Shown piece by piece: positions 1 to 64,000 of a stretch of DNA of 64,000 nucleotides (positions within the stretch are counted from its first letter, which is position 1; the number at the start of each line of letters is the position of its first letter). Source of the stretch: Microbacterium sp. MM2322 (GTDB taxonomy: Bacteria; Actinomycetota; Actinomycetes; Actinomycetales; Microbacteriaceae); NCBI RefSeq assembly GCF_964186585.1, contig NZ_OZ075067.1, positions 62,001 through 126,000 of the forward strand, in the 5' to 3' direction. Below the pieces are notes generated by a model. That model searched no databases. It saw nothing but the letters and a program-made list of their open reading frames with translations, and had not been told where the DNA came from. Made by a program: the position numbers and the translations under genes.

Positions 1-264
1 GACGGCCTGGAGGTGGTGATGTCGCGCACCGAGGACGGCGTCTGGGGCGCGCACCTGTCCCGGCTCGACGGGCACGAGGTGACCGAGGCCGAGGCGACCG
101 CCGTGATGACGCAGCTGGATGTCGCCTACGCCCGTCACGTGCAGCGCGCCGTCGCCGACCGCATCCGCTCCCGGGCCGACCAGGCCGGGTTCGAGCTCGT
201 GTCGGAGACCCGGGACGAGGACGACACGGTGACGATGGTGCTGAACGTGCGGGATCAGGCGTGA
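1..264 (+). CDS. 3' part of an unknown protein (5' end outside window)
   Basis: The frame is open from base 1 to a TGA at 262-264, so the gene probably begins upstream; the first internal start is a GTG at 13. The visible 87 residues are charged and soluble, with a helical Glu/Ala/Arg-rich middle and an acidic stretch (ETRDEDDTVTMVLNVRD) near the end. I recognise no family. Its stop overlaps the GTG of the next gene (GTGA), so the two are translationally coupled and probably cotranscribed. High-GC third positions match the neighbours, which supports real coding sequence. Confidence 0.6.
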   Translation, partial: DGLEVVMSRTEDGVWGAHLSRLDGHEVTEAEATAVMTQLDVAYARHVQRAVADRIRSRADQAGFELVSETRDEDDTVTMVLNVRDQA

Positions 265-1019
265 GTTCGACGGCGCGCCCGACCGTTCCGGGGTGGGGCT
301 GGCTGATCGGGGTCAGTTCATGGCTCATCGCGGTCTTCTTCGGTCCGGCGACCGCGTGGATCGGCTTCTTCATCGTCGGCGCGGTGTCGCGGCGGCGTGC
401 GGCCTACATCTCGGGGGCCGCCAGCGGCATCCTCGGGTTCACCGTCGCGACCGAGGTGTGGGGCGGCTTCAGCGACCTCGTCGGCGCCATCGTCCATCTC
501 GGTGGCATCATCGTGGGCCTGGCGCTCAACCCCGGGTGGCTGCGAACGCTGTGGGAGCGCCGCGTCGCGGCGGCGAGCAAGCGCGGTTCGTCGCGTAAAG
601 CGACACCTGAGCGATCTCGACGCGGAACCACGGCATCCGCGGGCACGTCGAAGAGCCGCCGTCGCGGATCGCGCAGCCGCTCGACCGCCGCGGAGCGGAC
701 GGACCGGCCCGAGGCGCGCCGGTTGGCGGAGAGTGTCGGGGCGTCGTCAGCCGACCTGCTGCAGGCCACCGAGCCGGCGGAACCGGTCGACGTGCAGACC
801 GCCTCGGCTGACGAGCTCGCCGACCTGCCGGGACTCAACCGCACGAAGGCGCGCCGCGCCGTGAAGGCCCGCACCGCCCACGGCGGATTCACCTCGGTCG
901 AGGACTTCGGTGAGGCCGCCGGGCTGCAGCCGCACGAGATCGTCCGGCTGCGCGCGGCCGCGACCTGCTCGCCGCGACCGCGCGGGGAACGTCGCTTCGG
1001 GCGCCGCGTGGATCTCTGA
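261..1019 (+). CDS. Membrane protein with C-terminal ComEA-like helix-hairpin-helix
   Basis: 252 residues from a GTG that overlaps the previous stop. Residues about 10-95 are hydrophobic (three to four short membrane segments). A basic Ser/Arg/Thr-rich linker follows (about 100-160), then a helix-hairpin-helix repeat at about 175-235 with the pattern VDVQTASADELADLPGL and KARRAVKAR. That HhH is the type found in ComEA and other non-specific DNA-binding proteins. Membrane anchor plus DNA-binding module suggests contact with DNA at the membrane, but ComEA itself has a different N-terminal half, so I do not name it comEA. Function is inferred from the HhH only. Confidence 0.7.
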   Translation: MSSTARPTVPGWGWLIGVSSWLIAVFFGPATAWIGFFIVGAVSRRRAAYISGAASGILGFTVATEVWGGFSDLVGAIVHLGGIIVGLALNPGWLRTLWERRVAAASKRGSSRKATPERSRRGTTASAGTSKSRRRGSRSRSTAAERTDRPEARRLAESVGASSADLLQATEPAEPVDVQTASADELADLPGLNRTKARRAVKARTAHGGFTSVEDFGEAAGLQPHEIVRLRAAATCSPRPRGERRFGRRVDL

Positions 1020-1076
1020 GCCGGCCCTCACGGGAGACTCGACACTCACCGCGCTACGCTCGTCGCCGGAGGAATC

Positions 1077-1367
1077 ATGACCGACCCGAACGACCAGCTG
1101 CAGACCCTGCGATCCAGCATCGACAACATCGACGCTGCCCTCGTCTTCATGCTCGCCGAGCGCTTCCGCTGCACGAAGCAGGTCGGCGTCCTCAAGGCGG
1201 AGCACGGGATGCCGGCATCCGACCCTTCTCGTGAGGAACAGCAGACGGCACGTCTGCGCCGGCTCGCGGAAGAGGCCGACCTCGACCCCGAGTTCGCCGA
1301 GAAGTGGTTCAACTTCGTCGTCGCCGAGGTCATCCGCCACCACACCGAGGCGGCTGAAGAGCGCTGA
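1077..1367 (+). CDS. Chorismate mutase, AroQ class
   Basis: 96 residues, the usual size of a monofunctional actinobacterial AroQ chorismate mutase, which converts chorismate to prephenate for Phe/Tyr synthesis in the cytosol. The all-helical pattern is visible: LRSSIDNIDAALVFMLAERF (N-terminal long helix), then KQVGVLKAEHGMPASDPSRE, then a C-terminal helix ending in VVAEVIRHH. A GGAGG sequence lies 4-5 nt before the ATG. A TACGCT box lies about 15 nt further upstream. Actinobacterial enzymes of this type often work in complex with DAHP synthase encoded elsewhere; nothing here tests that. Confidence 0.88.
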   Translation: MTDPNDQLQTLRSSIDNIDAALVFMLAERFRCTKQVGVLKAEHGMPASDPSREEQQTARLRRLAEEADLDPEFAEKWFNFVVAEVIRHHTEAAEER

Positions 1368-1382
1368 TCGGCCGGTCCTGCG

Positions 1383-1472
1383 CGTCAGCGGATGCAATGG
1401 ATCTTCGGCGACACGCCGGGCCACGGACGGATGCCGCGGCGCGCCGCGCGGCATCCATTGCATCCCGTGACG
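1383..1472. repeat. 90-bp element with 20-bp inverted ends between convergent genes
   Basis: The arms at 1383-1402 and 1453-1472 match at 18 of 20 positions in inverted orientation. The inner 13 bases (GGATGCAATGGAT and its complement) are perfect. The 50-bp interior is itself rich in GCGC palindromes. The element fills the gap between the ends of the chorismate mutase gene and pobA. It could act as a bidirectional terminator or be a small REP/MITE-like repeat. There is no T tract, so a classical intrinsic terminator is not clear. Confidence 0.6.
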
Positions 1473-1482
1473 GGCCGGGGCC

Positions 1483-2658
1483 TCAGACCTCGATCGGCCA
1501 GCCCGTGTACGCCTCGGCGAGGTAGGTGCTGCCGGCGCGGGACTCGACGACTGAGCGCAGCTCGCCGAGCTGGCGGCGACGGTCGAAGTCGGTGGCGTTC
1601 TCGTCGGCGTGCAGCATGCTCGTCATCCACCACGAGAAGTGCTGCGCCTTCCAGATGCGGCGGAGCACGGTCTCGGGGAACTGCTCGATGAGACGCTCGT
1701 CGTTTTCGAGAAGGAGCGCGCGGAGGGCCCGCTCGAGGACGATGACGTCGGCGATCGCGAGGTTCATGCCCTTCGCGCCGGTGGGCGGCACGGTGTGCGC
1801 GGCGTCGCCGATCAGAGCGACCCGGTTCTTCCGCACCTCGTCGGCCACGAAGCTCCGGAACCGCAGCACGTCGCGCTGGAAGATCGGCCCCTCGGTCAGC
1901 GTCGTGCCCGGGACGCGCAGCTGGAGCGCATCCCACAGCTGAGCCTCGCTGTACGACTGCGGATCGGTGTCGGGAGCGCACTGGAAATACATCCGCTGCA
2001 CGGTCGCGCTCCGCTGGCTGATGAGCGCGAACCCATCCGGCGAATTGCTGTAGATCAGTTCGTCGGCGCTGGGCGGGGCCTCGCACAGGATGCCGAACCA
2101 GGCGAACGGGTACTCGCGGAAGAAGCCCGAGTGTGTGCCCGACACGGCCTTGCGCACGACGCTCCGCGAACCGTCGGCGCCCACCACGACGTCCGCGACG
2201 ATCTCGAGGGGTTCGCCGTCGGCATCCACCGCGATGATGCGGGGATGATCGGATGCCGCATCCTCGACGCGGAGCGCGGTCACCCCGAACCGCAGGTCCT
2301 GACCCTGCTCGAGGCGCACCGCGATGAGGTCTTTCAGAGCCTCGTGCTGCGGGTACAGCCACACGCTCCGGCCGACGAGGTCGGCGAAGTCGATGCGGTG
2401 GCCCTCGCCGTCGAAGCGGAGCTCGATGCCGTGGTGCTCGTTGCCGACGGTCTTCACGCGCGTCGACGCCCCGGTCGCCTCGAAGGCGGCGACGGTGCCG
2501 TGTTCCAGGATGCCGGCGCGGATCGTGGTCTCGATCTGCTCGCGGGAGCGCTGATCGATGACGACCGACTCGATGCCGGAGAGGTGCAGCAGGTGCGAGA
2601 GGAAGAGGCCGGCGGGGCCCGCTCCGACGATCGCGACGCGGGTGCGAACGGTGGTCAT
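1483..2658 (-). CDS. pobA: 4-hydroxybenzoate 3-monooxygenase (PobA)
   Basis: Flavoprotein hydroxylase that makes protocatechuate from 4-hydroxybenzoate using NAD(P)H and O2. 391 residues against about 394 for known PobA. The FAD-binding GAGPAG is at residues 12-17, the second FAD motif DG (VVGADGSRSVVRKA) at about 157, and the GDAAHTVPPTGAKGMNLA motif at about 285-302. The ATG at 2658 is preferred because GAAGGAG lies 5 nt upstream; an in-frame start seven codons earlier lacks this. The product feeds the protocatechuate 4,5-cleavage operon at 5.2-11.9 kb. An IclR gene lies directly upstream on the same strand, with a palindrome between them. Confidence 0.95.
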   Translation of the reverse strand: MTTVRTRVAIVGAGPAGLFLSHLLHLSGIESVVIDQRSREQIETTIRAGILEHGTVAAFEATGASTRVKTVGNEHHGIELRFDGEGHRIDFADLVGRSVWLYPQHEALKDLIAVRLEQGQDLRFGVTALRVEDAASDHPRIIAVDADGEPLEIVADVVVGADGSRSVVRKAVSGTHSGFFREYPFAWFGILCEAPPSADELIYSNSPDGFALISQRSATVQRMYFQCAPDTDPQSYSEAQLWDALQLRVPGTTLTEGPIFQRDVLRFRSFVADEVRKNRVALIGDAAHTVPPTGAKGMNLAIADVIVLERALRALLLENDERLIEQFPETVLRRIWKAQHFSWWMTSMLHADENATDFDRRRQLGELRSVVESRAGSTYLAEAYTGWPIEV

Positions 2659-2730
2659 GTCGTCTCCTTCGACGGGCACGGCGGGGGTGTGGGATCAGTG
2701 TGATCCCGGTTCCGTGCGGCTACGGCAAGT

Positions 2731-2745
2731 TCCCATTGAATGGGA
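2731..2745 (-). promoter_or_regulatory. 15-bp palindrome in the pobA promoter, probable IclR operator
   Basis: TCCCATTGAATGGGA is a perfect 7-1-7 palindrome in the 96-bp gap between the IclR gene and pobA. On the pobA strand it is followed three bases later by TTGCCG, a possible -35, so a bound regulator would sit against the -35 as PobR/PcaU-type IclR activators do. Binding by the neighbouring IclR protein is inference. Confidence 0.6.
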
Positions 2746-2754
2746 CTACGGGAC

Positions 2755-3498
2755 TCAGCCCCTCAGGTCCGCCTCGATGCGCGCCGCGGCATCCTGCAGG
2801 GCGCGGACCGCCGCCGCCGGATCCGTCTCTCGCGGCAGCACGACCGACAGCGCGGCGGCGACGACACCGGCGTCCCGGATGCCGACGGCCACCCCGGTCG
2901 ACACGGTTTCGATCGAGCCGGGCGCGATCACGACGCCGGTCCGCCGAATCTCGGCGAGCAGGCGGCGGAGGGCCGCGGCATCCGTCACCGTCTCGGGAGC
3001 CAGCGCGCGGAGCGGGCCCGCAAGCACCCGCTCGCGCACGGGCGCCGCGGCGTGGGCGAGCAGGAGCAGCCCCGACGACGACGCGTGCAGGGGGAGGCGG
3101 CCCGCGATGCGCGTGATGTTGGCGCCCGCGTCGGGGTGCGAGAGCCGCTCGATGAACAGGGCCTCGTCGTTATCGAGCACGGCGAGCTGCGTGTGCTGGC
3201 GGATCGTCGCCTGCACGTCCTCCATGTGCGGGAGCGCCGCCTGCCGCAGCCGCAGCGCGAACGAGCCGCGGAGGGCGAGTTCCCACAGGCGCATGCCGAG
3301 ATGGATGCGGCGGTCCTCGTCGCGCTCCAGGAGTCCTGCCTCGACGAGCTCGTCGACGACCCGGTGCGCCGTCGACGGCGGCAACCCGGCGCGGCGGCCG
3401 ATCTCGGCGGCGGACTGCATCGACCGCTCCGCCGTGAAGGTCTCCAAGACCCGCACGATGCGGTCCGTGAGGGACTCGCCGGAGGGGGAGTTGGCCAT
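2755..3498 (-). CDS. IclR-family regulator, probable regulator of pobA
   Basis: 247 residues. An N-terminal winged helix-turn-helix (residues about 8-70, with SAAEIGRRAGLPPSTAHRVV as the HTH) is followed by an IclR effector domain (about 75-245; RIAGRLPLHASSSGLLLLAH and GVAVGIRDAGVVAAALSVV are typical). The ATG is the first start after the divergent promoter region; the frame runs much further upstream but as a GC artefact antisense to the next gene. The family includes PobR and PcaU, which activate 4-hydroxybenzoate and protocatechuate genes. Its position directly upstream of pobA with a palindrome between suggests the same job here. Confidence 0.88.
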   Translation of the reverse strand: MANSPSGESLTDRIVRVLETFTAERSMQSAAEIGRRAGLPPSTAHRVVDELVEAGLLERDEDRRIHLGMRLWELALRGSFALRLRQAALPHMEDVQATIRQHTQLAVLDNDEALFIERLSHPDAGANITRIAGRLPLHASSSGLLLLAHAAAPVRERVLAGPLRALAPETVTDAAALRRLLAEIRRTGVVIAPGSIETVSTGVAVGIRDAGVVAAALSVVLPRETDPAAAVRALQDAAARIEADLRG

Positions 3499-3540
3499 AT
3501 GGACAGGATGGCACGCGTCCCGCGGCGGTAGCCTCGGTCC

Positions 3541-4194
3541 ATGTCCGAGCCCCTGCCGATCGCGTCGTCGCCCGAGACGCCGCTGTCGGTGCAGGCCACG
3601 GCCGACCTCCTCGCCGGCACAGGGGCGCGGTGGTGGCTGTCGGGCGGAGCCGCGCTCGACCACTGGCTCGGCGCACCGATCCGGGGCCGCGCGAACACCG
3701 ACGTCAGCATCCTCCCCGGCGACGTCTCCCGGCTGGCCGACGCGCTGCCCGAGGGCTACTCGGTGTGGGCTCCCGCGGGCGAGGGCACCGTGACCCCGTT
3801 CGCCGACGCGGTGCCGGATGCCGACCTGCAACCGCTCCGCATCCGTGACGACCGTGCGGGCACCTGGGTGCTGCAGGTGAACGTCGAGGACGGCACCGAG
3901 AAGGTCTGGATGTACCGCCGCGATCCGCGGCTGCAGCTGCCCTGGGACCGCGCGGTCCTCGACGTCGGCGGCATCCCGACCGGCGCTCCCGAAGTGCAGC
4001 TGACGTGGAAAGCCCTCCGCCCCCGGCCCGAGGACGACGCCGACAAGGCCGCGGCGCTGCCGGCGCTGTCGGACGATGCCCGCGCGTGGTTCGAGCGCGC
4101 GATCTTGACCGTCCACCCGCACTCGACCTGGTCGATCCACGTCCGCAGTCCGTTCGCGCCGGCGAAGGCGAGCTGGAACCGCCGCACGTCCTAG
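3541..4194 (+). CDS. Nucleotidyltransferase-like protein
   Basis: 217 residues. WWLSGGAALDHWLG followed by R..NTDVSI (residues about 31-56) resembles the GG..A...G..R...D.D pattern of minimal nucleotidyltransferases (AbiEii and aminoglycoside nucleotidyltransferase-like proteins). The later LTWKALRPRPEDDADKAAAL (about 160-180) is the helix such proteins use to contact substrate. Substrate is unknown, and there is no partner gene that would make this an AbiE toxin-antitoxin pair. The start is leaderless-type: TAGCCT at 3529-3534, then 6 nt, then ATG. Its TAG stop shares the four bases CTAG with the stop of the convergent LysR gene. Confidence 0.72.
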   Translation: MSEPLPIASSPETPLSVQATADLLAGTGARWWLSGGAALDHWLGAPIRGRANTDVSILPGDVSRLADALPEGYSVWAPAGEGTVTPFADAVPDADLQPLRIRDDRAGTWVLQVNVEDGTEKVWMYRRDPRLQLPWDRAVLDVGGIPTGAPEVQLTWKALRPRPEDDADKAAALPALSDDARAWFERAILTVHPHSTWSIHVRSPFAPAKASWNRRTS

Positions 4195-5099
4195 CGGGCG
4201 CGGTACTCGCCCGCCGCGACCGCGGTGAAGACGAGCTCGCGGAACCAGCGCTGCGCGGGCGACAGGCCGGCTTCGGTGCGGGAGTAGATCGAGACCGGTG
4301 TGCTGGTCGCCGGCCACGGGAGTTCGGCGATGCGCAGCCGCGGGAACCACCCGCAGAACACCTCGGCGACGTGCCGCGGCAGCAGGACCACGAGGTCCGT
4401 CGTTTCGAGCACGGCGGGCACGGTCGCGTACTCCTCGACGGTCAGGGTCACCTGGGGCAGGAGGCCGCGCTCGATCATCGCCTGCAGCGGATAGACGTGA
4501 CCGCCGCGCGCCGACACCCGCACGAAGCGGCGCCCGGCGAACATGTCGTCGGCCGTCGACGGCAGCGGGTGGTCGCTCGAGGCGAGGGCGACGTACTCGA
4601 CGCTGCGGATCGGCGTTCGCCACAGCCGCTGCGAGTCGACGAGCGACACGGTCACGGCGAGGTCGACGGTGCCCCGCAGTAGCCCCTCCTCAACCTGGTC
4701 GGCATCGAGGCGCTCGACCTTGAGGTGCAGCCGCGGCGCCTCGCGCTCGAGCAGCGGCATGATCGGCGGGAGGAACGTCTGCTCGCCGATCGAGGTCAGC
4801 GCGAGCGAGAGCTCGCCCTCGAACGACGAGGCGTCGAACGCGTCGGGAGCGGTCACCGTCGCGTCGATCTGAGCGAGCGCCTCGTGGATCGGACCGAACA
4901 GCTGCTGCGCCCGCGGGGTCGGCACCATGACGTGTCCGTGGCGGTGGAAGAGGTCGTCGCTGAAGCGCTGGCGGAGCGATCGCAGGGTGTAGCTCACGGT
5001 CGGCTGGGTCACGTGCAGGCGTTCCGCCGCCGCGGTCAGGCTCCGCAGTTCGTAGAGCACCACGAACGTCCGCAGCTGGTTCAGATCGGCGAACGGCAT
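4191..5099 (-). CDS. LysR-family regulator of the protocatechuate 4,5-cleavage operon
   Basis: 302 residues. The N-terminal HTH (about 3-62: LNQLRTFVVLYELRSLTAAA then LHVTQPTVSYTLRSL) is followed by a two-lobed inducer-binding domain from about 90. It is divergent from the lig operon with a LysR box between them, so it is very likely its inducer-responsive activator; relatives (LigR, PmdR) answer to pathway intermediates. The ATG at 5099 is followed on the other side by the operator at 5102-5116, so the gene probably represses itself, as most LysR genes do. Confidence 0.9.
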   Translation of the reverse strand: MPFADLNQLRTFVVLYELRSLTAAAERLHVTQPTVSYTLRSLRQRFSDDLFHRHGHVMVPTPRAQQLFGPIHEALAQIDATVTAPDAFDASSFEGELSLALTSIGEQTFLPPIMPLLEREAPRLHLKVERLDADQVEEGLLRGTVDLAVTVSLVDSQRLWRTPIRSVEYVALASSDHPLPSTADDMFAGRRFVRVSARGGHVYPLQAMIERGLLPQVTLTVEEYATVPAVLETTDLVVLLPRHVAEVFCGWFPRLRIAELPWPATSTPVSIYSRTEAGLSPAQRWFRELVFTAVAAGEYRAR

Positions 5100-5101
5100 C
5101 C

Positions 5102-5167
5102 ATAGATCCCATCTATCGAGAAGCGGTGTCGAATCTATTGGACCACGACCTATCGCCGATCTACAGT
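5102..5167 (+). promoter_or_regulatory. LysR box and promoter of the lig operon
   Basis: ATAGAT-CCC-ATCTAT at 5102-5116 is a perfect palindrome and contains the LysR T-N11-A core (T5103, A5115). Downstream, TTGGAC (5138-5143), an 18-bp gap and TACAGT (5162-5167) form a promoter predicting transcription from about 5174. The palindrome centre (5109) is then at about -65, exactly where LysR proteins place their recognition site. A second ATCTAT half-site at 5133-5138 lies in the activation-site region next to the -35. Confidence 0.75.
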
Positions 5168-5218
5168 CAACGAAACGGCACCATCCGGCCGCGCTCCCCG
5201 ACGACGAGGACTCCCGCG

Positions 5219-6247
5219 TTGATCATCGACATCCACGGCCACTACACGACGGCCCCCGCGCAACTCGGTGCCTGGCGGGACCGCCAGATCGCGTTCACGG
5301 AGGGCACGGGCGAAGCCCCGGATGTCGCCGATCTGCACATCAGCGACGACGAGATCCGCGAGACGATCGAGGCCAACCAGCTGTCGCTGATGGATGCCCG
5401 GGGCATCGACCTCACCGTCTTCAGCCCGCGGGCGTCGTTCATGGCGCACCACATCGGCGATCTCGAGGTGAGCGCGACCTGGGCCCGGATCTGCAACGAC
5501 CTCGTCGCCCGCGTCGCGAGGCTGTTCCCCGACCGGTTCCTGCCGGGCGCGATGCTGCCCCAGTCGCCGGGCGTCGACCCGAAGACGACCCTCGCGGAGC
5601 TCGACCGGGCCGTCGACGAGCTCGGCGTCGTGACGGTGAACATCAACCCCGACCCGTCGGGTGGGCTCTGGACTGCGCCCGCGCTGACCGACAAGAGCTG
5701 GTATCCGCTGTACGAGAAGCTCGTCGAATACGAGCTGCCCGCGATGATCCACGTCAGCACGTCGTGCAAGCCGGTCTTCCACACGACCGGCGACCACTAC
5801 CTGAACGCCGACACGACGGCCTTCATGCAGCTGCTCAAGGGCGACCTGTTCCGCGACTTCCCCGACCTGACGTTCGTGATCCCGCACGGTGGCGGCGCGG
5901 TCCCGTACCACTGGGGGCGCTTCCGGGGCCTTGCGATGGCGCTCGGCAAGCCCGAGATCGAGGAGCACCTGCTCGGCAACGTGTTCTTCGACACCTGCGT
6001 CTACCACCAGCCGGGAATCGACCTGCTGACCGCGGTCGTCCCGACCGACAACGTCCTCTTCGCCAGCGAGATGATCGGCGCCGTCCGCGACATCGATCCG
6101 CGGACCGGCCACCACTTCGACGACACCCGCCGGTACGTCGACGCCACTGACAACCTGTCCGCCGACCAGCGCACCGCCGTGTTCGAGGGGAACGCGCGCC
6201 GCGTGTACCCCCGACTCGAGCGTGCGCTCGCGTCCCGCGGGCTCTGA
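5219..6247 (+). CDS. ligJ: 4-Oxalomesaconate hydratase (LigJ-type amidohydrolase)
   Basis: Adds water to oxalomesaconate (as its keto tautomer) to give 4-carboxy-4-hydroxy-2-oxoadipate. With the TTG start the protein is 342 residues, almost exactly the size of Sphingobium LigJ, and metal-site residues fall at His6 and His8 (HGH), His178, His223 and Glu284; from memory Glu284 is the residue mutated in the LigJ structural study. AGGA lies 8 nt before the TTG. A GTG at 5126 also opens the frame but lies upstream of the predicted transcription start at about 5174. First gene of the lig operon; ligK follows after 15 nt. Confidence 0.9.
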   Translation: MIIDIHGHYTTAPAQLGAWRDRQIAFTEGTGEAPDVADLHISDDEIRETIEANQLSLMDARGIDLTVFSPRASFMAHHIGDLEVSATWARICNDLVARVARLFPDRFLPGAMLPQSPGVDPKTTLAELDRAVDELGVVTVNINPDPSGGLWTAPALTDKSWYPLYEKLVEYELPAMIHVSTSCKPVFHTTGDHYLNADTTAFMQLLKGDLFRDFPDLTFVIPHGGGAVPYHWGRFRGLAMALGKPEIEEHLLGNVFFDTCVYHQPGIDLLTAVVPTDNVLFASEMIGAVRDIDPRTGHHFDDTRRYVDATDNLSADQRTAVFEGNARRVYPRLERALASRGL

Positions 6248-6262
6248 GAACCGGGAGCACTC

Positions 6263-6961
6263 ATGACCCAGCGCCTCAACGATCTCGGGATCGTCCGCAC
6301 GAACATCACCCGTCCGCATCCCGACGACGTGGCGAAGCTGTCGGAGTTCGGCGTCGCCACCGTCCACGAAGCCATGGGACGGGTCGGACTCCTCCGCCCC
6401 TACATCCGGCCCGCGTACTCGGGCGCCCGGATGTGCGGCCCCGCGGTGACCGTGCTGCTGCAGCCCGGTGACAACTGGATGATGCACGTCGCCGCCGAGC
6501 AGGTGCAGGAGGGCGACGTCCTCGTCGCCGGCTGCACGACCGAGAGCGAGGACGGCTTCTTCGGTGAGCTCCTCGCCACGTCGCTCGCCTCGCGCGGGTG
6601 CGCGGGACTCGTGATCGACGGCGGCGTCCGCGACGTGGCCGACCTCGAGAAGATGGACTTCCCCGTCTTCTCCCGCGCGATCAACGCGAAGGGCACCGTG
6701 AAGGCGACCCTCGGCTCGGTCAACATCCCCGTCGTCGTCGCCAACGCCCTCGTCACCCCCGGCGATGTCGTCGTCGCCGACGTCGACGGCGTGGTCGTCG
6801 TCCCGCAGGCCCTCGTCGGCGCGGTCGCTGACGCGTGCGCCGCGCGCGAGGCGAACGAGGAGTCGAAGCGCCGGCAGTTCCGCGCCGGGGTTCTCGGCCT
6901 CGACCTGTACAAGATGCGCGAACCGCTCGCGGCGGCCGGCCTGACGTATGTGGAGGACTGA
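6263..6961 (+). CDS. ligK: 4-Carboxy-4-hydroxy-2-oxoadipate aldolase (LigK/RraA fold)
   Basis: Cleaves carboxy-hydroxy-oxoadipate to pyruvate and oxaloacetate, the last step of 4,5-cleavage; such enzymes also decarboxylate oxaloacetate. 232 residues, the normal size. The class II pyruvate aldolase signature is present: Gly101, then Arg123-Asp124 ([12 protein letters not shown]), which hold the divalent metal and substrate in the RraA-like fold. It sits 15 nt after ligJ with its own GGGAG ribosome site and is followed one base later by ligI, so the order in the operon is reverse to the order of the reactions. Confidence 0.93.
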
Positions 6962-6962
6962 G

Positions 6963-7916
6963 ATGACGCTCACGGACGGTGCTCCCCACGGCTCGACGAG
7001 CGGCGGCTTCGAGAAGACCGCGGGCTGGCTCGACTGGTACGACGGCCCGAGCACACCGACGTTCCGCCTCCCCGCCGGGGCGGTCGACGCGCACTGCCAC
7101 GTGTTCGGTCCGGGTGCCGAGTTCCCCTACTCCGCGGCCCGCAAGTACACGCCCTGCGACGCGTCCGCCGATCAGCTGTTCGCACTCCGCGACCACCTCG
7201 GTTTCGAGCGGAACGTCATCGTGCAGGCGACGTGCCACGGCGCCGACAACAGCGCGCTCGTCGACGCGCTCCGCCGGAGCGACGGCCGTGCGCGAGGCGT
7301 CGCGACGGTTCGCGCCGACATCACGGATGCCGAACTCGACGAGCTCCATGCGGCAGGCGTCCGCGGGGTGCGCTTCAACTTCGTGAAGCGCCTCGTCGAT
7401 CGCGTCCCCACCGACTCGCTCGAGGCGATCGTCGCGAAGATCGCCCCCCGCGGCTGGCACGTCGTCATCTACTTCGAGGCCGAGGACCTGCCGGGGCTGT
7501 ACGACTTCTTCTCGGCGATCCCGACCGACATCGTGGTCGACCACATGGGGCGCCCCGATGTGACGAAGCCGGTGGACGGGCCGGACTTCGAGCTGTTCCT
7601 GCGCTTCCTCCGCGAGAACCCGAACGTGTGGACCAAGGTGACGTGTCCCGAGCGGCTCAGCGCCAGCGGTCCCCGCGCCCTCGACGGCGAGCAGCACGCG
7701 TACGTCGACGTCGTCCCGTTCGCCCGTCGCGTCGTCGACGAGTTCCCCGACCGCGTGCTCTGGGGAACCGACTGGCCCCACCCCAACCTCAAGGACCACA
7801 TGCCCGACGACGGGCTCCTGGTCGATTTCATCCCGCAGATCGCGACGACGGCCGAGCAGCAGCAGAAGCTGCTCGTCGACAACCCGCAGCGGCTGTACTG
7901 GCCCGAAGGAGCATGA
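6963..7916 (+). CDS. ligI: 2-Pyrone-4,6-dicarboxylate lactonase (LigI)
   Basis: Hydrolyses 2-pyrone-4,6-dicarboxylate to oxalomesaconate. It is a cytosolic amidohydrolase-superfamily enzyme that works without metal. 317 residues from the ATG at 6963, which has GGAGGA just upstream inside the end of ligK; a GTG five codons earlier is the alternative. Conserved residues are His44 and His46 (VDAHCHVFGPG), the RGVRFNFVKR segment at 134-143, His194 (VVDHMGRPD) and Asp270 (LWGTDWPHP), which matches the family's catalytic Asp. One base separates its TGA from the ATG of ligAB. Confidence 0.94.
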   Translation: MTLTDGAPHGSTSGGFEKTAGWLDWYDGPSTPTFRLPAGAVDAHCHVFGPGAEFPYSAARKYTPCDASADQLFALRDHLGFERNVIVQATCHGADNSALVDALRRSDGRARGVATVRADITDAELDELHAAGVRGVRFNFVKRLVDRVPTDSLEAIVAKIAPRGWHVVIYFEAEDLPGLYDFFSAIPTDIVVDHMGRPDVTKPVDGPDFELFLRFLRENPNVWTKVTCPERLSASGPRALDGEQHAYVDVVPFARRVVDEFPDRVLWGTDWPHPNLKDHMPDDGLLVDFIPQIATTAEQQQKLLVDNPQRLYWPEGA

Positions 7917-7917
7917 C

Positions 7918-9234
7918 ATGACGCTCGACAAGCCCTACAAGAACGTTCCGGGAACGACGATCTTCGACGCGGATCAGGCTCGCAAGGGGTATCACCTGAA
8001 CCAGTTCTCGATGTCGCTGATGAAGCCCGAGAATCGCGAGCGCTACCTCGCCGACCGCGAGGCGTACCTCGACGAGTGGCCGCTCACCCCGGCGCAGCGC
8101 CAGGGGGTGCTCGACCTCGACCTGAACGCGTGCATCCGCGAGGGCGGGAACATCTACTTCCTCAGCAAGATCGGCGCGACCCACGGACTGAGCTTCCAGC
8201 AGATGGCCGGCTCGATGACCGGGATGTCCGAGGCCGCCTACCGCGACATGATGATCGGCGGCGGGCGCCGCCCCGACGGCAACCGGCTGAAGGACCTGGA
8301 CGGGTGGGCCCCGCCGTCGACGGAGAAGTCCGAGGTCATGCGCCCCGACGCTCCCGCCAAGTTCACCTCGGCCCTGTTCACCTCGCACGTGCCGGCGATC
8401 GGCGCGGCGATGGACCTCGGCAAGACCGAGGAGCCGTACTGGAAGAAGGTCTTCGACGGCTACGAATGGACCCGCGCCTGGGCGAAGGAGAACACGCCGG
8501 ACGTCGTCATCCTCGTCTACAACGACCACGCCACCGCGTTCGACTCCAACATCATCCCGACATTCGTGCTCGGCACCGGCGCGCACTACCCGGTCGCCGA
8601 CGAGGGCTACGGACCCCGTCCGGTCCCCGATGTGAAGGGCTACCCGGAGCTCGCCGCGCACATCGCCCAGTCGGTCATCCAGGACGACTTCGACCTGACC
8701 CTCGTCAACGAGATGGTCGTCGACCACGGCCTGACGGTGCCGCTCTCGCTCGTTTTCGGCGACGTGGCGGAGTGGCCGTGCCGCGTCATCCCGCTCCCGG
8801 TCAACGTGGTGCAGTACCCCGTGCCGTCGGGGCGGCGCTGCTACGAGCTCGGCCGGGCGATCCGCCGCGCGCTCGACAAGTGGGACGGCCCCGCGCTCAA
8901 CGTGCAGATCTGGGGCACCGGCGGCATGAGCCACCAGCTGCAGGGTCCGCGCGCCGGCCTCATCAACGAGGAGTGGGACAACGCGTTCCTCGACCACCTC
9001 ATCGCCGACCCGCTGGGTCTCACCGAGTGGTCGCACATGGAGTACGTCGACGAGGCAGGCTCGGAGGGCATCGAGCTCGTCGACTGGCTCATCGCGCGCG
9101 GCGCGATGGACGATCAGTTCGGCGGGCAGAGCCCCGAGATGAACCACCGTTTCTACCATGTGCCCGCATCGAACACGGCTGTCGGACACTTGGTATTGAC
9201 CAACCCCACCGCATCCCAGGAGGACCCCTCATGA
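7918..9234 (+). CDS. ligAB: Protocatechuate 4,5-dioxygenase, alpha and beta subunits fused (LigAB)
   Basis: Extradiol ring cleavage of protocatechuate to 4-carboxy-2-hydroxymuconate-6-semialdehyde. The 438-residue chain is a fusion. Residues about 5-115 match the small alpha subunit LigA (LTPAQRQGVLDLDLNACIRE, GGNIYFLSKI). A linker follows, and residues about 148-430 match the beta subunit LigB. Iron-site candidates are His157 (FTSHVPAIG), His204 (YNDHATAF) and a Glu in GSEGIE (383-386); His339 (GMSHQLQG) is the catalytic base. In Sphingobium the two subunits are separate genes. The stop overlaps the ligC start (ATGA). Confidence 0.93.
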   Translation: MTLDKPYKNVPGTTIFDADQARKGYHLNQFSMSLMKPENRERYLADREAYLDEWPLTPAQRQGVLDLDLNACIREGGNIYFLSKIGATHGLSFQQMAGSMTGMSEAAYRDMMIGGGRRPDGNRLKDLDGWAPPSTEKSEVMRPDAPAKFTSALFTSHVPAIGAAMDLGKTEEPYWKKVFDGYEWTRAWAKENTPDVVILVYNDHATAFDSNIIPTFVLGTGAHYPVADEGYGPRPVPDVKGYPELAAHIAQSVIQDDFDLTLVNEMVVDHGLTVPLSLVFGDVAEWPCRVIPLPVNVVQYPVPSGRRCYELGRAIRRALDKWDGPALNVQIWGTGGMSHQLQGPRAGLINEEWDNAFLDHLIADPLGLTEWSHMEYVDEAGSEGIELVDWLIARGAMDDQFGGQSPEMNHRFYHVPASNTAVGHLVLTNPTASQEDPS

Positions 9235-10187
9235 CAGCCGGAAAAGTCCGCATCGCCGTCGTCGGCGCCGCCGGCGCGTTCGGGATGAAGCACCTCGACG
9301 GGCTCCGCAACATCGCCGAGGCCGAGGTGACGGTCGTCAGCGGCACGAGGCCGGAGTCCGTGCAGGCCGTCGCCGAGCAGTACGGCATCCCGAACGCGGT
9401 CGTCGGACTGGATGCCATCCTGGCACGCGACGACGTCGACGCCGTGATCCTCGCCACTCCCACTCAGCAGCACGCCGCGCAGACGCAGGCCGTGCTCGCC
9501 GCTGGAAAGCACGTGCAGGTCGAGATCCCGCTCGCCGACTCGCTCGCGGACGCCGAGGCGACGCTCGCCGCGGCCGAAGCATCCGGCCGCATCGCCATGG
9601 TCGGTCACACCCGCCGGTTCAACCCGTCGCACCAGCTCATCCACAACCGCATCGCGGCGGGCGAGTTCGCCGTGCAGCAGATGGACGTGCAGACGTACTT
9701 CTTCCGCCGCACGAACACGAACGCCAAGGGCGAAGCCCGGTCGTGGACCGATCACCTGCTCTGGCATCACGCCGCGCACACGGTCGACCTGTTCGCCTAC
9801 CAGGCGGGGCGCATCGTGCAGGCGAACGCGATCCAGGGCCCGATCCACCCCGAGCTCGGCATCGCGATGGACATGTCCATCCAGCTGAAGGCCGAGTCCG
9901 GCGCGATCTGCACGCTGTCGCTGTCGTTCAACAACAACGGACCGTTCGGGTCGTTCTTCCGCTACATCGGCGACACCGAGACCTACATCGCGCGTTACGA
10001 CGATCTCGTGACCGGCCGCGAGGAGCCCATCGATGTCTCGGACGTCGCGGTGAGCACGAACGGCATCGAGCTGCAGGACCGCGAGTTCGTCGCCGCGATC
10101 CTCGAGGGCCGCGAGCCGAACTCCTCCATCCGCCAGGTCATCGACTGCTACCGTGTGCTCGGTTCGCTCGAGGAGCAGCTCTCATGA
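9231..10187 (+). CDS. ligC: 4-Carboxy-2-hydroxymuconate-6-semialdehyde dehydrogenase (LigC)
   Basis: Oxidises the ring-cleavage product (as its hemiacetal) with NAD(P)+ to 2-pyrone-4,6-dicarboxylate, the LigI substrate. 318 residues, close to the 315 of Sphingobium LigC. It has a GFO/IDH/MocA layout: nucleotide-binding GAAGAFG at 12-18, VEIPLADS at about 97-104 in place of the usual EKP, and a C-terminal sheet domain with HHAAHTVDLFAYQ. The frame is open far upstream in another frame of ligAB; the ATG at 9231 is chosen because AGGAGG lies 6 nt before it and it overlaps the ligAB stop. Confidence 0.92.
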   Translation: MTAGKVRIAVVGAAGAFGMKHLDGLRNIAEAEVTVVSGTRPESVQAVAEQYGIPNAVVGLDAILARDDVDAVILATPTQQHAAQTQAVLAAGKHVQVEIPLADSLADAEATLAAAEASGRIAMVGHTRRFNPSHQLIHNRIAAGEFAVQQMDVQTYFFRRTNTNAKGEARSWTDHLLWHHAAHTVDLFAYQAGRIVQANAIQGPIHPELGIAMDMSIQLKAESGAICTLSLSFNNNGPFGSFFRYIGDTETYIARYDDLVTGREEPIDVSDVAVSTNGIELQDREFVAAILEGREPNSSIRQVIDCYRVLGSLEEQLS

Positions 10188-11161
10188 CGCTGCCCCGCAT
10201 GGGCCTCGGCTGCATGCCGCTGAGCCACGCCTACGGCATCCCTCCCGCCGCCGACGAGGGCGTCGCGATGCTGCAGGAGGTCATCGACCGGGGCGTCACC
10301 TTCCTCGACACCGCCACCCTGTACGGCGCGGGCAGCAACGAGCAGGTCGTCGGTCGCGCACTCGCCGGCGGCCGTCGCGATCGGGTCGTGCTCGCGAGCA
10401 AGGGCGGGATGGCGATCGTCGACGGCGTGAAGGTCATCGACGGGCGCCCCGAGACCCTGCGCGCGCAGGTCGACGCGTCTCTCGGTCGTCTCGGCGTCGA
10501 TCACATCGACATCTACTACCTGCACCGGTGGGACAGGCGCGTCCCCATCGGCGAGAGCGCCGGTGCGCTCGCCGAGATGGTCGCGGCCGGCAAGATCGGC
10601 GGCGTCGGACTGTCGGAGGTCTCGGTGGCGCGGCTGCGCGAAGCGCACGCCGTCACGCCGATCGCCGCGGTGCAGAACGAGTACTCGCTGTGGAGCCGCA
10701 ACCCTGAGCTCGGCATCCTCGAGGCGACGCGCGACCTGGGCGTTCCGCTCGTCGCCTTCTCGCCCGTCGCGCGGGGATTCCTCTCCGACGGAGTAGCCTC
10801 GCCGGGCGACCTTCCCGAGAAGGACATCCGACGGGGGATGCCGCGCTTCCAACCGCCGCACTGGTCGGCGAACGCGCAGCTCCTGCCCGCCTGGCGCCGG
10901 CTCGCCGCGGAGGCCGGCTGCACCCCGGCCCAGCTCGCGCTCGCGTGGCTGCTCTCGCGCGGCCCGCACGTCGTGCCGATCCCGGGCACCACGAGCGCCG
11001 CGCACGCGCTCGAGAACGAGGCCGCGACCACCCTCACCGTCGCGCCCGAGCTGCTCGAGCGCGCCGGCACGCTGATCGACACCGCGACGGTGTCGGGACC
11101 GCGCTACAACGAGACGAACGCCGCCGAGGTGGATGCCGAGTCGTTCGGCGACGCGGCATGA
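10184..11161 (+). CDS. Aldo/keto reductase of the lig operon
   Basis: 325 residues, (beta/alpha)8 NADPH-dependent oxidoreductase. The catalytic tetrad is visible: Asp42 and Tyr47 (LDTATLYG), Lys73 (LASKGGM), His114 (YYLHRWD). The C-terminal VPIPGTTSAAHALEN is the usual cofactor phosphate-binding segment. The ATG overlaps the ligC stop (ATGA), so it belongs to the operon, yet the known 4,5-cleavage route has no aldo/keto reductase step. It may reduce an aromatic aldehyde or a semialdehyde intermediate. Substrate not predictable from sequence. Confidence 0.85.
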   Translation: MTLPRMGLGCMPLSHAYGIPPAADEGVAMLQEVIDRGVTFLDTATLYGAGSNEQVVGRALAGGRRDRVVLASKGGMAIVDGVKVIDGRPETLRAQVDASLGRLGVDHIDIYYLHRWDRRVPIGESAGALAEMVAAGKIGGVGLSEVSVARLREAHAVTPIAAVQNEYSLWSRNPELGILEATRDLGVPLVAFSPVARGFLSDGVASPGDLPEKDIRRGMPRFQPPHWSANAQLLPAWRRLAAEAGCTPAQLALAWLLSRGPHVVPIPGTTSAAHALENEAATTLTVAPELLERAGTLIDTATVSGPRYNETNAAEVDAESFGDAA

Positions 11162-11856
11162 AAGCCATCTCCTCGATGGCGACGAAGGCGGTGCTGGGTG
11201 CGCTCGCCGAGGAGGCGGCCCGATCCGGTCATCCGCGGCTCGACATCGAATCCGTCGGGGGAGTGGATGCCGCGGAGCGAGTGCGCGCGGGAGAGAGGCT
11301 CGACCTCGTGTTCCTCGCGGACAGCGCATTGCGCCGCCTGGCCGTGGAGGGGCACGTGGTGCCCGAGACGGTGACCCCCCTCGTCCTGTCGCAGGTCGCG
11401 GTCGCCGTCCCGGGGGAGAGTGACGCGGCCGAGGTTCCCGCCGGCCCCGCGTTCCCCGACGCCGAGGGCCTGCGGTCGGCGGTGCAGGCCGCGAGGCGCA
11501 TCGGCTATTCGACCGGTCCCAGCGGGACCGCGTTCCTCGACCTGCTGACGGCCTGGGGCATGATCGATGACGTCCACGACCGCCTCGTGCAGGCGCGGCC
11601 CGGGGTGCCGGTGGCCGGCCTGCTGCGAGACCGCGAGGTCGATCTGGGACTCCAGCAGCTCAGCGAGCTGGCGGGGGCACCCGGCGTCCGGATCCTCGGC
11701 ACACTGCCCGCGGACTGCGCGATCGACACCGTGTTCTCGGGCGCGGTCAGCCGGTCGTCACAGAGCCCGGACGACGCCCTGGCCGTCCTGCAGTCATTCG
11801 CATCGGCCGCGTCGCGCCCGACGATCGAACGGCTCCACTTCGCTCAGGCCGGCTGA
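11158..11856 (+). CDS. Cytosolic ModA-like periplasmic-binding-fold protein, last gene of the lig operon
   Basis: 232 residues with no signal peptide and no lipobox, starting MKAISSMATKAVLGALAEEA. The pattern resembles ModA/PBP type 2 proteins (VRAGERLDLVFLADSALRRL, then GYSTGPSGTAFLDLL, then VDLGLQQLSELAG). There is no molybdate permease or ATPase nearby. The ATG overlaps the previous stop (ATGA), so it is translationally coupled to the aromatic pathway. A soluble ligand-binding fold without a transporter suggests an intracellular enzyme or effector-binding role. It overlaps the convergent amylosucrase gene by 13 bp. Confidence 0.75.
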   Translation: MKAISSMATKAVLGALAEEAARSGHPRLDIESVGGVDAAERVRAGERLDLVFLADSALRRLAVEGHVVPETVTPLVLSQVAVAVPGESDAAEVPAGPAFPDAEGLRSAVQAARRIGYSTGPSGTAFLDLLTAWGMIDDVHDRLVQARPGVPVAGLLRDREVDLGLQQLSELAGAPGVRILGTLPADCAIDTVFSGAVSRSSQSPDDALAVLQSFASAASRPTIERLHFAQAG

Positions 11857-13739
11857 ACGCGCAGCCAGCGGAACCCGTGGGCCGGAAGCTCGAGCCCGTC
11901 GGACAGGTCGGCCGCCGTGCCGTCCACGACGTCGATCGCCGTACCGTGGAACCCCGACAGGGTGACCGCGTCGATCGTCACGGCGTCGTCGCCGACGTTC
12001 GCCAGCACGAGCACCGAGCCCGCCGCGCCGAGACGCTGGAACCCGACGACCGACGGATGCGGCGTGTGGAACGGCGTGAGCGGGATGTCGGCGAACTCGG
12101 GGGTGCGCCGCCGCGCCTCGATCAGCGCCGTCAGTCGGGCGTGGATGCGCCCCGCGACCGTCGACGGGTCGTGCCGCGCGCCGAACGCCTCGGCATCCGC
12201 TGCGGGCCGGTGCACCCACCGGCTGTCATCGGCGTGGGCGGGGTCGTCGCGGTACGTGTAGTCGTTGAGCTGTCCGAGCTCGTCACCGAGGTAGAGCAGC
12301 GGGATGCCGCCGGTCGACAGCGCGAGCGCATGCGCCAGGATGACGCGGTCCTCACCGCCCGGGTCACCCGCTTCGACGCCGGCGAGGGACGCCGTGGTCC
12401 CCGCGATGCGCGCGTCGCCGGTCTTCGGGTTCTCCTGGAAGGGGACGCCGCGCGAGAACGTGCCGTCGAAGCGCCCGACGTAGAAGTCGTTGAGGAACCG
12501 GCGATGGGAGTATCCGTCGATGCCGAGGGTCGCGGCATCCTCATCGGCGAAGGTCCAGCCGATGTCGTCGTGGCTGCGGACGTAGTTCACCCACGCGGTG
12601 CCGGCGGGCAGGGCGTGGCGCTCGTCGAGCGCCTTCTGCAGCAGGCGGCCGTCGCGCGTCGCGAGAGCCTCCCAGCCGAGCGCCATCTGCAGCGGGTTGT
12701 AGGAGAGCTGGCACTCCTCGGGGGAGATGTAGGTGATGACCTCGTCGGGGTGGACGATCGCCTCGGACTTGAACAGCACCGACGGCGCGCCGAGCGTGAG
12801 CACCTGGTTGAACGCGCGCAGCAGGAGGTGCGCCTCGGGGAGGGACTCGCAGGCGGTGCCGAGGCGCTTCCAGATGAAGGCGACGGCGTCCATGCGGAGC
12901 ACCTCGACGCCCTGGTTGGCGAGGAAGAGCATCTCGCCCGCCATGGCGGCGAACACCGCGGGGTTCGCATAGTTCAGGTCCCACTGGAAGTGGTAGAACG
13001 TCGCCCAGATCCACCGGCCGTCGGGCAGCTGCACGAACGAGCCCGGGTGGTCGTCGGGGAAGATCTCGCGGACGGTCTCCTCGTAGCGATCGGGCATCGT
13101 GCGGTCGGGGAAGATCAGGTAGAAGTCCTCGTAGCCCGGCTCGCCGGCGATCGCCTTCTGCGCCCACTCGTGCTCGTTGCTCGTGTGATTGAAGATGAAG
13201 TCCACGACGAGCGAGATGCCCGCCTCGCGCAGGTCCGCCGACAGAGCGGCGAGGTCTTCCATCGTGCCGAGGCGGTCGTCGACCGCGCGGTAGCTCGACA
13301 CCGCGTACCCGCCGTCGTTGTTGCCCTCAGGCGCGGCGAACAGCGGCATCAGGTGCAGGTAGGTGAGGCCGAGCTCCTGGAAGTAGGGGATGCGATCCCG
13401 GATGCCGCGGAGCGACCCCGCGTACCGGTCGACGTAACAGACACCCCCGAGCATCTTCTCCGACAGGTACCAGCCGGGGTCGGCGCTGCGCTCCTCGTCG
13501 AGACGCTTCAGGTCGGCGGGTCGCTCCCGCCAGCTCGCCGCCGCGGCGGTGACGACCGCCGCGAACGCCTCCTGTCCGTCCTCGCGCTCGCCGTAGAGCT
13601 GGGTGAAAAGGTCGTGCAGCACGGGCAGCACCTCGGCCAAGCGGCGGTGGAAACCGGCATCCGTCCCGGCGAGCTCCGCCACGGCGGCGGCGGTGGCGAC
13701 GTCCAGATCGACGGTCGAGTGCGTGGTCAGACGTGCCAT
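11844..13739 (-). CDS. Amylosucrase (GH13 subfamily 4)
   Basis: Transfers glucose from sucrose to build an alpha-1,4-glucan, releasing fructose. 631 residues, typical length. A helical N-domain (to about 90) precedes the (beta/alpha)8 barrel. Region I is DFIFNHTSNEH (180-190). The nucleophile Asp284 is in EVLRMDAVAFIWK, the acid/base Glu326 in LFKSEAIVHPDEV, and the stabilising Asp391 follows His390 in YVRSHDDIGW; spacing matches the Neisseria enzyme (286, 328, 393). No signal peptide. GGGAG lies 5 nt before the ATG. It stands alone, with the ABC operon terminator upstream and the lig operon convergent. A sucrose hydrolase is the main alternative. Confidence 0.88.
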   Translation of the reverse strand: MARLTTHSTVDLDVATAAAVAELAGTDAGFHRRLAEVLPVLHDLFTQLYGEREDGQEAFAAVVTAAAASWRERPADLKRLDEERSADPGWYLSEKMLGGVCYVDRYAGSLRGIRDRIPYFQELGLTYLHLMPLFAAPEGNNDGGYAVSSYRAVDDRLGTMEDLAALSADLREAGISLVVDFIFNHTSNEHEWAQKAIAGEPGYEDFYLIFPDRTMPDRYEETVREIFPDDHPGSFVQLPDGRWIWATFYHFQWDLNYANPAVFAAMAGEMLFLANQGVEVLRMDAVAFIWKRLGTACESLPEAHLLLRAFNQVLTLGAPSVLFKSEAIVHPDEVITYISPEECQLSYNPLQMALGWEALATRDGRLLQKALDERHALPAGTAWVNYVRSHDDIGWTFADEDAATLGIDGYSHRRFLNDFYVGRFDGTFSRGVPFQENPKTGDARIAGTTASLAGVEAGDPGGEDRVILAHALALSTGGIPLLYLGDELGQLNDYTYRDDPAHADDSRWVHRPAADAEAFGARHDPSTVAGRIHARLTALIEARRRTPEFADIPLTPFHTPHPSVVGFQRLGAAGSVLVLANVGDDAVTIDAVTLSGFHGTAIDVVDGTAADLSDGLELPAHGFRWLRVQPA

Positions 13740-13783
13740 GGTGCTCCCCAGCGTCGGGTCGGGTGGAGCAGATCGTATCGCGA

Positions 13784-13817
13784 CAGTGCCGCTCCGCGGA
13801 GACGCGGAGCGGCACTG
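13784..13817. terminator. 15-bp perfect hairpin after the YtrA-type ABC operon
   Basis: The arms at 13784-13798 and 13803-13817 pair perfectly (15 bp, GC-rich) around a GAGA loop. It lies 31 nt past the stop of the ABC permease gene and before the amylosucrase gene, both on the minus strand. No T tract follows, which is common for actinobacterial terminators. Confidence 0.72.
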
Positions 13818-13847
13818 GGGCTCTGAGCGATCAGGCGCGCGGTGCGA

Positions 13848-14543
13848 TCAGGCGATCGCGCGGCGGAGGATCCCATACGAGACCGCGGCCAGCGCGGCGC
13901 TGGCGAGCACGAGCGCCGCCGTCAGTGCGATCGGGGTGAGCGCGCCGAACCAGGCGAACACCGAGCCCCAGGCCTGCATCTGACCGATGAGCCACATCGT
14001 GGCGATGAGCAGCAGGCCCAGCCCGATGAAGACGACCGTCAGCACCAGGTTGCCCCACCGCTTGTAGACGGTCGCGAAACAGAACCCGACGATGAAGAAG
14101 AGAAGGGCGAGGGCGAAGAAGAACAGCCCGGCGACGAGCGGGCCCTGCGACCAGATCCACGTGAGGCGGAACATGAAGGCGTTCATGCCCCACCCGCCGG
14201 TCGCCTCCTCGATGAGCCCGCCGATCACGAAGATCACGGCGAGGCCAGCCGAGGTCAGTCCCGCGGTGACGAGCGTGCCGAGGTAGAACTCCCGTCGGGT
14301 CACGCTCATCGCCTGCGAGAAGGGGAAGGTGAGCGTGAGCGCCTGGACGCCCACGGCGAGGAAGTACCAGAGGGGCGCCTGCGCGCCGCCCCCGAACATC
14401 GTCGCGCTTGCTCCGGCGCTCGAGATGAGGCCGAAGATCGCGAGACTGATCACGACGGTGCCGGCCAGCACGATCAACGGCACCCAGACGAACGTGGCGC
14501 GGTTGACGAGCTGCATGCGCACGACGTTGAGGGTGCGGTTCAT
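13848..14543 (-). CDS. ABC transporter membrane protein, YtrA-controlled operon
   Basis: 231 residues with six predicted membrane helices (the first at about 18-40, the last near 205-225). The ATG overlaps the stop of the ATPase gene (ATGA), so the two are coupled. The pattern suits an ABC-2 type exporter or lantibiotic-immunity-like membrane subunit. The substrate cannot be read from the sequence; operons of this build often respond to cell-wall-active antibiotics. A long open frame continues upstream on this strand but is antisense noise over the ATPase gene. Confidence 0.82.
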   Translation of the reverse strand: MNRTLNVVRMQLVNRATFVWVPLIVLAGTVVISLAIFGLISSAGASATMFGGGAQAPLWYFLAVGVQALTLTFPFSQAMSVTRREFYLGTLVTAGLTSAGLAVIFVIGGLIEEATGGWGMNAFMFRLTWIWSQGPLVAGLFFFALALLFFIVGFCFATVYKRWGNLVLTVVFIGLGLLLIATMWLIGQMQAWGSVFAWFGALTPIALTAALVLASAALAAVSYGILRRAIA

Positions 14544-15442
14544 CGGAGTGCTCCTTCGTCGGTGGTGGTGGTGGCGGCACGCTGCGTCTGCCGCACGATG
14601 AGCTGTTGCAGCGACACCGGGGTGGCGTCGAGGTGGGATGCCGCGAGTTCGGCGCGGTCGGCCGCGCTCAGCGCGCCGAGCACGGTGGCGCTCGTGACGC
14701 GCCCGAGGCTCTCGCGGTGGATCACCTCGCGCCCGGTGACGAACGCCTCGACGGCGGTGCTCTCGCCGGTGACGGTGGCGGCGCGGCCCCGGATCGACTC
14801 GGTGTCCTCGTCCATGATGATCCGGCCGCCGTCGATGACGATGACCTTCTCGAGCAGGTTCGAGACCTCGTCGATGAGGTGGCTGGAGAGGATGATCGTG
14901 CGCGGGTGCTCGGCGTAGTCCTCGAGAAGGCGGTCGTAGAAGATCTGGCGGGCGACGGCATCCAGACCCAGGTACGGCTCGTCGAAGAAGGTGACCTCGG
15001 CGCGTGCGGCGATGCCGATGATGACGCCGACGGCGGAGAGCTGCCCGCGCGAGAGCTTCTTGATGCGGGTCTTCACCGGCAAGCGGAACTCGGCGATCAA
15101 CCGGTCGGCGAGGGCTTGGTCCCACTGGGGGTAGAAGAGTCGCGCGATGCGGAACGCGTGCAGCGGCGTCGCGTCGTCGGGGTACTTCTGGCTCTCGCGG
15201 ACGAAGCACATGCGGCTGAGCACGGCGGCGTTCTCGTAGGGCGACTCCCCGAAGACGCGGATCTCGCCGGCGGTGGGGAAGTTCTGCGCCGTGAGGATCG
15301 ACATGACGGTCGTCTTGCCGGCGCCGTTGCGGCCGAGGAGGCCGTAGATGGCGTCGCGTTCGATCGTGAACGAGATGTCGTCGACAGCGGTGGTGTCGCG
15401 GTAACGCTTGGTGAGGTTCTTCACCTCGATGACGGCGGTCAT
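14540..15442 (-). CDS. ABC transporter ATP-binding protein, YtrB-like
   Basis: 300 residues. Walker A GRNGAGKTT at about 36-44, signature LSRGQLSA, Walker B VTFFDEP and the switch His in ILSSHLIDE are all present. The Arg in place of the second Gly of the signature and the C-terminal extension of about 80 residues are typical of BcrA/YtrB exporters. It lies between the GntR gene (ATGA overlap) and the membrane subunit, forming a three-gene operon. Confidence 0.9.
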   Translation of the reverse strand: MTAVIEVKNLTKRYRDTTAVDDISFTIERDAIYGLLGRNGAGKTTVMSILTAQNFPTAGEIRVFGESPYENAAVLSRMCFVRESQKYPDDATPLHAFRIARLFYPQWDQALADRLIAEFRLPVKTRIKKLSRGQLSAVGVIIGIAARAEVTFFDEPYLGLDAVARQIFYDRLLEDYAEHPRTIILSSHLIDEVSNLLEKVIVIDGGRIIMDEDTESIRGRAATVTGESTAVEAFVTGREVIHRESLGRVTSATVLGALSAADRAELAASHLDATPVSLQQLIVRQTQRAATTTTDEGALR

Positions 15443-15822
15443 CGTGTCGTTCCCTTCGTGGTCGTGGTGGTGGCGCGCTCCGTCAGCAGACGGGCGAGGT
15501 CATCGGGGCCGAGACCGAGCTTTCGGGCTTCGGCGATCAGGGGGTCGAGGTAGCGGTCGGCGAACGCCGAGCGCCGTTCGGTGAGCAGGAGCTCGCGGGC
15601 GCCGTCGGCGACGAACATGCCGATGCCGCGGCGCTTGACGAGCACGCCTTTGTCGGTGAGCATCGCGATTCCCTTCGCCGCGGTGGCCGGATTGATGCGG
15701 TGGAAAGCCGCCAGTTCGTTCGTCGAGGGCGCCTGTTCCTGTTCTGACAGGGTGCCGTCGATGATCGCGTCCTCGACGCTCTCTGCGATCTGCAGGAAGA
15801 GCGGGCGTCCTTCGTCGACCAT
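15439..15822 (-). CDS. GntR-family regulator, YtrA subfamily
   Basis: 127 residues. A GntR winged HTH (PLFLQIAESVEDAIIDGTLS, then STNELAAFHRINPATAAKGI, residues about 8-70) has only a short helical tail for dimerisation, which defines the YtrA subfamily of self-repressors controlling ABC exporters. GGAG lies 5 nt before the ATG. The gene heads the operon and a matching operator covers its promoter. The frame remains open upstream without a good ribosome site. Confidence 0.9.
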   Translation of the reverse strand: MVDEGRPLFLQIAESVEDAIIDGTLSEQEQAPSTNELAAFHRINPATAAKGIAMLTDKGVLVKRRGIGMFVADGARELLLTERRSAFADRYLDPLIAEARKLGLGPDDLARLLTERATTTTTKGTTR

Positions 15823-15846
15823 TCCGACTCCGCGTTCTCGTTAGTG

Positions 15847-15891
15847 GGTTAGTTACATGAGTAGGTAACCACCGAACCTCGTTCGTGTCAA
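15847..15891 (-). promoter_or_regulatory. YtrA-type operator over the ABC operon promoter
   Basis: 15847-15870 reads GGTTA-n2-TAC-n4-GTA-n2-TAACC, a perfect interrupted palindrome of the type bound by YtrA-subfamily GntR proteins. On the minus strand TTGACA (15891-15886), a 17-bp gap and TTACCT (15868-15863) form the promoter, so the -10 lies inside the operator. Repression by the first gene product is the straightforward reading. Confidence 0.75.
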
Positions 15892-16218
15892 CGATGATTT
15901 TTCGGAGGCCCGCGCCGCCCGCGCGCGAAATACCGAGGGATGCGCGATGCGTCAAGGGGCTAGGTCGATTTGATCGGGGTCAACCACCTCGTTACCGTCG
16001 AAGGTGGGCCTCGTGCCCTCGACGACCAGTCCGCGGCCGTTCGACCCGGCGCCTCACGGTGCGGCGACGAGCAGACGTATGGTCGGCGGTCTGGGCGATG
16101 AACCCGATGTTCGTCGCCGGAGCAGCGCACTCGAGTGACACTTCGCTCGTGCGGATGCCGGTGATCGCCACCCGGGCGCTACCGATGCGGACGCGTGCGC
16201 GCCCGCCGAGGGAAGCAC
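15871..16218. other. Intergenic region between the YtrA operator and proV
   Basis: About 350 bp with no convincing gene on either strand; the open frames crossing it have no ribosome site and run into proV in the wrong frame. Apart from the minus-strand -35 at 15886-15891 and the proV ribosome site (GAGGGA, 16208-16213), I see no strong palindrome or terminator. An osmotically controlled proV promoter is expected here but I cannot place it. Confidence 0.5.
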
Positions 16219-17550
16219 GTGACAACTGCCGCTGTCGAAGCGAAGAATCTGTTCAAGGTCTTCGGACGAAATCCCGGCCAGGCGGTCAAGCGCCTGAAGG
16301 CCGGGGAATCCCGAGACCAGATCCGCGACTCCGGGACCGCCGCCGTCATCGATGCGAGCTTCCGCGTCGAACGGGGCGAGATCTTCGTGATCATGGGCCT
16401 GTCGGGATCGGGGAAGTCCACCATCATCCGCATGCTCAACGGGCTGCACGACGCGACCGGCGGTGAGGTCCTCGTCCACGGCGAGCCGATCACCGGCATC
16501 CCGGCCGCCAAGCTCCGCGGCATCCGTCGGGAGCGGATCGCCATGGTGTTCCAGCACTTCGCGCTGCTGCCGCACCGCACGGTGGCCGCGAACGTCGCCT
16601 ATCCGCTCGAGCTGCAGGGCGTCGGCAAGGCCGAGCGCCTCGCGAAGGCCGAGGAGATCCTCGGGCTCGTCGGCCTCGAGGGCTGGGGCGACAAGCTGCC
16701 CTCGGCGCTCTCGGGCGGCATGCAGCAGCGCGTCGGCATCGCCCGCGCGCTCGCCGCCGACACCGACATCCTCCTGATGGACGAGGCGTTCAGCGCACTC
16801 GACCCGCTCATCCGCCGCGAGATGCAGGAGCAGCTGCTCGAGCTCCAGCAGAAGCTGCAGAAGACGATCGTCTTCATCACGCACGACCTCAACGAGGCGA
16901 TGTTTCTCGGCGACCGGATCGCGGTCATGCGCGATGGCCGCATCGTGCAGATCGGCACTCCCGAGGACATCCTCACCGACCCGGCCAACGACTACGTCGA
17001 GCAGTTCGTGCAGGACGTCGACCGTGCCCGCGTTCTCACGGCAGCGAACGTCATGGAGCGGCCCAGCTCGGTGGCGGTGACGGATGCCGCCGGTCCCCGC
17101 ACCGCGCTCCGCACCATGCGGGATGCCCGGATGGCGGCGGTCTACGTGACCGACCGCAGCCGCAAGCTCCTCGGCATGATCAGCGACCGCGACGCGCTCA
17201 AGCTCGTCCGCCGCGGCTCGACGACGATCTCGTCGCTCATCCGTCCCGTCCCGCAGGCCGTGGGCCGCGACGACGTGCTCATCGACCTGTTCGTGCCGGC
17301 CGCCGAGTCGCCGCTGCCGCTCGCGGTGACGGATGCCGAGGGTCGCCTCGTCGGCGTCATCCCGCGCATCACGCTGCTCACCGCGCTCGGTCCGGCGACG
17401 ACCGAGACGACGGAGATCCCCGTCATCCTCGACCCCGTCCCGGGTGCCGAGATCGATGCCGCCCTCGCGAGCGAGGGCCATGCCGGTACCGACGGGCAGG
17501 CCGGTGGTGCGGGCGAAGGCCCTGCCGCCGAGAAGGAGGAGGTCCGCTGA
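16219..17550 (+). CDS. proV: Glycine betaine/proline ABC importer, ATP-binding protein (ProV)
   Basis: 443 residues from the GTG at 16219, with GAGGGA 5 nt upstream; an upstream in-frame ATG adds eight residues. Walker A GLSGSGKST, Q-loop VFQHFALLPH, signature LSGGMQQR, Walker B ILLMDEAF and the switch FITHDL are complete. The C-terminal third (about 275-415) carries paired CBS domains (MAAVYVTDRSRKLLGMISDR and LPLAVTDAEGRLVGVIPR), which in OpuA sense ionic strength. Its stop overlaps the proW start (TGATG). The transporter takes up compatible solutes under osmotic stress. Confidence 0.93.
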   Translation: MTTAAVEAKNLFKVFGRNPGQAVKRLKAGESRDQIRDSGTAAVIDASFRVERGEIFVIMGLSGSGKSTIIRMLNGLHDATGGEVLVHGEPITGIPAAKLRGIRRERIAMVFQHFALLPHRTVAANVAYPLELQGVGKAERLAKAEEILGLVGLEGWGDKLPSALSGGMQQRVGIARALAADTDILLMDEAFSALDPLIRREMQEQLLELQQKLQKTIVFITHDLNEAMFLGDRIAVMRDGRIVQIGTPEDILTDPANDYVEQFVQDVDRARVLTAANVMERPSSVAVTDAAGPRTALRTMRDARMAAVYVTDRSRKLLGMISDRDALKLVRRGSTTISSLIRPVPQAVGRDDVLIDLFVPAAESPLPLAVTDAEGRLVGVIPRITLLTALGPATTETTEIPVILDPVPGAEIDAALASEGHAGTDGQAGGAGEGPAAEKEEVR

Positions 17551-18509
17551 TGGGTGGTTTCCGTATTCCGATCGGCGAGTGGGCCGAAGCAGGCGTCGCC
17601 TGGATCCGTGACACCCTCGGCTGGCTGCTGTCGGGCGTCTCGACCGTGGTCGGGTGGTTCGTGGACACGCTCGCGAACGGTCTGCTGTCGCTTCCGATCG
17701 CCGCCGTGATCGTGATCTTCGCCGCGCTCGCCTGGCTGCTGCGCTCCTGGCGTTTCGCCATCGGCACCGTCATCGGCTTCGTCCTCATCTTGGGCGTCGG
17801 CCAGTGGGTGAACTCGATGCAGACGCTCGCGCTCGTCCTCGTGGCGGCCCTCATCGCCGTCGTCATCGCGGTGCCGCTCGGCATCGCTGCGGCCCGCAAC
17901 GACGCCTTCAGTGCCGTTCTACGTCCGGTGCTCGACCTCATGCAGAGCATGCCGGCGTTCGTGTACCTGATCCCCGCGATCGTGTTCTTCAGCATCGGCG
18001 TGGTCCCCGGCGTCGTCGCGACCGTCATCTTCGCGCTCCCCCCGGGCGTGCGGCTGACCGAGCTCGGCATCCGCGGCGTCGACAGCGAGACGGTCGAAGC
18101 CGGCCACGCGTTCGGTGCGACCCCGGCGCAGATCCTCCGCGGCGTGCAGCTGCCCCTCGCAATGCCGAGCATCATGGCGGGAATCAACCAGCTCATCATG
18201 CTGGCTCTGTCGATGGCGGTCATTGCCGGTATCGCCGGCGCCGACGGTCTCGGCAAGGAGATCGTCCAGGCCATGTCGACCGTCGACATCGCGAAGGGCG
18301 TCGAGGCCGGCCTGAGCGTCGTGATCCTCGCCGTCTACCTCGACCGCCTGACGGGCGCGCTTGGCGCCTTGAAGACGCAGCGCGGTTCGCTGCTCGGCGC
18401 CATCGCGCGTCGCCGCGGCCCGAAGGACGCACGCTCGACGGCTGCCGCCGCCCCGGCGTCGGCCGAGCAGGACGTCCCGACGGCCGAGCGCACGCCCGCC
18501 GGCGTCTGA
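17550..18509 (+). CDS. proW: Glycine betaine/proline ABC importer, permease (ProW)
   Basis: 319 residues. An N-terminal amphipathic stretch (about 1-45) is followed by membrane helices from about 50 to 270. The permease EAA loop is GVDSETVEAGHAFGATPAQI (about 172-191). The Lys/Ala-rich C-terminus is cytosolic. It starts at the A of the proV stop (TGATG) and is followed 53 nt later by the binding protein, so proVWX is one operon. Confidence 0.92.
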   Translation: MGGFRIPIGEWAEAGVAWIRDTLGWLLSGVSTVVGWFVDTLANGLLSLPIAAVIVIFAALAWLLRSWRFAIGTVIGFVLILGVGQWVNSMQTLALVLVAALIAVVIAVPLGIAAARNDAFSAVLRPVLDLMQSMPAFVYLIPAIVFFSIGVVPGVVATVIFALPPGVRLTELGIRGVDSETVEAGHAFGATPAQILRGVQLPLAMPSIMAGINQLIMLALSMAVIAGIAGADGLGKEIVQAMSTVDIAKGVEAGLSVVILAVYLDRLTGALGALKTQRGSLLGAIARRRGPKDARSTAAAAPASAEQDVPTAERTPAGV

Positions 18510-18562
18510 TCCACCTCTGACCCGCACCATACGGAACCAGTAATCACATACGGAAGGCACTC

Positions 18563-19495
18563 ATGAACAAGCGACACCTGACCAGCATCCTCGCGATCGG
18601 AGCCGCGGCATCCCTCGCTCTCAGCGGCTGCGCGACCGGCAACGACGTCGCCGCCGGCGGCTCGAACGGCGGCGGTTCGAACGGGGGCGGCGAGGGTGAC
18701 CTCGGCACGATCACCCTCGGTTACCTGCCCTCGTGGACCGACGGCCTCAGCACGGCGTACTTGCTCGAGGACCAGCTCGAGAAGATCGGCTACACCGTCG
18801 AGATGCAGGAGCTCACCGAGGCGGGACCGCTCTACGCCGGCCTCGCGCAGGGTGACGTCGACATCTACCCGTCGGCTTGGCCCGAGCTGACCCACAAGTC
18901 CTACATGGACCAGTACAAGGACAAGATCGAGGACCTCGGCGCCTACTACGAGGGCGCCAAGCTCACGATCGCCGTGCCCGACTACGTCGACATCGACTCG
19001 ATCGAGGATCTGAAGGCGAACGCCGATCGTTTCGGCGGCAAGATCTACGGCATCGAGCCGGGTGCCGGTCTGACGAAGCAGACGCAGGAATCGATGATCC
19101 CCGCGTACGGCCTCGACGACAGCTACCAGCTCGTCACCTCGTCGACCGCAGCGATGCTCACCGAGCTCGACAGCGCCGAGGCGGCGCAGCGCGACATCGT
19201 CGTGACCTCGTGGCGTCCGTTCTGGGCCAACGACAAGTACAAGCTGAAGGACCTCGAGGACCCGAAGGGCGCGATGGGCGAGGCTGAGGCCCTGCACTTC
19301 CTCGGCACCGCCGGGTTCGCGAAGGAGTACCCCGAGGCCGCCGAGCTCATCAAGGGCATCAAGCTCGACGACGAGCAGTACGCGAGCCTCGAGGACACCG
19401 TCGTCAACAAGTACGGCGAGGGCAAGTACCCCGAGGCCGTCGACGAGTGGCTGAAGGAGAACCCCGACGCCTACGACACGATCGTCACCGACTGA
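18563..19495 (+). CDS. proX: Glycine betaine-type substrate-binding lipoprotein (ProX/OpuAC)
   Basis: 310 residues. The lipobox ALSGC anchors it (Cys at about 22), followed by a Gly/Ser/Asn-rich linker and an OpuAC domain. Aromatic residues for a quaternary-ammonium cage are present in LGYLPSWTDGL, YPSAWPEL and VTSWRPFWAND. The gene has a GGAAGGCACTC ribosome site. It captures betaine-like solutes outside the membrane and hands them to ProW. Transcription probably ends at the hairpin 16 nt after the stop. Confidence 0.92.
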   Translation: MNKRHLTSILAIGAAASLALSGCATGNDVAAGGSNGGGSNGGGEGDLGTITLGYLPSWTDGLSTAYLLEDQLEKIGYTVEMQELTEAGPLYAGLAQGDVDIYPSAWPELTHKSYMDQYKDKIEDLGAYYEGAKLTIAVPDYVDIDSIEDLKANADRFGGKIYGIEPGAGLTKQTQESMIPAYGLDDSYQLVTSSTAAMLTELDSAEAAQRDIVVTSWRPFWANDKYKLKDLEDPKGAMGEAEALHFLGTAGFAKEYPEAAELIKGIKLDDEQYASLEDTVVNKYGEGKYPEAVDEWLKENPDAYDTIVTD

Positions 19496-19508
19496 TCGGT
19501 CGGCGATA

Positions 19509-20261
19509 TCACGGGGATCCGGCTTCGGCCGGGTCCCCGTTGTCGTTCGGCCGCTCGGTCAGCGGCTGCGCGACCTTCTTCTCGAGCACCTCGACCGCGT
19601 CGTCCGACAGCGCGATGAGCCCCTCGATCTCCTCCCGGACGCGCCGGTAGGCGAGCTGGCGTTCGGCGGGTGTCGCGGCGTCGTCGGTCGCGACGGCGAG
19701 CATGCGGGATGCCGTGGCGAGGCGCTTGCGCTCCGCGTCGGTCAGTCCCGAGTCCCGCACGCGACGGGCCTCGCGCTCGGCGAGGTCGAAGGCGACCTCG
19801 AAGTCGGTCACGGCGCGGCGGTACTCGGTGATCTGGTCGGCCGTCGGCTTCGACCCTGCGGCGGGCCGGGCGCGGTCGGCGACCGTCTTGGCGCGGAGGA
19901 AGGCCGCGGTGAGCGGGTCGCGGCCGTCGCTCATCGACGGGAAGGCGATCAGCTTCGCGACGTCGAGCTCGTAGTCGAGCCAGCGGTGGGTGACCTCGTC
20001 GTGGACGGCACGGAGGTCGTCGGCCTGATCGGTCAGCGACTGCACCGGGGTCTCGACCTCGGCTGCGGCGGCCGACCCGATGCCCCGCTTCACCGACGCG
20101 CGGGCGGCAGTGAGCTCGGCCTTCGCCTTGATGATCTCGAGGCGGTGCTTGTGGCGGCGCTTCGAGGCAGCGGCGAACGATCCGCTCGCCGCGGAGGCGA
20201 GCCCGAACAGCGGGAACACCAGCCACCAGTTGTTGCTCGCAAATGCCCAGAAGCCGTCCAC
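19509..20261 (-). CDS. Anchored coiled-coil protein of unknown function, paralogue A
   Basis: 250 residues. One N-terminal membrane segment (about 7-30, NNWWLVFPLFGLASAASG) is followed by a basic patch (SKRRHKHR) and a long, charged, mostly helical soluble part. It resembles the product of the next gene upstream: both share HD-V--RW-(D/E)YE-D-A, then AFP--SD-R-P-TA-FLR, then RPA---K-T--Q-T-YR-AV----AF--AE-EA-R in the same order. No family is recognised. Its last codons form the left arm of the hairpin that ends proX transcription. The gene starts 10 nt after its paralogue ends. Confidence 0.75.
   Translation of the reverse strand: MDGFWAFASNNWWLVFPLFGLASAASGSFAAASKRRHKHRLEIIKAKAELTAARASVKRGIGSAAAAEVETPVQSLTDQADDLRAVHDEVTHRWLDYELDVAKLIAFPSMSDGRDPLTAAFLRAKTVADRARPAAGSKPTADQITEYRRAVTDFEVAFDLAEREARRVRDSGLTDAERKRLATASRMLAVATDDAATPAERQLAYRRVREEIEGLIALSDDAVEVLEKKVAQPLTERPNDNGDPAEAGSP
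19511..19540. terminator. Hairpin between proX and the convergent gene
   Basis: A 13-bp stem with one G-T wobble around a TTCG loop: arms at 19511-19523 and 19528-19540. It starts 16 nt after the proX stop and lies inside the last codons of the convergent gene on the other strand. A UUCG tetraloop on a GC stem is very stable. No long T tract follows. Confidence 0.78.
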
Positions 20262-20271
20262 TCGCTACACC

Positions 20272-21132
20272 CTACGGCTGGTCGCGGTCGCGACCGTCGC
20301 GGCGGGAGCGGTAGGCATCGAGAGCGGATGCCGCACCTTCGGCCGCTTTCGTGATCCCGTCGACCGACCGGGCGATGGCTTCGGAGGCGACGATCGTCCA
20401 GCGCGGGGCGCCGGGGCCGTCTGTCGGAGCATCCTCGGGCCGGTGGCCGGCCAAGCGCCAGGCCTCCTGCTCCGCGGCGGCGAACGCCCGACCTGCAGCG
20501 TCGACGGCCGCCCGGTAGGTCGTGAACTGCTCGGGGGTGAGCTTCGCCGTGGGGGATGCCGGGCGATGCTCGCGGGCGATGCCCTCGAGGCGCAGGAACT
20601 CGGCCGTCGCGGGGACGCGCACGTCGCTGAGCGCGGGGAAGGCGAGGCGGCGGGCGGCATCCGTCTCGTACTCCATCCAGCGCGCCGCGACCGCGTCGTG
20701 CGCGGCCATGAGGCGAGCGAGGGGGAGGTGCTTCGGGTCGGTGCCGCGGGCGGGGACGGCGGCGCGCTCGGCGCCGACGCGGGCGCGGGCGACGCGGATG
20801 CTCGCCGTCGCGGCGGCCTTGGCGCGCTGCGCGGCCTCGAGCGCTCGCCGCGCGGTGCGGACGTCGTCGGGCCGGGCGCGGCCGACAGCGCGCTCGGCTT
20901 CGGCGCGGGTGAGTTCTGCCTGCGCGACGCGAGCCGCGGCGCGGGCGCCGATCGCGTCGGCCCGGGCCTGCTGCAGCTCGTGCTGCGCGGCCGCGAGCCC
21001 GAGGCGCCGCGCGCGGGTCGTGCGTCCACGGCGGACGCCGACGACGCCGGCCGCTCCGGCGCCGACCGCGGCGGGGGCGACCCACCAGAACTCCGCCAGG
21101 GCGGCTCCGATCCCCACGATCCAGAGCTGCAT
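20272..21132 (-). CDS. Anchored coiled-coil protein of unknown function, paralogue B
   Basis: 286 residues. An N-terminal membrane segment (about 3-33) is followed by a basic cluster (RRGRTTRARR) and a long Ala/Arg/Glu helix (about 45-125) that looks like a coiled coil. It then carries the block shared with its downstream neighbour: HDAVAARWMEYETDAARRLA, then FPALSDVRVPATAEFLR, then KLTPEQFTTYRAAV. The two genes look like a tandem duplication that has diverged, mainly in the helical spacer. Probably cotranscribed (10-nt gap). Function unknown. Confidence 0.75.
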   Translation of the reverse strand: MQLWIVGIGAALAEFWWVAPAAVGAGAAGVVGVRRGRTTRARRLGLAAAQHELQQARADAIGARAAARVAQAELTRAEAERAVGRARPDDVRTARRALEAAQRAKAAATASIRVARARVGAERAAVPARGTDPKHLPLARLMAAHDAVAARWMEYETDAARRLAFPALSDVRVPATAEFLRLEGIAREHRPASPTAKLTPEQFTTYRAAVDAAGRAFAAAEQEAWRLAGHRPEDAPTDGPGAPRWTIVASEAIARSVDGITKAAEGAASALDAYRSRRDGRDRDQP

Positions 21133-21234
21133 GTCGCCATGCTATCCGCGGCTGGTGGCGGCGTTCCCAGGTGGTGCGCGATCCGTACGCCCGCCGTTCA
21201 CCGAAGAGACGCTTCGGCGTGCGATGTTCACGGC

Positions 21235-21516
21235 ATGGGGACCGAAGAACGAACCTGGGCCGACTCGCCGGTGTGGTGGATGGTGGCAGGCGTCGCGTGC
21301 CTGGTCGGTGCGCTGGCGGCAGTGTGGTTCGCCGCCGCCTACGGCGTCGAGACGATGATGTGGGATACCTCGCACGGCACCTGGGCGTACGTCGCTCGGC
21401 CGTTGTCGGACGTCGTCACCGTCCTCGGCTTCGCGCTGGCGGCGATCCTCGTGGCGCTCGGAGCCGCGGTCATGGTGCAGGCGCTCCGCCGCAGGTCGGA
21501 CGCCGTGCTCGCCTGA
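21235..21516 (+). CDS. Small membrane protein
   Basis: 93 residues with two membrane helices (about 13-33 and 60-82), a short external loop rich in Trp and His (MMWDTSHGTWAYVARP) and a basic tail (RRRSDAVLA). No family recognised. The ATG lies in the middle of a long open frame that is antisense to paralogue B; coding starts here because the hydrophobic pattern begins here and the gene clears the divergent start at 21132. Confidence 0.6.
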   Translation: MGTEERTWADSPVWWMVAGVACLVGALAAVWFAAAYGVETMMWDTSHGTWAYVARPLSDVVTVLGFALAAILVALGAAVMVQALRRRSDAVLA

Positions 21517-21550
21517 CCCGATGTCGAGCGTGATCGCTACGCTCGGGGCC

Positions 21551-21949
21551 ATGGGCACATGGAGCGAAGAACCGTTCGGCAACGACACCGCCGCGGACTG
21601 GGCGTGGGAACTCGACGAGGCCGACTCGTGGGCGTTCATCACCGACGTCCTCCAGGGCTACGCGGCGGGTGATGAGGAAGGTCAGGACCTCGACGCGATC
21701 GCCGTCGCCGCGGCCGCCGTGGTCGCGCACGGAGCCGGGTTGGCGCTGTCCGAGGAGGACGACACCGAGTCCGTGGAGGGGTTCCTCGCGCGCGTGGGCG
21801 CACCCCCGGCATCCGTCGTCGCCCTGGCGCGCACCGCGCTCGACAAGGTCGGCGGGGACTCCGAGCTCGCCGAACTCTGGGAGGAGAGCGGCGAGATCGA
21901 CGAGTGGCGGGCGACCCTCACGCGGCTGCGCGAGGCGCTCCCCGCCTGA
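21551..21949 (+). CDS. DUF4259 protein
   Basis: 132 residues starting MGTWSEEPFGNDTAADWAWEL, the characteristic start of DUF4259 proteins. The rest is helical and acidic (GEIDEWRATLTRLREAL at the end). Function of the family is unknown. TACGCT at 21538-21543 ends 7 nt before the ATG with no ribosome site, a leaderless-type start; an in-frame ATG ten codons earlier is less likely because the conserved family motif begins at MGTW. It is convergent with the DUF2071 gene. Confidence 0.8.
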   Translation: MGTWSEEPFGNDTAADWAWELDEADSWAFITDVLQGYAAGDEEGQDLDAIAVAAAAVVAHGAGLALSEEDDTESVEGFLARVGAPPASVVALARTALDKVGGDSELAELWEESGEIDEWRATLTRLREALPA

Positions 21950-21955
21950 TCTGCG

Positions 21956-22687
21956 TCAGCGGACCCGCTGGGCGGCTGAGAAGCGCGTGATGACGCCGGG
22001 ATGCCGCGCGGGCATCGCGAGCACCGAGTCCGGCGCGCGGTCGGCGAGACCGCGGAAGCCGGCGTCCGCCAACAGGCCGTCGTCGAGACGCTCGACGTCG
22101 GCGCTCACCAGGGGCCACGGCTCGTGTTCGTTCGCGGCCCAGATCGTGCGGCCCAGGTGCCGCTCGTGGAAGCCCCACCGCGCCGTGAGGAACCGGCTCA
22201 GCGGATCGTCGACGATCTCGGTTCCGGGGACGACCCGGATGCGGGTGCGCACCCGTTCGCCGAAGCCGGGATGCCGCCGCGACGCGTAGTCGAGCGCGTC
22301 ACCGTCCGTGCGCGCCGCGGCCTTCGCCCAGCGGTACGGCAGGCCGAAGACGGCACGGGCGCCGAGGACCGGCAGCAGGTGTTCGGCCTCGAGCGTCTGG
22401 AAGACGACGCCGCGGCGGCCGTCGGCATCCTTCGCGTAGGTGCGGACGTTGATCTCGACGAACCGACCCACGAACGGGACCGGTGCCAGCGGGAGGAAGC
22501 GGAACTCGCTCAGCACGAACGGGATGAGGCCCACCCACGCCGAGCCGTCGAACACGTCGGGCTCGGTTCCCGGCGGCAAGAGCGGCGCGACCTGCGACGG
22601 GTCGACCCGCCAGTGGAGGAAGCACGCTCCGCTCCAGCGCTGCTGCAGCACCGCGCGACCCAGCAGGGCAGGCGCGGTGGCATCCAT
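21956..22687 (-). CDS. YqjF-like DUF2071 protein
   Basis: 243 residues. The opening LQQRWSGACFLHWRVDPSQV then LLPPGTEPDVFDGSAWVGLI is typical of DUF2071 (YqjF), a cytosolic family of unknown function related to acetoacetate decarboxylase-like folds. VGRFVEINVRTYAKDADGRR and the later VETL-type core are also present. It is read in the same direction as purL and the small membrane protein upstream (8-nt gap), so it may share their transcript. Confidence 0.83.
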   Translation of the reverse strand: MDATAPALLGRAVLQQRWSGACFLHWRVDPSQVAPLLPPGTEPDVFDGSAWVGLIPFVLSEFRFLPLAPVPFVGRFVEINVRTYAKDADGRRGVVFQTLEAEHLLPVLGARAVFGLPYRWAKAAARTDGDALDYASRRHPGFGERVRTRIRVVPGTEIVDDPLSRFLTARWGFHERHLGRTIWAANEHEPWPLVSADVERLDDGLLADAGFRGLADRAPDSVLAMPARHPGVITRFSAAQRVR

Positions 22688-22695
22688 GACCGGGG

Positions 22696-22830
22696 TCAGC
22701 CGAAGAGCAGCGTCAGGACGGTCGCGCCACCACCGACGAGCACCATGGCGACGATGACGGTCCAGGCGACGACCTTGGTGCGGGCGCGCTTGCGTCCGGC
22801 GAAATCTGCGTACTCCGGGTCATCGCTCAC
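22696..22830 (-). CDS. Small single-pass membrane protein coupled to purL
   Basis: 44 residues from a GTG that overlaps the purL stop (GTGA). A charged N-terminus ([19 protein letters not shown]) precedes one membrane helix (about 20-43). The overlap, the positive residues before the helix and the clean boundary with the next gene support a real gene although it is very short. No known function. Coupling to purL may be incidental. Confidence 0.62.
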
Positions 22831-25160
22831 GCGGTGACCTCGTCGACGATCGCACCGAAGGCGGCGGGAAGCGTGGCCTTCGAGGTCTGACGCAGCTCGG
22901 GGACGGGGACGGTGAAGACGCCCTGCACCTCGAGCGCGGCGACCTCGCCCTCGGCGGCGGAGTCCGTCACGCCGATGCGGAGCACGGGGTAGCCGCGGCC
23001 CTCGCACAGACCGCGGAACTTCACGTCCTCCTCGCGGGGCACCGACACGATGACGCGGCCGGTCGACTCGCTGAAGAGGGCGGTCGCGGCATCCACACCG
23101 TCGCGCTCCATGATCTCGCGGAGCCACACGCGGGCCCCGACGCCGAAACGCATCGTCGCCTCAGCGAGGGCCTGACCGAGGCCGCCGGCCGACAGGTCGT
23201 GCGCGCTCGAGACCAGCATCTCGTCGCGCGCCGCCTGCAGCAGGCCCGCGAGGGTCTTCTCACCGGCGAGGTCGACCTTCGGCGGGCGACCGCCGAGGTG
23301 GTCGTGCACGGTGTCGGCCCAGGCCGAGCCGTCGAGTTCGGTCGAGGTGGTGCCGAGGAGGTAGATGTTCTCGCCGGCATCCTGCCACCCGCTCGGGATG
23401 CGGCGGGACACGTCGTCCATGATGCCGAGCACGCCGACCACCGGGGTCGGGAAGATCGGCTGGTCGCCGGTCTGATTGTAGAAGCTGACGTTGCCGCCGG
23501 TGACGGGGACGCCGAGTTCGAAGCAGGCGTCGGCGAGGCCGTCGACGGTCTGGCCGAACTGCCACATGACCTCGGGGTTCTCGGGGCTGCCGAAGTTCAG
23601 GCAGTCGGTGACGGCCGTCGGCTCGGCACCCGTGACGGCGACGTTGCGGTACGCCTCGGCGAGGGCGAGCTGTGCACCCGCGTACGGGTCGAGCTGGCAG
23701 TAGCGGCCGTTGCAGTCGGTCGCGATCGCGAAGCCGAGACCCGACTCCTCGTCGACGCGGATCATGCCGGCGTCGTCGGGGAAACTCAGAGCCGTGTTGC
23801 CCATGACGTAGTAGTCGTACTGGTTGGTGACCCAGGACGTGTCGGCCAGGTTCGGGCTGCCGAGCAGCTGCAGGAACTGCTCGCGCAGCACCTCGGGGTC
23901 GTCGCTGCGCTCGAGGGACGCGGCCGAGTTCTCGCGGAGGGCGTCGATCCAGGTCGGGTAGGCGACGGGACGTTCGTAGACGGGGCCGTCGACCGCGACG
24001 GTCGACGGGTCGACGTCGACGATCTGCTCGCCGTGCCAGAAGATCTGCAGGCGGCCGTCGCCGGTGACCTCGCCGAGGACGCTCGTCTCGACATCCCACT
24101 TCTCGACGACCGCGAGGAACGCGTCGAGCTTCTCGGGAGCGACGATCGCCATCATGCGCTCCTGGCTCTCGCTCATGAGGATCTCCTCGGGCGTGAGCGA
24201 CGGGTCGCGCAGCAGCACCTTCTCGAGGTCGACCTTCATGCCCGAGCCGCCGTTGGCCGCCAGCTCGCTCGTCGCGCACGAGATGCCTGCGGCGCCGAGA
24301 TCCTGGATCGCTTCGACGAGCTCGCCCTGGTACAGCTCGAGGCAGCACTCGATGAGCACCTTCTCGGCGAACGGGTCGCCGACCTGCACGGCGGGACGCT
24401 TGGTGGGGCCGCCGTCGGCGAAGGTGTCGGATGCCAGGATCGACGCGCCGCCGATGCCGTCGCCGCCCGTCCGGGCACCGAAGAGGACGACCTTGTTGCC
24501 GGCGCCGGTGGCGTTGGCGAGCTTGATGTCTTCGTGGCGGAGGACGCCGACCGCGAGAGCGTTGACGAGCGGGTTGCCCTGGTAGACCTTGTCGAAGACG
24601 GTCTCGCCACCGATGTTCGGGAGGCCCAGGCAGTTCGCGTAGAAGCTGATGCCGCTGACGACGCCGTGCACGACGCGGGCGGTGTCGGGGTCGTCGATGT
24701 CGCCGAAGCGCAGCTGGTCCATGACCGCGACGGGGCGCGCGCCCATCGAGATGATGTCGCGGACGATGCCGCCGACGCCGGTCGCGGCACCCTGGAACGG
24801 CTCGATGTAGCTGGGGTGGTTGTGGGACTCGACCTTGAAGGTGACGGCCCAGCCCTCACCCACGTCGACGACGCCGGCGTTCTGGCCCATGCCGACCATG
24901 AGCCGTTCCTTCATCTCGTCCGAGACCTTGTCGCCGAAGCGGCGAAGGTAGATCTTCGAGGACTTGTAGGAGCAGTGCTCGCTCCACATGACGGAGTACA
25001 TCGCCAGCTCGCCCGAGGTGGGGCGACGGCCGAGGATCTCGCGGATCTTGTCGTACTCGTCGGGCTTGAGGCCGAGGGCGCCGTAAGGCTGTTCCCGCTC
25101 CGGCGTGGCGATGGCGTTCTCGACGGTGTCTGCGATCGAGGGGCTGACTGGGGTGCTCAC
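22827..25160 (-). CDS. purL: Phosphoribosylformylglycinamidine synthase, large subunit (PurL)
   Basis: Fourth step of purine synthesis: ATP-dependent conversion of FGAR to FGAM with ammonia from PurQ. 777 residues, the small PurL type that needs PurS and PurQ, both encoded at 48.1-49.1 kb. Motifs include [36 protein letters not shown] (ATP/FGAR site) and [19 protein letters not shown]. The GTG at 25160 is preferred because TTGGAG sits 9 nt before it; a TTG five codons earlier overlaps that same ribosome site. Confidence 0.96.
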
Positions 25161-25298
25161 GCGGCTGGGCTCCAAGACTCGGGATGCCGGGGGACGTACT
25201 CATCCTATCGGCGGGGCGCGGGCATCCCGTCGTCGTCCGTCTCTGCCGTTCCGCTACTCTGAGCGCGTCTCTGTCACTTTTCTGGTCCGGGGGGATCC

Positions 25299-25820
25299 AT
25301 GTTCGTTCGTCGTACCGGCGCTGTCGTCGCTCTCGCTCTGGCTGCCGTGATGCTGTCGGGCTGCGCGACGTCTCTCACCACATTGCTCGGCGGTGCTGGC
25401 CGCGATGAAGAGGGGCAGATCGAGTCGGGCGGCGATCTCGACGTGTTCACGATCAAGGTGGGCGACTGCTTCTTCGACGACGCTCTCGCCGGTGTGACCG
25501 GTGACGAACAGAGCGAGACGAGCACGGTGCGCGCGGTTCCGTGCGACGAGAAGCACATGTTCGAGGCGTACCACGACTTCACGCTCCCCGAGGGCGAGTT
25601 CCCGGGCGCCGATGTGCTCGACGAGAAGGCGCTCACCGAGTGCGGAACGGCGTTCGATGAGTACATCGGGGTGCCGTACGAGGATTCGATCTACGAGTAC
25701 TCGTATTACACGCCCTCTCCCGAGACATGGGAGTACAACGACGACCGTCTCGTGTCGTGCGTCCTGAGCGACCCGGAGGGCGAGACGCTGACCGGGTCGC
25801 TCAAGGGCATCGGGAAGTAG
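25299..25820 (+). CDS. Septum-formation-domain lipoprotein
   Basis: 173 residues. Signal peptide with lipobox VMLSGC (Cys at about 22). The pattern KVGDCFFDD, then VRAVPCDEKHMFEAYHDFTL, then FPGADVLDEKALTECGTAFDEYIG, is the actinobacterial Septum_form domain, with four conserved Cys likely forming two disulphides. Such proteins are placed at the envelope, but a direct role in division is not established. Promoter-like TACTCT at about 25254 and a G-rich ribosome site precede the ATG; divergent from purL. Confidence 0.85.
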   Translation: MFVRRTGAVVALALAAVMLSGCATSLTTLLGGAGRDEEGQIESGGDLDVFTIKVGDCFFDDALAGVTGDEQSETSTVRAVPCDEKHMFEAYHDFTLPEGEFPGADVLDEKALTECGTAFDEYIGVPYEDSIYEYSYYTPSPETWEYNDDRLVSCVLSDPEGETLTGSLKGIGK

Positions 25821-25826
25821 CCGGGG

Positions 25827-26015
25827 TCAGTCCTCGTCGGGGGTGGAGTCGATGACGCCGATCCCGACGGCGTGGTGGCTCGGCTCCTCGCCCTGCTTCG
25901 GCGGCGCTTTCGGCTCTTCGCCCGGCTCCTTCGCGACGCTGGGTTCTTCGAGTTCCTCGGCGTCGGGCATCTCTTCGGGGTTCTCGTGCTCGGTGGTGTC
26001 GTCGGTGTCGGCCAT
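25827..26015 (-). CDS. Small acidic, disordered protein
   Basis: 62 residues. About one third are Asp/Glu, with repeats of EEP/KEPGEEP and no hydrophobic core, so it is probably disordered. AAAGGAA lies 5 nt before the ATG, which supports translation. No family recognised. It is convergent with the septum-formation lipoprotein (6 nt apart) and divergent from the DksA-like gene. Confidence 0.6.
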   Translation of the reverse strand: MADTDDTTEHENPEEMPDAEELEEPSVAKEPGEEPKAPPKQGEEPSHHAVGIGVIDSTPDED

Positions 26016-26113
26016 GGCGGTTCCTTTCGTCGAATCCCACTGTGCGCGCGGGATGCGGCGGCCGCGACGGTCTTGACGGTCGCCGGGTCGGTGGGTACGC
26101 CTACGCTGGCCCG

Positions 26114-26452
26114 ATGGATCCGGTCGACCTTCTCCGCGCTCGCGAGCGTGCGCTGCGGGCGCAGTTGGCCCGGCTCGACGCCGATGACGCGGCCCTGCGG
26201 GTCGACCGGTCGGACGCGACTGCTGACGACGAACACGACCCCGAGGGGTCCACGCTGTCGGGGGAGTGGCAGCGGGTCGACGCGTTGAGAGCCTCGACGC
26301 GCGACGAGTTGGCGCAGGTGGCGACGGCGCTGTCGCGGGTGGATGCCGGGACCTACGGGGTGTGCGAACGGTGCGGTCGCGCGATCCCCGAGGCGCGCAT
26401 GGAAGTGCGCCCGCAGGCGACGATGTGCGTCGCGTGCGCTTCGCTGGGGTGA
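26114..26452 (+). CDS. DksA/TraR-type C4 zinc-finger protein
   Basis: 112 residues. A helical N-terminal half (LLRARERALRAQLARLDADD) leads to a four-Cys zinc finger: Cys84, Cys87 (YGVCERCGRAI), Cys105 and Cys108 (ATMCVACAS). In DksA the coiled coil enters the RNA polymerase secondary channel; here the coil is short, and the acidic DDEHDPEGSTLSGEW segment lies where the coil tip would be. A role with RNA polymerase is inferred from the family. TACGCT at 26102-26107 ends 6 nt before the ATG (leaderless type). Confidence 0.82.
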   Translation: MDPVDLLRARERALRAQLARLDADDAALRVDRSDATADDEHDPEGSTLSGEWQRVDALRASTRDELAQVATALSRVDAGTYGVCERCGRAIPEARMEVRPQATMCVACASLG

Positions 26453-26501
26453 CCGCCGGCGCCGAGAGGTTGAGGGCGGTGCTGGTACTGGTGCTGGGCG
26501 C

Positions 26502-26577
26502 GGGGCGCGCGTCCGAGGTGCGCGGGGTGCACGGGGCGCGCGTCCGAGGTGCGCGGGGTGCACGGGGCGCGCGTCCG
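26502..26577. repeat. 31-bp tandem repeat, about 2.5 copies
   Basis: Copies start at 26502, 26533 and 26564. The first two are identical over 31 bp (each begins GGGGCGCGCGTCCG and ends GGGGTGCAC) and the third matches for 14 bp. It fills the gap between two convergent genes (DksA-like and DUF222-HNH). Unit number is likely to vary between strains by slippage. No coding role seen. Confidence 0.8.
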
Positions 26578-26637
26578 CAGTGCACGGGGTGCGGCTGGGC
26601 GCCCGACGCGCCCGAGCTGCCTGAGGCGCGCGGGGCG

Positions 26638-27963
26638 TCAGAACGGTGCGGATTCTCCGGGAACCGGTGGTGCGGCAGGGGTGAACGCGACGGCCGGGGT
26701 GGGGGCGTCTTCGCGGTAGGTCCTGCCGAGGGGTGAAGTCCATTCAAGAACGCCACCCTGGAGTTGTCGGACTCGCCAGGCGGTGAATTGCTTCATCGAA
26801 TGGTGTCGCTGGCACAGATGCGCGAGGTTCGAGAGTTCGGTGGCGCCGCCGAGGGCGTGATCGTGAGTGTGGTCGACCTCGCAGCGGATCGCGGCGACGC
26901 GGCATCCGGGGAATCGGCAGTGCTGGTCACGTGCCTGTAGGAACCGCCGCATCCCGGAAGGAACGCGGTACGAGTCGGTTGCGATGGTGACTCCGGTGGT
27001 GGGGTCGTGGAAGAGGCGTTGCCAGACGCCGGTGTCTCCCGCGAGTGTGCGTGCCGATGCGGGGTCGATGGGCGAGCGACCGGACAGGTCGCACGGCCCG
27101 TCCTCGTCGCCCGTCAAGGTCGCTGCGGGCACGAGCACCTGCACCCGTGCGCGGATCGCGCCGAGCGGCCCCGCGCTGGTGTCACGGGTGTCGTCGAGCG
27201 CTGGGGTTCCGGCGAGGAGCAGGTCGGCGAACACGTCTGCCCGGACTTGATCGCTCGTGCGAGCGTCGGTCGCGACGACGTTGGTGTCGTCGCCGGTTGC
27301 ACGCTCCTCGCGTGTGTCGACGATCGCCCGTGCCTGCTGCGTCAGCCGGTCGTGGATCCCTTCGGCGATGACGGTCGGCAGGGTCGCGATGAGATCCGAC
27401 ATCCCGTCTCGTCCGGGCATCAGCCGCACGCACCGACCGGCTGCGGCCTCTTCGTGTCGTTCCGCGAAGGACCGCGGGTGCATCCGTAAGGCGAGGATCT
27501 CGAGCTCGCCCCGCACCCGGTTCGGGGTGTCTTGCTCGCACCGTTCGATCGCGATCGCCTCGAACTCGCCCCACATCTCGGCGGGCAGGGTCGTCCCGGC
27601 ATCCACGATCGCCCGCACATGCTCGCGGACGATCCGCCCCGACTCCCACGCCACCACAGCCGCAGGAAACCCTTCGATGATCGTGCGCGCTTCCCCGATC
27701 CGGCGTTGCACGGTCCTGTCGGTCGTGCGCAGGACCCCGCCGACCTCGGCCGCGATCGACCGGAGCGCCATGTCGTGGAGGCGCACTTTCGCGTTCCTGG
27801 GCGCGATCTGCTCTTCCGCCAGGCGACCCGCCGCAGCCAGTACGCGCAGCTGCTCGATCTGGGCCCGCGCGATGCGGCGCTCGATGCTCCCGACGTCCGA
27901 AACGATGCCCGCAAGTGTGGCGAGATAGTTCTCGCCACCGGGGGTTTCCATCGGTTCGGTCAT
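26638..27963 (-). CDS. DUF222 protein with C-terminal HNH nuclease domain
   Basis: 441 residues. The DUF222 region spans about 10-300, with helical segments such as ERRIARAQIEQLRVLAAAGR and VQRRIGEARTIIEGFPAAV. The HNH motif follows at about 350-405: RDQHCRFPGC, then CEVDHTHDHALGG, then LAHLCQRHHSMKQ, with zinc Cys residues and the catalytic His. These proteins are abundant in actinobacteria, often in several copies; their target is not known. Two ATGs (27963 and 27948) are close together; neither has an ideal ribosome site. Nothing around it marks a mobile element. Confidence 0.87.
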   Translation of the reverse strand: MTEPMETPGGENYLATLAGIVSDVGSIERRIARAQIEQLRVLAAAGRLAEEQIAPRNAKVRLHDMALRSIAAEVGGVLRTTDRTVQRRIGEARTIIEGFPAAVVAWESGRIVREHVRAIVDAGTTLPAEMWGEFEAIAIERCEQDTPNRVRGELEILALRMHPRSFAERHEEAAAGRCVRLMPGRDGMSDLIATLPTVIAEGIHDRLTQQARAIVDTREERATGDDTNVVATDARTSDQVRADVFADLLLAGTPALDDTRDTSAGPLGAIRARVQVLVPAATLTGDEDGPCDLSGRSPIDPASARTLAGDTGVWQRLFHDPTTGVTIATDSYRVPSGMRRFLQARDQHCRFPGCRVAAIRCEVDHTHDHALGGATELSNLAHLCQRHHSMKQFTAWRVRQLQGGVLEWTSPLGRTYREDAPTPAVAFTPAAPPVPGESAPF

Positions 27964-28264
27964 ACCTTCACTCTTGCACCAACCTCCGACATTCAGACGT
28001 CGAAATCCGCCGAACAGACACGTTGTGCACACCCCGAAGATGAGGGTTCGTTCATCTCATTGAGAGCAGTCGCTCGCGACATTGCAGAGGGCCACCGCAA
28101 GCATCGAGAAAGCTCTCCGCCCTACGCCGATGAGAAGCCGCAAGATCAGGCTGGCCGCCGAAAACACGGATCCCCGACGACGGTGACGCCAGTGGAAGTC
28201 GTCGAGTTCGGAAAATTCAGAGACCGCTTGACACCCGGCATCCCGAGCTCTAACGTACAACCAA
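27964..28264. other. Divergent intergenic region upstream of the ArsR gene
   Basis: About 300 bp with lower GC than its surroundings and no plausible gene. It contains the promoter of the ArsR/SRPBCC operon at its right end (28228-28256). I see no terminator or other palindrome in the remaining part. Confidence 0.5.
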
Positions 28265-28271
28265 ATGGTTG
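28228..28271 (+). promoter_or_regulatory. Consensus promoter with an operator over the start of a leaderless gene
   Basis: TTGACA (28228-28233), a 17-bp gap and TAACGT (28251-28256) make the best promoter in the window. Transcription should begin at about 28263, one to three bases before the ATG at 28265, so the mRNA has no leader. The perfect palindrome CAACCA-AA-TGGTTG (28258-28271) covers both the start point and the start codon, which would let the encoded ArsR protein shut off its own gene. Confidence 0.78.
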
Positions 28272-28606
28272 CACAAACGGGGCTCAGCGATGAACAGATC
28301 GACCGCGTCTTCCACGCACTCGCCACGGCGACGCGGCGCGACATCCTGCGCCGTACTCTCGAGCGTGAACAGTCGATCTCGGCGCTCGCGGCCGACTACG
28401 AGATGTCGTTCGCGGCCGTGCAGAAGCACATCGCCGTACTCGAGGCAGCCGAACTCGTCGTCAAGCGGGCCGAGGGGCGCGAGCGCCTCGTCCGCGCGGA
28501 CCCCGAGATGATCGCCCGCGCCCGCGCGCTGCTCGCGCAGTACGAAGACCTGTGGCGCGCCCGCATCGACCGCCTCGACGCCCTGCTGGCCGAGCCCGAG
28601 AACTGA
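28265..28606 (+). CDS. ArsR-family regulator of the SRPBCC gene
   Basis: 113 residues, winged HTH (FHALATATRRDILRRTLERE, then ISALAADYEMSFAAVQKHIAVLE). It has none of the Cys residues used for metal sensing, so it belongs to the metal-independent ArsR group commonly paired with SRPBCC proteins. The downstream SRPBCC gene follows after 23 nt with its own ribosome site. Self-repression through the palindrome at the start codon is inferred. The ATG at 28265 fits the leaderless promoter. Confidence 0.9.
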   Translation: MVAQTGLSDEQIDRVFHALATATRRDILRRTLEREQSISALAADYEMSFAAVQKHIAVLEAAELVVKRAEGRERLVRADPEMIARARALLAQYEDLWRARIDRLDALLAEPEN

Positions 28607-28629
28607 CCCATCCCACGAAGGAGTAGGAC

Positions 28630-29598
28630 ATGCCCGTCACCGACATCACCACCGATACCGACAATCTCACGATGACGCTCACCGCCGATGTCGATGCCCC
28701 CGTCGACCGCCTGTGGCGCGCGTTCACGCAGCCGCGCCAGCTCGAGCGGTTCTGGGGTCCTCCCGGCTGGCCCGCGACGTTCACCGCCTTCGACTTCGCC
28801 GTCGGCGGTCACGCCCACTACGCGATGACCAGCCCACAGGGCGAGAAATCGCGCGGCACGTGGGAGTTTCTCGCCATCGACGAGGGACGCAGCTTCGAGG
28901 TGATCGACGCGTTCGCCGACGAGAACGGCGAACCGCTCGCGGACTTCCCCTCGATGCGCATGCGGTTCTCGTTCGACGAGACCGCGACCGGCTCCCGCCT
29001 CTCGAACATCACCTACTTCACCTCGGTCGAAGCCCTCGAGCAGGTCGTCGCGATGGGCGCCGTCGAAGGCTCCCGCATGGCGATGAACCAGCTCGACACC
29101 GTGCTGCACGACCTGCGCGACTGGTTCCAGGGCAAGGGCACGGACGTCGAACTCCTCGACGACACCCACGTGCGCATCACCCGCCTCGTCGACGGGCCGC
29201 GCGACCTGGTCTGGCGCGCCCACAACGACCCCGACCTGATGAAGAAGTGGATGCTGGGCCCCGACGGCTGGTCGATGGTCGAGTGCGTGGTCGGCGAGAA
29301 CTACCGGAACGTGTGGGAGCAGGACGGCAAGCCCGAGACCCGCTTCGGCTTCGAGGGCGAGACGCTCCTGCTCGACGAACCGCGCCGCTCGGTCAGCACC
29401 GAGCGGATGATCGGGATGGACGGTCCGTCGACGACGAACGACCTGCAGTTCTACGAAGAGGACGGCGCGACGCTGCTGACGCTCCTCATCGAGTACCCCG
29501 ATATCCAGACGCGCGACATGATCCTCGCCACCGGCATGGCCGACGGCATGGAAGCGTCATACGCTCGTCTCGAACGCGAGGTGCTGCAGGCGGCCTGA
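28630..29598 (+). CDS. Double SRPBCC (AHSA1-like) domain protein
   Basis: 322 residues, twice the size of a single domain. Domain 1 is at about 12-155 (VDAPVDRLWRAFTQPRQLERFWGPPGW) and domain 2 at about 168-320 (VDGPRDLVWRAHNDPDLMKKWMLGPDGW). The two repeat the same order of motifs, so this is an internal duplication or fusion of two genes. The fold has a deep hydrophobic pocket for small ligands. GAAGGAG lies 5 nt before the ATG. In other bacteria ArsR-SRPBCC pairs are linked to stress or small-molecule response; ligand unknown. Confidence 0.9.
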   Translation: MPVTDITTDTDNLTMTLTADVDAPVDRLWRAFTQPRQLERFWGPPGWPATFTAFDFAVGGHAHYAMTSPQGEKSRGTWEFLAIDEGRSFEVIDAFADENGEPLADFPSMRMRFSFDETATGSRLSNITYFTSVEALEQVVAMGAVEGSRMAMNQLDTVLHDLRDWFQGKGTDVELLDDTHVRITRLVDGPRDLVWRAHNDPDLMKKWMLGPDGWSMVECVVGENYRNVWEQDGKPETRFGFEGETLLLDEPRRSVSTERMIGMDGPSTTNDLQFYEEDGATLLTLLIEYPDIQTRDMILATGMADGMEASYARLEREVLQAA

Positions 29599-29632
29599 CC
29601 GCTCGCTCGAAGCGACGTCCTCGTCTGCCGGC

Positions 29633-30094
29633 TCAGGCCCGGGCGAGGGCGTCCTCGAGCGCGACCCACGCGAGCATCGCGCACTTGACGCGGGCCGAGA
29701 ACTTCGACACCCCCGAGAGAGCCGCCGCGTCGGCGAACGTCTCTTCATCGAGCGGGATCGCGCCGCGCGAACGCAGCGCCTCACGGAACCCGTCGATGAG
29801 CTTCACCGCATCCTCGCGCGGCAGGCCGGCCTCGCCGCCGTCCTCTTCGATCAGCGCGGCGAGCATCGACGCCGACGCCTGCGAGATCGAGCAGCCCGAG
29901 CCCTCCCACGAGAGGTCGACGATGCGCTCACCGGCCTCGTCGACGCGCACGCGCAGCGTGATGTCGTCGCCGCACATCGGGTTGTGCTGGTGCGAGCTCG
30001 CTGTGCGGCCCTCTTCCGGAGACAGGCCCTGCCCGTGCGGGTGCTTCGAGTGGTCCAGGATGAGCTCCTGGTACAGCGAGTCGAGACCGTTCAT
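29633..30094 (-). CDS. sufU: SufU, zinc-dependent sulphur acceptor for SufS
   Basis: 153 residues. IscU-like fold with Cys41 (NPMCGDD), Cys68 (GSGCSIS) and Cys138 (RVKCAML), with Asp43 completing the zinc site; the SufU-specific insertion lies between the second and third Cys. It accepts persulphide from SufS for Fe-S cluster assembly. The ATG overlaps the sufS stop (ATGA). The sufBCD scaffold genes are not in this window. Confidence 0.94.
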   Translation of the reverse strand: MNGLDSLYQELILDHSKHPHGQGLSPEEGRTASSHQHNPMCGDDITLRVRVDEAGERIVDLSWEGSGCSISQASASMLAALIEEDGGEAGLPREDAVKLIDGFREALRSRGAIPLDEETFADAAALSGVSKFSARVKCAMLAWVALEDALARA

Positions 30095-31386
30095 TCGTTC
30101 ACTCCGAAGTAGGACCGGATGCCGCTGACGGCATCGACCAGGGCATCGACGTCGGCGTCGGTGTTGTACAGGGCGGCGGAGGCGCGGACGGATGCCGTCA
30201 CGCCGAACCGCCGGTGCAGCGGCGCCGCGCAGTGGTGCCCGACCCGCACGGCGATGCCCTGCGCGTCGAGGAACTGGCCGGCGTCGTGCGCGTGCACGCC
30301 GTCGACCACGAAGCTCCAGAGCCCGACTCGTTCGGCGCCCTTGGCGTCGCCGAGCAGACGGATGCCGGGGATGTCGACGAGGCCCTCACGCATGCGCTCG
30401 GCGAGGCGGACCTCGTGCGCGTGCACGGCGGGCATGCCGGCGTTCTCGAGGTAGGAGACGGCGGCGGCGAGCCCGATCGCGGGACCGATCGGCTGCGTGC
30501 CTGCCTCGAACCGCTGCGGCGGAGGCAGGTAGCCCGCCTCGTCGAGCGTGACGGTGGTGATCATCGATCCGCCGGTGAGGAACGGCGGCAGGGCCTCGAG
30601 CACGTCGCTCCGCCCGTACAGCCCGCCGATCCCGTAGGGCCCGAGCATCTTGTGCCCGCTGAAGACGGCGAGGTCGACCCCCATGGCGGGCAGGTCCAGA
30701 CGCATGTGCGGGGCCGACTGGCACGCATCCAGCACCGTGAGCGCGCCGACCTGCTGTGCGAGCGCGACGATCTCAGCCACCGGGTTGACGATTCCCAGCA
30801 CGTTCGAGACGTGCGAGAACGCGACGATCCGGGTGCGCTCGCCGATGATCTGGGCCGCGGCATCCAGGTCGAGACGGCCGTCGTCCTGCACCGGGATGTG
30901 CCGCAGCACGGCGCCGGTCCGGGCGGCGAGCTCCTGCCAGGGGATCAGGTTCGCGTGGTGCTCGGCCTCGGTCGCGACGATCTCGTCGCCGGGCTGCAGG
31001 GCGAACCGAGCGGATGCCGGTGCCCCCCGCCCGAGCGTCGCGTTGCCGATCGAGTACGCCACGAGGTTGAGGCCCAGGGTCGCGCCGCTGGTCCAGACGA
31101 GCTGCTCCTCGCGGGCGCCGACGAAGCGCGCGACGGTGGACCGGGCATCCTCGAACAGGTCCGTCGCCTCGGCGGCGAGCGTGTGCGCACCGCGATGCAC
31201 GGCCGCGTTGCTGCGGGTGAGGAAGTCGTACTCGGCCTGCAGGACCTGCCTCGGCTTCTGGCTCGTCGCGCCGGAGTCGAGGTAGACGAGCGGATGCCCG
31301 TTCACCTCCTGCTGGAGGATCGGGAAGTCCTCGCGCAGCCGGGCAGCGTCGAGCGTGGCCGGCTCGGACAGGGCGGGGGAAGTCAC
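30091..31386 (-). CDS. sufS: Cysteine desulfurase SufS
   Basis: 431 residues, PLP-dependent. It removes sulphur from cysteine, leaving alanine, for Fe-S clusters. The PLP lysine is Lys246 (FSGHKMLGPYGIGG) and the persulphide Cys is Cys386 (RVGHHCAAPL), typical of class II desulfurases. AEHHANLIPWQELA is the cofactor-stacking His region. The start is a GTG; TAGCCT ends 6 nt upstream (31398-31393 on this strand), so it may be leaderless, although AGGGGG in the gap could act as a ribosome site. Confidence 0.94.
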   Translation of the reverse strand: MTSPALSEPATLDAARLREDFPILQQEVNGHPLVYLDSGATSQKPRQVLQAEYDFLTRSNAAVHRGAHTLAAEATDLFEDARSTVARFVGAREEQLVWTSGATLGLNLVAYSIGNATLGRGAPASARFALQPGDEIVATEAEHHANLIPWQELAARTGAVLRHIPVQDDGRLDLDAAAQIIGERTRIVAFSHVSNVLGIVNPVAEIVALAQQVGALTVLDACQSAPHMRLDLPAMGVDLAVFSGHKMLGPYGIGGLYGRSDVLEALPPFLTGGSMITTVTLDEAGYLPPPQRFEAGTQPIGPAIGLAAAVSYLENAGMPAVHAHEVRLAERMREGLVDIPGIRLLGDAKGAERVGLWSFVVDGVHAHDAGQFLDAQGIAVRVGHHCAAPLHRRFGVTASVRASAALYNTDADVDALVDAVSGIRSYFGVNE

Positions 31387-31448
31387 CCCCCTAGGCTACG
31401 CCGGTGCAGGGTACCCGGGCCGAGCACCGTTCGACCGCCGGGGTGACC

Positions 31449-32222
31449 TCACATCTGGATGTAGGCGGAGTACCGGATGGTCTCGACCGTGGTGCCGTCC
31501 GCGCCCGTGTCGGCGATGACCACCCAGCGGTCGGGGGCACCCGGCGTGCCTCCGTTCGTCGCACCGTTGCTGTCCCGGTCCACTCCGAAGATGAAACGGA
31601 TACCGTCCTCCCCATCGAGCCCGAGCGGCTCCTGGGAGTCGGGCCCGAGAGCGCGGACCTCGTCTGCCGACATGCCGGGAGAGAGACCGAACTCGGCACG
31701 TACGACGACGTCGTCGCTCGTCGGTCGGTCGGTCAGGGTGATGAACGAGGGGAGACCATGCTCCTCGCGGGTCACCAGATCCTCGACCATCGTCGAGAAC
31801 GCGAATCCGCCCCAGGAGTGGACGGTGTACTCCGGGAAGTGCGAGTCGCCCTCGACCGTGGACAGCACGGGGTCTGAGCCGAATGCTGTCGTCAGCGCTG
31901 CGATGGCCTCTGACGGCTCCTCCCGCCACGAGAACGTGCCGAGGCTGCTGTCGTCGGCGGCGATGATCTCGAAACCGCCCGCGCCGAGCACGATCTCTCG
32001 GGCCGCGGCGGCGTCGGCTGGAGCCGAGGCCGACGCACTCGGCGAGGCCGCCGGAGCCGGAGGTGACGCGTTCGACGGCGCTGTGGGAGTCGGTGTGGTG
32101 GCGCGCGCGGTGTCGATCGGTGTCGTGACCATCCACACGGAGACCGCCGCAACGGCTACCGCGAGGAGACCGGCGGTGATGAGAAGGGCGAGAAGTCCGC
32201 GACGGCGGCGAGTGTCTGGCAC
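31449..32222 (-). CDS. Anchored extracytoplasmic protein of unknown function, paralogue of the 35.4-kb gene
   Basis: 257 residues. Arg-rich start, one membrane helix (about 9-33), then a Thr/Pro/Ser/Ala linker (about 38-75) that looks like a cell-wall spacer, then a soluble domain. That domain shares a pattern with the protein at 35.4-36.2 kb: IV--GAGF, A-D-----W, A-AALT-AFG--P, GD---------W-GF, then a later G-----F--G segment. I recognise no named family. The gene precedes sufS on the same strand but is probably separate (62-nt gap with the sufS promoter). Confidence 0.72.
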   Translation of the reverse strand: MPDTRRRRGLLALLITAGLLAVAVAAVSVWMVTTPIDTARATTPTPTAPSNASPPAPAASPSASASAPADAAAAREIVLGAGGFEIIAADDSSLGTFSWREEPSEAIAALTTAFGSDPVLSTVEGDSHFPEYTVHSWGGFAFSTMVEDLVTREEHGLPSFITLTDRPTSDDVVVRAEFGLSPGMSADEVRALGPDSQEPLGLDGEDGIRFIFGVDRDSNGATNGGTPGAPDRWVVIADTGADGTTVETIRYSAYIQM

Positions 32223-32257
32223 ATCACCATTCTGGGGAGCATCCGTCGGTTACTCCA

Positions 32258-34309
32258 TCAGTTGTCGGAATGCTCTACCAAACCGTAATGACGCTGGTCG
32301 ATCCGCCCGCCGCGGTCGTCGCCGGGGAGCGGTCGCGACCGCCGACCGTAGACGATCTCGGACGAGTCGAGCAGCCACGGCACGAGGGTGACGGTCACGC
32401 CGTGGACCATCATCAGCTGCTGCGCGATGCGCCGTGCGCGGCGGTTGTGCAGCGGCGCCTCCCACCAGTGCCCCACGATGTACTGCGGCAGGTAGACCGT
32501 GACCACTGACGGGCCGTGCTTCTCGCGGTACTTCTCGATGAAACCGATCAGGGGAGAGCCGTACTGGCGGTAGGGCGAGTCGACGACGACGAGGGGCACC
32601 GGCATCCGGTGATACTCCCAATCGGCCTTCAGCTCGGCGATGTCGTCGGAGGTGACGGCCACATGCACCGCGAGGGTCTTCTCGTGCTTGGCCGCCAGGG
32701 CGTAGTCGATCGCCTTCGCGACGGGCTTCTGCAGTGTGCCGACGAGGATGATCGCGAGGTCGCCCGACGAGCCGTACTTCACGGTGTCGTCCATCTCGAT
32801 CTCGTGCTCGACGTCGCGGTAGTACCGGTTCACGCCGATCATGAGGAACGCGAGGACCGGCATGGCGAGGAAGACGAGCCAGGCGCCGTGGGTGAACTTC
32901 GTGACCGTCACGATCGCGAGAACCGCGACGGTGAACGCCGCGCCGATCGTGTTGATGACGAGGCCCGAGAGCGCCGCACGGCGCGCGGGGGAGTTGCCCT
33001 TCAGCAGCTTCAGCTCACGGCGCCAGTGGCGGACCATCCCGATCTGGCCCAGCGAGAACGAGACGAACACGCCGATGATGTAGAGCTGGATGAGGGTGGT
33101 CAGGTTGGCCTGGAAGACCACGAGGATCGCGATCGCCGCACCGCCGAGGATCAGCATCCCGTTGGAGAACACGAGGCGGTCGCCGCGCGAGTTCAGCGCC
33201 TTCGGGGCGTAGCTGTCGCGGGCGAGCACCGAGCCGAGCAGCGGAAACCCGTTGAAGGCCGTGTTGGCCGCCAGCAGTAGGACGCACGCGGTCGCCGCCT
33301 GGATGATGAAGAAGAAGACCGAGTCACCGCCGAAGGTCGCGGCGGCGACCTGGGCCATGAGGCTCGGCTGCGGGCCCGACGTGCAGTCGAATCCGATGAG
33401 CGCGCACGGGTTCTCGGCGTAGCGCACGCCCGCGATCAGCGCGAGTGCGGTCAAGCCGGCGAACAGCACGATCGCGATGCCGCCCATGAGGACGAGGGTC
33501 GTCTGCGCGTTCTTGACCTTCGGGGTACGGAACGCGGGCACGCCGTTGCTCACGGCCTCGACGCCGGTGAGGGCCGAGCAGCCGCTCGAGAACGCGCGGA
33601 GCAGCAGCAGGATGAACGCGACCTGCGAGAGGCTCTCGGGCTCGACGGTGTAGGCCGCGCTCGCCGCGACCGGCGAATCGCCGATGGCCCACCGGAACAG
33701 CCCGGTCCCGATCATCAGCGCGACCGAGCCGATGAAGACATACGTGGGGATCGCGAAGGCGTGTGAGGCCTCCCGGACGCCGCGCAGGTTCACGATGACC
33801 AGCAGGATGACGAAGCCCACCGCGAGCTCGACGCGCCACGGATCGAGCACCGGCAGCGCCGAGATGATGTTGTCGACACCCGACGAGACCGACACCGCGA
33901 CGGTCAGCACGTAGTCGACGAGGAGCGCAGAGCCGACGACGACGCCCGCCTTCTCGCCGAGGTTCGTCCGGGCGACTTCGTAGTCGCCGCCGCCCGAGGG
34001 GTAGGCCTTGATGAGCTGCCGGTAGCTGAGGACCACGACGATCAGCAGCACGACGACCGCGGCGGCGACCGGCGGCGCGAAGGCCATGAAGGCAGTGCCG
34101 CCGATGAGCAGGATCATCAGCAGTTCCTGGGGCGCATAGGCCACCGACGAGAGCGCGTCGGACGCGAAGATCGGCAGCGCCCGCTTCTTCGGCAGCAGCT
34201 GCGCGTCGAGCTTCTCGGAGTCGAGCGGCTCGCCGATCAGCATGCGCTTCACGGCGGGGGAGGGGGCCGCGTTCGGGTCGCGGCTGTCACTGGTCACGGC
34301 GGGCGACAT
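32258..34309 (-). CDS. APC-superfamily permease, KimA-like
   Basis: 683 residues with about 12 membrane helices (residues about 45-490) and a cytosolic C-terminal domain of about 180 residues (from VEHEIEMDDTVKYGSSGDLA) with a Usp-like pattern. SDALSSVAYAPQELL at the first helix and YPSGGGDYEVARTNLG match the KimA potassium-importer group, whose members are inhibited by c-di-AMP. An amino-acid substrate cannot be excluded. GGGAGG lies 6 nt before the ATG. I find no c-di-AMP riboswitch in the 60 bp to the divergent gene. Confidence 0.82.
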   Translation of the reverse strand: MSPAVTSDSRDPNAAPSPAVKRMLIGEPLDSEKLDAQLLPKKRALPIFASDALSSVAYAPQELLMILLIGGTAFMAFAPPVAAAVVVLLIVVVLSYRQLIKAYPSGGGDYEVARTNLGEKAGVVVGSALLVDYVLTVAVSVSSGVDNIISALPVLDPWRVELAVGFVILLVIVNLRGVREASHAFAIPTYVFIGSVALMIGTGLFRWAIGDSPVAASAAYTVEPESLSQVAFILLLLRAFSSGCSALTGVEAVSNGVPAFRTPKVKNAQTTLVLMGGIAIVLFAGLTALALIAGVRYAENPCALIGFDCTSGPQPSLMAQVAAATFGGDSVFFFIIQAATACVLLLAANTAFNGFPLLGSVLARDSYAPKALNSRGDRLVFSNGMLILGGAAIAILVVFQANLTTLIQLYIIGVFVSFSLGQIGMVRHWRRELKLLKGNSPARRAALSGLVINTIGAAFTVAVLAIVTVTKFTHGAWLVFLAMPVLAFLMIGVNRYYRDVEHEIEMDDTVKYGSSGDLAIILVGTLQKPVAKAIDYALAAKHEKTLAVHVAVTSDDIAELKADWEYHRMPVPLVVVDSPYRQYGSPLIGFIEKYREKHGPSVVTVYLPQYIVGHWWEAPLHNRRARRIAQQLMMVHGVTVTLVPWLLDSSEIVYGRRSRPLPGDDRGGRIDQRHYGLVEHSDN

Positions 34310-34371
34310 TACGCCTCCCGCGAACTCGCCGCAACGCGAGCGGTCCCCCCCGCAGTCCCTAGACTCCCCGC

Positions 34372-35436
34372 ATGACCGGCCAAGTGTTCCCCGCAGTGAT
34401 CGCGATCCTGTTCGGAGGGGCCGTCGGCGTCATCCTCTTCGTCCCTCTCGTCGCGGTCAGCTACCGCCGTCGCGGACGGCTCAGCCTCGGCCGGGTGGCC
34501 TTCTGGGCGGCATCCCTCGTCTACTTCATGGCGATCTGGAGCTACACCCTCCTCCCGCTCCCGGCCTCGAACGAGTACCGCTGCGTCGGAGCCGTGCTCT
34601 CCCTCGGGCCGACCGTCGACGATGTCGTGGGCGCCGTCGCGGACGGTTCTCCCCTCACCGACATCCGGCTGCTCCAGGTCGTCTTCAACGTCCTCCTGTT
34701 CGTCCCGTTGGGATTCCTGATGCGGGTCGTCGGACGCCGCGGCATCGTCATCGGCGTCCTGGCGGGAGCCGTCGTGTCCCTCGTCATCGAGACGACCCAG
34801 CTGACCGGGGTCTGGGGCATCTTCCCCTGCGGCTACCGACTCTTCGACGTCGGCGACCTGCTGACGAACACCCTGGGCGCCCTCCTGGGCTCGGTCCTCG
34901 GGCTCGTCGTCCCGGCGCGGCTGCGGGGTGTCGAGAAGACAGCGGATGCCGGTGCTCCCCGCCCCGTCACCCGCGGTCGTCGCCTCCTCGGCGCGGTCTG
35001 CGATCTGCTCGGTGCGACGATCGTCGGCGGCGCCGTCGGCACAGTCGTGCAGCTGTTCCTGCAGTTCGCGCTGCGCCGGGAGGACCTCGTCGCAGATGCC
35101 GTCATCGCCGACCTGGCGACGGGGTGGGCGCCGATCGCGCTGTGGCTCGGCGTCACTCTCGCCACGGGACGCTCGATCGGCGACCTCGCGGTCGAACTCC
35201 GCTACGAGGGCGGTCGTCTGCCTGAGATCGCCGCGAGGTTGCTGCGCTTCCTCGGCGGCATCGGGGGCTATCTGCTGCTGGGGCAGATCGTCGGGGACAC
35301 CGGCATCCTCGTCTTCGTGTTCTTCGTCACCTCAGCGGTCCTGCTGTTCACGACGCGCGCGGGACGCGGCCTCCCGGGAGTGGTTACCGGACGGGAGCTC
35401 GTCGACGCGCGGTCGAGCGAGCCGTCCCGTCACTGA
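34372..35436 (+). CDS. VanZ-domain protein fused to an RDD membrane domain
   Basis: 354 residues. The N-terminal half (about 1-185) is VanZ-like: YTLLPLP, VVFNVLLFVPLGFLMR, and SLVIETTQL with DVGDLLTNTLGALLG. The C-terminal half (about 200-340) is an RDD domain beginning RRLLGAVCDLLGATIVGGA, here with Cys-Asp in place of the usual Asp. About nine membrane helices in total. VanZ proteins are linked to low-level teicoplanin resistance, but most family members are uncharacterised. TAGACT ends 6 nt before the ATG (leaderless type). Confidence 0.84.
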   Translation: MTGQVFPAVIAILFGGAVGVILFVPLVAVSYRRRGRLSLGRVAFWAASLVYFMAIWSYTLLPLPASNEYRCVGAVLSLGPTVDDVVGAVADGSPLTDIRLLQVVFNVLLFVPLGFLMRVVGRRGIVIGVLAGAVVSLVIETTQLTGVWGIFPCGYRLFDVGDLLTNTLGALLGSVLGLVVPARLRGVEKTADAGAPRPVTRGRRLLGAVCDLLGATIVGGAVGTVVQLFLQFALRREDLVADAVIADLATGWAPIALWLGVTLATGRSIGDLAVELRYEGGRLPEIAARLLRFLGGIGGYLLLGQIVGDTGILVFVFFVTSAVLLFTTRAGRGLPGVVTGRELVDARSSEPSRH

Positions 35437-36245
35437 CCGCGGGCGCGGAACGTGTACGTGATCGAGGCGACCTTCTCTGCCGCCTCGTCGGACTCGACGA
35501 AGGCACTGAACTCGCGCTTGCCGTTGCTGTAGAACGTGCCGCGTCCCTCGCCGAAGGTGAGCCGCACGTGGCCGTTCGTGAGGGCGAACTCGTCGAACGG
35601 GCCCTTGCTGCGCGCCTGGTCGAGAGTGTCGCCGACGGCGACGCCGAACTCGTTCGTGACCTGGACGCCCTGCGGCAGGCCGGAGCTCACGGTGACCCAC
35701 GTCGGCGCGGGTACCTCGCTGCGCGAGCGGCCGCCGTCGCCGAGGAACACGTCGTACAGGCGGAAGCCGGGCCACACGTAGATGTCGTAGGCCCAGTTCT
35801 CGGCGTCACCGTTGACGAAGTCTTCCGTCGGCGCCGTGCCGAAGGCCTTCGTCAGCGCGGCGACCGCGGGAGCCGCGTCATCCGCCCACGCGTGGGAGAC
35901 CTCGCCGTCGGCGGTCTTCACGGTGAAGCCCGCTCCGTTCATGACGATGGTGGATGCCGCGGCGGGCGGCTCCTCTTCGGCCGGCTCCGACGGGTCGGGG
36001 TCCTGCGGGGTCGACGGGGCCGGCTGCGCGGCGGGTTGCGAGCTCTGCGCCGGCGGCGGGGCCGCCGTCGTCGGCTCGGTCACGCGCAGCAGATACGCGC
36101 TGACCACGACGATCACGGCCACGAGGAGAACGCCGGCGACCGCGCCGAGGACCATCGGAACCCGGTTCGGGTTCTCCGGACGCTCAGGCTTCTGGTGCTC
36201 CTGCGGGTCGAGAGGGGCGAACGGCAGCCAGTCGTCGTTGCTCAC
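35430..36245 (-). CDS. Anchored extracytoplasmic protein of unknown function, paralogue of the 31.4-kb gene
   Basis: 271 residues. A cytosolic acidic/Pro-rich N-terminus (about 1-30) is followed by one membrane helix (about 31-53), a Pro/Ala/Gln/Glu spacer (about 57-98) and a soluble domain with the block IVMNGAGF, then VAALTKAFG and YDIYVWPGFRLYDVFLGDGG. The same block occurs in the 31.4-kb protein. The start is a GTG overlapping the stop of the M20 gene (GTGA), so it is coupled to that gene. Its last bases overlap the end of the VanZ-RDD gene. Confidence 0.72.
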   Translation of the reverse strand: MSNDDWLPFAPLDPQEHQKPERPENPNRVPMVLGAVAGVLLVAVIVVVSAYLLRVTEPTTAAPPPAQSSQPAAQPAPSTPQDPDPSEPAEEEPPAAASTIVMNGAGFTVKTADGEVSHAWADDAAPAVAALTKAFGTAPTEDFVNGDAENWAYDIYVWPGFRLYDVFLGDGGRSRSEVPAPTWVTVSSGLPQGVQVTNEFGVAVGDTLDQARSKGPFDEFALTNGHVRLTFGEGRGTFYSNGKREFSAFVESDEAAEKVASITYTFRARGQ

Positions 36246-37456
36246 GTGAGGAACTCCCGCGCGGCGACGGTCAGGGCGTCGACTCCGCGCTCGATGGTCG
36301 GGTGCAGGACAGGGGCGAAATACGGCGAGTGGTTCGTCGGGATGTCACGCGAGATCGTACCGGCGGCGACGGCATCCGCGTACTGCTGCGGGTCGACACC
36401 ACCCCAGAACCAGTAGACGAGTGGTGCGCCCGAGTCGCGGGCGAACCACGAGACGTCCTCGCTGCCGGTGAACATGCCGGGGTCGACGACGGTGCCCTCA
36501 CCGAAGGCGCGGTCCATCGCCGCCGTCAGCCGGGCGGTCGAGTCCGCGTCGTTGATGGTCGGCGGCAGCGTGTGGAGGGTCGAGATCGTGGGTTCCTGCT
36601 CGGCGCCGGATGCCGCGGCCTCCGCGCGGACGACCCGCTCGACGCGCTCGAGGATGTCGGCGCGCGCCGTGTCGTTCGGGTAGCGGAGGCTCAGTTCGAG
36701 CGTCGCTTCGGCGGGGATGATGTTGTTCTTCAGGCCCGCGTGGATCGATCCGACGGTGACGACCGCCATCTCGCGCGGGTCGACCTCGCGCGAGACGATC
36801 GTCTGCAGCCGCATGACCGTCGCCGCGGCCATGACGACGGGGTCGATCGTGGAGTGCGGGCGCGAGCCGTGGCCGCCGCGGCCGTGCAGCACGACCGTGA
36901 TGCCGTCGGATGCCGCCATCTGCGTACCCGGGCGCACGCCGATCGTGCCGGCGGGGAGCGGGGTCAGGTGCTGGCCGAGCACGATGTCGGGCTTCGGGTA
37001 CCGGTCGAAGACGCCGTCGGCGATCATCGCCTGCGCACCCGCACCGTATTCCTCGGCGGGCTGGAAGACGGCGACGACCGTGCCGGACCACTCGTCGCGG
37101 GTGGCCTGCAGCTTCTCGAGGGCACCCAGCATGGCAGTGACGTGCATGTCGTGACCGCACGCGTGCATGACGGGGACGTCCTGCCCGGCGGGGTCGACGC
37201 CGCGCGCCGTGCTGGCATAGGGGAGACCGGTCTGCTCGGCGACGGGAAGGCCGTCCATGTCGGCGCGGAGCCACACGACGGGACCGTCGCCGCTCCGGAT
37301 CACCGTGACGACACCGGTGCGACCGACGCCCTCCTCGTAGTCGAGGCCGAGCGCTGCGAGCTCGCGTGTGATGACTCCGGCCGTCCGGGTCTCCTGGAAC
37401 GACAGTTCCGGGTGCCGGTGCAGATCGGTGTAGATCGCTTCGAGATCGAGGGGCAT
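36242..37456 (-). CDS. M20D amidohydrolase (N-acyl-amino acid or peptide hydrolase)
   Basis: 404 residues. Dinuclear-metal hydrolase of the HipO/carboxypeptidase Ss1 group. Metal ligands are in HACGHDMHVTAML (about 98-110) and PAEEYGAGA (Glu-Glu at about 132), with the lid-domain His in GRGGHGSRPH (about 190) and a final His near the C-terminus. Substrates of relatives are N-acetyl amino acids, hippurate or indole-amide conjugates; not resolvable here. TAGGCT on this strand (37469-37464) ends 7 nt before the ATG, inside the end of the LacI gene, so it has its own leaderless-type promoter. Confidence 0.9.
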   Translation of the reverse strand: MPLDLEAIYTDLHRHPELSFQETRTAGVITRELAALGLDYEEGVGRTGVVTVIRSGDGPVVWLRADMDGLPVAEQTGLPYASTARGVDPAGQDVPVMHACGHDMHVTAMLGALEKLQATRDEWSGTVVAVFQPAEEYGAGAQAMIADGVFDRYPKPDIVLGQHLTPLPAGTIGVRPGTQMAASDGITVVLHGRGGHGSRPHSTIDPVVMAAATVMRLQTIVSREVDPREMAVVTVGSIHAGLKNNIIPAEATLELSLRYPNDTARADILERVERVVRAEAAASGAEQEPTISTLHTLPPTINDADSTARLTAAMDRAFGEGTVVDPGMFTGSEDVSWFARDSGAPLVYWFWGGVDPQQYADAVAAGTISRDIPTNHSPYFAPVLHPTIERGVDALTVAAREFLT

Positions 37457-37466
37457 GCCTTCGAGC

Positions 37467-38492
37467 CTACGGCGCAGAGGCGCCCACTACCTCAGCGAGT
37501 CCTCCACGGGGACGGCTCGTCGAGGTCCGTTCGACGAGCCGAAAGGCCAGGTCGCCGAGCTCCTCGCGTCCGTCGAGGGCGGCGAGGACGGCGTCGGCTG
37601 CGCGCTCACCCTGCTCGTGCGGAAACTGCGCGATCGTCGTGAGGCCGAAGAAGTCGCCCATCTCGTGGCCGTCGACGCCCACGACCGAGAGATCCGCCGG
37701 CACGTCGAGGCCCCGGTCCCGCGCCGCGAAGAGCGCTCCGAAGGCGATCTCATCCGACGCGGCGAAGATCGCGGTCGGCGGTTCGGCGCTGTCCAGCAGT
37801 GCGAGCGCGGCCCGATGACCGCCCTCGATCGTGAAGTCGGCCGGGACGAACGGGGCGTTCGCGATGCCGGCATCCGCCATCGCCGTCTCGAAACCGAGTC
37901 TGCGGAGCGAGGGGACGTCGAGCCCCGGGTCACCCGCGTGCCCCGCGCCGATGTGCGCGATGCGGCGGTGACCGAGGTGCAGCAGGTGCTCGGTAGCGGC
38001 ACGAGCGACGGCGAGCTCGTCGACCCGCAGGGCGGGCAGTCGTGCGCTCGTCGCGCTGAGGCCCACGATGGGCAGGTCGAGCGCGAGCAGCCGGTCGATC
38101 TCGTCCTCGTCGAGGGCGAGCGACAGCACGATGAGCCCGTCGACCCGGCCGCGCCGGAGCGACTCGTCGAGCACGCGGTCGCGCTGGGCGGGCTCGGCGC
38201 TCATGCTGTACAGCGTCATGTCGTAGCCACGGGGAGCGAGCCGGCTCGCGATGCCGTCGAGCACGTTCGCGAAGAACCAGCGGTCGAGCAGCGGCACGAC
38301 GACGCCGATGTTCGCCGTGTGACCCGTCGCGAGAGCGGATGCCGCGGCCGAGACCACGTAGCCGAGGTCGGCCGCGGCGGCGCGCACGCGGGCGCGGGTC
38401 GCATCGGAGATGCGCCCGCGCCCGCTGAGCGCACGGGAGACGGTCGCCGACGACACGCCTGCGGCGCGGGCGACGTCGTCGATACCGGTCAC
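37467..38492 (-). CDS. LacI-family regulator of the alpha-glucosidase gene
   Basis: 341 residues from a GTG one base after the alpha-glucosidase stop. The HTH GIDDVARAAGVSSATVSRALSG (split here as residues 3-24) is followed by a ribose-binding-protein-like sensor domain (from about 60), with DGLIVLSLALDEDEIDRLL and FAASDEIAFGAL. The longer frame upstream has no LacI-like start. It is cotranscribed with the GH13 gene and is the likely repressor acting at the palindrome GCAAGCGCTTGC in front of it; the ligand is probably an alpha-glucoside such as maltose or isomaltose. Confidence 0.9.
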   Translation of the reverse strand: MTGIDDVARAAGVSSATVSRALSGRGRISDATRARVRAAAADLGYVVSAAASALATGHTANIGVVVPLLDRWFFANVLDGIASRLAPRGYDMTLYSMSAEPAQRDRVLDESLRRGRVDGLIVLSLALDEDEIDRLLALDLPIVGLSATSARLPALRVDELAVARAATEHLLHLGHRRIAHIGAGHAGDPGLDVPSLRRLGFETAMADAGIANAPFVPADFTIEGGHRAALALLDSAEPPTAIFAASDEIAFGALFAARDRGLDVPADLSVVGVDGHEMGDFFGLTTIAQFPHEQGERAADAVLAALDGREELGDLAFRLVERTSTSRPRGGLAEVVGASAP

Positions 38493-38493
38493 G

Positions 38494-40167
38494 TCAGTCC
38501 GCGGCGATCCACACGGTCGTGTCGGCCGGGAGCTCGCGACCCGTGAAGGCATCGCTCTCGACCAGCAGTGTGCCCTTCGGGAGGGCGACGGCATCCGTGC
38601 CGACGTTCGCGATCACGGTCACGTCGCCGTTGCGGAACGCGATGACGTCGTCGCCGAAGCCGTCGAGCCATTCCAGCGACCCCGCACCCAGGTCGTGGGC
38701 GCGTCGCGTCGCGAGCAGCGTGCGATACAGCCACAGCGTCGAGTCGGGCTGGTCCTCCTGCACGTCGCGGGCAAGGGCCGTCCACTCCGCCGGCTGCGGC
38801 AGCCAGCTCTCGCCCGTCGGGCTGAAGCCGAACGCGCTCTCATCGGCGGTCCAGGGCAGCGGCACGCGGCATCCGTCACGGCCGTAGCGCTCGCCGTTCG
38901 TACGGAACCAGGTCGGGTCCTCACGGACGTCGTCGGGGAGTTCCATCGCCTCGGGGAGTCCGAGCTCCTCGCCCTGGTACAGGTAGGACGAGCCGGGGAG
39001 CGCCAGCATGAGCGCGGTGGCCGCGCGAGCGCGGCGGAGGCCCGCGGCGGGGTCGGGCTTGCCGGGGGTCGCCGGTCCGACACCGTGGCCCTGCGGGTGG
39101 CCGGGCATCGCGAGGCGCGTCGCGTGGCGGATGACGTCGTGGTTCGAGAGGACCCAGGTCGCTGGGGCGCCGACGGCGGGGAAGGCCCGCAGGGACTCGC
39201 TGATGACGACGCGCAGCTGCGCGGCATCCCACTCGCTCATCGCGTAGGGGAAGTTGAAGGCCTGGTGCATCTCGTCGGGGCGCACCCACTTCGCCGTCTC
39301 GTCGACGGTGGGGAGCCACGCCTCGGCGCAGAGGGCGCGGTCGCCCTCGTACTCGTCGAGCACGCGGTGCCACTCGCGCCAGACCTGGTGGACGCCCTCC
39401 TGGCCCCAGTACGGGACCGGCTCGGCGCCGCCCATCGAGTCGGCCTCGAGCGGCGGGGTGTAGTCGGGCAGGCCCTCGGCCTTGATGAGGCCGTGGGCCA
39501 CGTCGACGCGGAAGCCGTCGACGCCCCGGTCGAGCCAGAAGCGGAGCGTCTTCTCGAACGCGGCGCGCACCTCGGGGTTCGTCCAGTCGAAGTCGGGCTG
39601 CGAGCTGTCGAAGAGGTGGAGGTACCACTGGCCGTCCTGGATGCGCGTCCATGCCGGGCCGCCGAAGACGGACTCCCAGTTGTTGGGCGGCAGTTCGCCG
39701 TTCTCGCCCGTGCCGTCGCGGAACATGTAGCGGGCGCGCTCGGGGCTGCCGGGGGCGGCGGCGAGGGCCTGCTGGAACCAGACGTGCTTGTCGGAGGAGT
39801 GGTTCGGGACCAGGTCGATGATGACGCGGATGCCGCGGGCGTGCGCCGCTTCGAGCATGTCGTCGAAGTCGCCGAGGGTGCCGAAGAGCGGGTCGACGTC
39901 ACGGTAGTCGGCGACGTCGTAACCGGCATCCTTCTGCGGAGACGTGAAGAAGGGGCTCAGCCACACGGCGTCGACGCCGAGCGAGGCGAGGTCGTCGAGG
40001 TGCGCCGTGATACCGGGCAGGTCGCCGATGCCGTCGCCCGAGGCGTCGGCGAAGGAGCGGGGGTAGATCTGGTAGATGACGGCGGTGCGCCACCACTCGG
40101 CGCCGGGGCGGCTCTCGCCGATGGGGGCCAGCGTCGACGTGGCGGTCGAGGAGGGGGTCGAGGTCAT
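38494..40167 (-). CDS. Alpha-glucosidase (GH13, oligo-1,6-glucosidase group)
   Basis: 557 residues, no signal peptide, so it acts on imported oligosaccharides. IYQIYPRSFADASGDGIGDL and VDAVWLSPFFTSPQKDAGYD open the barrel. Region I is DLVPNHSS (118-125), the nucleophile is Asp222 (GFRVDVAHG), the acid/base Glu282 (LCAEAW) and the stabiliser is in VLSNHDVIRH. The Val-Ala after the nucleophile suggests broader alpha-1,4/1,6 activity than strict isomaltases. The ATG follows TAGGCT by 7 nt (leaderless type), with a LacI operator against that -10. The LacI gene follows in the same transcript. Confidence 0.92.
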   Translation of the reverse strand: MTSTPSSTATSTLAPIGESRPGAEWWRTAVIYQIYPRSFADASGDGIGDLPGITAHLDDLASLGVDAVWLSPFFTSPQKDAGYDVADYRDVDPLFGTLGDFDDMLEAAHARGIRVIIDLVPNHSSDKHVWFQQALAAAPGSPERARYMFRDGTGENGELPPNNWESVFGGPAWTRIQDGQWYLHLFDSSQPDFDWTNPEVRAAFEKTLRFWLDRGVDGFRVDVAHGLIKAEGLPDYTPPLEADSMGGAEPVPYWGQEGVHQVWREWHRVLDEYEGDRALCAEAWLPTVDETAKWVRPDEMHQAFNFPYAMSEWDAAQLRVVISESLRAFPAVGAPATWVLSNHDVIRHATRLAMPGHPQGHGVGPATPGKPDPAAGLRRARAATALMLALPGSSYLYQGEELGLPEAMELPDDVREDPTWFRTNGERYGRDGCRVPLPWTADESAFGFSPTGESWLPQPAEWTALARDVQEDQPDSTLWLYRTLLATRRAHDLGAGSLEWLDGFGDDVIAFRNGDVTVIANVGTDAVALPKGTLLVESDAFTGRELPADTTVWIAAD

Positions 40168-40174
40168 GCGCGCC

Positions 40175-40194
40175 AGCCTAGTGCAAGCGCTTGC
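40175..40194 (-). promoter_or_regulatory. LacI-type operator and -10 of the alpha-glucosidase gene
   Basis: GCAAGCGCTTGC (40183-40194) is a perfect 12-bp palindrome with the central CG typical of LacI/GalR operators. On the minus strand the -10 TAGGCT (40180-40175) begins two bases after it, and the ATG is 7 nt further on. A protein on the palindrome would block RNA polymerase directly. Confidence 0.78.
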
Positions 40195-40228
40195 GCACGC
40201 GGCATCCCCCCACTGTCCTGCCCCCAAC

Positions 40229-40284
40229 ACCCTGCCCGCGGCGCCTGCCACGCACCACCCTGCCCGCGGCGCCTGCCACGCCCC
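40229..40284. repeat. 28-bp direct repeat, two copies
   Basis: 40229-40256 and 40257-40284 are adjacent copies matching at 27 of 28 positions (each begins ACCCTGCCCGCGGCGCC). They lie between the alpha-glucosidase operator and apt, immediately before a large inverted repeat. No coding role seen. Confidence 0.8.
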
Positions 40285-40294
40285 ACCACCCTCG

Positions 40295-40370
40295 CGGATT
40301 CGGAGATCAGGCGCGGATTCGGATGCGCAAGCGCGTGCCCCTCCGAATCCGGCGCGGATGTCCGAATCTG
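40295..40370. repeat. Symmetrical four-box inverted repeat of CGGATTCGGA
   Basis: CGGATTCGGA occurs at 40295-40304 and 40314-40323, and inverted (TCCGAATCCG, TCCGAATCTG) at 40342-40351 and 40361-40370. Both pairs have the same 19-bp period, so the whole 76 bp is a 29-bp inverted repeat (23 of 29 matching) around an 18-bp centre. It may be a regulator binding array, a hairpin between the divergent genes, or a REP-like element. Confidence 0.7.
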
Positions 40371-40416
40371 CGACGCAGGACGTGCCCCGCGGGTGCGGTC
40401 GCGTAACCTCGACCCA

Positions 40417-40935
40417 GTGAATCCCGACGCACTCGCCCGAGCCGAATCGCTCATCGCGACGATCCCCGACTTCCCCGAGCCCGGCATCCTCTTCCGCGAT
40501 GTCTCGCCGTTGCTGGCGGATGCCGCGGGCCTCCGCACGATCGCGATGGCCATGGCCGAGCCGTTCGTCGGCTCGTTCGACGTGGTCGCCGGGGTCGAGG
40601 CGCGCGGGTTCCTGCTCGCAGGTGCGATCGCGATCGCCTCGGGGACCGGCCTCGCGCCGATCCGCAAGGCGGGCAAGCTGCCGCGTCCGGCCGGAGCGGT
40701 GAGCTACGACCTCGAATACGGCAGCGCGACGATCGAGATGTCGGGCGACCTGGCCGCCGGTGCGCGCGTGCTGCTGGTCGACGACGTCCTCGCGACGGGT
40801 GGCACGCTCCGCGCCGGCCAGCAGCTGCTCGAGCAGCTCGGCTATTCCCTCGCCGGCACGTCGGTGCTCATGGAGCTCTCGGCGCTGCAGGGCCGCGGGG
40901 TCTGCGGCCCCGTGCACAGCGTCTTCACCGTCTGA
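40417..40935 (+). CDS. apt: Adenine phosphoribosyltransferase (Apt)
   Basis: Salvages adenine to AMP with PRPP. 172 residues. DFPEPGILFRDVSPLL near the start, the VEARGFLLAGAIA flexible-loop region and the PRPP motif VLLVDDVLATGGTL (about 121-134) are all present. The start is a GTG at 40417 with no ribosome site, but TAACCT ends 7 nt upstream, so it is leaderless-type. The frame is open far upstream over the alpha-glucosidase gene only because of base composition. Confidence 0.94.
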   Translation: MNPDALARAESLIATIPDFPEPGILFRDVSPLLADAAGLRTIAMAMAEPFVGSFDVVAGVEARGFLLAGAIAIASGTGLAPIRKAGKLPRPAGAVSYDLEYGSATIEMSGDLAAGARVLLVDDVLATGGTLRAGQQLLEQLGYSLAGTSVLMELSALQGRGVCGPVHSVFTV

Positions 40936-40974
40936 TCAGAGTTCCTCGTCTGATCGGGGTCCGCACCCGCCTGG

Positions 40975-41889
40975 TCAGGTGCGGATCACGACGTTCTCGG
41001 GCTCCTCGCCCGCGAGCAGGTGCGCGATCTGGCGGCGCAGCAGGCGCACGATCCGCGGGTGCATCGCGTCGGTCGCGCCCCCGACGTGCGGGGCGATCAC
41101 GACACCCTCGAGCGACCACAGCGGGTGATCGGCGGGGAGCGGCTCGGGGTCGGTGACATCGAGTGCCGCACGGATGCCGCGGCTCTGCACGTGTGCGACG
41201 AGGGCATCCGTGTCGATCAGCGACCCGCGTCCCACGTTGACGACGAGGGCTCCGTCGCGGAGTGCCGAGAGGAACGCGTCGTCGACGATGTGCCGGGTCG
41301 CATCGCCGCCCGGCAGGGTGACGATGACGATGTCGACACCGGGCAGCAGGTCGTGGACCTCGTCGATGCTGTGGACGTGGATGCCGTCCTCGTCGCGCGC
41401 GCTCGACGCGACCGCCACGAGGTCGACCTCGAACGGCGCGAGGCGAGCGGCGACCGCCTTCCCCACGCCGCCGTATCCGAGCACCATGACGCGGCGGTCG
41501 GCGAGCCCGGTCGCCTGGAACGGCGCCCACTCCGCGGAGCCCTGCGCGCGGACGAACCGGTCGATGCCGCGCTGGGACGTCAGGGTGAGGGCCACCGCGA
41601 GCTCGGCCGTGGCGGCTTCGTGCACCGTCGCCGCGTTCGCGAAGACCACGCCGGCGGGCAGGCGATCCTCGATGCCGTCGTACCCGATGGCCTGCCCCTG
41701 GATGAGGCCCACCTCCACGCCCTCGAGCCAGCCGAGGGGGTTTCCCGCCATGTAGGGCGGGACGACGAGGTCGATGCGCGGGCGCGGGGCCGCGGCATCC
41801 ATCTTCCAGACGAAGACGTCGGCTCCGTCGATGTCGGTGAGGTCCTCGGCGAGGCGGGCGGAGGGGACGCTGACGCTGATCGAAGCCAT
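40975..41889 (-). CDS. D-2-hydroxyacid dehydrogenase family protein
   Basis: 304 residues. NAD-binding motif VLGYGGVGKAVAARL at about 131-145; catalytic Arg in VNVGRGSLID (about 222), Glu in DVTDPEPLP (about 250) and His in IAPHVGG (about 270) form the family triad. The catalytic domain is split in the usual way. The substrate is unknown; relatives include glyoxylate/hydroxypyruvate reductases and phosphoglycerate dehydrogenase-like proteins. TAGCCT on this strand (41902-41897) ends 7 nt before the ATG (leaderless type), divergent from the UvrA-like gene. It is convergent with apt. Confidence 0.9.
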   Translation of the reverse strand: MASISVSVPSARLAEDLTDIDGADVFVWKMDAAAPRPRIDLVVPPYMAGNPLGWLEGVEVGLIQGQAIGYDGIEDRLPAGVVFANAATVHEAATAELAVALTLTSQRGIDRFVRAQGSAEWAPFQATGLADRRVMVLGYGGVGKAVAARLAPFEVDLVAVASSARDEDGIHVHSIDEVHDLLPGVDIVIVTLPGGDATRHIVDDAFLSALRDGALVVNVGRGSLIDTDALVAHVQSRGIRAALDVTDPEPLPADHPLWSLEGVVIAPHVGGATDAMHPRIVRLLRRQIAHLLAGEEPENVVIRT

Positions 41890-41896
41890 GCGTCCG

Positions 41897-41938
41897 AGGC
41901 TAGCGCGCGGCCCCGGGTGCCCGGCCCGCGCATAGGCT
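41897..41938. promoter_or_regulatory. Divergent leaderless promoters, dehydrogenase and UvrA-like gene
   Basis: Two -10 boxes face away from each other within 55 bp: TAGCCT on the minus strand (41902-41897), 7 nt before the dehydrogenase ATG, and TAGGCT on the plus strand (41933-41938), 6 nt before the UvrA-like ATG. Neither gene has a ribosome site in the remaining bases. The -35 elements would overlap, so the two promoters may compete. Confidence 0.6.
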
Positions 41939-41944
41939 TGTCCG

Positions 41945-44488
41945 ATGCCCGAAAAGCCCCGCGGAAACCCTGACGCCTTCGTCCGCGTGCGGGGAGCGAA
42001 CGAGAACAACCTCCGGAACGTGGATGTCGACGTCCCGCGCGACGCGATCGTCGCCTTCACGGGTGTCTCGGGTTCGGGCAAGTCCTCGCTCGCGTTCGGG
42101 ACGATCTTCACCGAGGCGCAGCGTCGCTATCTCGAGTCGGTCGCGCCGTACGCGCGCCGGCTGATCCAGCAGGGGCACGATCCGCACGTCGACTCGATCA
42201 GCGGCCTCCCGCCGGCAGTCGCTCTGCAGCAGCGTCGCGGCGCCCCCAGCTCGCGCTCCAGCGTCGGCACCGTGACGACCCTGTCGAACTCGCTGCGCAT
42301 GCTCTTCTCGCGCGCCGGCACCTTCCCCGCCGGGTTCACCACGCGGCTCGACTCCGACGCGTTCTCGCCCAACACGGCCGCGGGCGCCTGCCCCGAGTGC
42401 CACGGCGTCGGCGTCGCGCACACGGTGACCGAGGAGACTCTCGTCCCCGACCCGTCGCTCAGCATCCGCGAGGGCGCGATCGCCGCGTGGCCGGGGGCGT
42501 GGCAGGCCAAAAACCTCCGCGACATCACGATCGCGCTCGGCTACGACGTCGATCGGCCCTGGCGTGAGCTCGACCGGGCCGACCGCGACTGGCTCCTCTT
42601 CACCGACGAGCAGCCCGTCGTGCAGATCACGCCGCAGCGCGACCGTGTCGCGAAGCCCTACAACGGCATGTTCTGGAGCGCGAAGAAGTACGTGTTCCAC
42701 ACACTGTCGGACTCGAAGAGCGCCTCGATGCGCACCAAGGTGCTCGCCTTCGTCCGTACCGGGGTGTGCCCGCTCTGCCACGGCACGGGTCTTCGCCGCG
42801 AGGCGCTCGCCGTCACGTTCGCGGGGAAGACGATCGCCGAGCTGAACGCCCTGCCCATCCGCGAGCTCGCCGAGATCCTGCGTCCGACGACGCTGATCCG
42901 GGATGCCGCGTCCGCCCTCCCCACCACGGCATCGGGCGAGCGCACCGACGTCGCCGTCGCGATCACGACCGACCTGCTCGCCCGCATCCAGGTGCTCCTC
43001 GACCTCGGGCTCGGCTACCTCGGACTCGGCCGCGTCACGACGACCCTCTCGCCGGGCGAGATGCAGCGGCTGCGCCTTGCGACCCAGCTGCGGTCGGGGC
43101 TCTTCGGCGTGGTCTACGTGCTCGACGAGCCGTCCGCAGGGCTGCATCCCGCCGACGCGGCACCCCTTCTCGACGTGCTCGAACAGCTCCGCGCGTCGGG
43201 AAACTCCGTCTTCGTCGTCGAGCACAACATGGACGTCGTCCGCCGGGCGGACTGGATCGTCGACGTCGGCCCCGGCGCCGGCGACGCGGGCGGCGCCGTC
43301 CTCTACTCCGGCGAAGTCGACGGCCTGGCAGAGATCACCGAGTCGGCGACGCGGCCGTTCCTGTTCCCCGGCGACGCGGCACCCGTTCCGCGCGAGCGAC
43401 GGACGGGAGACGGGATGCTCTCGCTCGACGGCGTCTCGCTCCACAACCTCGACGGCCTCGACGCCGAGTTCCCGCTCGGCACCCTCGTCGCCGTCACGGG
43501 CGTCTCTGGGTCGGGCAAGTCCACCCTCGTCAGCCGTGTGCTCCGCGAGGTCGTCGAGCGGCACCTGCGCGGGGGAGTGGTGACGGATGCCGACGACGCG
43601 GCCGACGACGCCGACGACGCGTCCGAGGGACTCGCCGAGGCGACTCTGCCCGCGGCATCCGTCGACACCCTGCGGGTCGGCCGGGTCTCAGGACTGGAGC
43701 GCATCGACCGACTCGTCCGGGTCGATCAGAAGCCGATCGGCCGCACCCCGCGGTCGAACCTCGCGACCTACACGGGTCTCTTCGACGCCGTCCGCTCGGT
43801 GTTCGCGGCGACCGACCTCGCCCGTGAGCGCGGCTACACCGCGGGGCGTTTCTCGTTCAACGTCGCGGGCGGCCGGTGCGAGACGTGCCTCGGCGAAGGT
43901 TACGTCTCGGTCGAGCTCCTCTTCCTCCCCGGCAGCTACGGCCGGTGTCCGACGTGCCACGGCGCGCGCTACAACGCCGAGACGCTCGAAGTCACCTACG
44001 AGGGCAAGACCATCGCCGACGTCCTCGCGCTGACGGTCGACGAGGCGGCGGCGTTCCTCGAGGCGGTGCCCGTGGCATCCCGCAGCCTCCGGACTCTGCA
44101 GGACGTCGGCCTCGGTTACCTGCGCCTCGGCCAGCCGGCGACCGAGCTCTCGGGCGGCGAGGCGCAGCGCATCAAGCTCGCGACCGAACTGCAGCGGGCG
44201 CGGCGCGGCCACACGCTCTACCTGCTCGACGAGCCGACGACGGGTCTCCACCCCGCCGACGTCCGGCGGCTGCTGGCCCAGCTCCACGCGCTCGTCGACT
44301 CCGGCGACACGGTGGTCGTGGTCGAGCACGACATGGACGTCGTCGCGGCGGCCGACTGGGTCATCGACCTCGGTCCGTCGGGCGGGGATGCCGGCGGTCG
44401 CATCGTCGCGGCAGGAACGCCCGATGCCGTCGCCGCCGACCCCGACAGCCGTACCGCTCCGCACCTCGCCCGCAGACTCGGCGCGTGA
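41945..44488 (+). CDS. Class II UvrA-like ABC ATPase
   Basis: 847 residues, about 100-150 shorter than UvrA. Two ABC modules: Walker [10 protein letters not shown] (about 40) and GVSGSGKST (about 522), signatures [12 protein letters not shown] and [12 protein letters not shown], Walker [12 protein letters not shown] and [11 protein letters not shown]. Zinc-binding CxxC pairs are CPECHG, CPLCHG, CETCLG and CPTCHG. The UvrB-binding domain that normally follows the first Walker A is missing, which defines class II (UvrA2/DrrC-like). These are linked to tolerance of DNA-binding drugs. An acidic Asp/Ala insert ([15 protein letters not shown]) lies after the second Walker A. Start leaderless type. 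Confidence 0.9.
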
Positions 44489-44495
44489 GCGGCCG

Positions 44496-45296
44496 TCACT
44501 CGACGGTGGTCACCATTCCCCGGCGGGCGAGGACGACGTTCTCGACGATCTGCACGACGTTGTAGAGCACCAGCGTCACGAGCGTGATGATCGCGACCGA
44601 CGCCCACAGGTCGTCGAAGCGCGCTTGCGCCGTGAACTTCTGGATCGCGCCGCCGATGCCGGTTCCCGTCGACAGCCACTCCGCCAGCAGCGCGCCGGTG
44701 ACCGCGCCGGGAACGGACACCCGCGCCGCAGCGAACAGCGACGGCAGCGCACCGGGGATGTTCACCTTCCAGAGCTGTGCGAGTCGCCCGCCGCCGTAGA
44801 CGTGCACGAGGTCGAGGCTCTGCCGCGACGCCCGCGACAGTCCGAACAGGATCGACGCGAGCGCGGGGAACAGCACCACGATGCTGCCGATGACGGCGAC
44901 GGATGCCGGGGTGCCCCGCCCCGTGATGAGGATGATCACCGGCGCGATGGCGACGAGCGGGATGCTGCGCAGCAGCAGCGCGAGCGGCATGACACCCGCC
45001 TCGACCGCCCGCGAGAGCGAGAACGCGACGGCGAGGACGAGGGCGGCGATCATCCCGGTGAGAAAGCCCAGCCCGGCGTCCTGCAGCGTCTGCGCGAGGA
45101 GCGGCCACAGGCCGTCGCGGTTCTGCGCGGCATCCTCTGCGGTGAAGAGGAACTCCCACACGTCGGCCGGACCCTTCGCGACATAGGGCGAGATGCCCGT
45201 GAGCGAGACCACCGCCCACCACGCGGCGAGGACGATCCCGATCGTGAGCAGGGCGTTCGCGGCCGAGCGTCCGAGGGGCCGCAGCACCGGCCTCAT
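44496..45296 (-). CDS. ABC importer permease 2 (SsuC/ThiX type)
   Basis: 266 residues from the ATG at 45296, which overlaps the stop of the other permease (ATGA). Six membrane helices. The EAA loop SLDLVHVYGGGRLAQLWKVN (about 160-180) contacts the ATPase. Second of two non-identical permeases in this operon; such pairs form a heterodimeric channel, whereas most relatives have a homodimer. Confidence 0.88.
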   Translation of the reverse strand: MRPVLRPLGRSAANALLTIGIVLAAWWAVVSLTGISPYVAKGPADVWEFLFTAEDAAQNRDGLWPLLAQTLQDAGLGFLTGMIAALVLAVAFSLSRAVEAGVMPLALLLRSIPLVAIAPVIILITGRGTPASVAVIGSIVVLFPALASILFGLSRASRQSLDLVHVYGGGRLAQLWKVNIPGALPSLFAAARVSVPGAVTGALLAEWLSTGTGIGGAIQKFTAQARFDDLWASVAIITLVTLVLYNVVQIVENVVLARRGMVTTVE

Positions 45297-46105
45297 GTCG
45301 CCACCGTCCGGCCCGACACCCACGGCGTCACGATGCGCGAGACGAGCCCCACGATCGCGTAGCCGAGGAGCGCGACGGCGGCGGTCAGGAGGAACACGGC
45401 CCACACGCGCGGCGAGTCGAGGTCGCCCTGCAGTTTGATGAGCGTGATCCCGACCCCGCGGTCGATCGCCCCCATGTACTCGCCGAGGATCGCGCCGAGG
45501 AAGGCGCTCGGGACGGCGATCTGAAGGGCCGTGAGGATGGCGGGTGCCGCCGCGATCAGCCGCACCTTCCGCAGCTGCGTGAACCGCGATCCGCCGTACA
45601 CGCGGACGACGTCGAGGGTGGCGCGGTCGGCCGCCTTGAACCCGAGCAGAGCGCCGACGACCGTCGTGAAGAACACGGCGAGGGCGGCGAGGAAGATGGC
45701 TGTCGCGCTCAGGTCACCGGCGCGTTTCGCGGCGGGCAGGACGACGACGGCGATGCCCCCGACCGCGACCACGGGCAGGCAGTAGCTGACGACGGCGACC
45801 TGCGTGATGACGGCTTCGGCCTTCGGCAGCAGGAGGACGACGGATGCCAGGAGCAGCGCGATCCCGTTGCCCCAGGCGAACCCGATGAGAGCTTCGGAGA
45901 CCGTGACCTGGAAGACCGGCCAGTAGGCGGCGAGACCGTCGGAGGCGATCGTTGCGACGACGGTGCCGGGCGCGGGAACCGGGGTGAACGTCGTGCCCTC
46001 GGCGGGGATGAAGACGGTCGCGGAGAAGAGCCACCAGGCGCCGACGAGCACGACGACGCCGATCACGCCCGCGAGCCAGCCCGGGAGACGGAACCCGCGC
46101 ATCAC
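45293..46105 (-). CDS. ABC importer permease 1 (SsuC/ThiX type)
   Basis: 270 residues; start GTG at 46105 (overlapping the ATPase stop, GTGA) or the next codon, an ATG. Six membrane helices. The EAA loop is [20 protein letters not shown] (about 155-175), nearly the same as in permease 2, so the two genes are an old duplication. An N-terminal helix (about 10-30) and a long external loop separate it from shorter relatives. Confidence 0.88.
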
Positions 46106-46923
46106 GCCTCCGCGGCCGCGCGACCGTCGTCGCCGAACAGCAGTTCGGACGCCTGGTCGACGAGGGCGTGGAACTCGGGCGTGCGCTGCATCTCGGGCAG
46201 GCGCGGGCGGGGAAGGTCGACCTCGATGATCTCCTTCACCCGGCCGGGTCGCGGTGACATCACGGCCACGCGGTCCGAGAGGAAGATCGCCTCGGAGATC
46301 CCGTGGGTGACCATGAGCGTCGTCGCCGGCTTCTCGGTCCAGATGCGGAGCAGCTCGAGGTTGAGGTTCTGCCGCGTCATGTCGTCGAGGGCGCCGAACG
46401 GTTCGTCGAGGAGGAGCACCGACGGTTTCAGGCTCAGCGCTCGCGCGATCGAGACGCGCTGGCGCATGCCGCCGGAGAGCTGTGCCGGCTTCGCCTTCTC
46501 GAAGCCGCGGAGCCCGACCAGACCGATCAGCTCATCGATGTAGTCCTTGTCGGGCGTGCGTCCGGCGATCTCGAACGGCAGCCGGATGTTGGTGAGCACG
46601 CTCCGCCACGGCAGCAGCGCGTGGTCCTGGAAGGCGATCCCGAGTTCGTGGTCGCTGCGGAGCTGCGCCGGCGTCTTGCCGTCGACGAACACCTCGCCGG
46701 CGGTCGGCGTCTCGAGGTCGGCGAGAATCCGCAGGATCGTCGACTTGCCGCATCCGGACGGGCCGAGCAGCGACAGGAAGGATCCCTTGTCGGTGTGCAG
46801 GTGCGTGTCCTGCAGGGCGGTGACGGATCGGCCGCGGCCGGTGGGGAAGGTCTTGGCGAGACCGTCGATGCGGATGCCGGTACCCGCCAGGGCACCGGCA
46901 TCCGCCAGGTTGGAGCTGGTCAT
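46102..46923 (-). CDS. ABC importer ATP-binding protein (SsuB/TauB/ThiZ type)
   Basis: 273 residues. Walker [11 protein letters not shown]-loop [14 protein letters not shown], signature LSGGMRQR, Walker B VLLLDEP, switch [17 protein letters not shown] is typical of the nitrate/sulphonate/taurine/pyrimidine import group. One base separates its ATG from the stop of the binding-protein gene, so the four genes are one operon. Confidence 0.9.
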
Positions 46924-46924
46924 G

Positions 46925-48001
46925 TCAGGGGAGGTAATCCTTGAGGTCCGGGTTCTCCTTGTAGATCCCGTCGATGATGGAGGTGTCGAAGAGGTCGTCG
47001 ACCGAGACGTCCCAGCCCGCGGCGCCGAGCGAGGCGACCGTCTGCTTCTTGAGGTCGTCGGAGATCGTGAAGAGGCCGTTCGCTTCGGTCTCCTCCGTCG
47101 AGACGAGCAGGTTCTGCGCCTCGATGCCCTTCGCCGTCTTCTTCGGGTCGAGGGCGCCGAAGGTCGATTCGAGGCCGTCCTTCGACTCGTCCGCCGCCTG
47201 GTTGTAGTACTTCTCGACGAGCGAGACCGTGTCGTCGACGGGCTCCTGGAAGACGTGCGTCCAGCCCTTGATCTCGGCCGTGAGGAAGTCCTTCAGGAGC
47301 TCCTGGTTCTCGGCGAGGTACTGGTCGGTGACGGTGAACGTCTCGGCGACGTAGGGCACGCCGTTCTCGGCGTATGCGAGGTTCGTGACGTCGTAGCCGG
47401 CGAGCTCCACCGTCAGCGCCTCGTTGGTGAGGTACGCCATGAAGCCGTCGACCTCGCCGTTCATCACCGGAGTGGGGTTGAAGTCCACGGGGACGACCTC
47501 GACGTCGGCGGGGTCGATGCCGTTCGCGTTCAGGAGAGCGGCGAACACCGACGCGTTCGAGTCCTGGACGCCGATCTTCTTGCCGACCAGATCCTGCGGG
47601 GTCGTGATGTTCGCGCCGTCGGCGAGCGACAGGATCGTGAACGGGTTCTTCTGGAACGTCGCGCCGATGATCTTGAGGGGGGTGTCCTCTTCGGCGATGG
47701 CCGCGCCGACGGATGCCGCATCGCTCAGGGCCACCTGGACGGTGTTCGAGAGGAGCTTGGCGACACCTGTGTCGGGTCCGGAGATCCCGACGACGTCGGA
47801 GAAGCCGGCATCCTCGTAGTAGCCCTTGTCGTAGGCGTAGAACTCGCCGGCGAACTCCTCGTTCTTGATCCAGGAGTACTGGACGCTGATCTCACCGTGA
47901 TCGTCGGACCCTCCAGAGGATGCCGGTGCGGTGCCGGCGCAACCGGCGAGGGTGAGGGTGGCCGCCGCGGCGAGGGCGGCGGTGCGGACGAAACGGCGCA
48001 A
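46925..48001 (-). CDS. NMT1/THI5-like substrate-binding lipoprotein
   Basis: 358 residues from a TTG at 48001, with AAGGAG 5 nt upstream. Lipobox TLAGC (Cys at about 21). The domain ([20 protein letters not shown], then GYYEDAGF, then [18 protein letters not shown], then [19 protein letters not shown]) is the NMT1/THI5-like group that binds thiamine-pyrimidine precursors, riboflavin-like or sulphonate compounds. Trp and Phe residues early in the chain suggest an aromatic ligand. No thiamine genes or TPP riboswitch are nearby, so the ligand is open. Confidence 0.87.
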
Positions 48002-48167
48002 GGGAACTCCTTGTTCATGCTGCGGGTGACATGCGAGGTGCGGATCCGACGCTAGACGTCCCGCATTTCCGCATCGTTTCGCCCGTGTGGCGCTCCCGAC
48101 GCGCTGCCGTCGACGCGCGACGAAGAAGCGACCGCGAGGTCGCCGCGACCGAGGTCGCCGTGCCGGC

Positions 48168-48875
48168 TCAGGCGGCGCTGTGCACGACGGCGGAGACGGC
48201 CGCCGTGAAGAACTGCAGACCGTCGACGCCTGAACGCATGGCTGCGGCCGTGTCGGGGCCGAAGCCGGGCTCGATCGCGTGCTCGGGGTGGGGCATGAGT
48301 CCGACGACGTTGCCCCGCTCGTTCGTGAGGCCGGCGATGTCGTCCATCGACCCGTTCGGGTTGACACCCGCGTACCGGAAGGCGACGAGGTTCTCGCCCT
48401 GGATGCGCGCGAGAGTCTCGTCGGAGGCGATGTAGCCGCCGTCGGCGTTCTTCAACGGGATGACGATCTCCTGGCCGCGACGGAACTCGCTCGTCCAGGC
48501 GGTGTCGGCGTTCTCGACGACGAGGCGCTGATCGCGGCGGATGAACTGCTGGTGCGCGTTGCGGATCAGCCCGCCCGGCAGCAGGTGCGCTTCGACGAGC
48601 ATCTGGAAACCGTTGCAGATGCCGAGGATCGGCATGCCTTTGGCCGCGGCATCCTTCACCTCGGACATGATCGGCGCGAGCGCGGCGATCGCGCCGGCGC
48701 GCAGGTAGTCGCCGTAGCTGAACCCGCCGGGGAGGACGAGCGCGTCGACTCCCTCGAGGTCGTGCGAGCCGTGCCAGAGAGCGACGGGCTCGGCGCCGGC
48801 GAGGCGAACGGCTCGGCGTGCGTCGCCGTCGTCCAGCGAGCCGGGGAAGGTGATGACCCCGACGCGAACGGTCAC
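48168..48875 (-). CDS. purQ: Phosphoribosylformylglycinamidine synthase, glutaminase subunit (PurQ)
   Basis: 235 residues, class I glutamine amidotransferase. The oxyanion/nucleophile segment [11 protein letters not shown] carries the catalytic Cys (about 92), and MPHPEHA provides the His-Glu (about 207-209). It supplies ammonia to PurL, encoded 23 kb away on the same strand. ATGA overlap with purS. Confidence 0.96.
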
Positions 48876-49117
48876 TCGACGACCTCGATGCCGACGACAT
48901 CCTCGATCACCGAGTTGGAGAGGATCTCTTCGGCGATCGTGCGAACGGCGGCGAGGGTGGCCTCGTCGGCGCTCTCGACGGTCAGCTCGAAGCGCTTGCC
49001 GATGCGGACGTCACCGAATCCGGCGTGGCCGAGGCGCTGCAGCGCGCCGGAGACGGCCTTCCCCTGCGGGTCCAGAAGCTCGGCCTTGGGCATGACGTCG
49101 ACGACGATGGTGGGCAT
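48872..49117 (-). CDS. purS: Phosphoribosylformylglycinamidine synthase subunit PurS
   Basis: 81 residues, the usual size of PurS, the small dimeric protein that bridges PurL and PurQ in bacteria with small Pur[21 protein letters not shown] and [12 protein letters not shown] are typical. GGAG lies 7 nt before the ATG. Overlaps purQ by 4 bp. Confidence 0.95.
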
Positions 49118-49228
49118 CAGGTGGCTCCGGGATGTCGCGGGCAGGGGTGCGGGTCAAGTCTAGAGCCCGCGACGACGCCTCACCGTTCCGGCCTCTCTTC
49201 TCCCGTGACCAAACCGTGACCGGCTCCG

Positions 49229-49299
49229 TGGGAGCGCTCCCTTGACAGGTTTGGGAGCGATCCCATAGCGTCACTGCCAACCCGATGAGAGCGCTCCCA
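49229..49299 (+). promoter_or_regulatory. Promoter with three CebR-type operators for the beta-glucoside operon
   Basis: TGGGAGCGCTCCC(T/A)-like sites lie at 49229-49242, 49252-49265 (TGGGAGCGATCCCA) and 49286-49299 (TGAGAGCGCTCCCA). This is the Streptomyces CebR consensus. The promoter is TTGACA (49242-49247), 18 bp, TAGCGT (49266-49271). Site 1 ends on the -35, site 2 fills the spacer, site 3 lies just after the predicted start point. Repression should be tight and relieved by a beta-glucoside. Confidence 0.85.
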
Positions 49300-49349
49300 A
49301 AGCGGAGTCACAGCACCTCGCTCTCGTCCACACCACAAAGGAGTGTCTT

Positions 49350-50672
49350 GTGAACTCACGCGCTTTGCGACGGGTCGGCGTGATCGCCGGCGCCGCCGCC
49401 ACGTCCGCCCTCGTCCTGGCCGGCTGCTCCGGCGGCGGCACGCCCGACGCTAACGGCGGTGGCGGCGAGGACGTCACGCTGACCGTCACGACGTTCGGCA
49501 CCTTCGGCTACGACGATCTCTACGAGGAGTACGAAAAGGCCAACCCGGGCGTCAAGATCGAGGCGTCCAACATCGACACCGGCGGCAACGCCCGCACCGA
49601 TCTGTTCACCAAGATCGGCGCCGGATCGGGGCTCTCCGACATCGTCGCGATCGAGGAGGGGTGGCTCGGCGCGATCATGGAGGACGGCGTCTCCGATCTG
49701 TTCACCGACCTGCGCGACTTCGGCATCGAGGACCGCAAGGGTGACTGGGTCGACTGGAAGTACGACAACGCGACGGATCCCAACGGCCGTGTCATCGGCT
49801 ACGGCACCGACATCGGCCCGAGCGGTATCTGCTACAACGCCCCCGCGTTCGAGGCGGCAGGGTTGCCGACGGACCGCGAAGGCGTCGCGGAGCTCCTCAC
49901 CGGCGACTGGGAGAACTTCTTCACGGTCGGCCAGGAGTACACCGACAAGACCGGCAAGGGCTGGTACGACCACTCCGGCTTCGTGTGGAACGCGATGGTC
50001 AATCAGCTCGACGAGGGCTACTACACCTCCGACGGCAAGCTCAACGTCGAGGGCAACGCAGAGCTCAAGAAGCGTTTCGAGATGCTCGGCGCCGCGACCG
50101 AGGGCGGCCAGTCGGCCGCTCAGACCGCGTGGGACTGGAACGGCAACAAGTCGTTCGTCGACGGCACCTTCGCGACCTTCGTCTGCCCCGGCTGGATGCT
50201 GGGTGTCGTTCAGGAGCGTGTCGAGGGTGCGGGCGGCGACGCCTCCACCGGATGGGACTTCGCCGATGTCTTCCCCGGCGGCGCAGCGAACTGGGGCGGC
50301 GCCTGGCTGTCGATCCCGGAGACCTCGGCGCACAAGGAAGCAGCCGCGAAGCTCGCGAACTGGCTGACGCAGCCGGATCAGCAGGTGAAGCAGTCCGCCG
50401 CCGCGGGCAACTTCCCCTCGACCATCACGGCGCAGGAGAAGCTCGCGAGCGATGCGACGCCGAACGAGTTCTTCAACGACGCCCCGACGGGCGCGATCCT
50501 CGCGGAGCGCGCGAAGGGTGTCGTCGCCCAGTACAAGGGGCCGGACGACTCGGTCATCCAGGAGAACGTCTTCGGCCCGGCGCTGAACTCGCTCGACCTC
50601 GGCGAGGTCGACACGGCCGGCGCATGGGACAAGGCGATCTCGCTGCTGGGCGACCTCGTCGAGACCAACTAG
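49350..50672 (+). CDS. Sugar-binding lipoprotein of a cellobiose-type ABC importer (CebE-like)
   Basis: 440 residues from a GTG with AAGGAG 6 nt upstream. Lipobox VLAGC (Cys at about 26), Gly-rich linker, then a cluster-B type sugar-binding protein (LTVTTFGTFGYDDLYEEYEK, and SGICYNAPAFEAAGLP, many Trp). It collects beta-gluco-oligosaccharides, probably cellobiose, for the two permeases that follow. The ATPase is not in the operon; as with CebEFG in Streptomyces, a shared MsiK-type ATPase encoded elsewhere would be needed. Confidence 0.88.
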   Translation: MNSRALRRVGVIAGAAATSALVLAGCSGGGTPDANGGGGEDVTLTVTTFGTFGYDDLYEEYEKANPGVKIEASNIDTGGNARTDLFTKIGAGSGLSDIVAIEEGWLGAIMEDGVSDLFTDLRDFGIEDRKGDWVDWKYDNATDPNGRVIGYGTDIGPSGICYNAPAFEAAGLPTDREGVAELLTGDWENFFTVGQEYTDKTGKGWYDHSGFVWNAMVNQLDEGYYTSDGKLNVEGNAELKKRFEMLGAATEGGQSAAQTAWDWNGNKSFVDGTFATFVCPGWMLGVVQERVEGAGGDASTGWDFADVFPGGAANWGGAWLSIPETSAHKEAAAKLANWLTQPDQQVKQSAAAGNFPSTITAQEKLASDATPNEFFNDAPTGAILAERAKGVVAQYKGPDDSVIQENVFGPALNSLDLGEVDTAGAWDKAISLLGDLVETN

Positions 50673-50679
50673 CAGTCCC

Positions 50680-50712
50680 GCACGGGTCACCGGCATCGCC
50701 GGTGACCCGTGC
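50680..50712 (+). terminator. Intercistronic hairpin between binding-protein and permease genes
   Basis: The arms 50680-50694 and 50698-50712 pair perfectly over 15 bp around a three-base loop (ATC). It begins 8 nt after the binding-protein stop and ends 29 nt before the permease start. With no T tract it probably halts 3' exonucleases or partly stops transcription, giving more binding protein than permease. Confidence 0.75.
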
Positions 50713-50741
50713 ACCACCCCCGGCGCACACGAGAGGACATC

Positions 50742-51785
50742 ATGACCACCACCGCATCGCCGCCGCCCCGTGTGCGCTCCGAGACCGACACGAACGCGAA
50801 GCCGCAGGCGCCGCGCCGCACGACCCGGCAGCGGCTCTCGCTGCTCGCCTTCCGCGGCTCGCCCTACGCGTACATCGCACCGTTCTTCCTGCTGTTCGGC
50901 CTCGTCGGCCTCTTCCCCCTCATCTACACCGTGAACGTCGCGGTGCACGAGTGGGACTTGCTGAAGGGCCAAGGGGAGTTCGTCGGATTCGGAAACTTCT
51001 CCGAGATCCTCGGCGACTACATGTTCTGGAACTCGATCGGCAACACCCTGAGCATCTTCCTGCTCTCCGCCATCCCCCAGCTGGCCGTCGCTCTCCTCGT
51101 CGCCTACCTCCTCGACCGGGGTCTGCGCGCGCCGACCTTCTGGCGGATGAGCGTCCTGATCCCCTTCGTGGTCACCCCCGTCGCTACCGCGCTCATCTTC
51201 TCCAGCGTCTTCAACGAAGCCGACGGCCTCGCGAACAACCTGCTCAACCTGATCGGCATCACCGACCAGCAGTGGAAGCACGACTCGTTCTTGAGCCACC
51301 TCGCGATCGCCATCATGGTCAACTTCCGGTGGACGGGCTACAACGCCCTCATCCTCCTGGCCGCCATGCAGGCCGTGCCGCGTGACCTCTACGAGTCCGC
51401 CGCGATCGACGGCGCCGGGCCGACCCGACGGTTCTTCTCGATCACGATCCCGTCGATCCGCCCGACGCTCATCTTCGTCATCATCACCGCCACGATCGGC
51501 GGGCTGCAGATCTTCGCCGAGCCGAGGCTGTTCGATGTCTCCACGGCAGGCGGCATCGGCGGCAGCGACCGCCAGTTCCAGACGACGGTGCTGTTCCTCT
51601 GGGAGCTCGCCTTCTTCCGCCGCAACCTCGGCGAGGCGTCGGCGGTCGCGATCCTGCTGTTCGTGCTCATCGTCGGGATCGGTCTGATCAACTTCCTGGT
51701 CTCGCGTGGCATCGCCAGCGGGGACGGCCGTTCCCGCAGGGCGCGCCGCGCGCGCCGCTCCGACACCACGAAAGGCATGCGATGA
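50742..51785 (+). CDS. Sugar ABC importer permease 1 (CebF-like)
   Basis: 347 residues. A cytosolic N-terminus (about 1-38) precedes six membrane helices; the EAA loop is DLYESAAIDGAGPTRRFFSI (about 220-240), standard for carbohydrate uptake permeases of the MalF group. GAGAGGA lies 5 nt before the ATG. The stop overlaps the next gene (ATGA). Confidence 0.9.
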   Translation: MTTTASPPPRVRSETDTNAKPQAPRRTTRQRLSLLAFRGSPYAYIAPFFLLFGLVGLFPLIYTVNVAVHEWDLLKGQGEFVGFGNFSEILGDYMFWNSIGNTLSIFLLSAIPQLAVALLVAYLLDRGLRAPTFWRMSVLIPFVVTPVATALIFSSVFNEADGLANNLLNLIGITDQQWKHDSFLSHLAIAIMVNFRWTGYNALILLAAMQAVPRDLYESAAIDGAGPTRRFFSITIPSIRPTLIFVIITATIGGLQIFAEPRLFDVSTAGGIGGSDRQFQTTVLFLWELAFFRRNLGEASAVAILLFVLIVGIGLINFLVSRGIASGDGRSRRARRARRSDTTKGMR

Positions 51786-52708
51786 CCACCGCGATCCCGG
51801 AACCGCTGCCCGCACAGCAGATCGATGTCGTCGAGCCCGAGCGGCCGCGCCGCGGCGGGCCTCGCCGCTCCCGCGAGAGCGGACCGGCAGGCATCGGCAG
51901 CCGTCCCGGCTTTCTCACCTACGGTCTGCTGGCGGCGTTCGTCATCGGCAGCGTGTATCCGATGTGGTGGTCGTTCGTCGTCGCGAGCGGCACCAACGCC
52001 ACGAGAGGCGAGACTCTCCCCCTCGTCCCGGGCGGCAACTTCTTCGCCAACGCGCTGAAGGTCCTCGACGCGATCCCCTTCTGGCTCGCGCTGGGCAACT
52101 CGGTGCTCATCTCCGCGATCATCACGATCTCGGTCGTGTCCTTCTCCACGCTCGCGGGCTACGCCTTCGCCAAGCTCCGCTTCGCGGGCCGCAACGGTCT
52201 GATGATCTTCGTCGTGGCCACGATGGCGATCCCCACGCAGCTCGGCATCATCCCGTTGTTCATGGTCATGCGGGAGCTGGGCTGGACCGGCACGATCGGG
52301 GCCGTGATCGTGCCGACCCTGGTCACCGCGTTCGGAGTCTTCTTCATGCGGCAGTATCTCGTCGACGTGATCCCCGATGAACTCATCGAGGCGGCACGGG
52401 TGGACGGCGCGGGTCAGTTCCGGACGTTCCTGACCGTCGGCCTGCCTGCTGCGCGGCCCGCGATGGCGATCCTCGGACTGTTCACCTTCATGACGGCGTG
52501 GACGGACTACCTTTGGCCGCTCATCGTGCTGAGCCCTCAGAACCCGACGCTGCAGACGGCGCTCAGTCAGCTGCAGTCCGGCTACTACATCGACTACTCG
52601 ATCGTGCTCGCCGGCGCCGTCCTCGCCACGCTGCCTCTCCTCATCCTCTTCGTCGTGGCCGGCAAGCAGCTCATCAGCGGCATCATGGCCGGCGCGGTCA
52701 AGGGCTGA
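51782..52708 (+). CDS. Sugar ABC importer permease 2 (CebG-like)
   Basis: 308 residues. MalG-type: a cytosolic Pro/Arg-rich N-terminus (to about 40), six membrane helices, EAA loop DELIEAARVDGAGQFRTFLT (about 199-218). Coupled to permease 1 by ATGA; the beta-glucosidase gene follows 9 nt later. Confidence 0.9.
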   Translation: MTTAIPEPLPAQQIDVVEPERPRRGGPRRSRESGPAGIGSRPGFLTYGLLAAFVIGSVYPMWWSFVVASGTNATRGETLPLVPGGNFFANALKVLDAIPFWLALGNSVLISAIITISVVSFSTLAGYAFAKLRFAGRNGLMIFVVATMAIPTQLGIIPLFMVMRELGWTGTIGAVIVPTLVTAFGVFFMRQYLVDVIPDELIEAARVDGAGQFRTFLTVGLPAARPAMAILGLFTFMTAWTDYLWPLIVLSPQNPTLQTALSQLQSGYYIDYSIVLAGAVLATLPLLILFVVAGKQLISGIMAGAVKG

Positions 52709-52717
52709 CGGCGCCCC

Positions 52718-54196
52718 GTGAACGTCCTTTCGCAGGAGTACTCTGCCCCCGTGCCTGCTGTCGCCCCGCGCCCGTTCCCGACCGACTTCCTCTTCGGAGC
52801 GGCGACCGCCGCCTACCAGATCGAGGGCGCCGCCTTCGAGGACGGCCGGACTGCCTCGATCTGGGATGCCTTCAGCCGGGTCCCGGGCGCCGTGATCGGC
52901 GCCGACAACGGCGACGTCGCGTGCGACCACTACCACCGGTACCAGGGCGACGTCGCGCTCATGAAGGAGCTCGGCCTCGAGACCTACCGGTTCTCGACCT
53001 CGTGGTCGCGGGTCCGTCCCGACGGCGGGCCGGTCAACCCGAAGGGCATCGACTTCTACGAGCGCCTCGTCGACGAGCTCTTGGGGGTCGGCATCCGTCC
53101 GTGGCTCACGCTGTACCACTGGGACCTGCCGCAGACGCTCGAGGACCGCGGCGGGTGGACAGCGCGCGAGACGAGCGAGCGGTTCGCCGAGTACGCGTTG
53201 TCGGTGCACGATGCCCTCGGCGACCGGGTCACGGACTGGACGACCCTGAACGAGCCGTGGTGCTCGTCGTTCCTGAGCTACACCGGCGGCATTCACGCGC
53301 CGGGGCGGTTCAGCATCGGTGACGGGATGCTGGCCTCCCACCACCTGCTGCGCGGGCACGGCCTCGTGGTTGAGGAGCTCCGGCGCCGCGACCCTGCCCT
53401 GAACCTCGGGATCACCCTCAACCTCACCGTCGCCGAAGCCGCCGACCCGGCCAAGCCCGAGGACGTCGACGCCGCGCGGCGCATCGACGGCCAGTTCAAC
53501 CGCTGGTTCCTCGACCCGATCTTCCGCGGGAGCTACCCCGAGGACATCGTCTCGGACATCCGCGCCGTCGACGCCGACGCGGTCGCCCGCTTCGAGGCGG
53601 CCGTGCACCCGGGCGACCTCGACACGATCTCGCAGCGACTCGACGTGCTGGGCGTGAACTACTACCACGGCGAGTTCGTCGGCGGCAGCGCCCCGGCCGA
53701 CCCGCCCCTTCCCGGCGATGCGCCGACCGACCGCGTGGTGGGATCGCCCTGGCCGGCGGGCGACGGCATCCACTGGTACGAGCGCGGCCTTCCCCGGACG
53801 GCGATGCACTGGGAGGTGCAGCCCGCGGGTCTGACGGTGCTGCTCGAGCGGGTGTGGGACGAGTACGCGAAGGATGCCGGGACGGCGCTATTCGTGACCG
53901 AGAACGGCGCGGCCTTCGACGACGAGCGTGTCGTCGAAGACGGTGAGGTGCGGGTGCACGACGCGGACCGGGTCGAGTTCCTGCGCGGTCACCTGGGAGC
54001 GATCCTGGATGCCGCCGATGCCGGCGTCGACGTCAGGGGCTACTTCTACTGGTCGCTGATGGACAACTTCGAGTGGGCGTGGGGCTACGACAAGCGATTC
54101 GGGCTGATCCGCGTCGACTACGCCACGCAGGAACGGACGTTCAAGGACAGTGCCCTGGAGTATCGTCGGGTCATCGCTGCCCGAGCGATCGATTGA
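52718..54196 (+). CDS. Beta-glucosidase, GH1 (BglC-like)
   Basis: 492 residues, cytosolic, retaining. It splits imported cellobiose or other beta-glucosides. The acid/base Glu179 is in TTLNEPW and the nucleophile Glu395 in FVTENGAAF; FLFGAATAAYQIEGA at about 24-38 and the glucose-binding YFYWSLMDNFEWAWGY near the end are complete. The GTG at 52718 gives the longest form; a GTG 11 codons later has AGGAG 12 nt upstream and is possible. Fourth gene of the CebR-type operon. Confidence 0.94.
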   Translation: MNVLSQEYSAPVPAVAPRPFPTDFLFGAATAAYQIEGAAFEDGRTASIWDAFSRVPGAVIGADNGDVACDHYHRYQGDVALMKELGLETYRFSTSWSRVRPDGGPVNPKGIDFYERLVDELLGVGIRPWLTLYHWDLPQTLEDRGGWTARETSERFAEYALSVHDALGDRVTDWTTLNEPWCSSFLSYTGGIHAPGRFSIGDGMLASHHLLRGHGLVVEELRRRDPALNLGITLNLTVAEAADPAKPEDVDAARRIDGQFNRWFLDPIFRGSYPEDIVSDIRAVDADAVARFEAAVHPGDLDTISQRLDVLGVNYYHGEFVGGSAPADPPLPGDAPTDRVVGSPWPAGDGIHWYERGLPRTAMHWEVQPAGLTVLLERVWDEYAKDAGTALFVTENGAAFDDERVVEDGEVRVHDADRVEFLRGHLGAILDAADAGVDVRGYFYWSLMDNFEWAWGYDKRFGLIRVDYATQERTFKDSALEYRRVIAARAID

Positions 54197-54216
54197 CTGC
54201 ACTCCCCGAGGTGGCC

Positions 54217-55245
54217 GTGTCCGAAACCCTTCAGTCCCCGGTGGCGAGCGCCTCTCCTGTGACCATCGAGGAGGTCGCCAGCGCGGCAGGGGTGTCGCGC
54301 TCCACCGTCTCACGCGTCGTCAACGGCTCGACGGCGGTGAGCCCGGCGGCCCTCGCGGCCGTTCGCCAGGCGATCGACGAGTTGAACTACGTGCCCAACC
54401 GTGCCGCGCGCTCGCTGGCCAGTCGCGCCACGATGGCGGTCGCGCTCGTGGTTCCCGAAGACACGACCCGGTTCTTCGGCGATCCGTTCTTCGCGGCGAT
54501 CGTGAGCGGAATCAACAAGCGGGTCTCGAAGTCCGACTACGTCCTCAACCTGATCATCGCGAGCGACGACCCGAACGACAAGGCGACGGAATACCTCCGC
54601 AGCGGCGCCGTCGACGGTGCGATCATCGTCTCCCACCACACGAGCGACGCCTTCATCGACCGCATCGCCGCAGCGATGCCCGTCGTCTACGGCGGTCGTC
54701 CCGTCCGTCAGCGTGAGCGGGACTACTACGTCGACGTCGACAACGTCGAGGGTGGCCGGCTCGCGACGCAGCACCTACTCGACCGGGGCCGCACGCGGCT
54801 CGCGACGATCACCGGCCCCACGACCATGCCCGGCGGGATCGACCGTCTGACCGGGTTCCGCGAGGCGCTGGATGCCGCGGGCCTGTCCGCGGTCGCCGTC
54901 GAAGACGGCGACTTCACGGCCGCCGCGGGCGCTGCCGCCGTCACGCGGATCATCGAGTCGGGCGTCGAGTTCGACGGCCTCTTCGTCGCCAGTGACCTCA
55001 TGGCGCGCGGAGTGCTCGTCGAGCTGACGCGTGCGGGCCTGCGCGTCCCCGAGGACGTCGCGATCGTGGGATACGACGATTCGCCCGTCGCCACCTCGGT
55101 CTCGCCGACTCTCACGACGGTGCGGCAGCCTTCCCTCGTGCAGGGGGAGGTCATGGCCGACATCCTGCTGACGCTTCTCGCGGGAGGGGCGCCCGAGCGG
55201 GAGACGCTGCTTGAGACGCAGCTCGTCGTCCGCGAATCCGCCTGA
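54217..55245 (+). CDS. LacI-family regulator of the beta-glucoside operon (CebR-like)
   Basis: 342 residues from a GTG at 54217, with GAGG 5 nt upstream; a TTG at 54193 and a GTG at 54211 are alternatives. The HTH is VTIEEVASAAGVSRSTVSRV (about 16-35), then the hinge helix PNRAARSLASR. The sensor domain spans about 65-340. Last gene of the operon and the likely binder of the three CebR-type sites at 49.2-49.3 kb; in Streptomyces the ligand is cellobiose. Confidence 0.92.
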   Translation: MSETLQSPVASASPVTIEEVASAAGVSRSTVSRVVNGSTAVSPAALAAVRQAIDELNYVPNRAARSLASRATMAVALVVPEDTTRFFGDPFFAAIVSGINKRVSKSDYVLNLIIASDDPNDKATEYLRSGAVDGAIIVSHHTSDAFIDRIAAAMPVVYGGRPVRQRERDYYVDVDNVEGGRLATQHLLDRGRTRLATITGPTTMPGGIDRLTGFREALDAAGLSAVAVEDGDFTAAAGAAAVTRIIESGVEFDGLFVASDLMARGVLVELTRAGLRVPEDVAIVGYDDSPVATSVSPTLTTVRQPSLVQGEVMADILLTLLAGGAPERETLLETQLVVRESA

Positions 55246-55251
55246 GGCCGC

Positions 55252-56124
55252 TTACGCCACGCTGGCGTGCAGGGTGTTGCGCCACGGATCGGTGAAGGTC
55301 GCCGTGCGCCCGTCGTCGGCGATCTGGATGCGGTGGTGTCGCAGACGCTCGCTGAGTTCGCCGAAGCTGTCCCGGTCAGGCAGTGCGAGGTCGACGCGAC
55401 CGAGCCCGAGCGCGGGCATCCGCGGCCCCGCGCCGCGCGAGTTCCAGGCGTTCATCGCCATGTGGTGGTGGTACCCGCCGGCACTCACGAACAGTGCCGA
55501 CCCGCCCAGCTCAGCCGTGACGTCGAACCCGAGCGCGTCGACGTAGAAGGCGCGCGCCGTGCTCACGTCTCCCACCGACAGGTGGACGTGACCGACGGAT
55601 GCCGCGTCGGCGGCCGTCGACCCTGCAGCCGCGGCATCCGTCAGGTGGTCCCGGATGAAGGCGTTCGGGTCGAGGTGCAGGGTCGCCATCTCGACCTGAC
55701 CATGGGTCCACGACCAGTCGCTGCGGTCACGATCCCAGTAGAGCTCGATGCCGTTGCCTTCGGGGTCGGTTGCGTAGAACGCCTGGCTGACGAGGTGGTC
55801 GGCGCTGCCGGTGAAGGTCTGGGGCGCGTGCTGGGCGAGGGAGAACAGCGCGGCGGCCAGCGCGGTCTGCGACTCGAAGAGGATCGCGGTGTGGAACAGT
55901 CCCGCAGCGCCTGCGGGCGCGTGGCGTAGCCCTGGCTCGTGGCGGAGGATGACGATCGGGCGCCCGGCGCGGCCGAGCGTCACGGTGTCCCCTTCGGCGG
56001 TGAGGACCTGCAGGGTGACGACGTCGCGGTAGTAGCGGGTCATGCCGTCGAGATCGCCCACGAGAAGCGTCACGGCGCCCATCGAGGTGGCGGCGGCGAG
56101 GCGGTCCGAGGCAGGCATATTCAC
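55252..56124 (-). CDS. VOC-superfamily protein (CatE-like extradiol dioxygenase fold)
   Basis: 290 residues with two pairs of beta-alpha-beta-beta-beta modules. Candidate metal ligands are His in AGLFHTAILF (module 2), Glu in NGIELYWDRD, and His in SVGHVHLSV, with YHHHMAMNAWNS following. The layout matches the CatE (catechol-2,3-dioxygenase) and glyoxalase-like group; whether it cleaves catechols is not certain. The start is a GTG at 56124 or ATG at 56118, overlapped by a palindrome. No link to the lig operon by position. Confidence 0.84.
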   Translation of the reverse strand: MNMPASDRLAAATSMGAVTLLVGDLDGMTRYYRDVVTLQVLTAEGDTVTLGRAGRPIVILRHEPGLRHAPAGAAGLFHTAILFESQTALAAALFSLAQHAPQTFTGSADHLVSQAFYATDPEGNGIELYWDRDRSDWSWTHGQVEMATLHLDPNAFIRDHLTDAAAAGSTAADAASVGHVHLSVGDVSTARAFYVDALGFDVTAELGGSALFVSAGGYHHHMAMNAWNSRGAGPRMPALGLGRVDLALPDRDSFGELSERLRHHRIQIADDGRTATFTDPWRNTLHASVA

Positions 56125-56131
56125 ATGAATA
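56118..56131 (-). promoter_or_regulatory. Palindrome over the start of the VOC gene
   Basis: TATTCA-CA-TGAATA is a perfect palindrome with 6-bp arms. It covers both possible start codons of the VOC gene and touches a -10-like TACCTA (56135-56130 on this strand). Similar AT-rich palindromes serve MarR-type repressors of catE-like genes, but no MarR gene is adjacent. Confidence 0.5.
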
Positions 56132-56169
56132 GGTAACGCCGCGGCATCCCGTTCATTCCCGCTCGAGGC

Positions 56170-57528
56170 TTAGTCCGGGTCGCCGCCGAGCTGACCGATC
56201 GGGACGATCGGGCCGCCGTCATCCGCGCCCGTCTTGCGTGCCCGGGCGATGGCGTTGCCGGCGTGGTAGATCACGAGGGCCGCCACGGTGCCGAGGACGA
56301 TGCCGCCGAACTGCAGCTGCCCCAGGTTCATCGTGAAGTTCGCGATCGCGATGACGAAGGCGACGGCGACCGTGTACTGGTTGACCGGGCGCGAGAAGTC
56401 GACCTGGTTGTCGACCCAGATCTTGATGCCGATCACGCCGATGAGGCCGTAGAGCGCGGTCGTCACGCCGCCGATGACGCCGTTCGGGATCGTGAACAGC
56501 ACCGCGCCGACGACCGGCGAGAACGACAGCAGCACCGCGATGATGCCCGCGACCCAGTACGCCGCCGTCGAGTAGATGCGAGTCGCCGCCATGACGCCGA
56601 TGTTCTCGCCGTAGGTGGTCGTGCCCGAGCCGCCGAACGCGCCCGCGAGCGTCGTCGCGAGGCCGTCGGCGAGGAGCGCGCGCCCCGTGCGTTTATTGAC
56701 CGTGGGGTCGCCGGTCATCGTCGCGACGCCGCGGACGTGGCCGACGTTCTCGGCGACCAGGACGAGGACGACGGGTAGGAACATCGGCAGCAGCCCCCAC
56801 GCCACCGGGTCGCCGAACGAGGGCAGGTGGAAGGTCGGGAGACCGATCCACTGGCCGTTCTCGATCAGCGCGGTCACGCCCGAGAAGTCGACGCGCCCCA
56901 TGATCAGGGCGGCGATGTACCCGACGACGACGCCCAGGAAGATCGAGACCCGGCCGAGGATGCCGCGGAACAGCACCGCGAAGAGGATGCAGGCGACCAG
57001 GGTGATCGTCGCCAGCACGCCATCGGTCTTGAAGTTGTTCCACGCTGCGGGAGCCAGGTTCAGGCCGATCAGCGCGACGATCGCACCCGAGACGACGGGT
57101 GGCATGAGCTTCTCGAGCCAGCGCGTTCCCGTCGCCTGCACGAGGAAGCCGATGCCGGCGAGCAGGATGCCGGCGACGAACACGCCGACGAGCGCCTGGC
57201 CGATCTGCTCGGGGCTGTCGAGCGGCTTGCCCTGACCAGGGCCGAAGGCGGTGATCGGCGCGATGAACGCGAACGACGACCCGAGGTAGCTGGGCAGCTT
57301 GTTGCGCGTGAGGATCAGGAACAGGAGCGTCCCGAGGCCGGAGAAGAGGAGCGTCGTGCTGACGGGGAAGCCGGTCAGCAGCGGCACGAGGAATGTCGCG
57401 CCGAACATCGCGACGACGTGCTGGGCGCCGATCGCGATCGTGCTGCCCCAACCGAGGCGTTCACCGGGCGTGACGACGGCGCCGGGGGCGACGCGGCGGC
57501 CGTCGCCGTGAAGGGTCCAGATGGGCAT
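56170..57528 (-). CDS. Uracil/xanthine permease, NCS2 family (UraA-like)
   Basis: 452 residues, about 14 membrane helices. IAIGAQHVVAMFGATFLVPL (about 31-50) is the family N-terminal signature. VLVAENVGHVRGVATMTG and FGGSGTTTYGENIGVMAATR carry the substrate and proton residues Glu, His and Asn. The UraA pattern (Glu-Asn-Val-Gly-His) favours uracil over xanthine. GAGGAG lies 8 nt before the ATG. It stands next to purC but is transcribed separately. Confidence 0.92.
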   Translation of the reverse strand: MPIWTLHGDGRRVAPGAVVTPGERLGWGSTIAIGAQHVVAMFGATFLVPLLTGFPVSTTLLFSGLGTLLFLILTRNKLPSYLGSSFAFIAPITAFGPGQGKPLDSPEQIGQALVGVFVAGILLAGIGFLVQATGTRWLEKLMPPVVSGAIVALIGLNLAPAAWNNFKTDGVLATITLVACILFAVLFRGILGRVSIFLGVVVGYIAALIMGRVDFSGVTALIENGQWIGLPTFHLPSFGDPVAWGLLPMFLPVVLVLVAENVGHVRGVATMTGDPTVNKRTGRALLADGLATTLAGAFGGSGTTTYGENIGVMAATRIYSTAAYWVAGIIAVLLSFSPVVGAVLFTIPNGVIGGVTTALYGLIGVIGIKIWVDNQVDFSRPVNQYTVAVAFVIAIANFTMNLGQLQFGGIVLGTVAALVIYHAGNAIARARKTGADDGGPIVPIGQLGGDPD

Positions 57529-57607
57529 GCGCGTGCTCCTCAGATGGTCGGGGGATGCCTGGGGTCAGGCTACCTGGGAGTCGGCTGAGCGCGCGGCAGT
57601 CGCCGCA

Positions 57608-58498
57608 TCACGCAGCGGCGAGTCGGTCCAGGAGCTCTCGGTACTTCGCGGCGGTCTGCTCGACGACGTCGGCCGGGACGGTGGGCGGCTCGCCGTGCCG
57701 GTTCCAGTTCGCGGCGAGCCAGTCGCGGACGATCTGCTTGTCGAAGCTCGCCATCCGTTCGTTCGGGGTCGCGCCGGTGCGCCATGCCTCGGCATCCCAG
57801 TACCGCGACGAGTCGCTCGTGAGCACCTCGTCGCCGAGGGTCAGGATGCCGTCGGCATCGAGGCCGAACTCGAACTTCGTGTCGGCGAGGATCAGTCCCT
57901 TCGCCTCGGCGAGGGCGGCAGCGCGGCGGTAGATCTCGAGGGACGCGTCGCGCAGGTCGGCGGCGTGCGCCTCACCGACGAGCTCGACGGTGCGCTCGAA
58001 CGAGATGTTCTCGTCGTGCTCGCCGAGCGGCGCCTTGTACGCGGGGGTGAAGATCGGCTCCGGCAGGCGGTCGCCGTTGGCGAGGCCGGCGGGAAGGGGG
58101 ATGCCGCACACGGTGCCGTCAGCCTGGTACTCGGCCCAGCCCGATCCGGTCAGGTAGCCGCGGACGACGCACTCGATCGGCTGCATCTCGAGCTCCCTGA
58201 CGACCATCGCGCGGCCGGCGACCTCGGCGGGAGGCTCGATGCCGTCGACGAGGTGGTTCGGGATCGGGCGCCCCCCGTCGCCGCCGGCGAGCTGCGCGAA
58301 CCACCACAGGCTCAAGCGCGTGAGGAGCTCGCCCTTGCCCGGGATGCCCGGGTCGAGCACGTGGTCGAAGGCGCTGACGCGGTCGCTGGCGACCACCAGC
58401 ATCCGTCCTTCGTCACCGTCTGCGGGGCGGTAGAGGTCCCGGACCTTGCCCGAGTACACGTGGGTCCATCCGGGCAGGGAGGTCGCGGCATCCGTCAC
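57608..58498 (-). CDS. purC: SAICAR synthetase (PurC)
   Basis: Joins CAIR and aspartate using ATP in purine synthesis. 296 residues. YSGKVRDLYR (about 16-25), VVASDRVSAFDHVL (about 35-48), IECVVRGYLTGSGW (about 102-115) and ILADTKFEFG (about 206-215) are the family motifs. The start is a GTG; GATAAT on this strand (58510-58505) ends 6 nt before it with no ribosome site (leaderless type). Divergent from the lipoprotein gene. Confidence 0.95.
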   Translation of the reverse strand: MTDAATSLPGWTHVYSGKVRDLYRPADGDEGRMLVVASDRVSAFDHVLDPGIPGKGELLTRLSLWWFAQLAGGDGGRPIPNHLVDGIEPPAEVAGRAMVVRELEMQPIECVVRGYLTGSGWAEYQADGTVCGIPLPAGLANGDRLPEPIFTPAYKAPLGEHDENISFERTVELVGEAHAADLRDASLEIYRRAAALAEAKGLILADTKFEFGLDADGILTLGDEVLTSDSSRYWDAEAWRTGATPNERMASFDKQIVRDWLAANWNRHGEPPTVPADVVEQTAAKYRELLDRLAAA

Positions 58499-58504
58499 CT
58501 GGCC

Positions 58505-58537
58505 ATTATCGCGGGCGCGGCGCCCCCTGCGTACCCT
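58505..58537. promoter_or_regulatory. Divergent leaderless promoters, purC and lipoprotein gene
   Basis: GATAAT on the minus strand (58510-58505) precedes the purC GTG by 6 nt. TACCCT on the plus strand (58532-58537) precedes the lipoprotein ATG by 6 nt. The two starts are only 46 bp apart, so each -35 must lie inside the other promoter. Confidence 0.55.
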
Positions 58538-58543
58538 GGCGTG

Positions 58544-59080
58544 ATGCGCCGACCACTCCTCGCCCTGACCGCCCTCGCGCTGTCGCTCGGATTGAGCAGC
58601 TGCGTCTCGACGACCGGCGTGGATGCCGTGTCGCCGTCGCCGAGTCCGTCGGAGGCGGCGACGTCCACTCCGTCTCCGCCCTCATCCCCGTCTCCCGAGG
58701 CCGAGGAGTCGCCGGACCCTTCGTACGGGATTCCCGTCGAGAGCCCGCTCGAAGCGAGCCGCCTCGTGTTCACCGGCGATGCGGTCGGCGTCGTGCCCGA
58801 GACCGCACTGAACGTCGCGGCGAGTGCCGTGCAGGGCCAGGAATACACGCTCGAGTTCGACTGCATCCCCCGTGACGCGACCATCACCCTCTCGCTCCGT
58901 CCTGCGACGGGCGAGAATGACCCGCCTGCGACGATCTCGGGGCCTACCACGGTGACGCAGGGCTGCGCGGCTCCGGGACGAGTCTCGGGCATCACCGTCA
59001 GCCGGATGGTGGGTGTCCAGATCTCGGTCATCGCCGACGGCGTCGATCGGGCCTGGGCCGTCTTCCGCGCGACCGAGTGA
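58544..59080 (+). CDS. Lipoprotein of unknown function
   Basis: 178 residues. Lipobox GLSSC (Cys at about 20), a Ser/Pro/Glu spacer (about 28-65), then a beta-rich domain with two Cys (FDCIPRDATITLSLRP and TQGCAAPGRVSGI), which may form a disulphide. No family recognised. The ATG follows TACCCT by 6 nt; the frame is open far upstream antisense to purC. Confidence 0.78.
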   Translation: MRRPLLALTALALSLGLSSCVSTTGVDAVSPSPSPSEAATSTPSPPSSPSPEAEESPDPSYGIPVESPLEASRLVFTGDAVGVVPETALNVAASAVQGQEYTLEFDCIPRDATITLSLRPATGENDPPATISGPTTVTQGCAAPGRVSGITVSRMVGVQISVIADGVDRAWAVFRATE

Positions 59081-59093
59081 CGGCTGCGACCCG

Positions 59094-59111
59094 TATAGTC
59101 CATATGGACTA
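59094..59111 (+). promoter_or_regulatory. 16-bp perfect palindrome, probable PadR operator
   Basis: TAGTCCATATGGACTA (59096-59111) is a perfect palindrome overlapping the -10-like TATAGT (59094-59099) and lying 19 nt before the PadR gene. Repression of the padR-MFS operon by its first product is likely. Confidence 0.75.
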
Positions 59112-59130
59112 ATCGACGGGAGGGAGCCCC

Positions 59131-59754
59131 ATGGCGGATGCCGTCGCACGGCTCACCCCGACCGCGATCATGCTCCTCGCGCTCCTGCGCGAGGACGACA
59201 TGCACGCCTACGAGATGGTGCGCCTGCTCCGTGAGCGTCGCGCCGACCGGATGATCGCCCTCACTCACGGGACGATCTATCACACGGTCGCGCGCCTCGA
59301 ACGGCAGGGCCACATCGCCGAGGTGGGCAGCGACCGAGCCGGCAACCGTCCCGAGCGGACGACGTACGCGTTGACGGATGCCGGTGACGCCGCCCTCCTC
59401 GACTGGATCCGACGCGAGCTCGTCTCGATCGACGACCCCGAGCGCTTCCGGATCGCGCTCACCGAGGCGCACAACCTCGCGAGGGACGAGATGATCGCGC
59501 TGTTCGCGCAGCGGCGTGAGCTGCTCGCGGCATCCCTCGACGCGCACCGCGGTGCCCGCGACCATGCGATCTCCCACGGATCGCATCCGCAGTTCCTCAT
59601 CGAAGTCCACCGGCAGGCAGCCTTGCTCGCCGCGGACATCGCCTGGCTCGACGAAGCGGTCGAGTTCATCCGTCGTCCCGACACCGTCTGGGGTGTCGTC
59701 GACATCCCCGTCACCGACCGCTATCTGGCACAGAGAGAAGCCGCACGCGCATGA
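59131..59754 (+). CDS. PadR-family regulator of the MFS exporter
   Basis: 207 residues. A winged HTH (about 8-85; ALLREDDMHAYEMVRLLRER, then LTHGTIYHTVARLERQGHI) and a C-terminal helical dimerisation domain (about 95-180) are the layout of PadR-s2 proteins. GGGAGGGAG lies just before the ATG. The stop overlaps the MFS gene (ATGA). Such pairs respond to phenolic acids or drugs; the inducer is likely a substrate of the exporter. Confidence 0.91.
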   Translation: MADAVARLTPTAIMLLALLREDDMHAYEMVRLLRERRADRMIALTHGTIYHTVARLERQGHIAEVGSDRAGNRPERTTYALTDAGDAALLDWIRRELVSIDDPERFRIALTEAHNLARDEMIALFAQRRELLAASLDAHRGARDHAISHGSHPQFLIEVHRQAALLAADIAWLDEAVEFIRRPDTVWGVVDIPVTDRYLAQREAARA

Positions 59755-61235
59755 GCGAGAGCACAACCACCGTCCGCACCCCGGGCGCGTCCCCCATCCC
59801 CACGAATCCGTGGCCCGCCCTGTGGGCGCTCGTCCTCGGCTTCTTCATGATCCTCGTCGACACCACGATCGTCTCGGTGGCGAACCCCGCCATCAAGGCC
59901 GCACTCGACCCGTCCACGAGCAACCTCGACAACGTCGTGTGGGTCACGTCGGCCTACCTGCTGACCTACGCGGTGCCGCTCCTCGTGACCGGCCGCCTCG
60001 GTGACCGCTTCGGGCCGAAGAACATCTACCTCATCGGGCTCGCGATCTTCACGGTCGCGTCGGTGGCCTGCGGACTCTCGGGCTCGCTCGAGGTGCTCAT
60101 CGCGGCGCGTGCCGCGCAGGGCCTGGGCGCGGCGCTCATGACTCCGCAGACGATGGCCGTCATCACCCGCACCTTCCCCGCCGAGCGGCGCGGTGCGGCG
60201 ATGGGCCTCTGGGGTGCGACCGCCGGTGTCGCCACGCTCGTCGGACCCCTCGCGGGCGGCCTCCTCGTCGACGGCTTCGGCTGGGAGTGGATCTTCTTCG
60301 TGAACATCCCCGTCGGGATCATCGCCTTCGTGCTCGCGTGGCGTCTCGTCCCGCAGCTGCCGACCAACCCGCACCGCTTCGACGTCCTGGGCGTCGTGCT
60401 GAGCGCCGTCGCACTCTTCCTCATCGTCTTCGGCCTGCAGGAGGGCGACCACTTCGACTGGGCGCCGTGGGTGTGGGGCATGATCGCTGCCGGTGTCGCG
60501 GTGCTCGGCGTCTTCATCTGGACGCAGGCGCGCACGAAGAGCGAGCCGCTCGTGCCGCTCGATCTGTTCCGCGACCGCAACTTCGCGATCTCCAACCTGG
60601 TGATCGCCGCGGTCGGTTTCACCGTCACGAGCATGGCGCTGCCGATGGCGTTCTTCACGCAGCTCGCCCGTGGCCTCACCCCGACCGAGTCGGCGCTCCT
60701 CCTCATCCCGATGGCGGTGCTGTCGGGCGTTCTCGCGCCGTTCGCGGGCCGCTTCCTTGACCGCGTCGACCCGCGGGTGCTGCTGGTTCCCGGCCTGTCG
60801 CTCATGGTGGTCGGACTCGTCGGCTACGTCCTCCTGATGAACACGGAGGCTCCGATCCTGCTGCTGCTCATCCCCTCGGCGATCATCGGTGTCGCGAACG
60901 CCGGCATGTGGGGACCGCTCGCGACGACGGCGACCAGGAACCTCCCGCCGCAGCAGGCGGGTGCCGGCTCGGGCATCTACAACACGACCCGCACCATCGG
61001 GTCGGTCATCGGTTCCGCGGCGATCGCCGGCGTCATGCAGTCCCGTCTCGAGGCGAACCTGCCGGGCGCGGGAGACGCCGCCGGGAGCGACTTCGGGGGA
61101 GGGATGCCGGCGGCCGTCGCCGAGGGCTTCTCTACCGCCATGGGCCAGTCCATGCTGGTGCCAGCCGCCGTCATCGCACTGGGCGTCGTGATGGTGCTGT
61201 TCCTGCGGCGCCCCGCACACCTCGCGAAGCGCTGA
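59751..61235 (+). CDS. MFS drug exporter, DHA2 (14-helix) family
   Basis: 494 residues, 14 membrane helices. The family motif LVDTTIVSVANPAI is in helix 1, the loop motif TGRLGDRFGPK follows helix 2, and motif C-like GPLAGGLLVDGFGWEW is in helix 5. It pumps out hydrophobic or cationic compounds with protons. Coupled to the PadR gene (ATGA), so its expression depends on that regulator. Confidence 0.92.
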   Translation: MSESTTTVRTPGASPIPTNPWPALWALVLGFFMILVDTTIVSVANPAIKAALDPSTSNLDNVVWVTSAYLLTYAVPLLVTGRLGDRFGPKNIYLIGLAIFTVASVACGLSGSLEVLIAARAAQGLGAALMTPQTMAVITRTFPAERRGAAMGLWGATAGVATLVGPLAGGLLVDGFGWEWIFFVNIPVGIIAFVLAWRLVPQLPTNPHRFDVLGVVLSAVALFLIVFGLQEGDHFDWAPWVWGMIAAGVAVLGVFIWTQARTKSEPLVPLDLFRDRNFAISNLVIAAVGFTVTSMALPMAFFTQLARGLTPTESALLLIPMAVLSGVLAPFAGRFLDRVDPRVLLVPGLSLMVVGLVGYVLLMNTEAPILLLLIPSAIIGVANAGMWGPLATTATRNLPPQQAGAGSGIYNTTRTIGSVIGSAAIAGVMQSRLEANLPGAGDAAGSDFGGGMPAAVAEGFSTAMGQSMLVPAAVIALGVVMVLFLRRPAHLAKR

Positions 61236-61274
61236 GTTCTCAGCCTGCGGACTTCAGCCCGCGGCGCGGAGCCT

Positions 61275-62546
61275 TCAGCCCGCAGCGCTGAGCGCGATGT
61301 CGCGCCGGTAGTGCGCGCCCTCGAGCGAGATCTGCTCGAGGGCCGCGTACGCCCGGTCGCGGGCCTCGGCGAGGTCGCCGCCGACGGCCACGACGTTCAG
61401 CACACGTCCGCCCGTCGCGATGAGGTCGCCGTTCGAGTGCGCCGTCGCCGCGTGGGCGAGGTGCACGCCGTCGACGGATGCCGCGGCATCCGTTCCCGTG
61501 AGGGGGCGACCGGTGACCGGCTTCTCGGGGTATCCCTCGCTCGCCAGCACGACGGTGACGGCGGCGTCGGGGGCGAACTCGAGTGCCGGCTCCGACTCGA
61601 GCGTCCCGCTCGCCGAAGCGAGCAGGAGGCGCGACAGCGGCGTACGCAGTCGCGGCAGGACGACCTGCGTCTCGGGGTCGCCGAAGCGCGCGTTGAACTC
61701 GATCACCTTGACGCCCGCGTCGGTGAGGATGAGGCCCGCGTAGAGCAGACCGATGAACGGGGTGCCCTCGGCATCCAGTTGACGGATCACCGGCTCGGCG
61801 ACCTCGGCGGTCACCTGCGCGACGAAGGCCTCCTCGCTGCCGAAGCGCTCGGCGAGCCAGGGGAGCGGGGAGTAGGCGCCCATGCCTCCGGTGTTGGGTC
61901 CCTCGTCGCCGTCCAGTGCCCGCTTGAAGTCCTGGGCGGGGCTGAGCGCGCGGACGGTATCGCCGTCGCTGAGGAAGAAGAGCGACACTTCGGGGCCGGC
62001 GAGGAACTCCTCGACGAGGACGGGACCGTTCGGCAGGTAGGTGTCGGCGTGGGCGAGGGCGGCATCGCGGTCGGAGGTGACGATGACGCCCTTGCCGGCC
62101 GCCAGGCCGTCGGCCTTCACGACGTAGGGGGCGCCGAACTCGTCGATCGCGGCGGCCACCTCGTCGCGGGTCTGCGCGCGGGCGGCACGTCCCGTGGGGA
62201 CACCGGCGGCATCCATGATCCGCTTCGCGAACGCCTTCGACCCCTCCATCTGCGCCGCGGCCTTGCCGGGACCGAACACGGGGATGCCGCGCTCACGCAG
62301 GGCATCGGCGACGCCCGCGACGAGAGGCGCTTCGGGTCCGACGACGACGAGGTCGATGTTCTCCTCGTTCGCGTACTGGGTGACGGCGGCGGGGTCGTTC
62401 TGGTCGAGGTCCGCCACGAGGGTCGCGTCCGCGGCGATGCCGGCGTTGCCGGGAGCCGCGAAGATCTCGTGCCCGGCGCCTTCGGCGACCAGAGCGAGGA
62501 TGATGGCGTGCTCGCGCGCGCCCGAGCCGAGGACCAGGATCTTCAC
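61275..62546 (-). CDS. purD: Glycinamide ribonucleotide synthetase (PurD)
   Basis: Second step of purine synthesis: phosphoribosylamine plus glycine and ATP. 423 residues, ATP-grasp. [11 protein letters not shown] at the N-terminus, [18 protein letters not shown] (about 97-114), [14 protein letters not shown] (about 140-153) and [13 protein letters not shown] (about 280-292) are complete. The GTG start follows TAGTCT (62558-62553 on this strand) by 6 nt (leaderless type). Short repeats (CTTCAGCCCGC) lie after its stop, before the MFS gene end. Confidence 0.96.
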
Positions 62547-62552
62547 CCCGTC

Positions 62553-62583
62553 AGACTACCGACCGGCGCTCGCGCGTTACGGT
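62553..62583. promoter_or_regulatory. Divergent leaderless promoters, purD and SCP2-like gene
   Basis: TAGTCT on the minus strand (62558-62553) lies 6 nt before the purD GTG, and TACGGT on the plus strand (62578-62583) 7 nt before the ATG at 62591. The start codons are only 44 bp apart, the tightest divergent pair in the window. No PurR-like palindrome is seen between them. Confidence 0.55.
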
Positions 62584-62590
62584 GGCATCC

Positions 62591-62944
62591 ATGCCCCGCA
62601 CCATCAGCACCGGCGACGGTCGCGACGCCCTCGCCGCCGTCGCTGCCGGCTCGCCCGCCCGCGCCGAGCTGGCCACCGCGGTGCGCTACCTGCTGCAGCT
62701 GCTGGTCGAGAAGGCTCCGGGCAACTCGGTCGAGGTGCGCGTTCCCCCCTTCGGCGCCGTCCAGGTGGTCGAGGGGCCGCGCCACACGCGGGGCACTCCT
62801 CCCAACGTCATCGAGACGGATGCCGCGACCTGGATCGCGCTCGCCACGGGACAGACCGCCTGGGCCGACGCCGTCACCGCCGGGCTCGTGCGGGCCTCGG
62901 GCGTGCGCGCCGATCTCCACGGTCTCCTTCCGCTCCGCCCCTGA
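62591..62944 (+). CDS. SCP2-like sterol-carrier family protein (actinobacterial)
   Basis: 117 residues. The pattern [20 protein letters not shown], then [20 protein letters not shown], then [18 protein letters not shown], is the actinobacterial SCP2-like protein that is commonly encoded beside purine genes. Its function is not known. ATG at 62591 chosen as leaderless start; a GTG three codons earlier would lie on the -10 box. Confidence 0.82.
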
Positions 62945-62983
62945 GCCCCCCCGACGGTACGATCGCCTGCGGAGAGGAACGGC

Positions 62984-63742
62984 ATGCACGCACGGCACCT
63001 CGAGGTGGATGCTCGTTTCCCGATCCTCGCGATCGCACTCGCCGTGGCGCTGCTGCCGATCATCGGAGCGGCGGCACCGGCCCACGCCGCGGCACGCAGC
63101 TGCATCGTCTCCGAGGCGAAGGCCGTGTGGGATGCCGGTGCGTCCGATGTCGAGGCCGGTGGCGCAGTCGCCGCGGCCGACGGCATCCTCACCTTCACCG
63201 GCGGGACGGGTGTGCTCGAACCGGTCGGCCCGACCGGCAGCGTCAGCTTCGACGGCACCCTCGTCTACACGAGCGCGGCCGGCGTCACGACGACGCTCTC
63301 CGCCCCCACGATCGTGATCGACGGCACGAAGGGCACGCTCCTCTTCGACGTCCAGCCGGAGGGCACCGAGCTCGTCCCGCAGGCACCGCTGGCCGATGTC
63401 GATCTCGGTGCCGCGGCCGTCTCCGAGTCCGGCGACACACTCAACCTCGACGGCGTGGGAGCCGCCACCGACCCGACCGGCGAGGGACGCGACGTCCTCT
63501 GGTCCGGCACGCTCAGCGGCCTCGACCTCACCATCGCGGCCGACTGCGCCACCCCCGAGGCTTCGGCCGACGCCGCTGCCGCAGAGAAGGATGCCGAGGG
63601 CACCGGCATCCTCGTCCCGGTCGTCGTCGTGGGCGTCGCCGCCCTCTTCGCCGCACTGCTCGCAGTCGGGTCGGTCCAGCGGCGCAAGCGCAACAGCGCC
63701 CGCACGGCGCAGCCGGAACAGGTCCACGACCCGCTCCCGTGA
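62984..63742 (+). CDS. HtaA-domain surface protein with C-terminal anchor
   Basis: 252 residues. Signal peptide (about 10-36, ending AAPAHA), then an HtaA-like domain (about 40-185; [20 protein letters not shown], then [15 protein letters not shown], then LDGVGA), an acidic spacer, and a C-terminal membrane helix (about 206-228) followed by RRKR. HtaA domains bind haem in Corynebacterium, but this single copy lacks other haem-uptake genes near it and I cannot confirm the haem-ligand Tyr/His. GAGAGGAAC precedes the ATG. Confidence 0.75.
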
Positions 63743-63764
63743 GGCGGGGGTGGACAATGGAGTC

Positions 63765-64000
63765 ATGGCCGAGCATTCCGAAACGCACGTCGAGTCCGCG
63801 GAGCTGCGGCGGAGCCCCCGGTTCGCGGCGTTCTTCGCGGCAGGGGCTGCTCTCGGCATCATCGTCGCGCTGATTCTGACGTACGCGTTCGGCGACGGTC
63901 AGATCAGCGAGAGCACGGGAGCGCGCTATTCGCAGAGCCAGGTGTTCGGCTTCCTCCTGCTTGGCTGCGTGCCCGCCGGGGTCGCGATCGGCGGCGTCGT
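63765..64000 (+). CDS. Small membrane protein, 3' end outside window
   Basis: The frame opens at an ATG at 63765 and runs off the window after 78 codons. A soluble acidic start ([19 protein letters not shown]) is followed by a membrane helix (about 20-42) and a second one beginning near 62. GGAG lies 3-4 nt before the ATG. The spacing and hydrophobic pattern fit a small two-helix membrane protein; no family recognised. The truncated end cannot be judged. Confidence 0.65.

Follow-up and report, generated by a model that had tools for sequence, protein, structure and literature searches.

Gene content of the operon and its neighbors

The window analyzed here, a stretch of 64,000 nt from Microbacterium sp. 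MM2322, carries a protocatechuate-4,5 (PCA) operon with the gene order LigJ, LigK, LigI, LigAB, LigC and aldo/keto reductase, whose last gene codes for a ModA-like protein (Table 1); no transporter gene was found in the operon. Sequence reading at position 11158 revealed an ATGA overlap joining the start of the ModA-like gene to the stop codon of the aldo/keto reductase gene. Similarity of LigJ to most of its relatives starts near 5216, as compared with the start at 5126 given in Table 1. The PobA-like hydroxylase is likely to be a feeder of the pathway.

Table 1. Features of the protocatechuate-4,5 locus in the window.
Feature	Coordinates	Strand	Remarks
PobA-like 4-hydroxybenzoate hydroxylase	1483..2679	-	Positional counterpart on the M. 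paraoxydans plasmid annotated as 4-hydroxybenzoate 3-monooxygenase
IclR-type regulator	2755..3480	-	Positional counterpart on the same M. paraoxydans plasmid annotated as IclR family
Divergent LysR-type regulator	4191..5099	-	Same place in L001-L011 and L014-L017 (L014 partial)
LigJ hydratase	5126..6247	+	PF04909; 61.8% identical to Sphingobium FldW, annotated as 4-oxalomesaconate hydratase
LigK CHA aldolase	6263..6961	+	TIGR02798, 398 bits, over cut-off
LigI 2-pyrone-4,6-dicarboxylate lactonase	6948..7916	+	PF04909; 76% identical to the LigI-position amidohydrolase of an Acidovorax PCA cluster
LigAB fused protocatechuate 4,5-dioxygenase	7918..9234	+	NF009912, 876 bits, over cut-off
LigC-type CHMS dehydrogenase (Gfo/Idh/MocA-like)	9231..10187	+	68% identical to the Gfo/Idh/MocA gene of an Acidovorax PCA cluster
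Aldo/keto reductase	10184..11161	+	PF00248; ATGA overlaps at both ends
ModA-like protein, proposed 4-oxalomesaconate delta-isomerase	11158..11856	+	232 aa; comparative evidence
Next gene downstream of the ModA-like gene	11844-13739	-	

Of the 18 loci retrieved by similarity search, 13 show the complete set from the LysR gene to the ModA-like gene. As for the remaining five, the visible part of L012 begins within LigAB, L013 is a short contig that carries the reductase and ModA-like genes, L014 has a partial LysR gene, L016 is without LigJ and LigK, and L018 shows PobA only. The aldo/keto reductase gene is kept in many PCA-4,5 operons (L021, L024, L040, L053, and L054), mostly with the ModA-like gene and in a single case (L040) together with PrpF, and it was not seen in the gallate loci L019 and L023; its role may be specific to PCA. 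Likewise, a DUF1932 protein, which may be a further pathway component, recurs near LigJ alongside either of the two isomerase types considered below (L021:9411-10343, L040:7192-8001, L042, L048, L050, L063, and L070).

Family, fold and putative location of the ModA-like protein

The first-pass annotation had described the product of the last gene as a solute-binding fold, joined to the operon by the ATGA overlap and devoid of signal peptide, lipobox or accompanying transporter, and all of this is borne out by the present analysis. The protein matches PF13531 (SBP_bac_11) with 100.3 bits, against a cut-off of 25, over residues 4-225 (model positions 4-223 of 227). The Pfam profile search gave no PF04303 match, and the NCBIfam search gave no match at E 0.01, so that the TIGR01256 cut-off (62.5 bits) was not reached; three proteobacterial relatives scored 22-37 bits with this model, also below the cut-off. 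In a PDB profile search, every solved relative at E below 1e-6 was a molybdate-type binding protein, and comparison of the predicted model with known folds retrieved binding proteins only, among the matches listed. The family is large: scoring 8000 candidates gave at least 5754 matches at E 0.001, although proteins of other kinds may be among them. The gene is real, given the 91% identity of its product in M. oleivorans and its presence in 51 of the 55 genomes of the genus with LigJ (see below). In one further locus (L077, from G829; 7384-8103), the match to the ModA-like protein is split in two by an extra stretch, all in one open frame.

The N-terminus reads MKAISSMAT and the first beta strand of the predicted fold spans residues 2-6, which leaves no room for a signal peptide or a lipobox, export signals having been judged by eye from the sequence and the predicted strand. 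The genome encodes one other SBP_bac_11 protein, near 932 kb on the contig; it bears a lipobox and is followed by permease-like and ATPase-like frames. The two proteins differ at the positions aligned to the oxyanion-contact residues of ModA, which we take to be S12, S39, A125, V152, and Y170: the lipobox-bearing protein has S, S, C, V, and Y, and the ModA-like protein has A8, G35, S122, G149, and Q167, which are invariant in 81 of 81 sequences of this type. Additionally, E170 is the sole invariant acid in the QQLSEL loop.

An isomerization step without an assigned enzyme

In known pathways, 4-oxalomesaconate is isomerized by LigU or GalD and the product is hydrated by LigJ or GalB, according to the consulted parts of PMC12314914 and a table in PMC12997858. 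This isomerization is the step common to PCA, gallate and LigJ-only loci that lacks an assigned enzyme. A homolog of LigU or GalD elsewhere in the genome would have spoken against the earlier suggestion that the ModA-like protein fills the gap, but the profile for their family (PF04303, PrpF) gave no matches at E 0.001 in the 3,085,801 bases of the host genome.

Among 17 genomes bearing the operon, the host included, ten have no PrpF and seven have one or more. We read eight PrpF loci (L031-L038) with 6 kb on each side. One of them, L038, is a separate GalB-GalC-GalD operon at the same place as L027. Around the remaining seven there is no match to LigJ, LigK or LigAB, and their PrpF products share 32-35% identity with the GalD of L038. 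The Pseudarthrobacter strain with this operon, which also contains an extradiol dioxygenase-like gene, carries the ModA-like operon too, indicating that both isomerase types can share a genome, in different operons.

Alternation with PrpF in the order and the phylum

An order-wide draw of 396 genomes contained 35 with a LigK-like match (E 1e-60), 30 of which also had LigJ. Nine of these 30 genomes have the ModA-like protein (seven beside LigJ and two elsewhere on the same contig), 19 have PrpF within 3.1 kb of LigJ, and two have neither. Two of the nine genomes with the ModA-like protein also contain PrpF, which is on another contig in G199 and in two copies in G406, one of them on another contig and the other (36% identical to the Sphingopyxis tautomerase) 10.4 kb from LigJ; this is the shortest distance among the nine genomes, none of which has PrpF within 10 kb of LigJ. 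Fisher's test gave p = 3.8e-6 when PrpF was counted near LigJ and p = 5e-4 when it was counted anywhere; these values are descriptive only since the genomes are related. The five genomes with LigK and without LigJ lack the ModA-like protein, and four of them have PrpF.

The phylum-wide draw yielded LigJ at E 1e-130 in only four of 396 genomes: the host, G652 (PrpF on another contig), G750 (PrpF beside LigJ), and G419 (neither). The LigK-LigJ loci L045, L046, and L073 come from genomes that lack both PrpF and the ModA-like protein (G117, G131, and G419, respectively) and may use a third isomerase or a different substrate; loci of this kind indicate that there is a third solution, that the gene is distant, that the substrate differs or that the step is dispensable.

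Replacements within genera

The survey of the host genus covered 366 genomes, of which 55 have LigJ; the ModA-like protein is present in 51 of these 55 and PrpF in three. The co-occurrence with lig operons that the first-pass annotation proposed to look for is thus evident in the genus: of the 51 genomes, 46 carry the ModA-like gene on the contig of LigJ, at a distance of 2.8-6.2 kb, and five carry it on a different contig. Four of these five assemblies consist of 310-550 contigs, and in the fifth (G947; 20 contigs) the ModA-like gene is 0.6 kb from the contig start. None of the 51 genomes has PrpF within 10 kb of LigJ, and in G1020, with the ModA-like gene near LigJ, PrpF (34% identical to the Sphingopyxis tautomerase) is on another contig. 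The two other genomes with PrpF have no ModA-like protein: G814 has the same enzyme set in the order LigK-PrpF-LigJ-LigI-LigAB-LigC, and G1015 has LigJ-GalC-PrpF. The two LigJ genomes with neither gene, G961 and G1068, have loci cut by a replicon or contig end; LigJ of G961 has exactly the coordinates that it has on the M. paraoxydans plasmid, a record that stops within the dioxygenase gene, and the contig end of G1068 falls in LigC. A reduced arrangement was observed in G943 (L080, 7033-10612), with LigJ-LigK-LigI, a short LigA-like match and then the ModA-like gene, and no match to LigB, LigC or the reductase in the 14 kb read; by coordinates, G840 shows a similar spacing.

In a second genus, g15, both LigK and LigJ are present in 14 genomes. 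In 12 of these the coordinates place PrpF between the two genes and the ModA-like protein is absent; reading one such locus (L063) showed the order LigK-PrpF-DUF1932-LigJ. The other two genomes have LigK, DUF1932 and LigJ, with no PrpF (L048, which adds a dioxygenase-like gene after LigK, and L050), and contain LigI-LigAB-LigC-AKR-ModA-like elsewhere on the contig (L047 and L049); these are the only two of the 14 genomes with the ModA-like gene.

Plasmids and loci beyond the actinobacteria

Among the best 60 of 113 plasmid records with LigJ, a ModA-like gene lies within 10 kb in 31, PrpF in 20, both in none and neither in nine; PrpF partners were taken from the best 60 of 326 and the best 60 of 330 PrpF matches, and several of the records are near-copies. 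Scanning nine of the 31 ModA-like records over their whole length gave PF04303 matches in none of the nine. The plasmid relatives of the ModA-like protein are 42-49% identical to it. For plasmid LigJ proteins at least 67% identical to that of the window, among the matches listed, the partner is the ModA-like protein in 31 of 36 cases and PrpF in four, one locus being cut.

The nine records with neither gene include one whose replicon end falls inside the operon, three from A. vitis, and five others, from Paracoccus, C. zhejiangensis (p2), R. indicum (two) and S. mexicanum. Reading four of the latter five (L065, L066, L068, and L069, with only one of the R. indicum records) revealed neither gene within 8 kb of LigJ. 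In the one A. vitis record that was also read (L067), PrpF-like sequence occupying two reading frames occurs some 4 kb from LigJ; this stretch, at about 3209-4244, is beside LigK, and a further PrpF match occurs 68 kb from LigJ on the same plasmid.

Outside the host lineage, the ModA-like gene occurs in whole PCA clusters of Acidovorax and Diaphorobacter, near LigJ in Methylobacterium, Variovorax and the actinobacterium Streptomyces, and beside LigJ alone in Sphaerotilus. In B. pyrrocinia and P. largidicola it is part of gallate loci with the order GalA-LigJ-LigK-ModA-like and no LigI or LigC nearby, and a role confined to PCA is rejected because gallate loci carry the gene. The exchange of one gene for the other in the same slot can be seen by comparing PrpF-LigJ-LigK-LigI-LigAB-LigC from Paraburkholderia caribensis with ModA-like-LigJ-LigK-DUF1932-LigI-LigAB-LigC-AKR from Acidovorax. 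For OTU4NAUVB1 (L022), we considered the use of a GalB hydratase and dropped it, since the N-terminus of the "metal-dependent hydrolase" resembles a lipoprotein signal and LigJ is 4.6 kb away.

Distribution of the two partners on the LigJ tree

The LigJ tree comprised 53 rows. The label "with ModA-like protein" requires five changes on this tree, at least four of which are forced by well supported branches. Considering the ModA-like protein versus PrpF alone, there are five changes over 46 rows and three over the 42 rows with the partner in the same locus. Labels did not come from a plain gene in the same locus for L048 and L050 (ModA-like gene elsewhere on the contig), L074 (PrpF on another contig) and L067 (the PrpF-like stretch in two frames), and dropping these four is what lowers the fewest changes from five to three; the label "neither" of L068 derives from its 8 kb flank only. 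The loci omitted from the tree were those in which the sequence was too short or the stretch did not include LigJ (L012, L013, L016, L018, L026, L047, L049, and L052), those with no LigJ match (L027-L038, L062, L075, L078, L081, and L082), duplicates (L059, equal to L006, and L061, equal to L015), L014, and the cut loci L041 and L076. Shared operon ancestry explains part of the pattern of alternation.

Proposed function of the ModA-like protein and alternative explanations

Taken together, the position in the operon, the absence of PrpF, the repeated alternation at the LigJ locus, the gallate loci, the predicted fold and the replaced ModA motifs make it very likely, on comparative grounds, that the ModA-like protein is a cytosolic 4-oxalomesaconate delta-isomerase with a ModA fold, one that replaces LigU/GalD without being homologous to them; even enzymatic activity as such is something that we infer. 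Of the three roles put forward by the first-pass annotation, namely an unrelated tautomerase, a pathway sensor or a chaperone, the comparisons favor the tautomerase, the only one that would explain the alternation with PrpF, with the qualification that seven of the 17 operon genomes hold PrpF elsewhere, in one case within a separate GalB-GalC-GalD operon. Further points that weigh against this function are the PrpF genes of two of the nine genomes in the order-wide draw and one of the 51 in the genus, the LigJ genomes and plasmid LigJ loci with neither protein, and the molybdate-type binding proteins that make up all solved relatives at E below 1e-6.

We propose that this protein, with a type II periplasmic binding protein fold, would convert 4-oxalomesaconate, supplied by LigI or by gallate dioxygenase, into 2-keto-4-carboxy-3-hexenedioate, which would then feed the LigJ hydratase. 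The tricarboxylate would be held by the inter-domain loops SSMAT, GGVDAA, YSTGPSG and QQLSEL; most likely, it would be clamped between the two lobes while a single base shifts a proton along the allyl system. This would amount to a LigU-type 1,3-allylic proton shift, with keto-enol tautomerization as the alternative reaction. Judging from its conservation, E170 is the likeliest single proton shuttle, an assignment that we consider tentative and rather doubtful.

A non-catalytic cytosolic role, in which the protein would bind an intermediate (4-oxalomesaconate or a different one) and modulate either an enzyme or the LysR regulator, would be in agreement with the predicted fold, that of a binding protein, with the proximity of a LysR gene in many loci and with 4-oxalomesaconate being reported, in the consulted part of PMC12314914, as an effector of GalR. 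Such a sensor or co-regulator would nevertheless leave unexplained both the alternation with PrpF and the absence of PrpF coupled to the presence of the ModA-like protein in two g15 genomes, and Sphaerotilus keeps the gene beside LigJ with no LysR gene within 7 kb; we consider this explanation unlikely. It is likewise improbable that the protein acts on a different step (e.g., on CHMS, PDC or the aldolase product) or as a chaperone of LigJ, the alternation with PrpF simply being inherited with the operon lineage. Indeed, LigJ clades correlate with partners, and the LigJ proteins at least 67% identical to that of the window are mostly accompanied, among the matches listed, by the ModA-like protein. 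Nonetheless, gallate loci lack the CHMS and PDC steps, there are three to five partner changes on the LigJ tree, and both forms are found in whole PCA operons of one genus.

Public annotations present the protein as a true binding protein for molybdate or another oxyanion, in keeping with the SBP_bac_11 match, the ModA fold and the molybdate label given to pcaT in the figure legend of PMC8431788. We find this reading barely tenable and reject a function in molybdate transport given the lack of signal peptide, lipobox and suitable neighbors, the lack of an NCBIfam match at E 0.01, the invariant replacements at the positions aligned to the ligand residues of ModA, and the separate lipobox-bearing protein of ModA type with its permease-like and ATPase-like frames. 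Just as hard to sustain is that 4-oxalomesaconate isomerizes spontaneously and the gene is a passenger, despite the existence of LigJ without either protein in G117, G131 and G419. Deletion of galD in Pseudomonas sp. NGC7 led to a 15-fold higher induction of a promoter responsive to 4-oxalomesaconate, as if the compound accumulated (PMC12314914, consulted part), and retention of a passenger near LigJ across actinobacteria, Burkholderiales and Methylobacterium is hardly to be expected.

More generally, the cytosolic ModA-fold family probably constitutes, as far as its sequences and distribution indicate, a second and independently evolved class of 4-oxalomesaconate delta-isomerases, with several exchanges with PrpF-type LigU/GalD in actinobacteria and proteobacteria, and would form, with exported relatives sharing the YSxxxSG and QQxSEL motifs, a superfamily of allylic isomerases built on the solute-binding fold. 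If the proposed isomerase function is correct, it would supply the missing step of the protocatechuate-4,5 pathway in actinobacteria and of the gallate loci of Burkholderiales, would mean renaming many proteins that are currently annotated as molybdate-binding or substrate-binding, and would add a further case of a transport-protein fold turned into an enzyme. It would also bear on lignin engineering, this being a pathway by which soil bacteria break down lignin-type aromatic acids.

Comparison with known systems

The ModA-like protein would take the same pathway position as LigU, GalD and PmdU (PF04303), and in several operons its gene occupies the same slot beside LigJ, and yet the two types were never together at one LigJ locus, among the matches listed and the loci read. 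Their folds are unrelated: that of LigU/GalD/PmdU is diaminopimelate-epimerase-like, whereas that of the protein described here is ModA-like. In turn, it differs from the periplasmic molybdate binder ModA in having neither an export signal nor ModBC neighbors, and in the replacement of residues in the ligand loops by SMAT, GGV, STGPSG and QQLSEL.

A 62% identical homolog, PcaT (Asphe3_42410), is encoded by the last gene of the same operon in Pseudarthrobacter phenanthrenivorans Sphe3. In the part of PMC8431788 consulted, adjacent pathway genes of this organism are described as one transcript, and a figure legend labels pcaT as "ABC-type molybdate transport system"; this label was the only trace of the ModA-like protein, with no isomerase role, in a literature search that took in few subscription journals.

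More distant similarity was found to an SBP_bac_11 protein from a Cronobacter plasmid (L026:5794-6600) and its enterobacterial relatives, in which S6, G34, R41, YSxxxSG, QQxSEL, T191, and F193 are common to eight of eight sequences. In contrast to the ModA-like protein, to which they are 26-31% identical, members of this group have a signal-peptide-like N-terminus and other loop residues, and the one locus read (L026) has the organization MFS-SBP-LysR with no LigJ within 6 kb. The Cronobacter protein is possibly an exported isomerase of a tricarboxylate, and our guess is that the enterobacterial group is related to the aconitate isomerase of Pseudomonas sp. WU-0701, said to have been described by Yuhara in 2015. 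That enzyme is reportedly a periplasmic ModA-like protein that acts on aconitate, and its chemistry is said to be an allylic proton shift on an unsaturated tricarboxylate, the same kind of reaction as that proposed here for the ModA-like protein.
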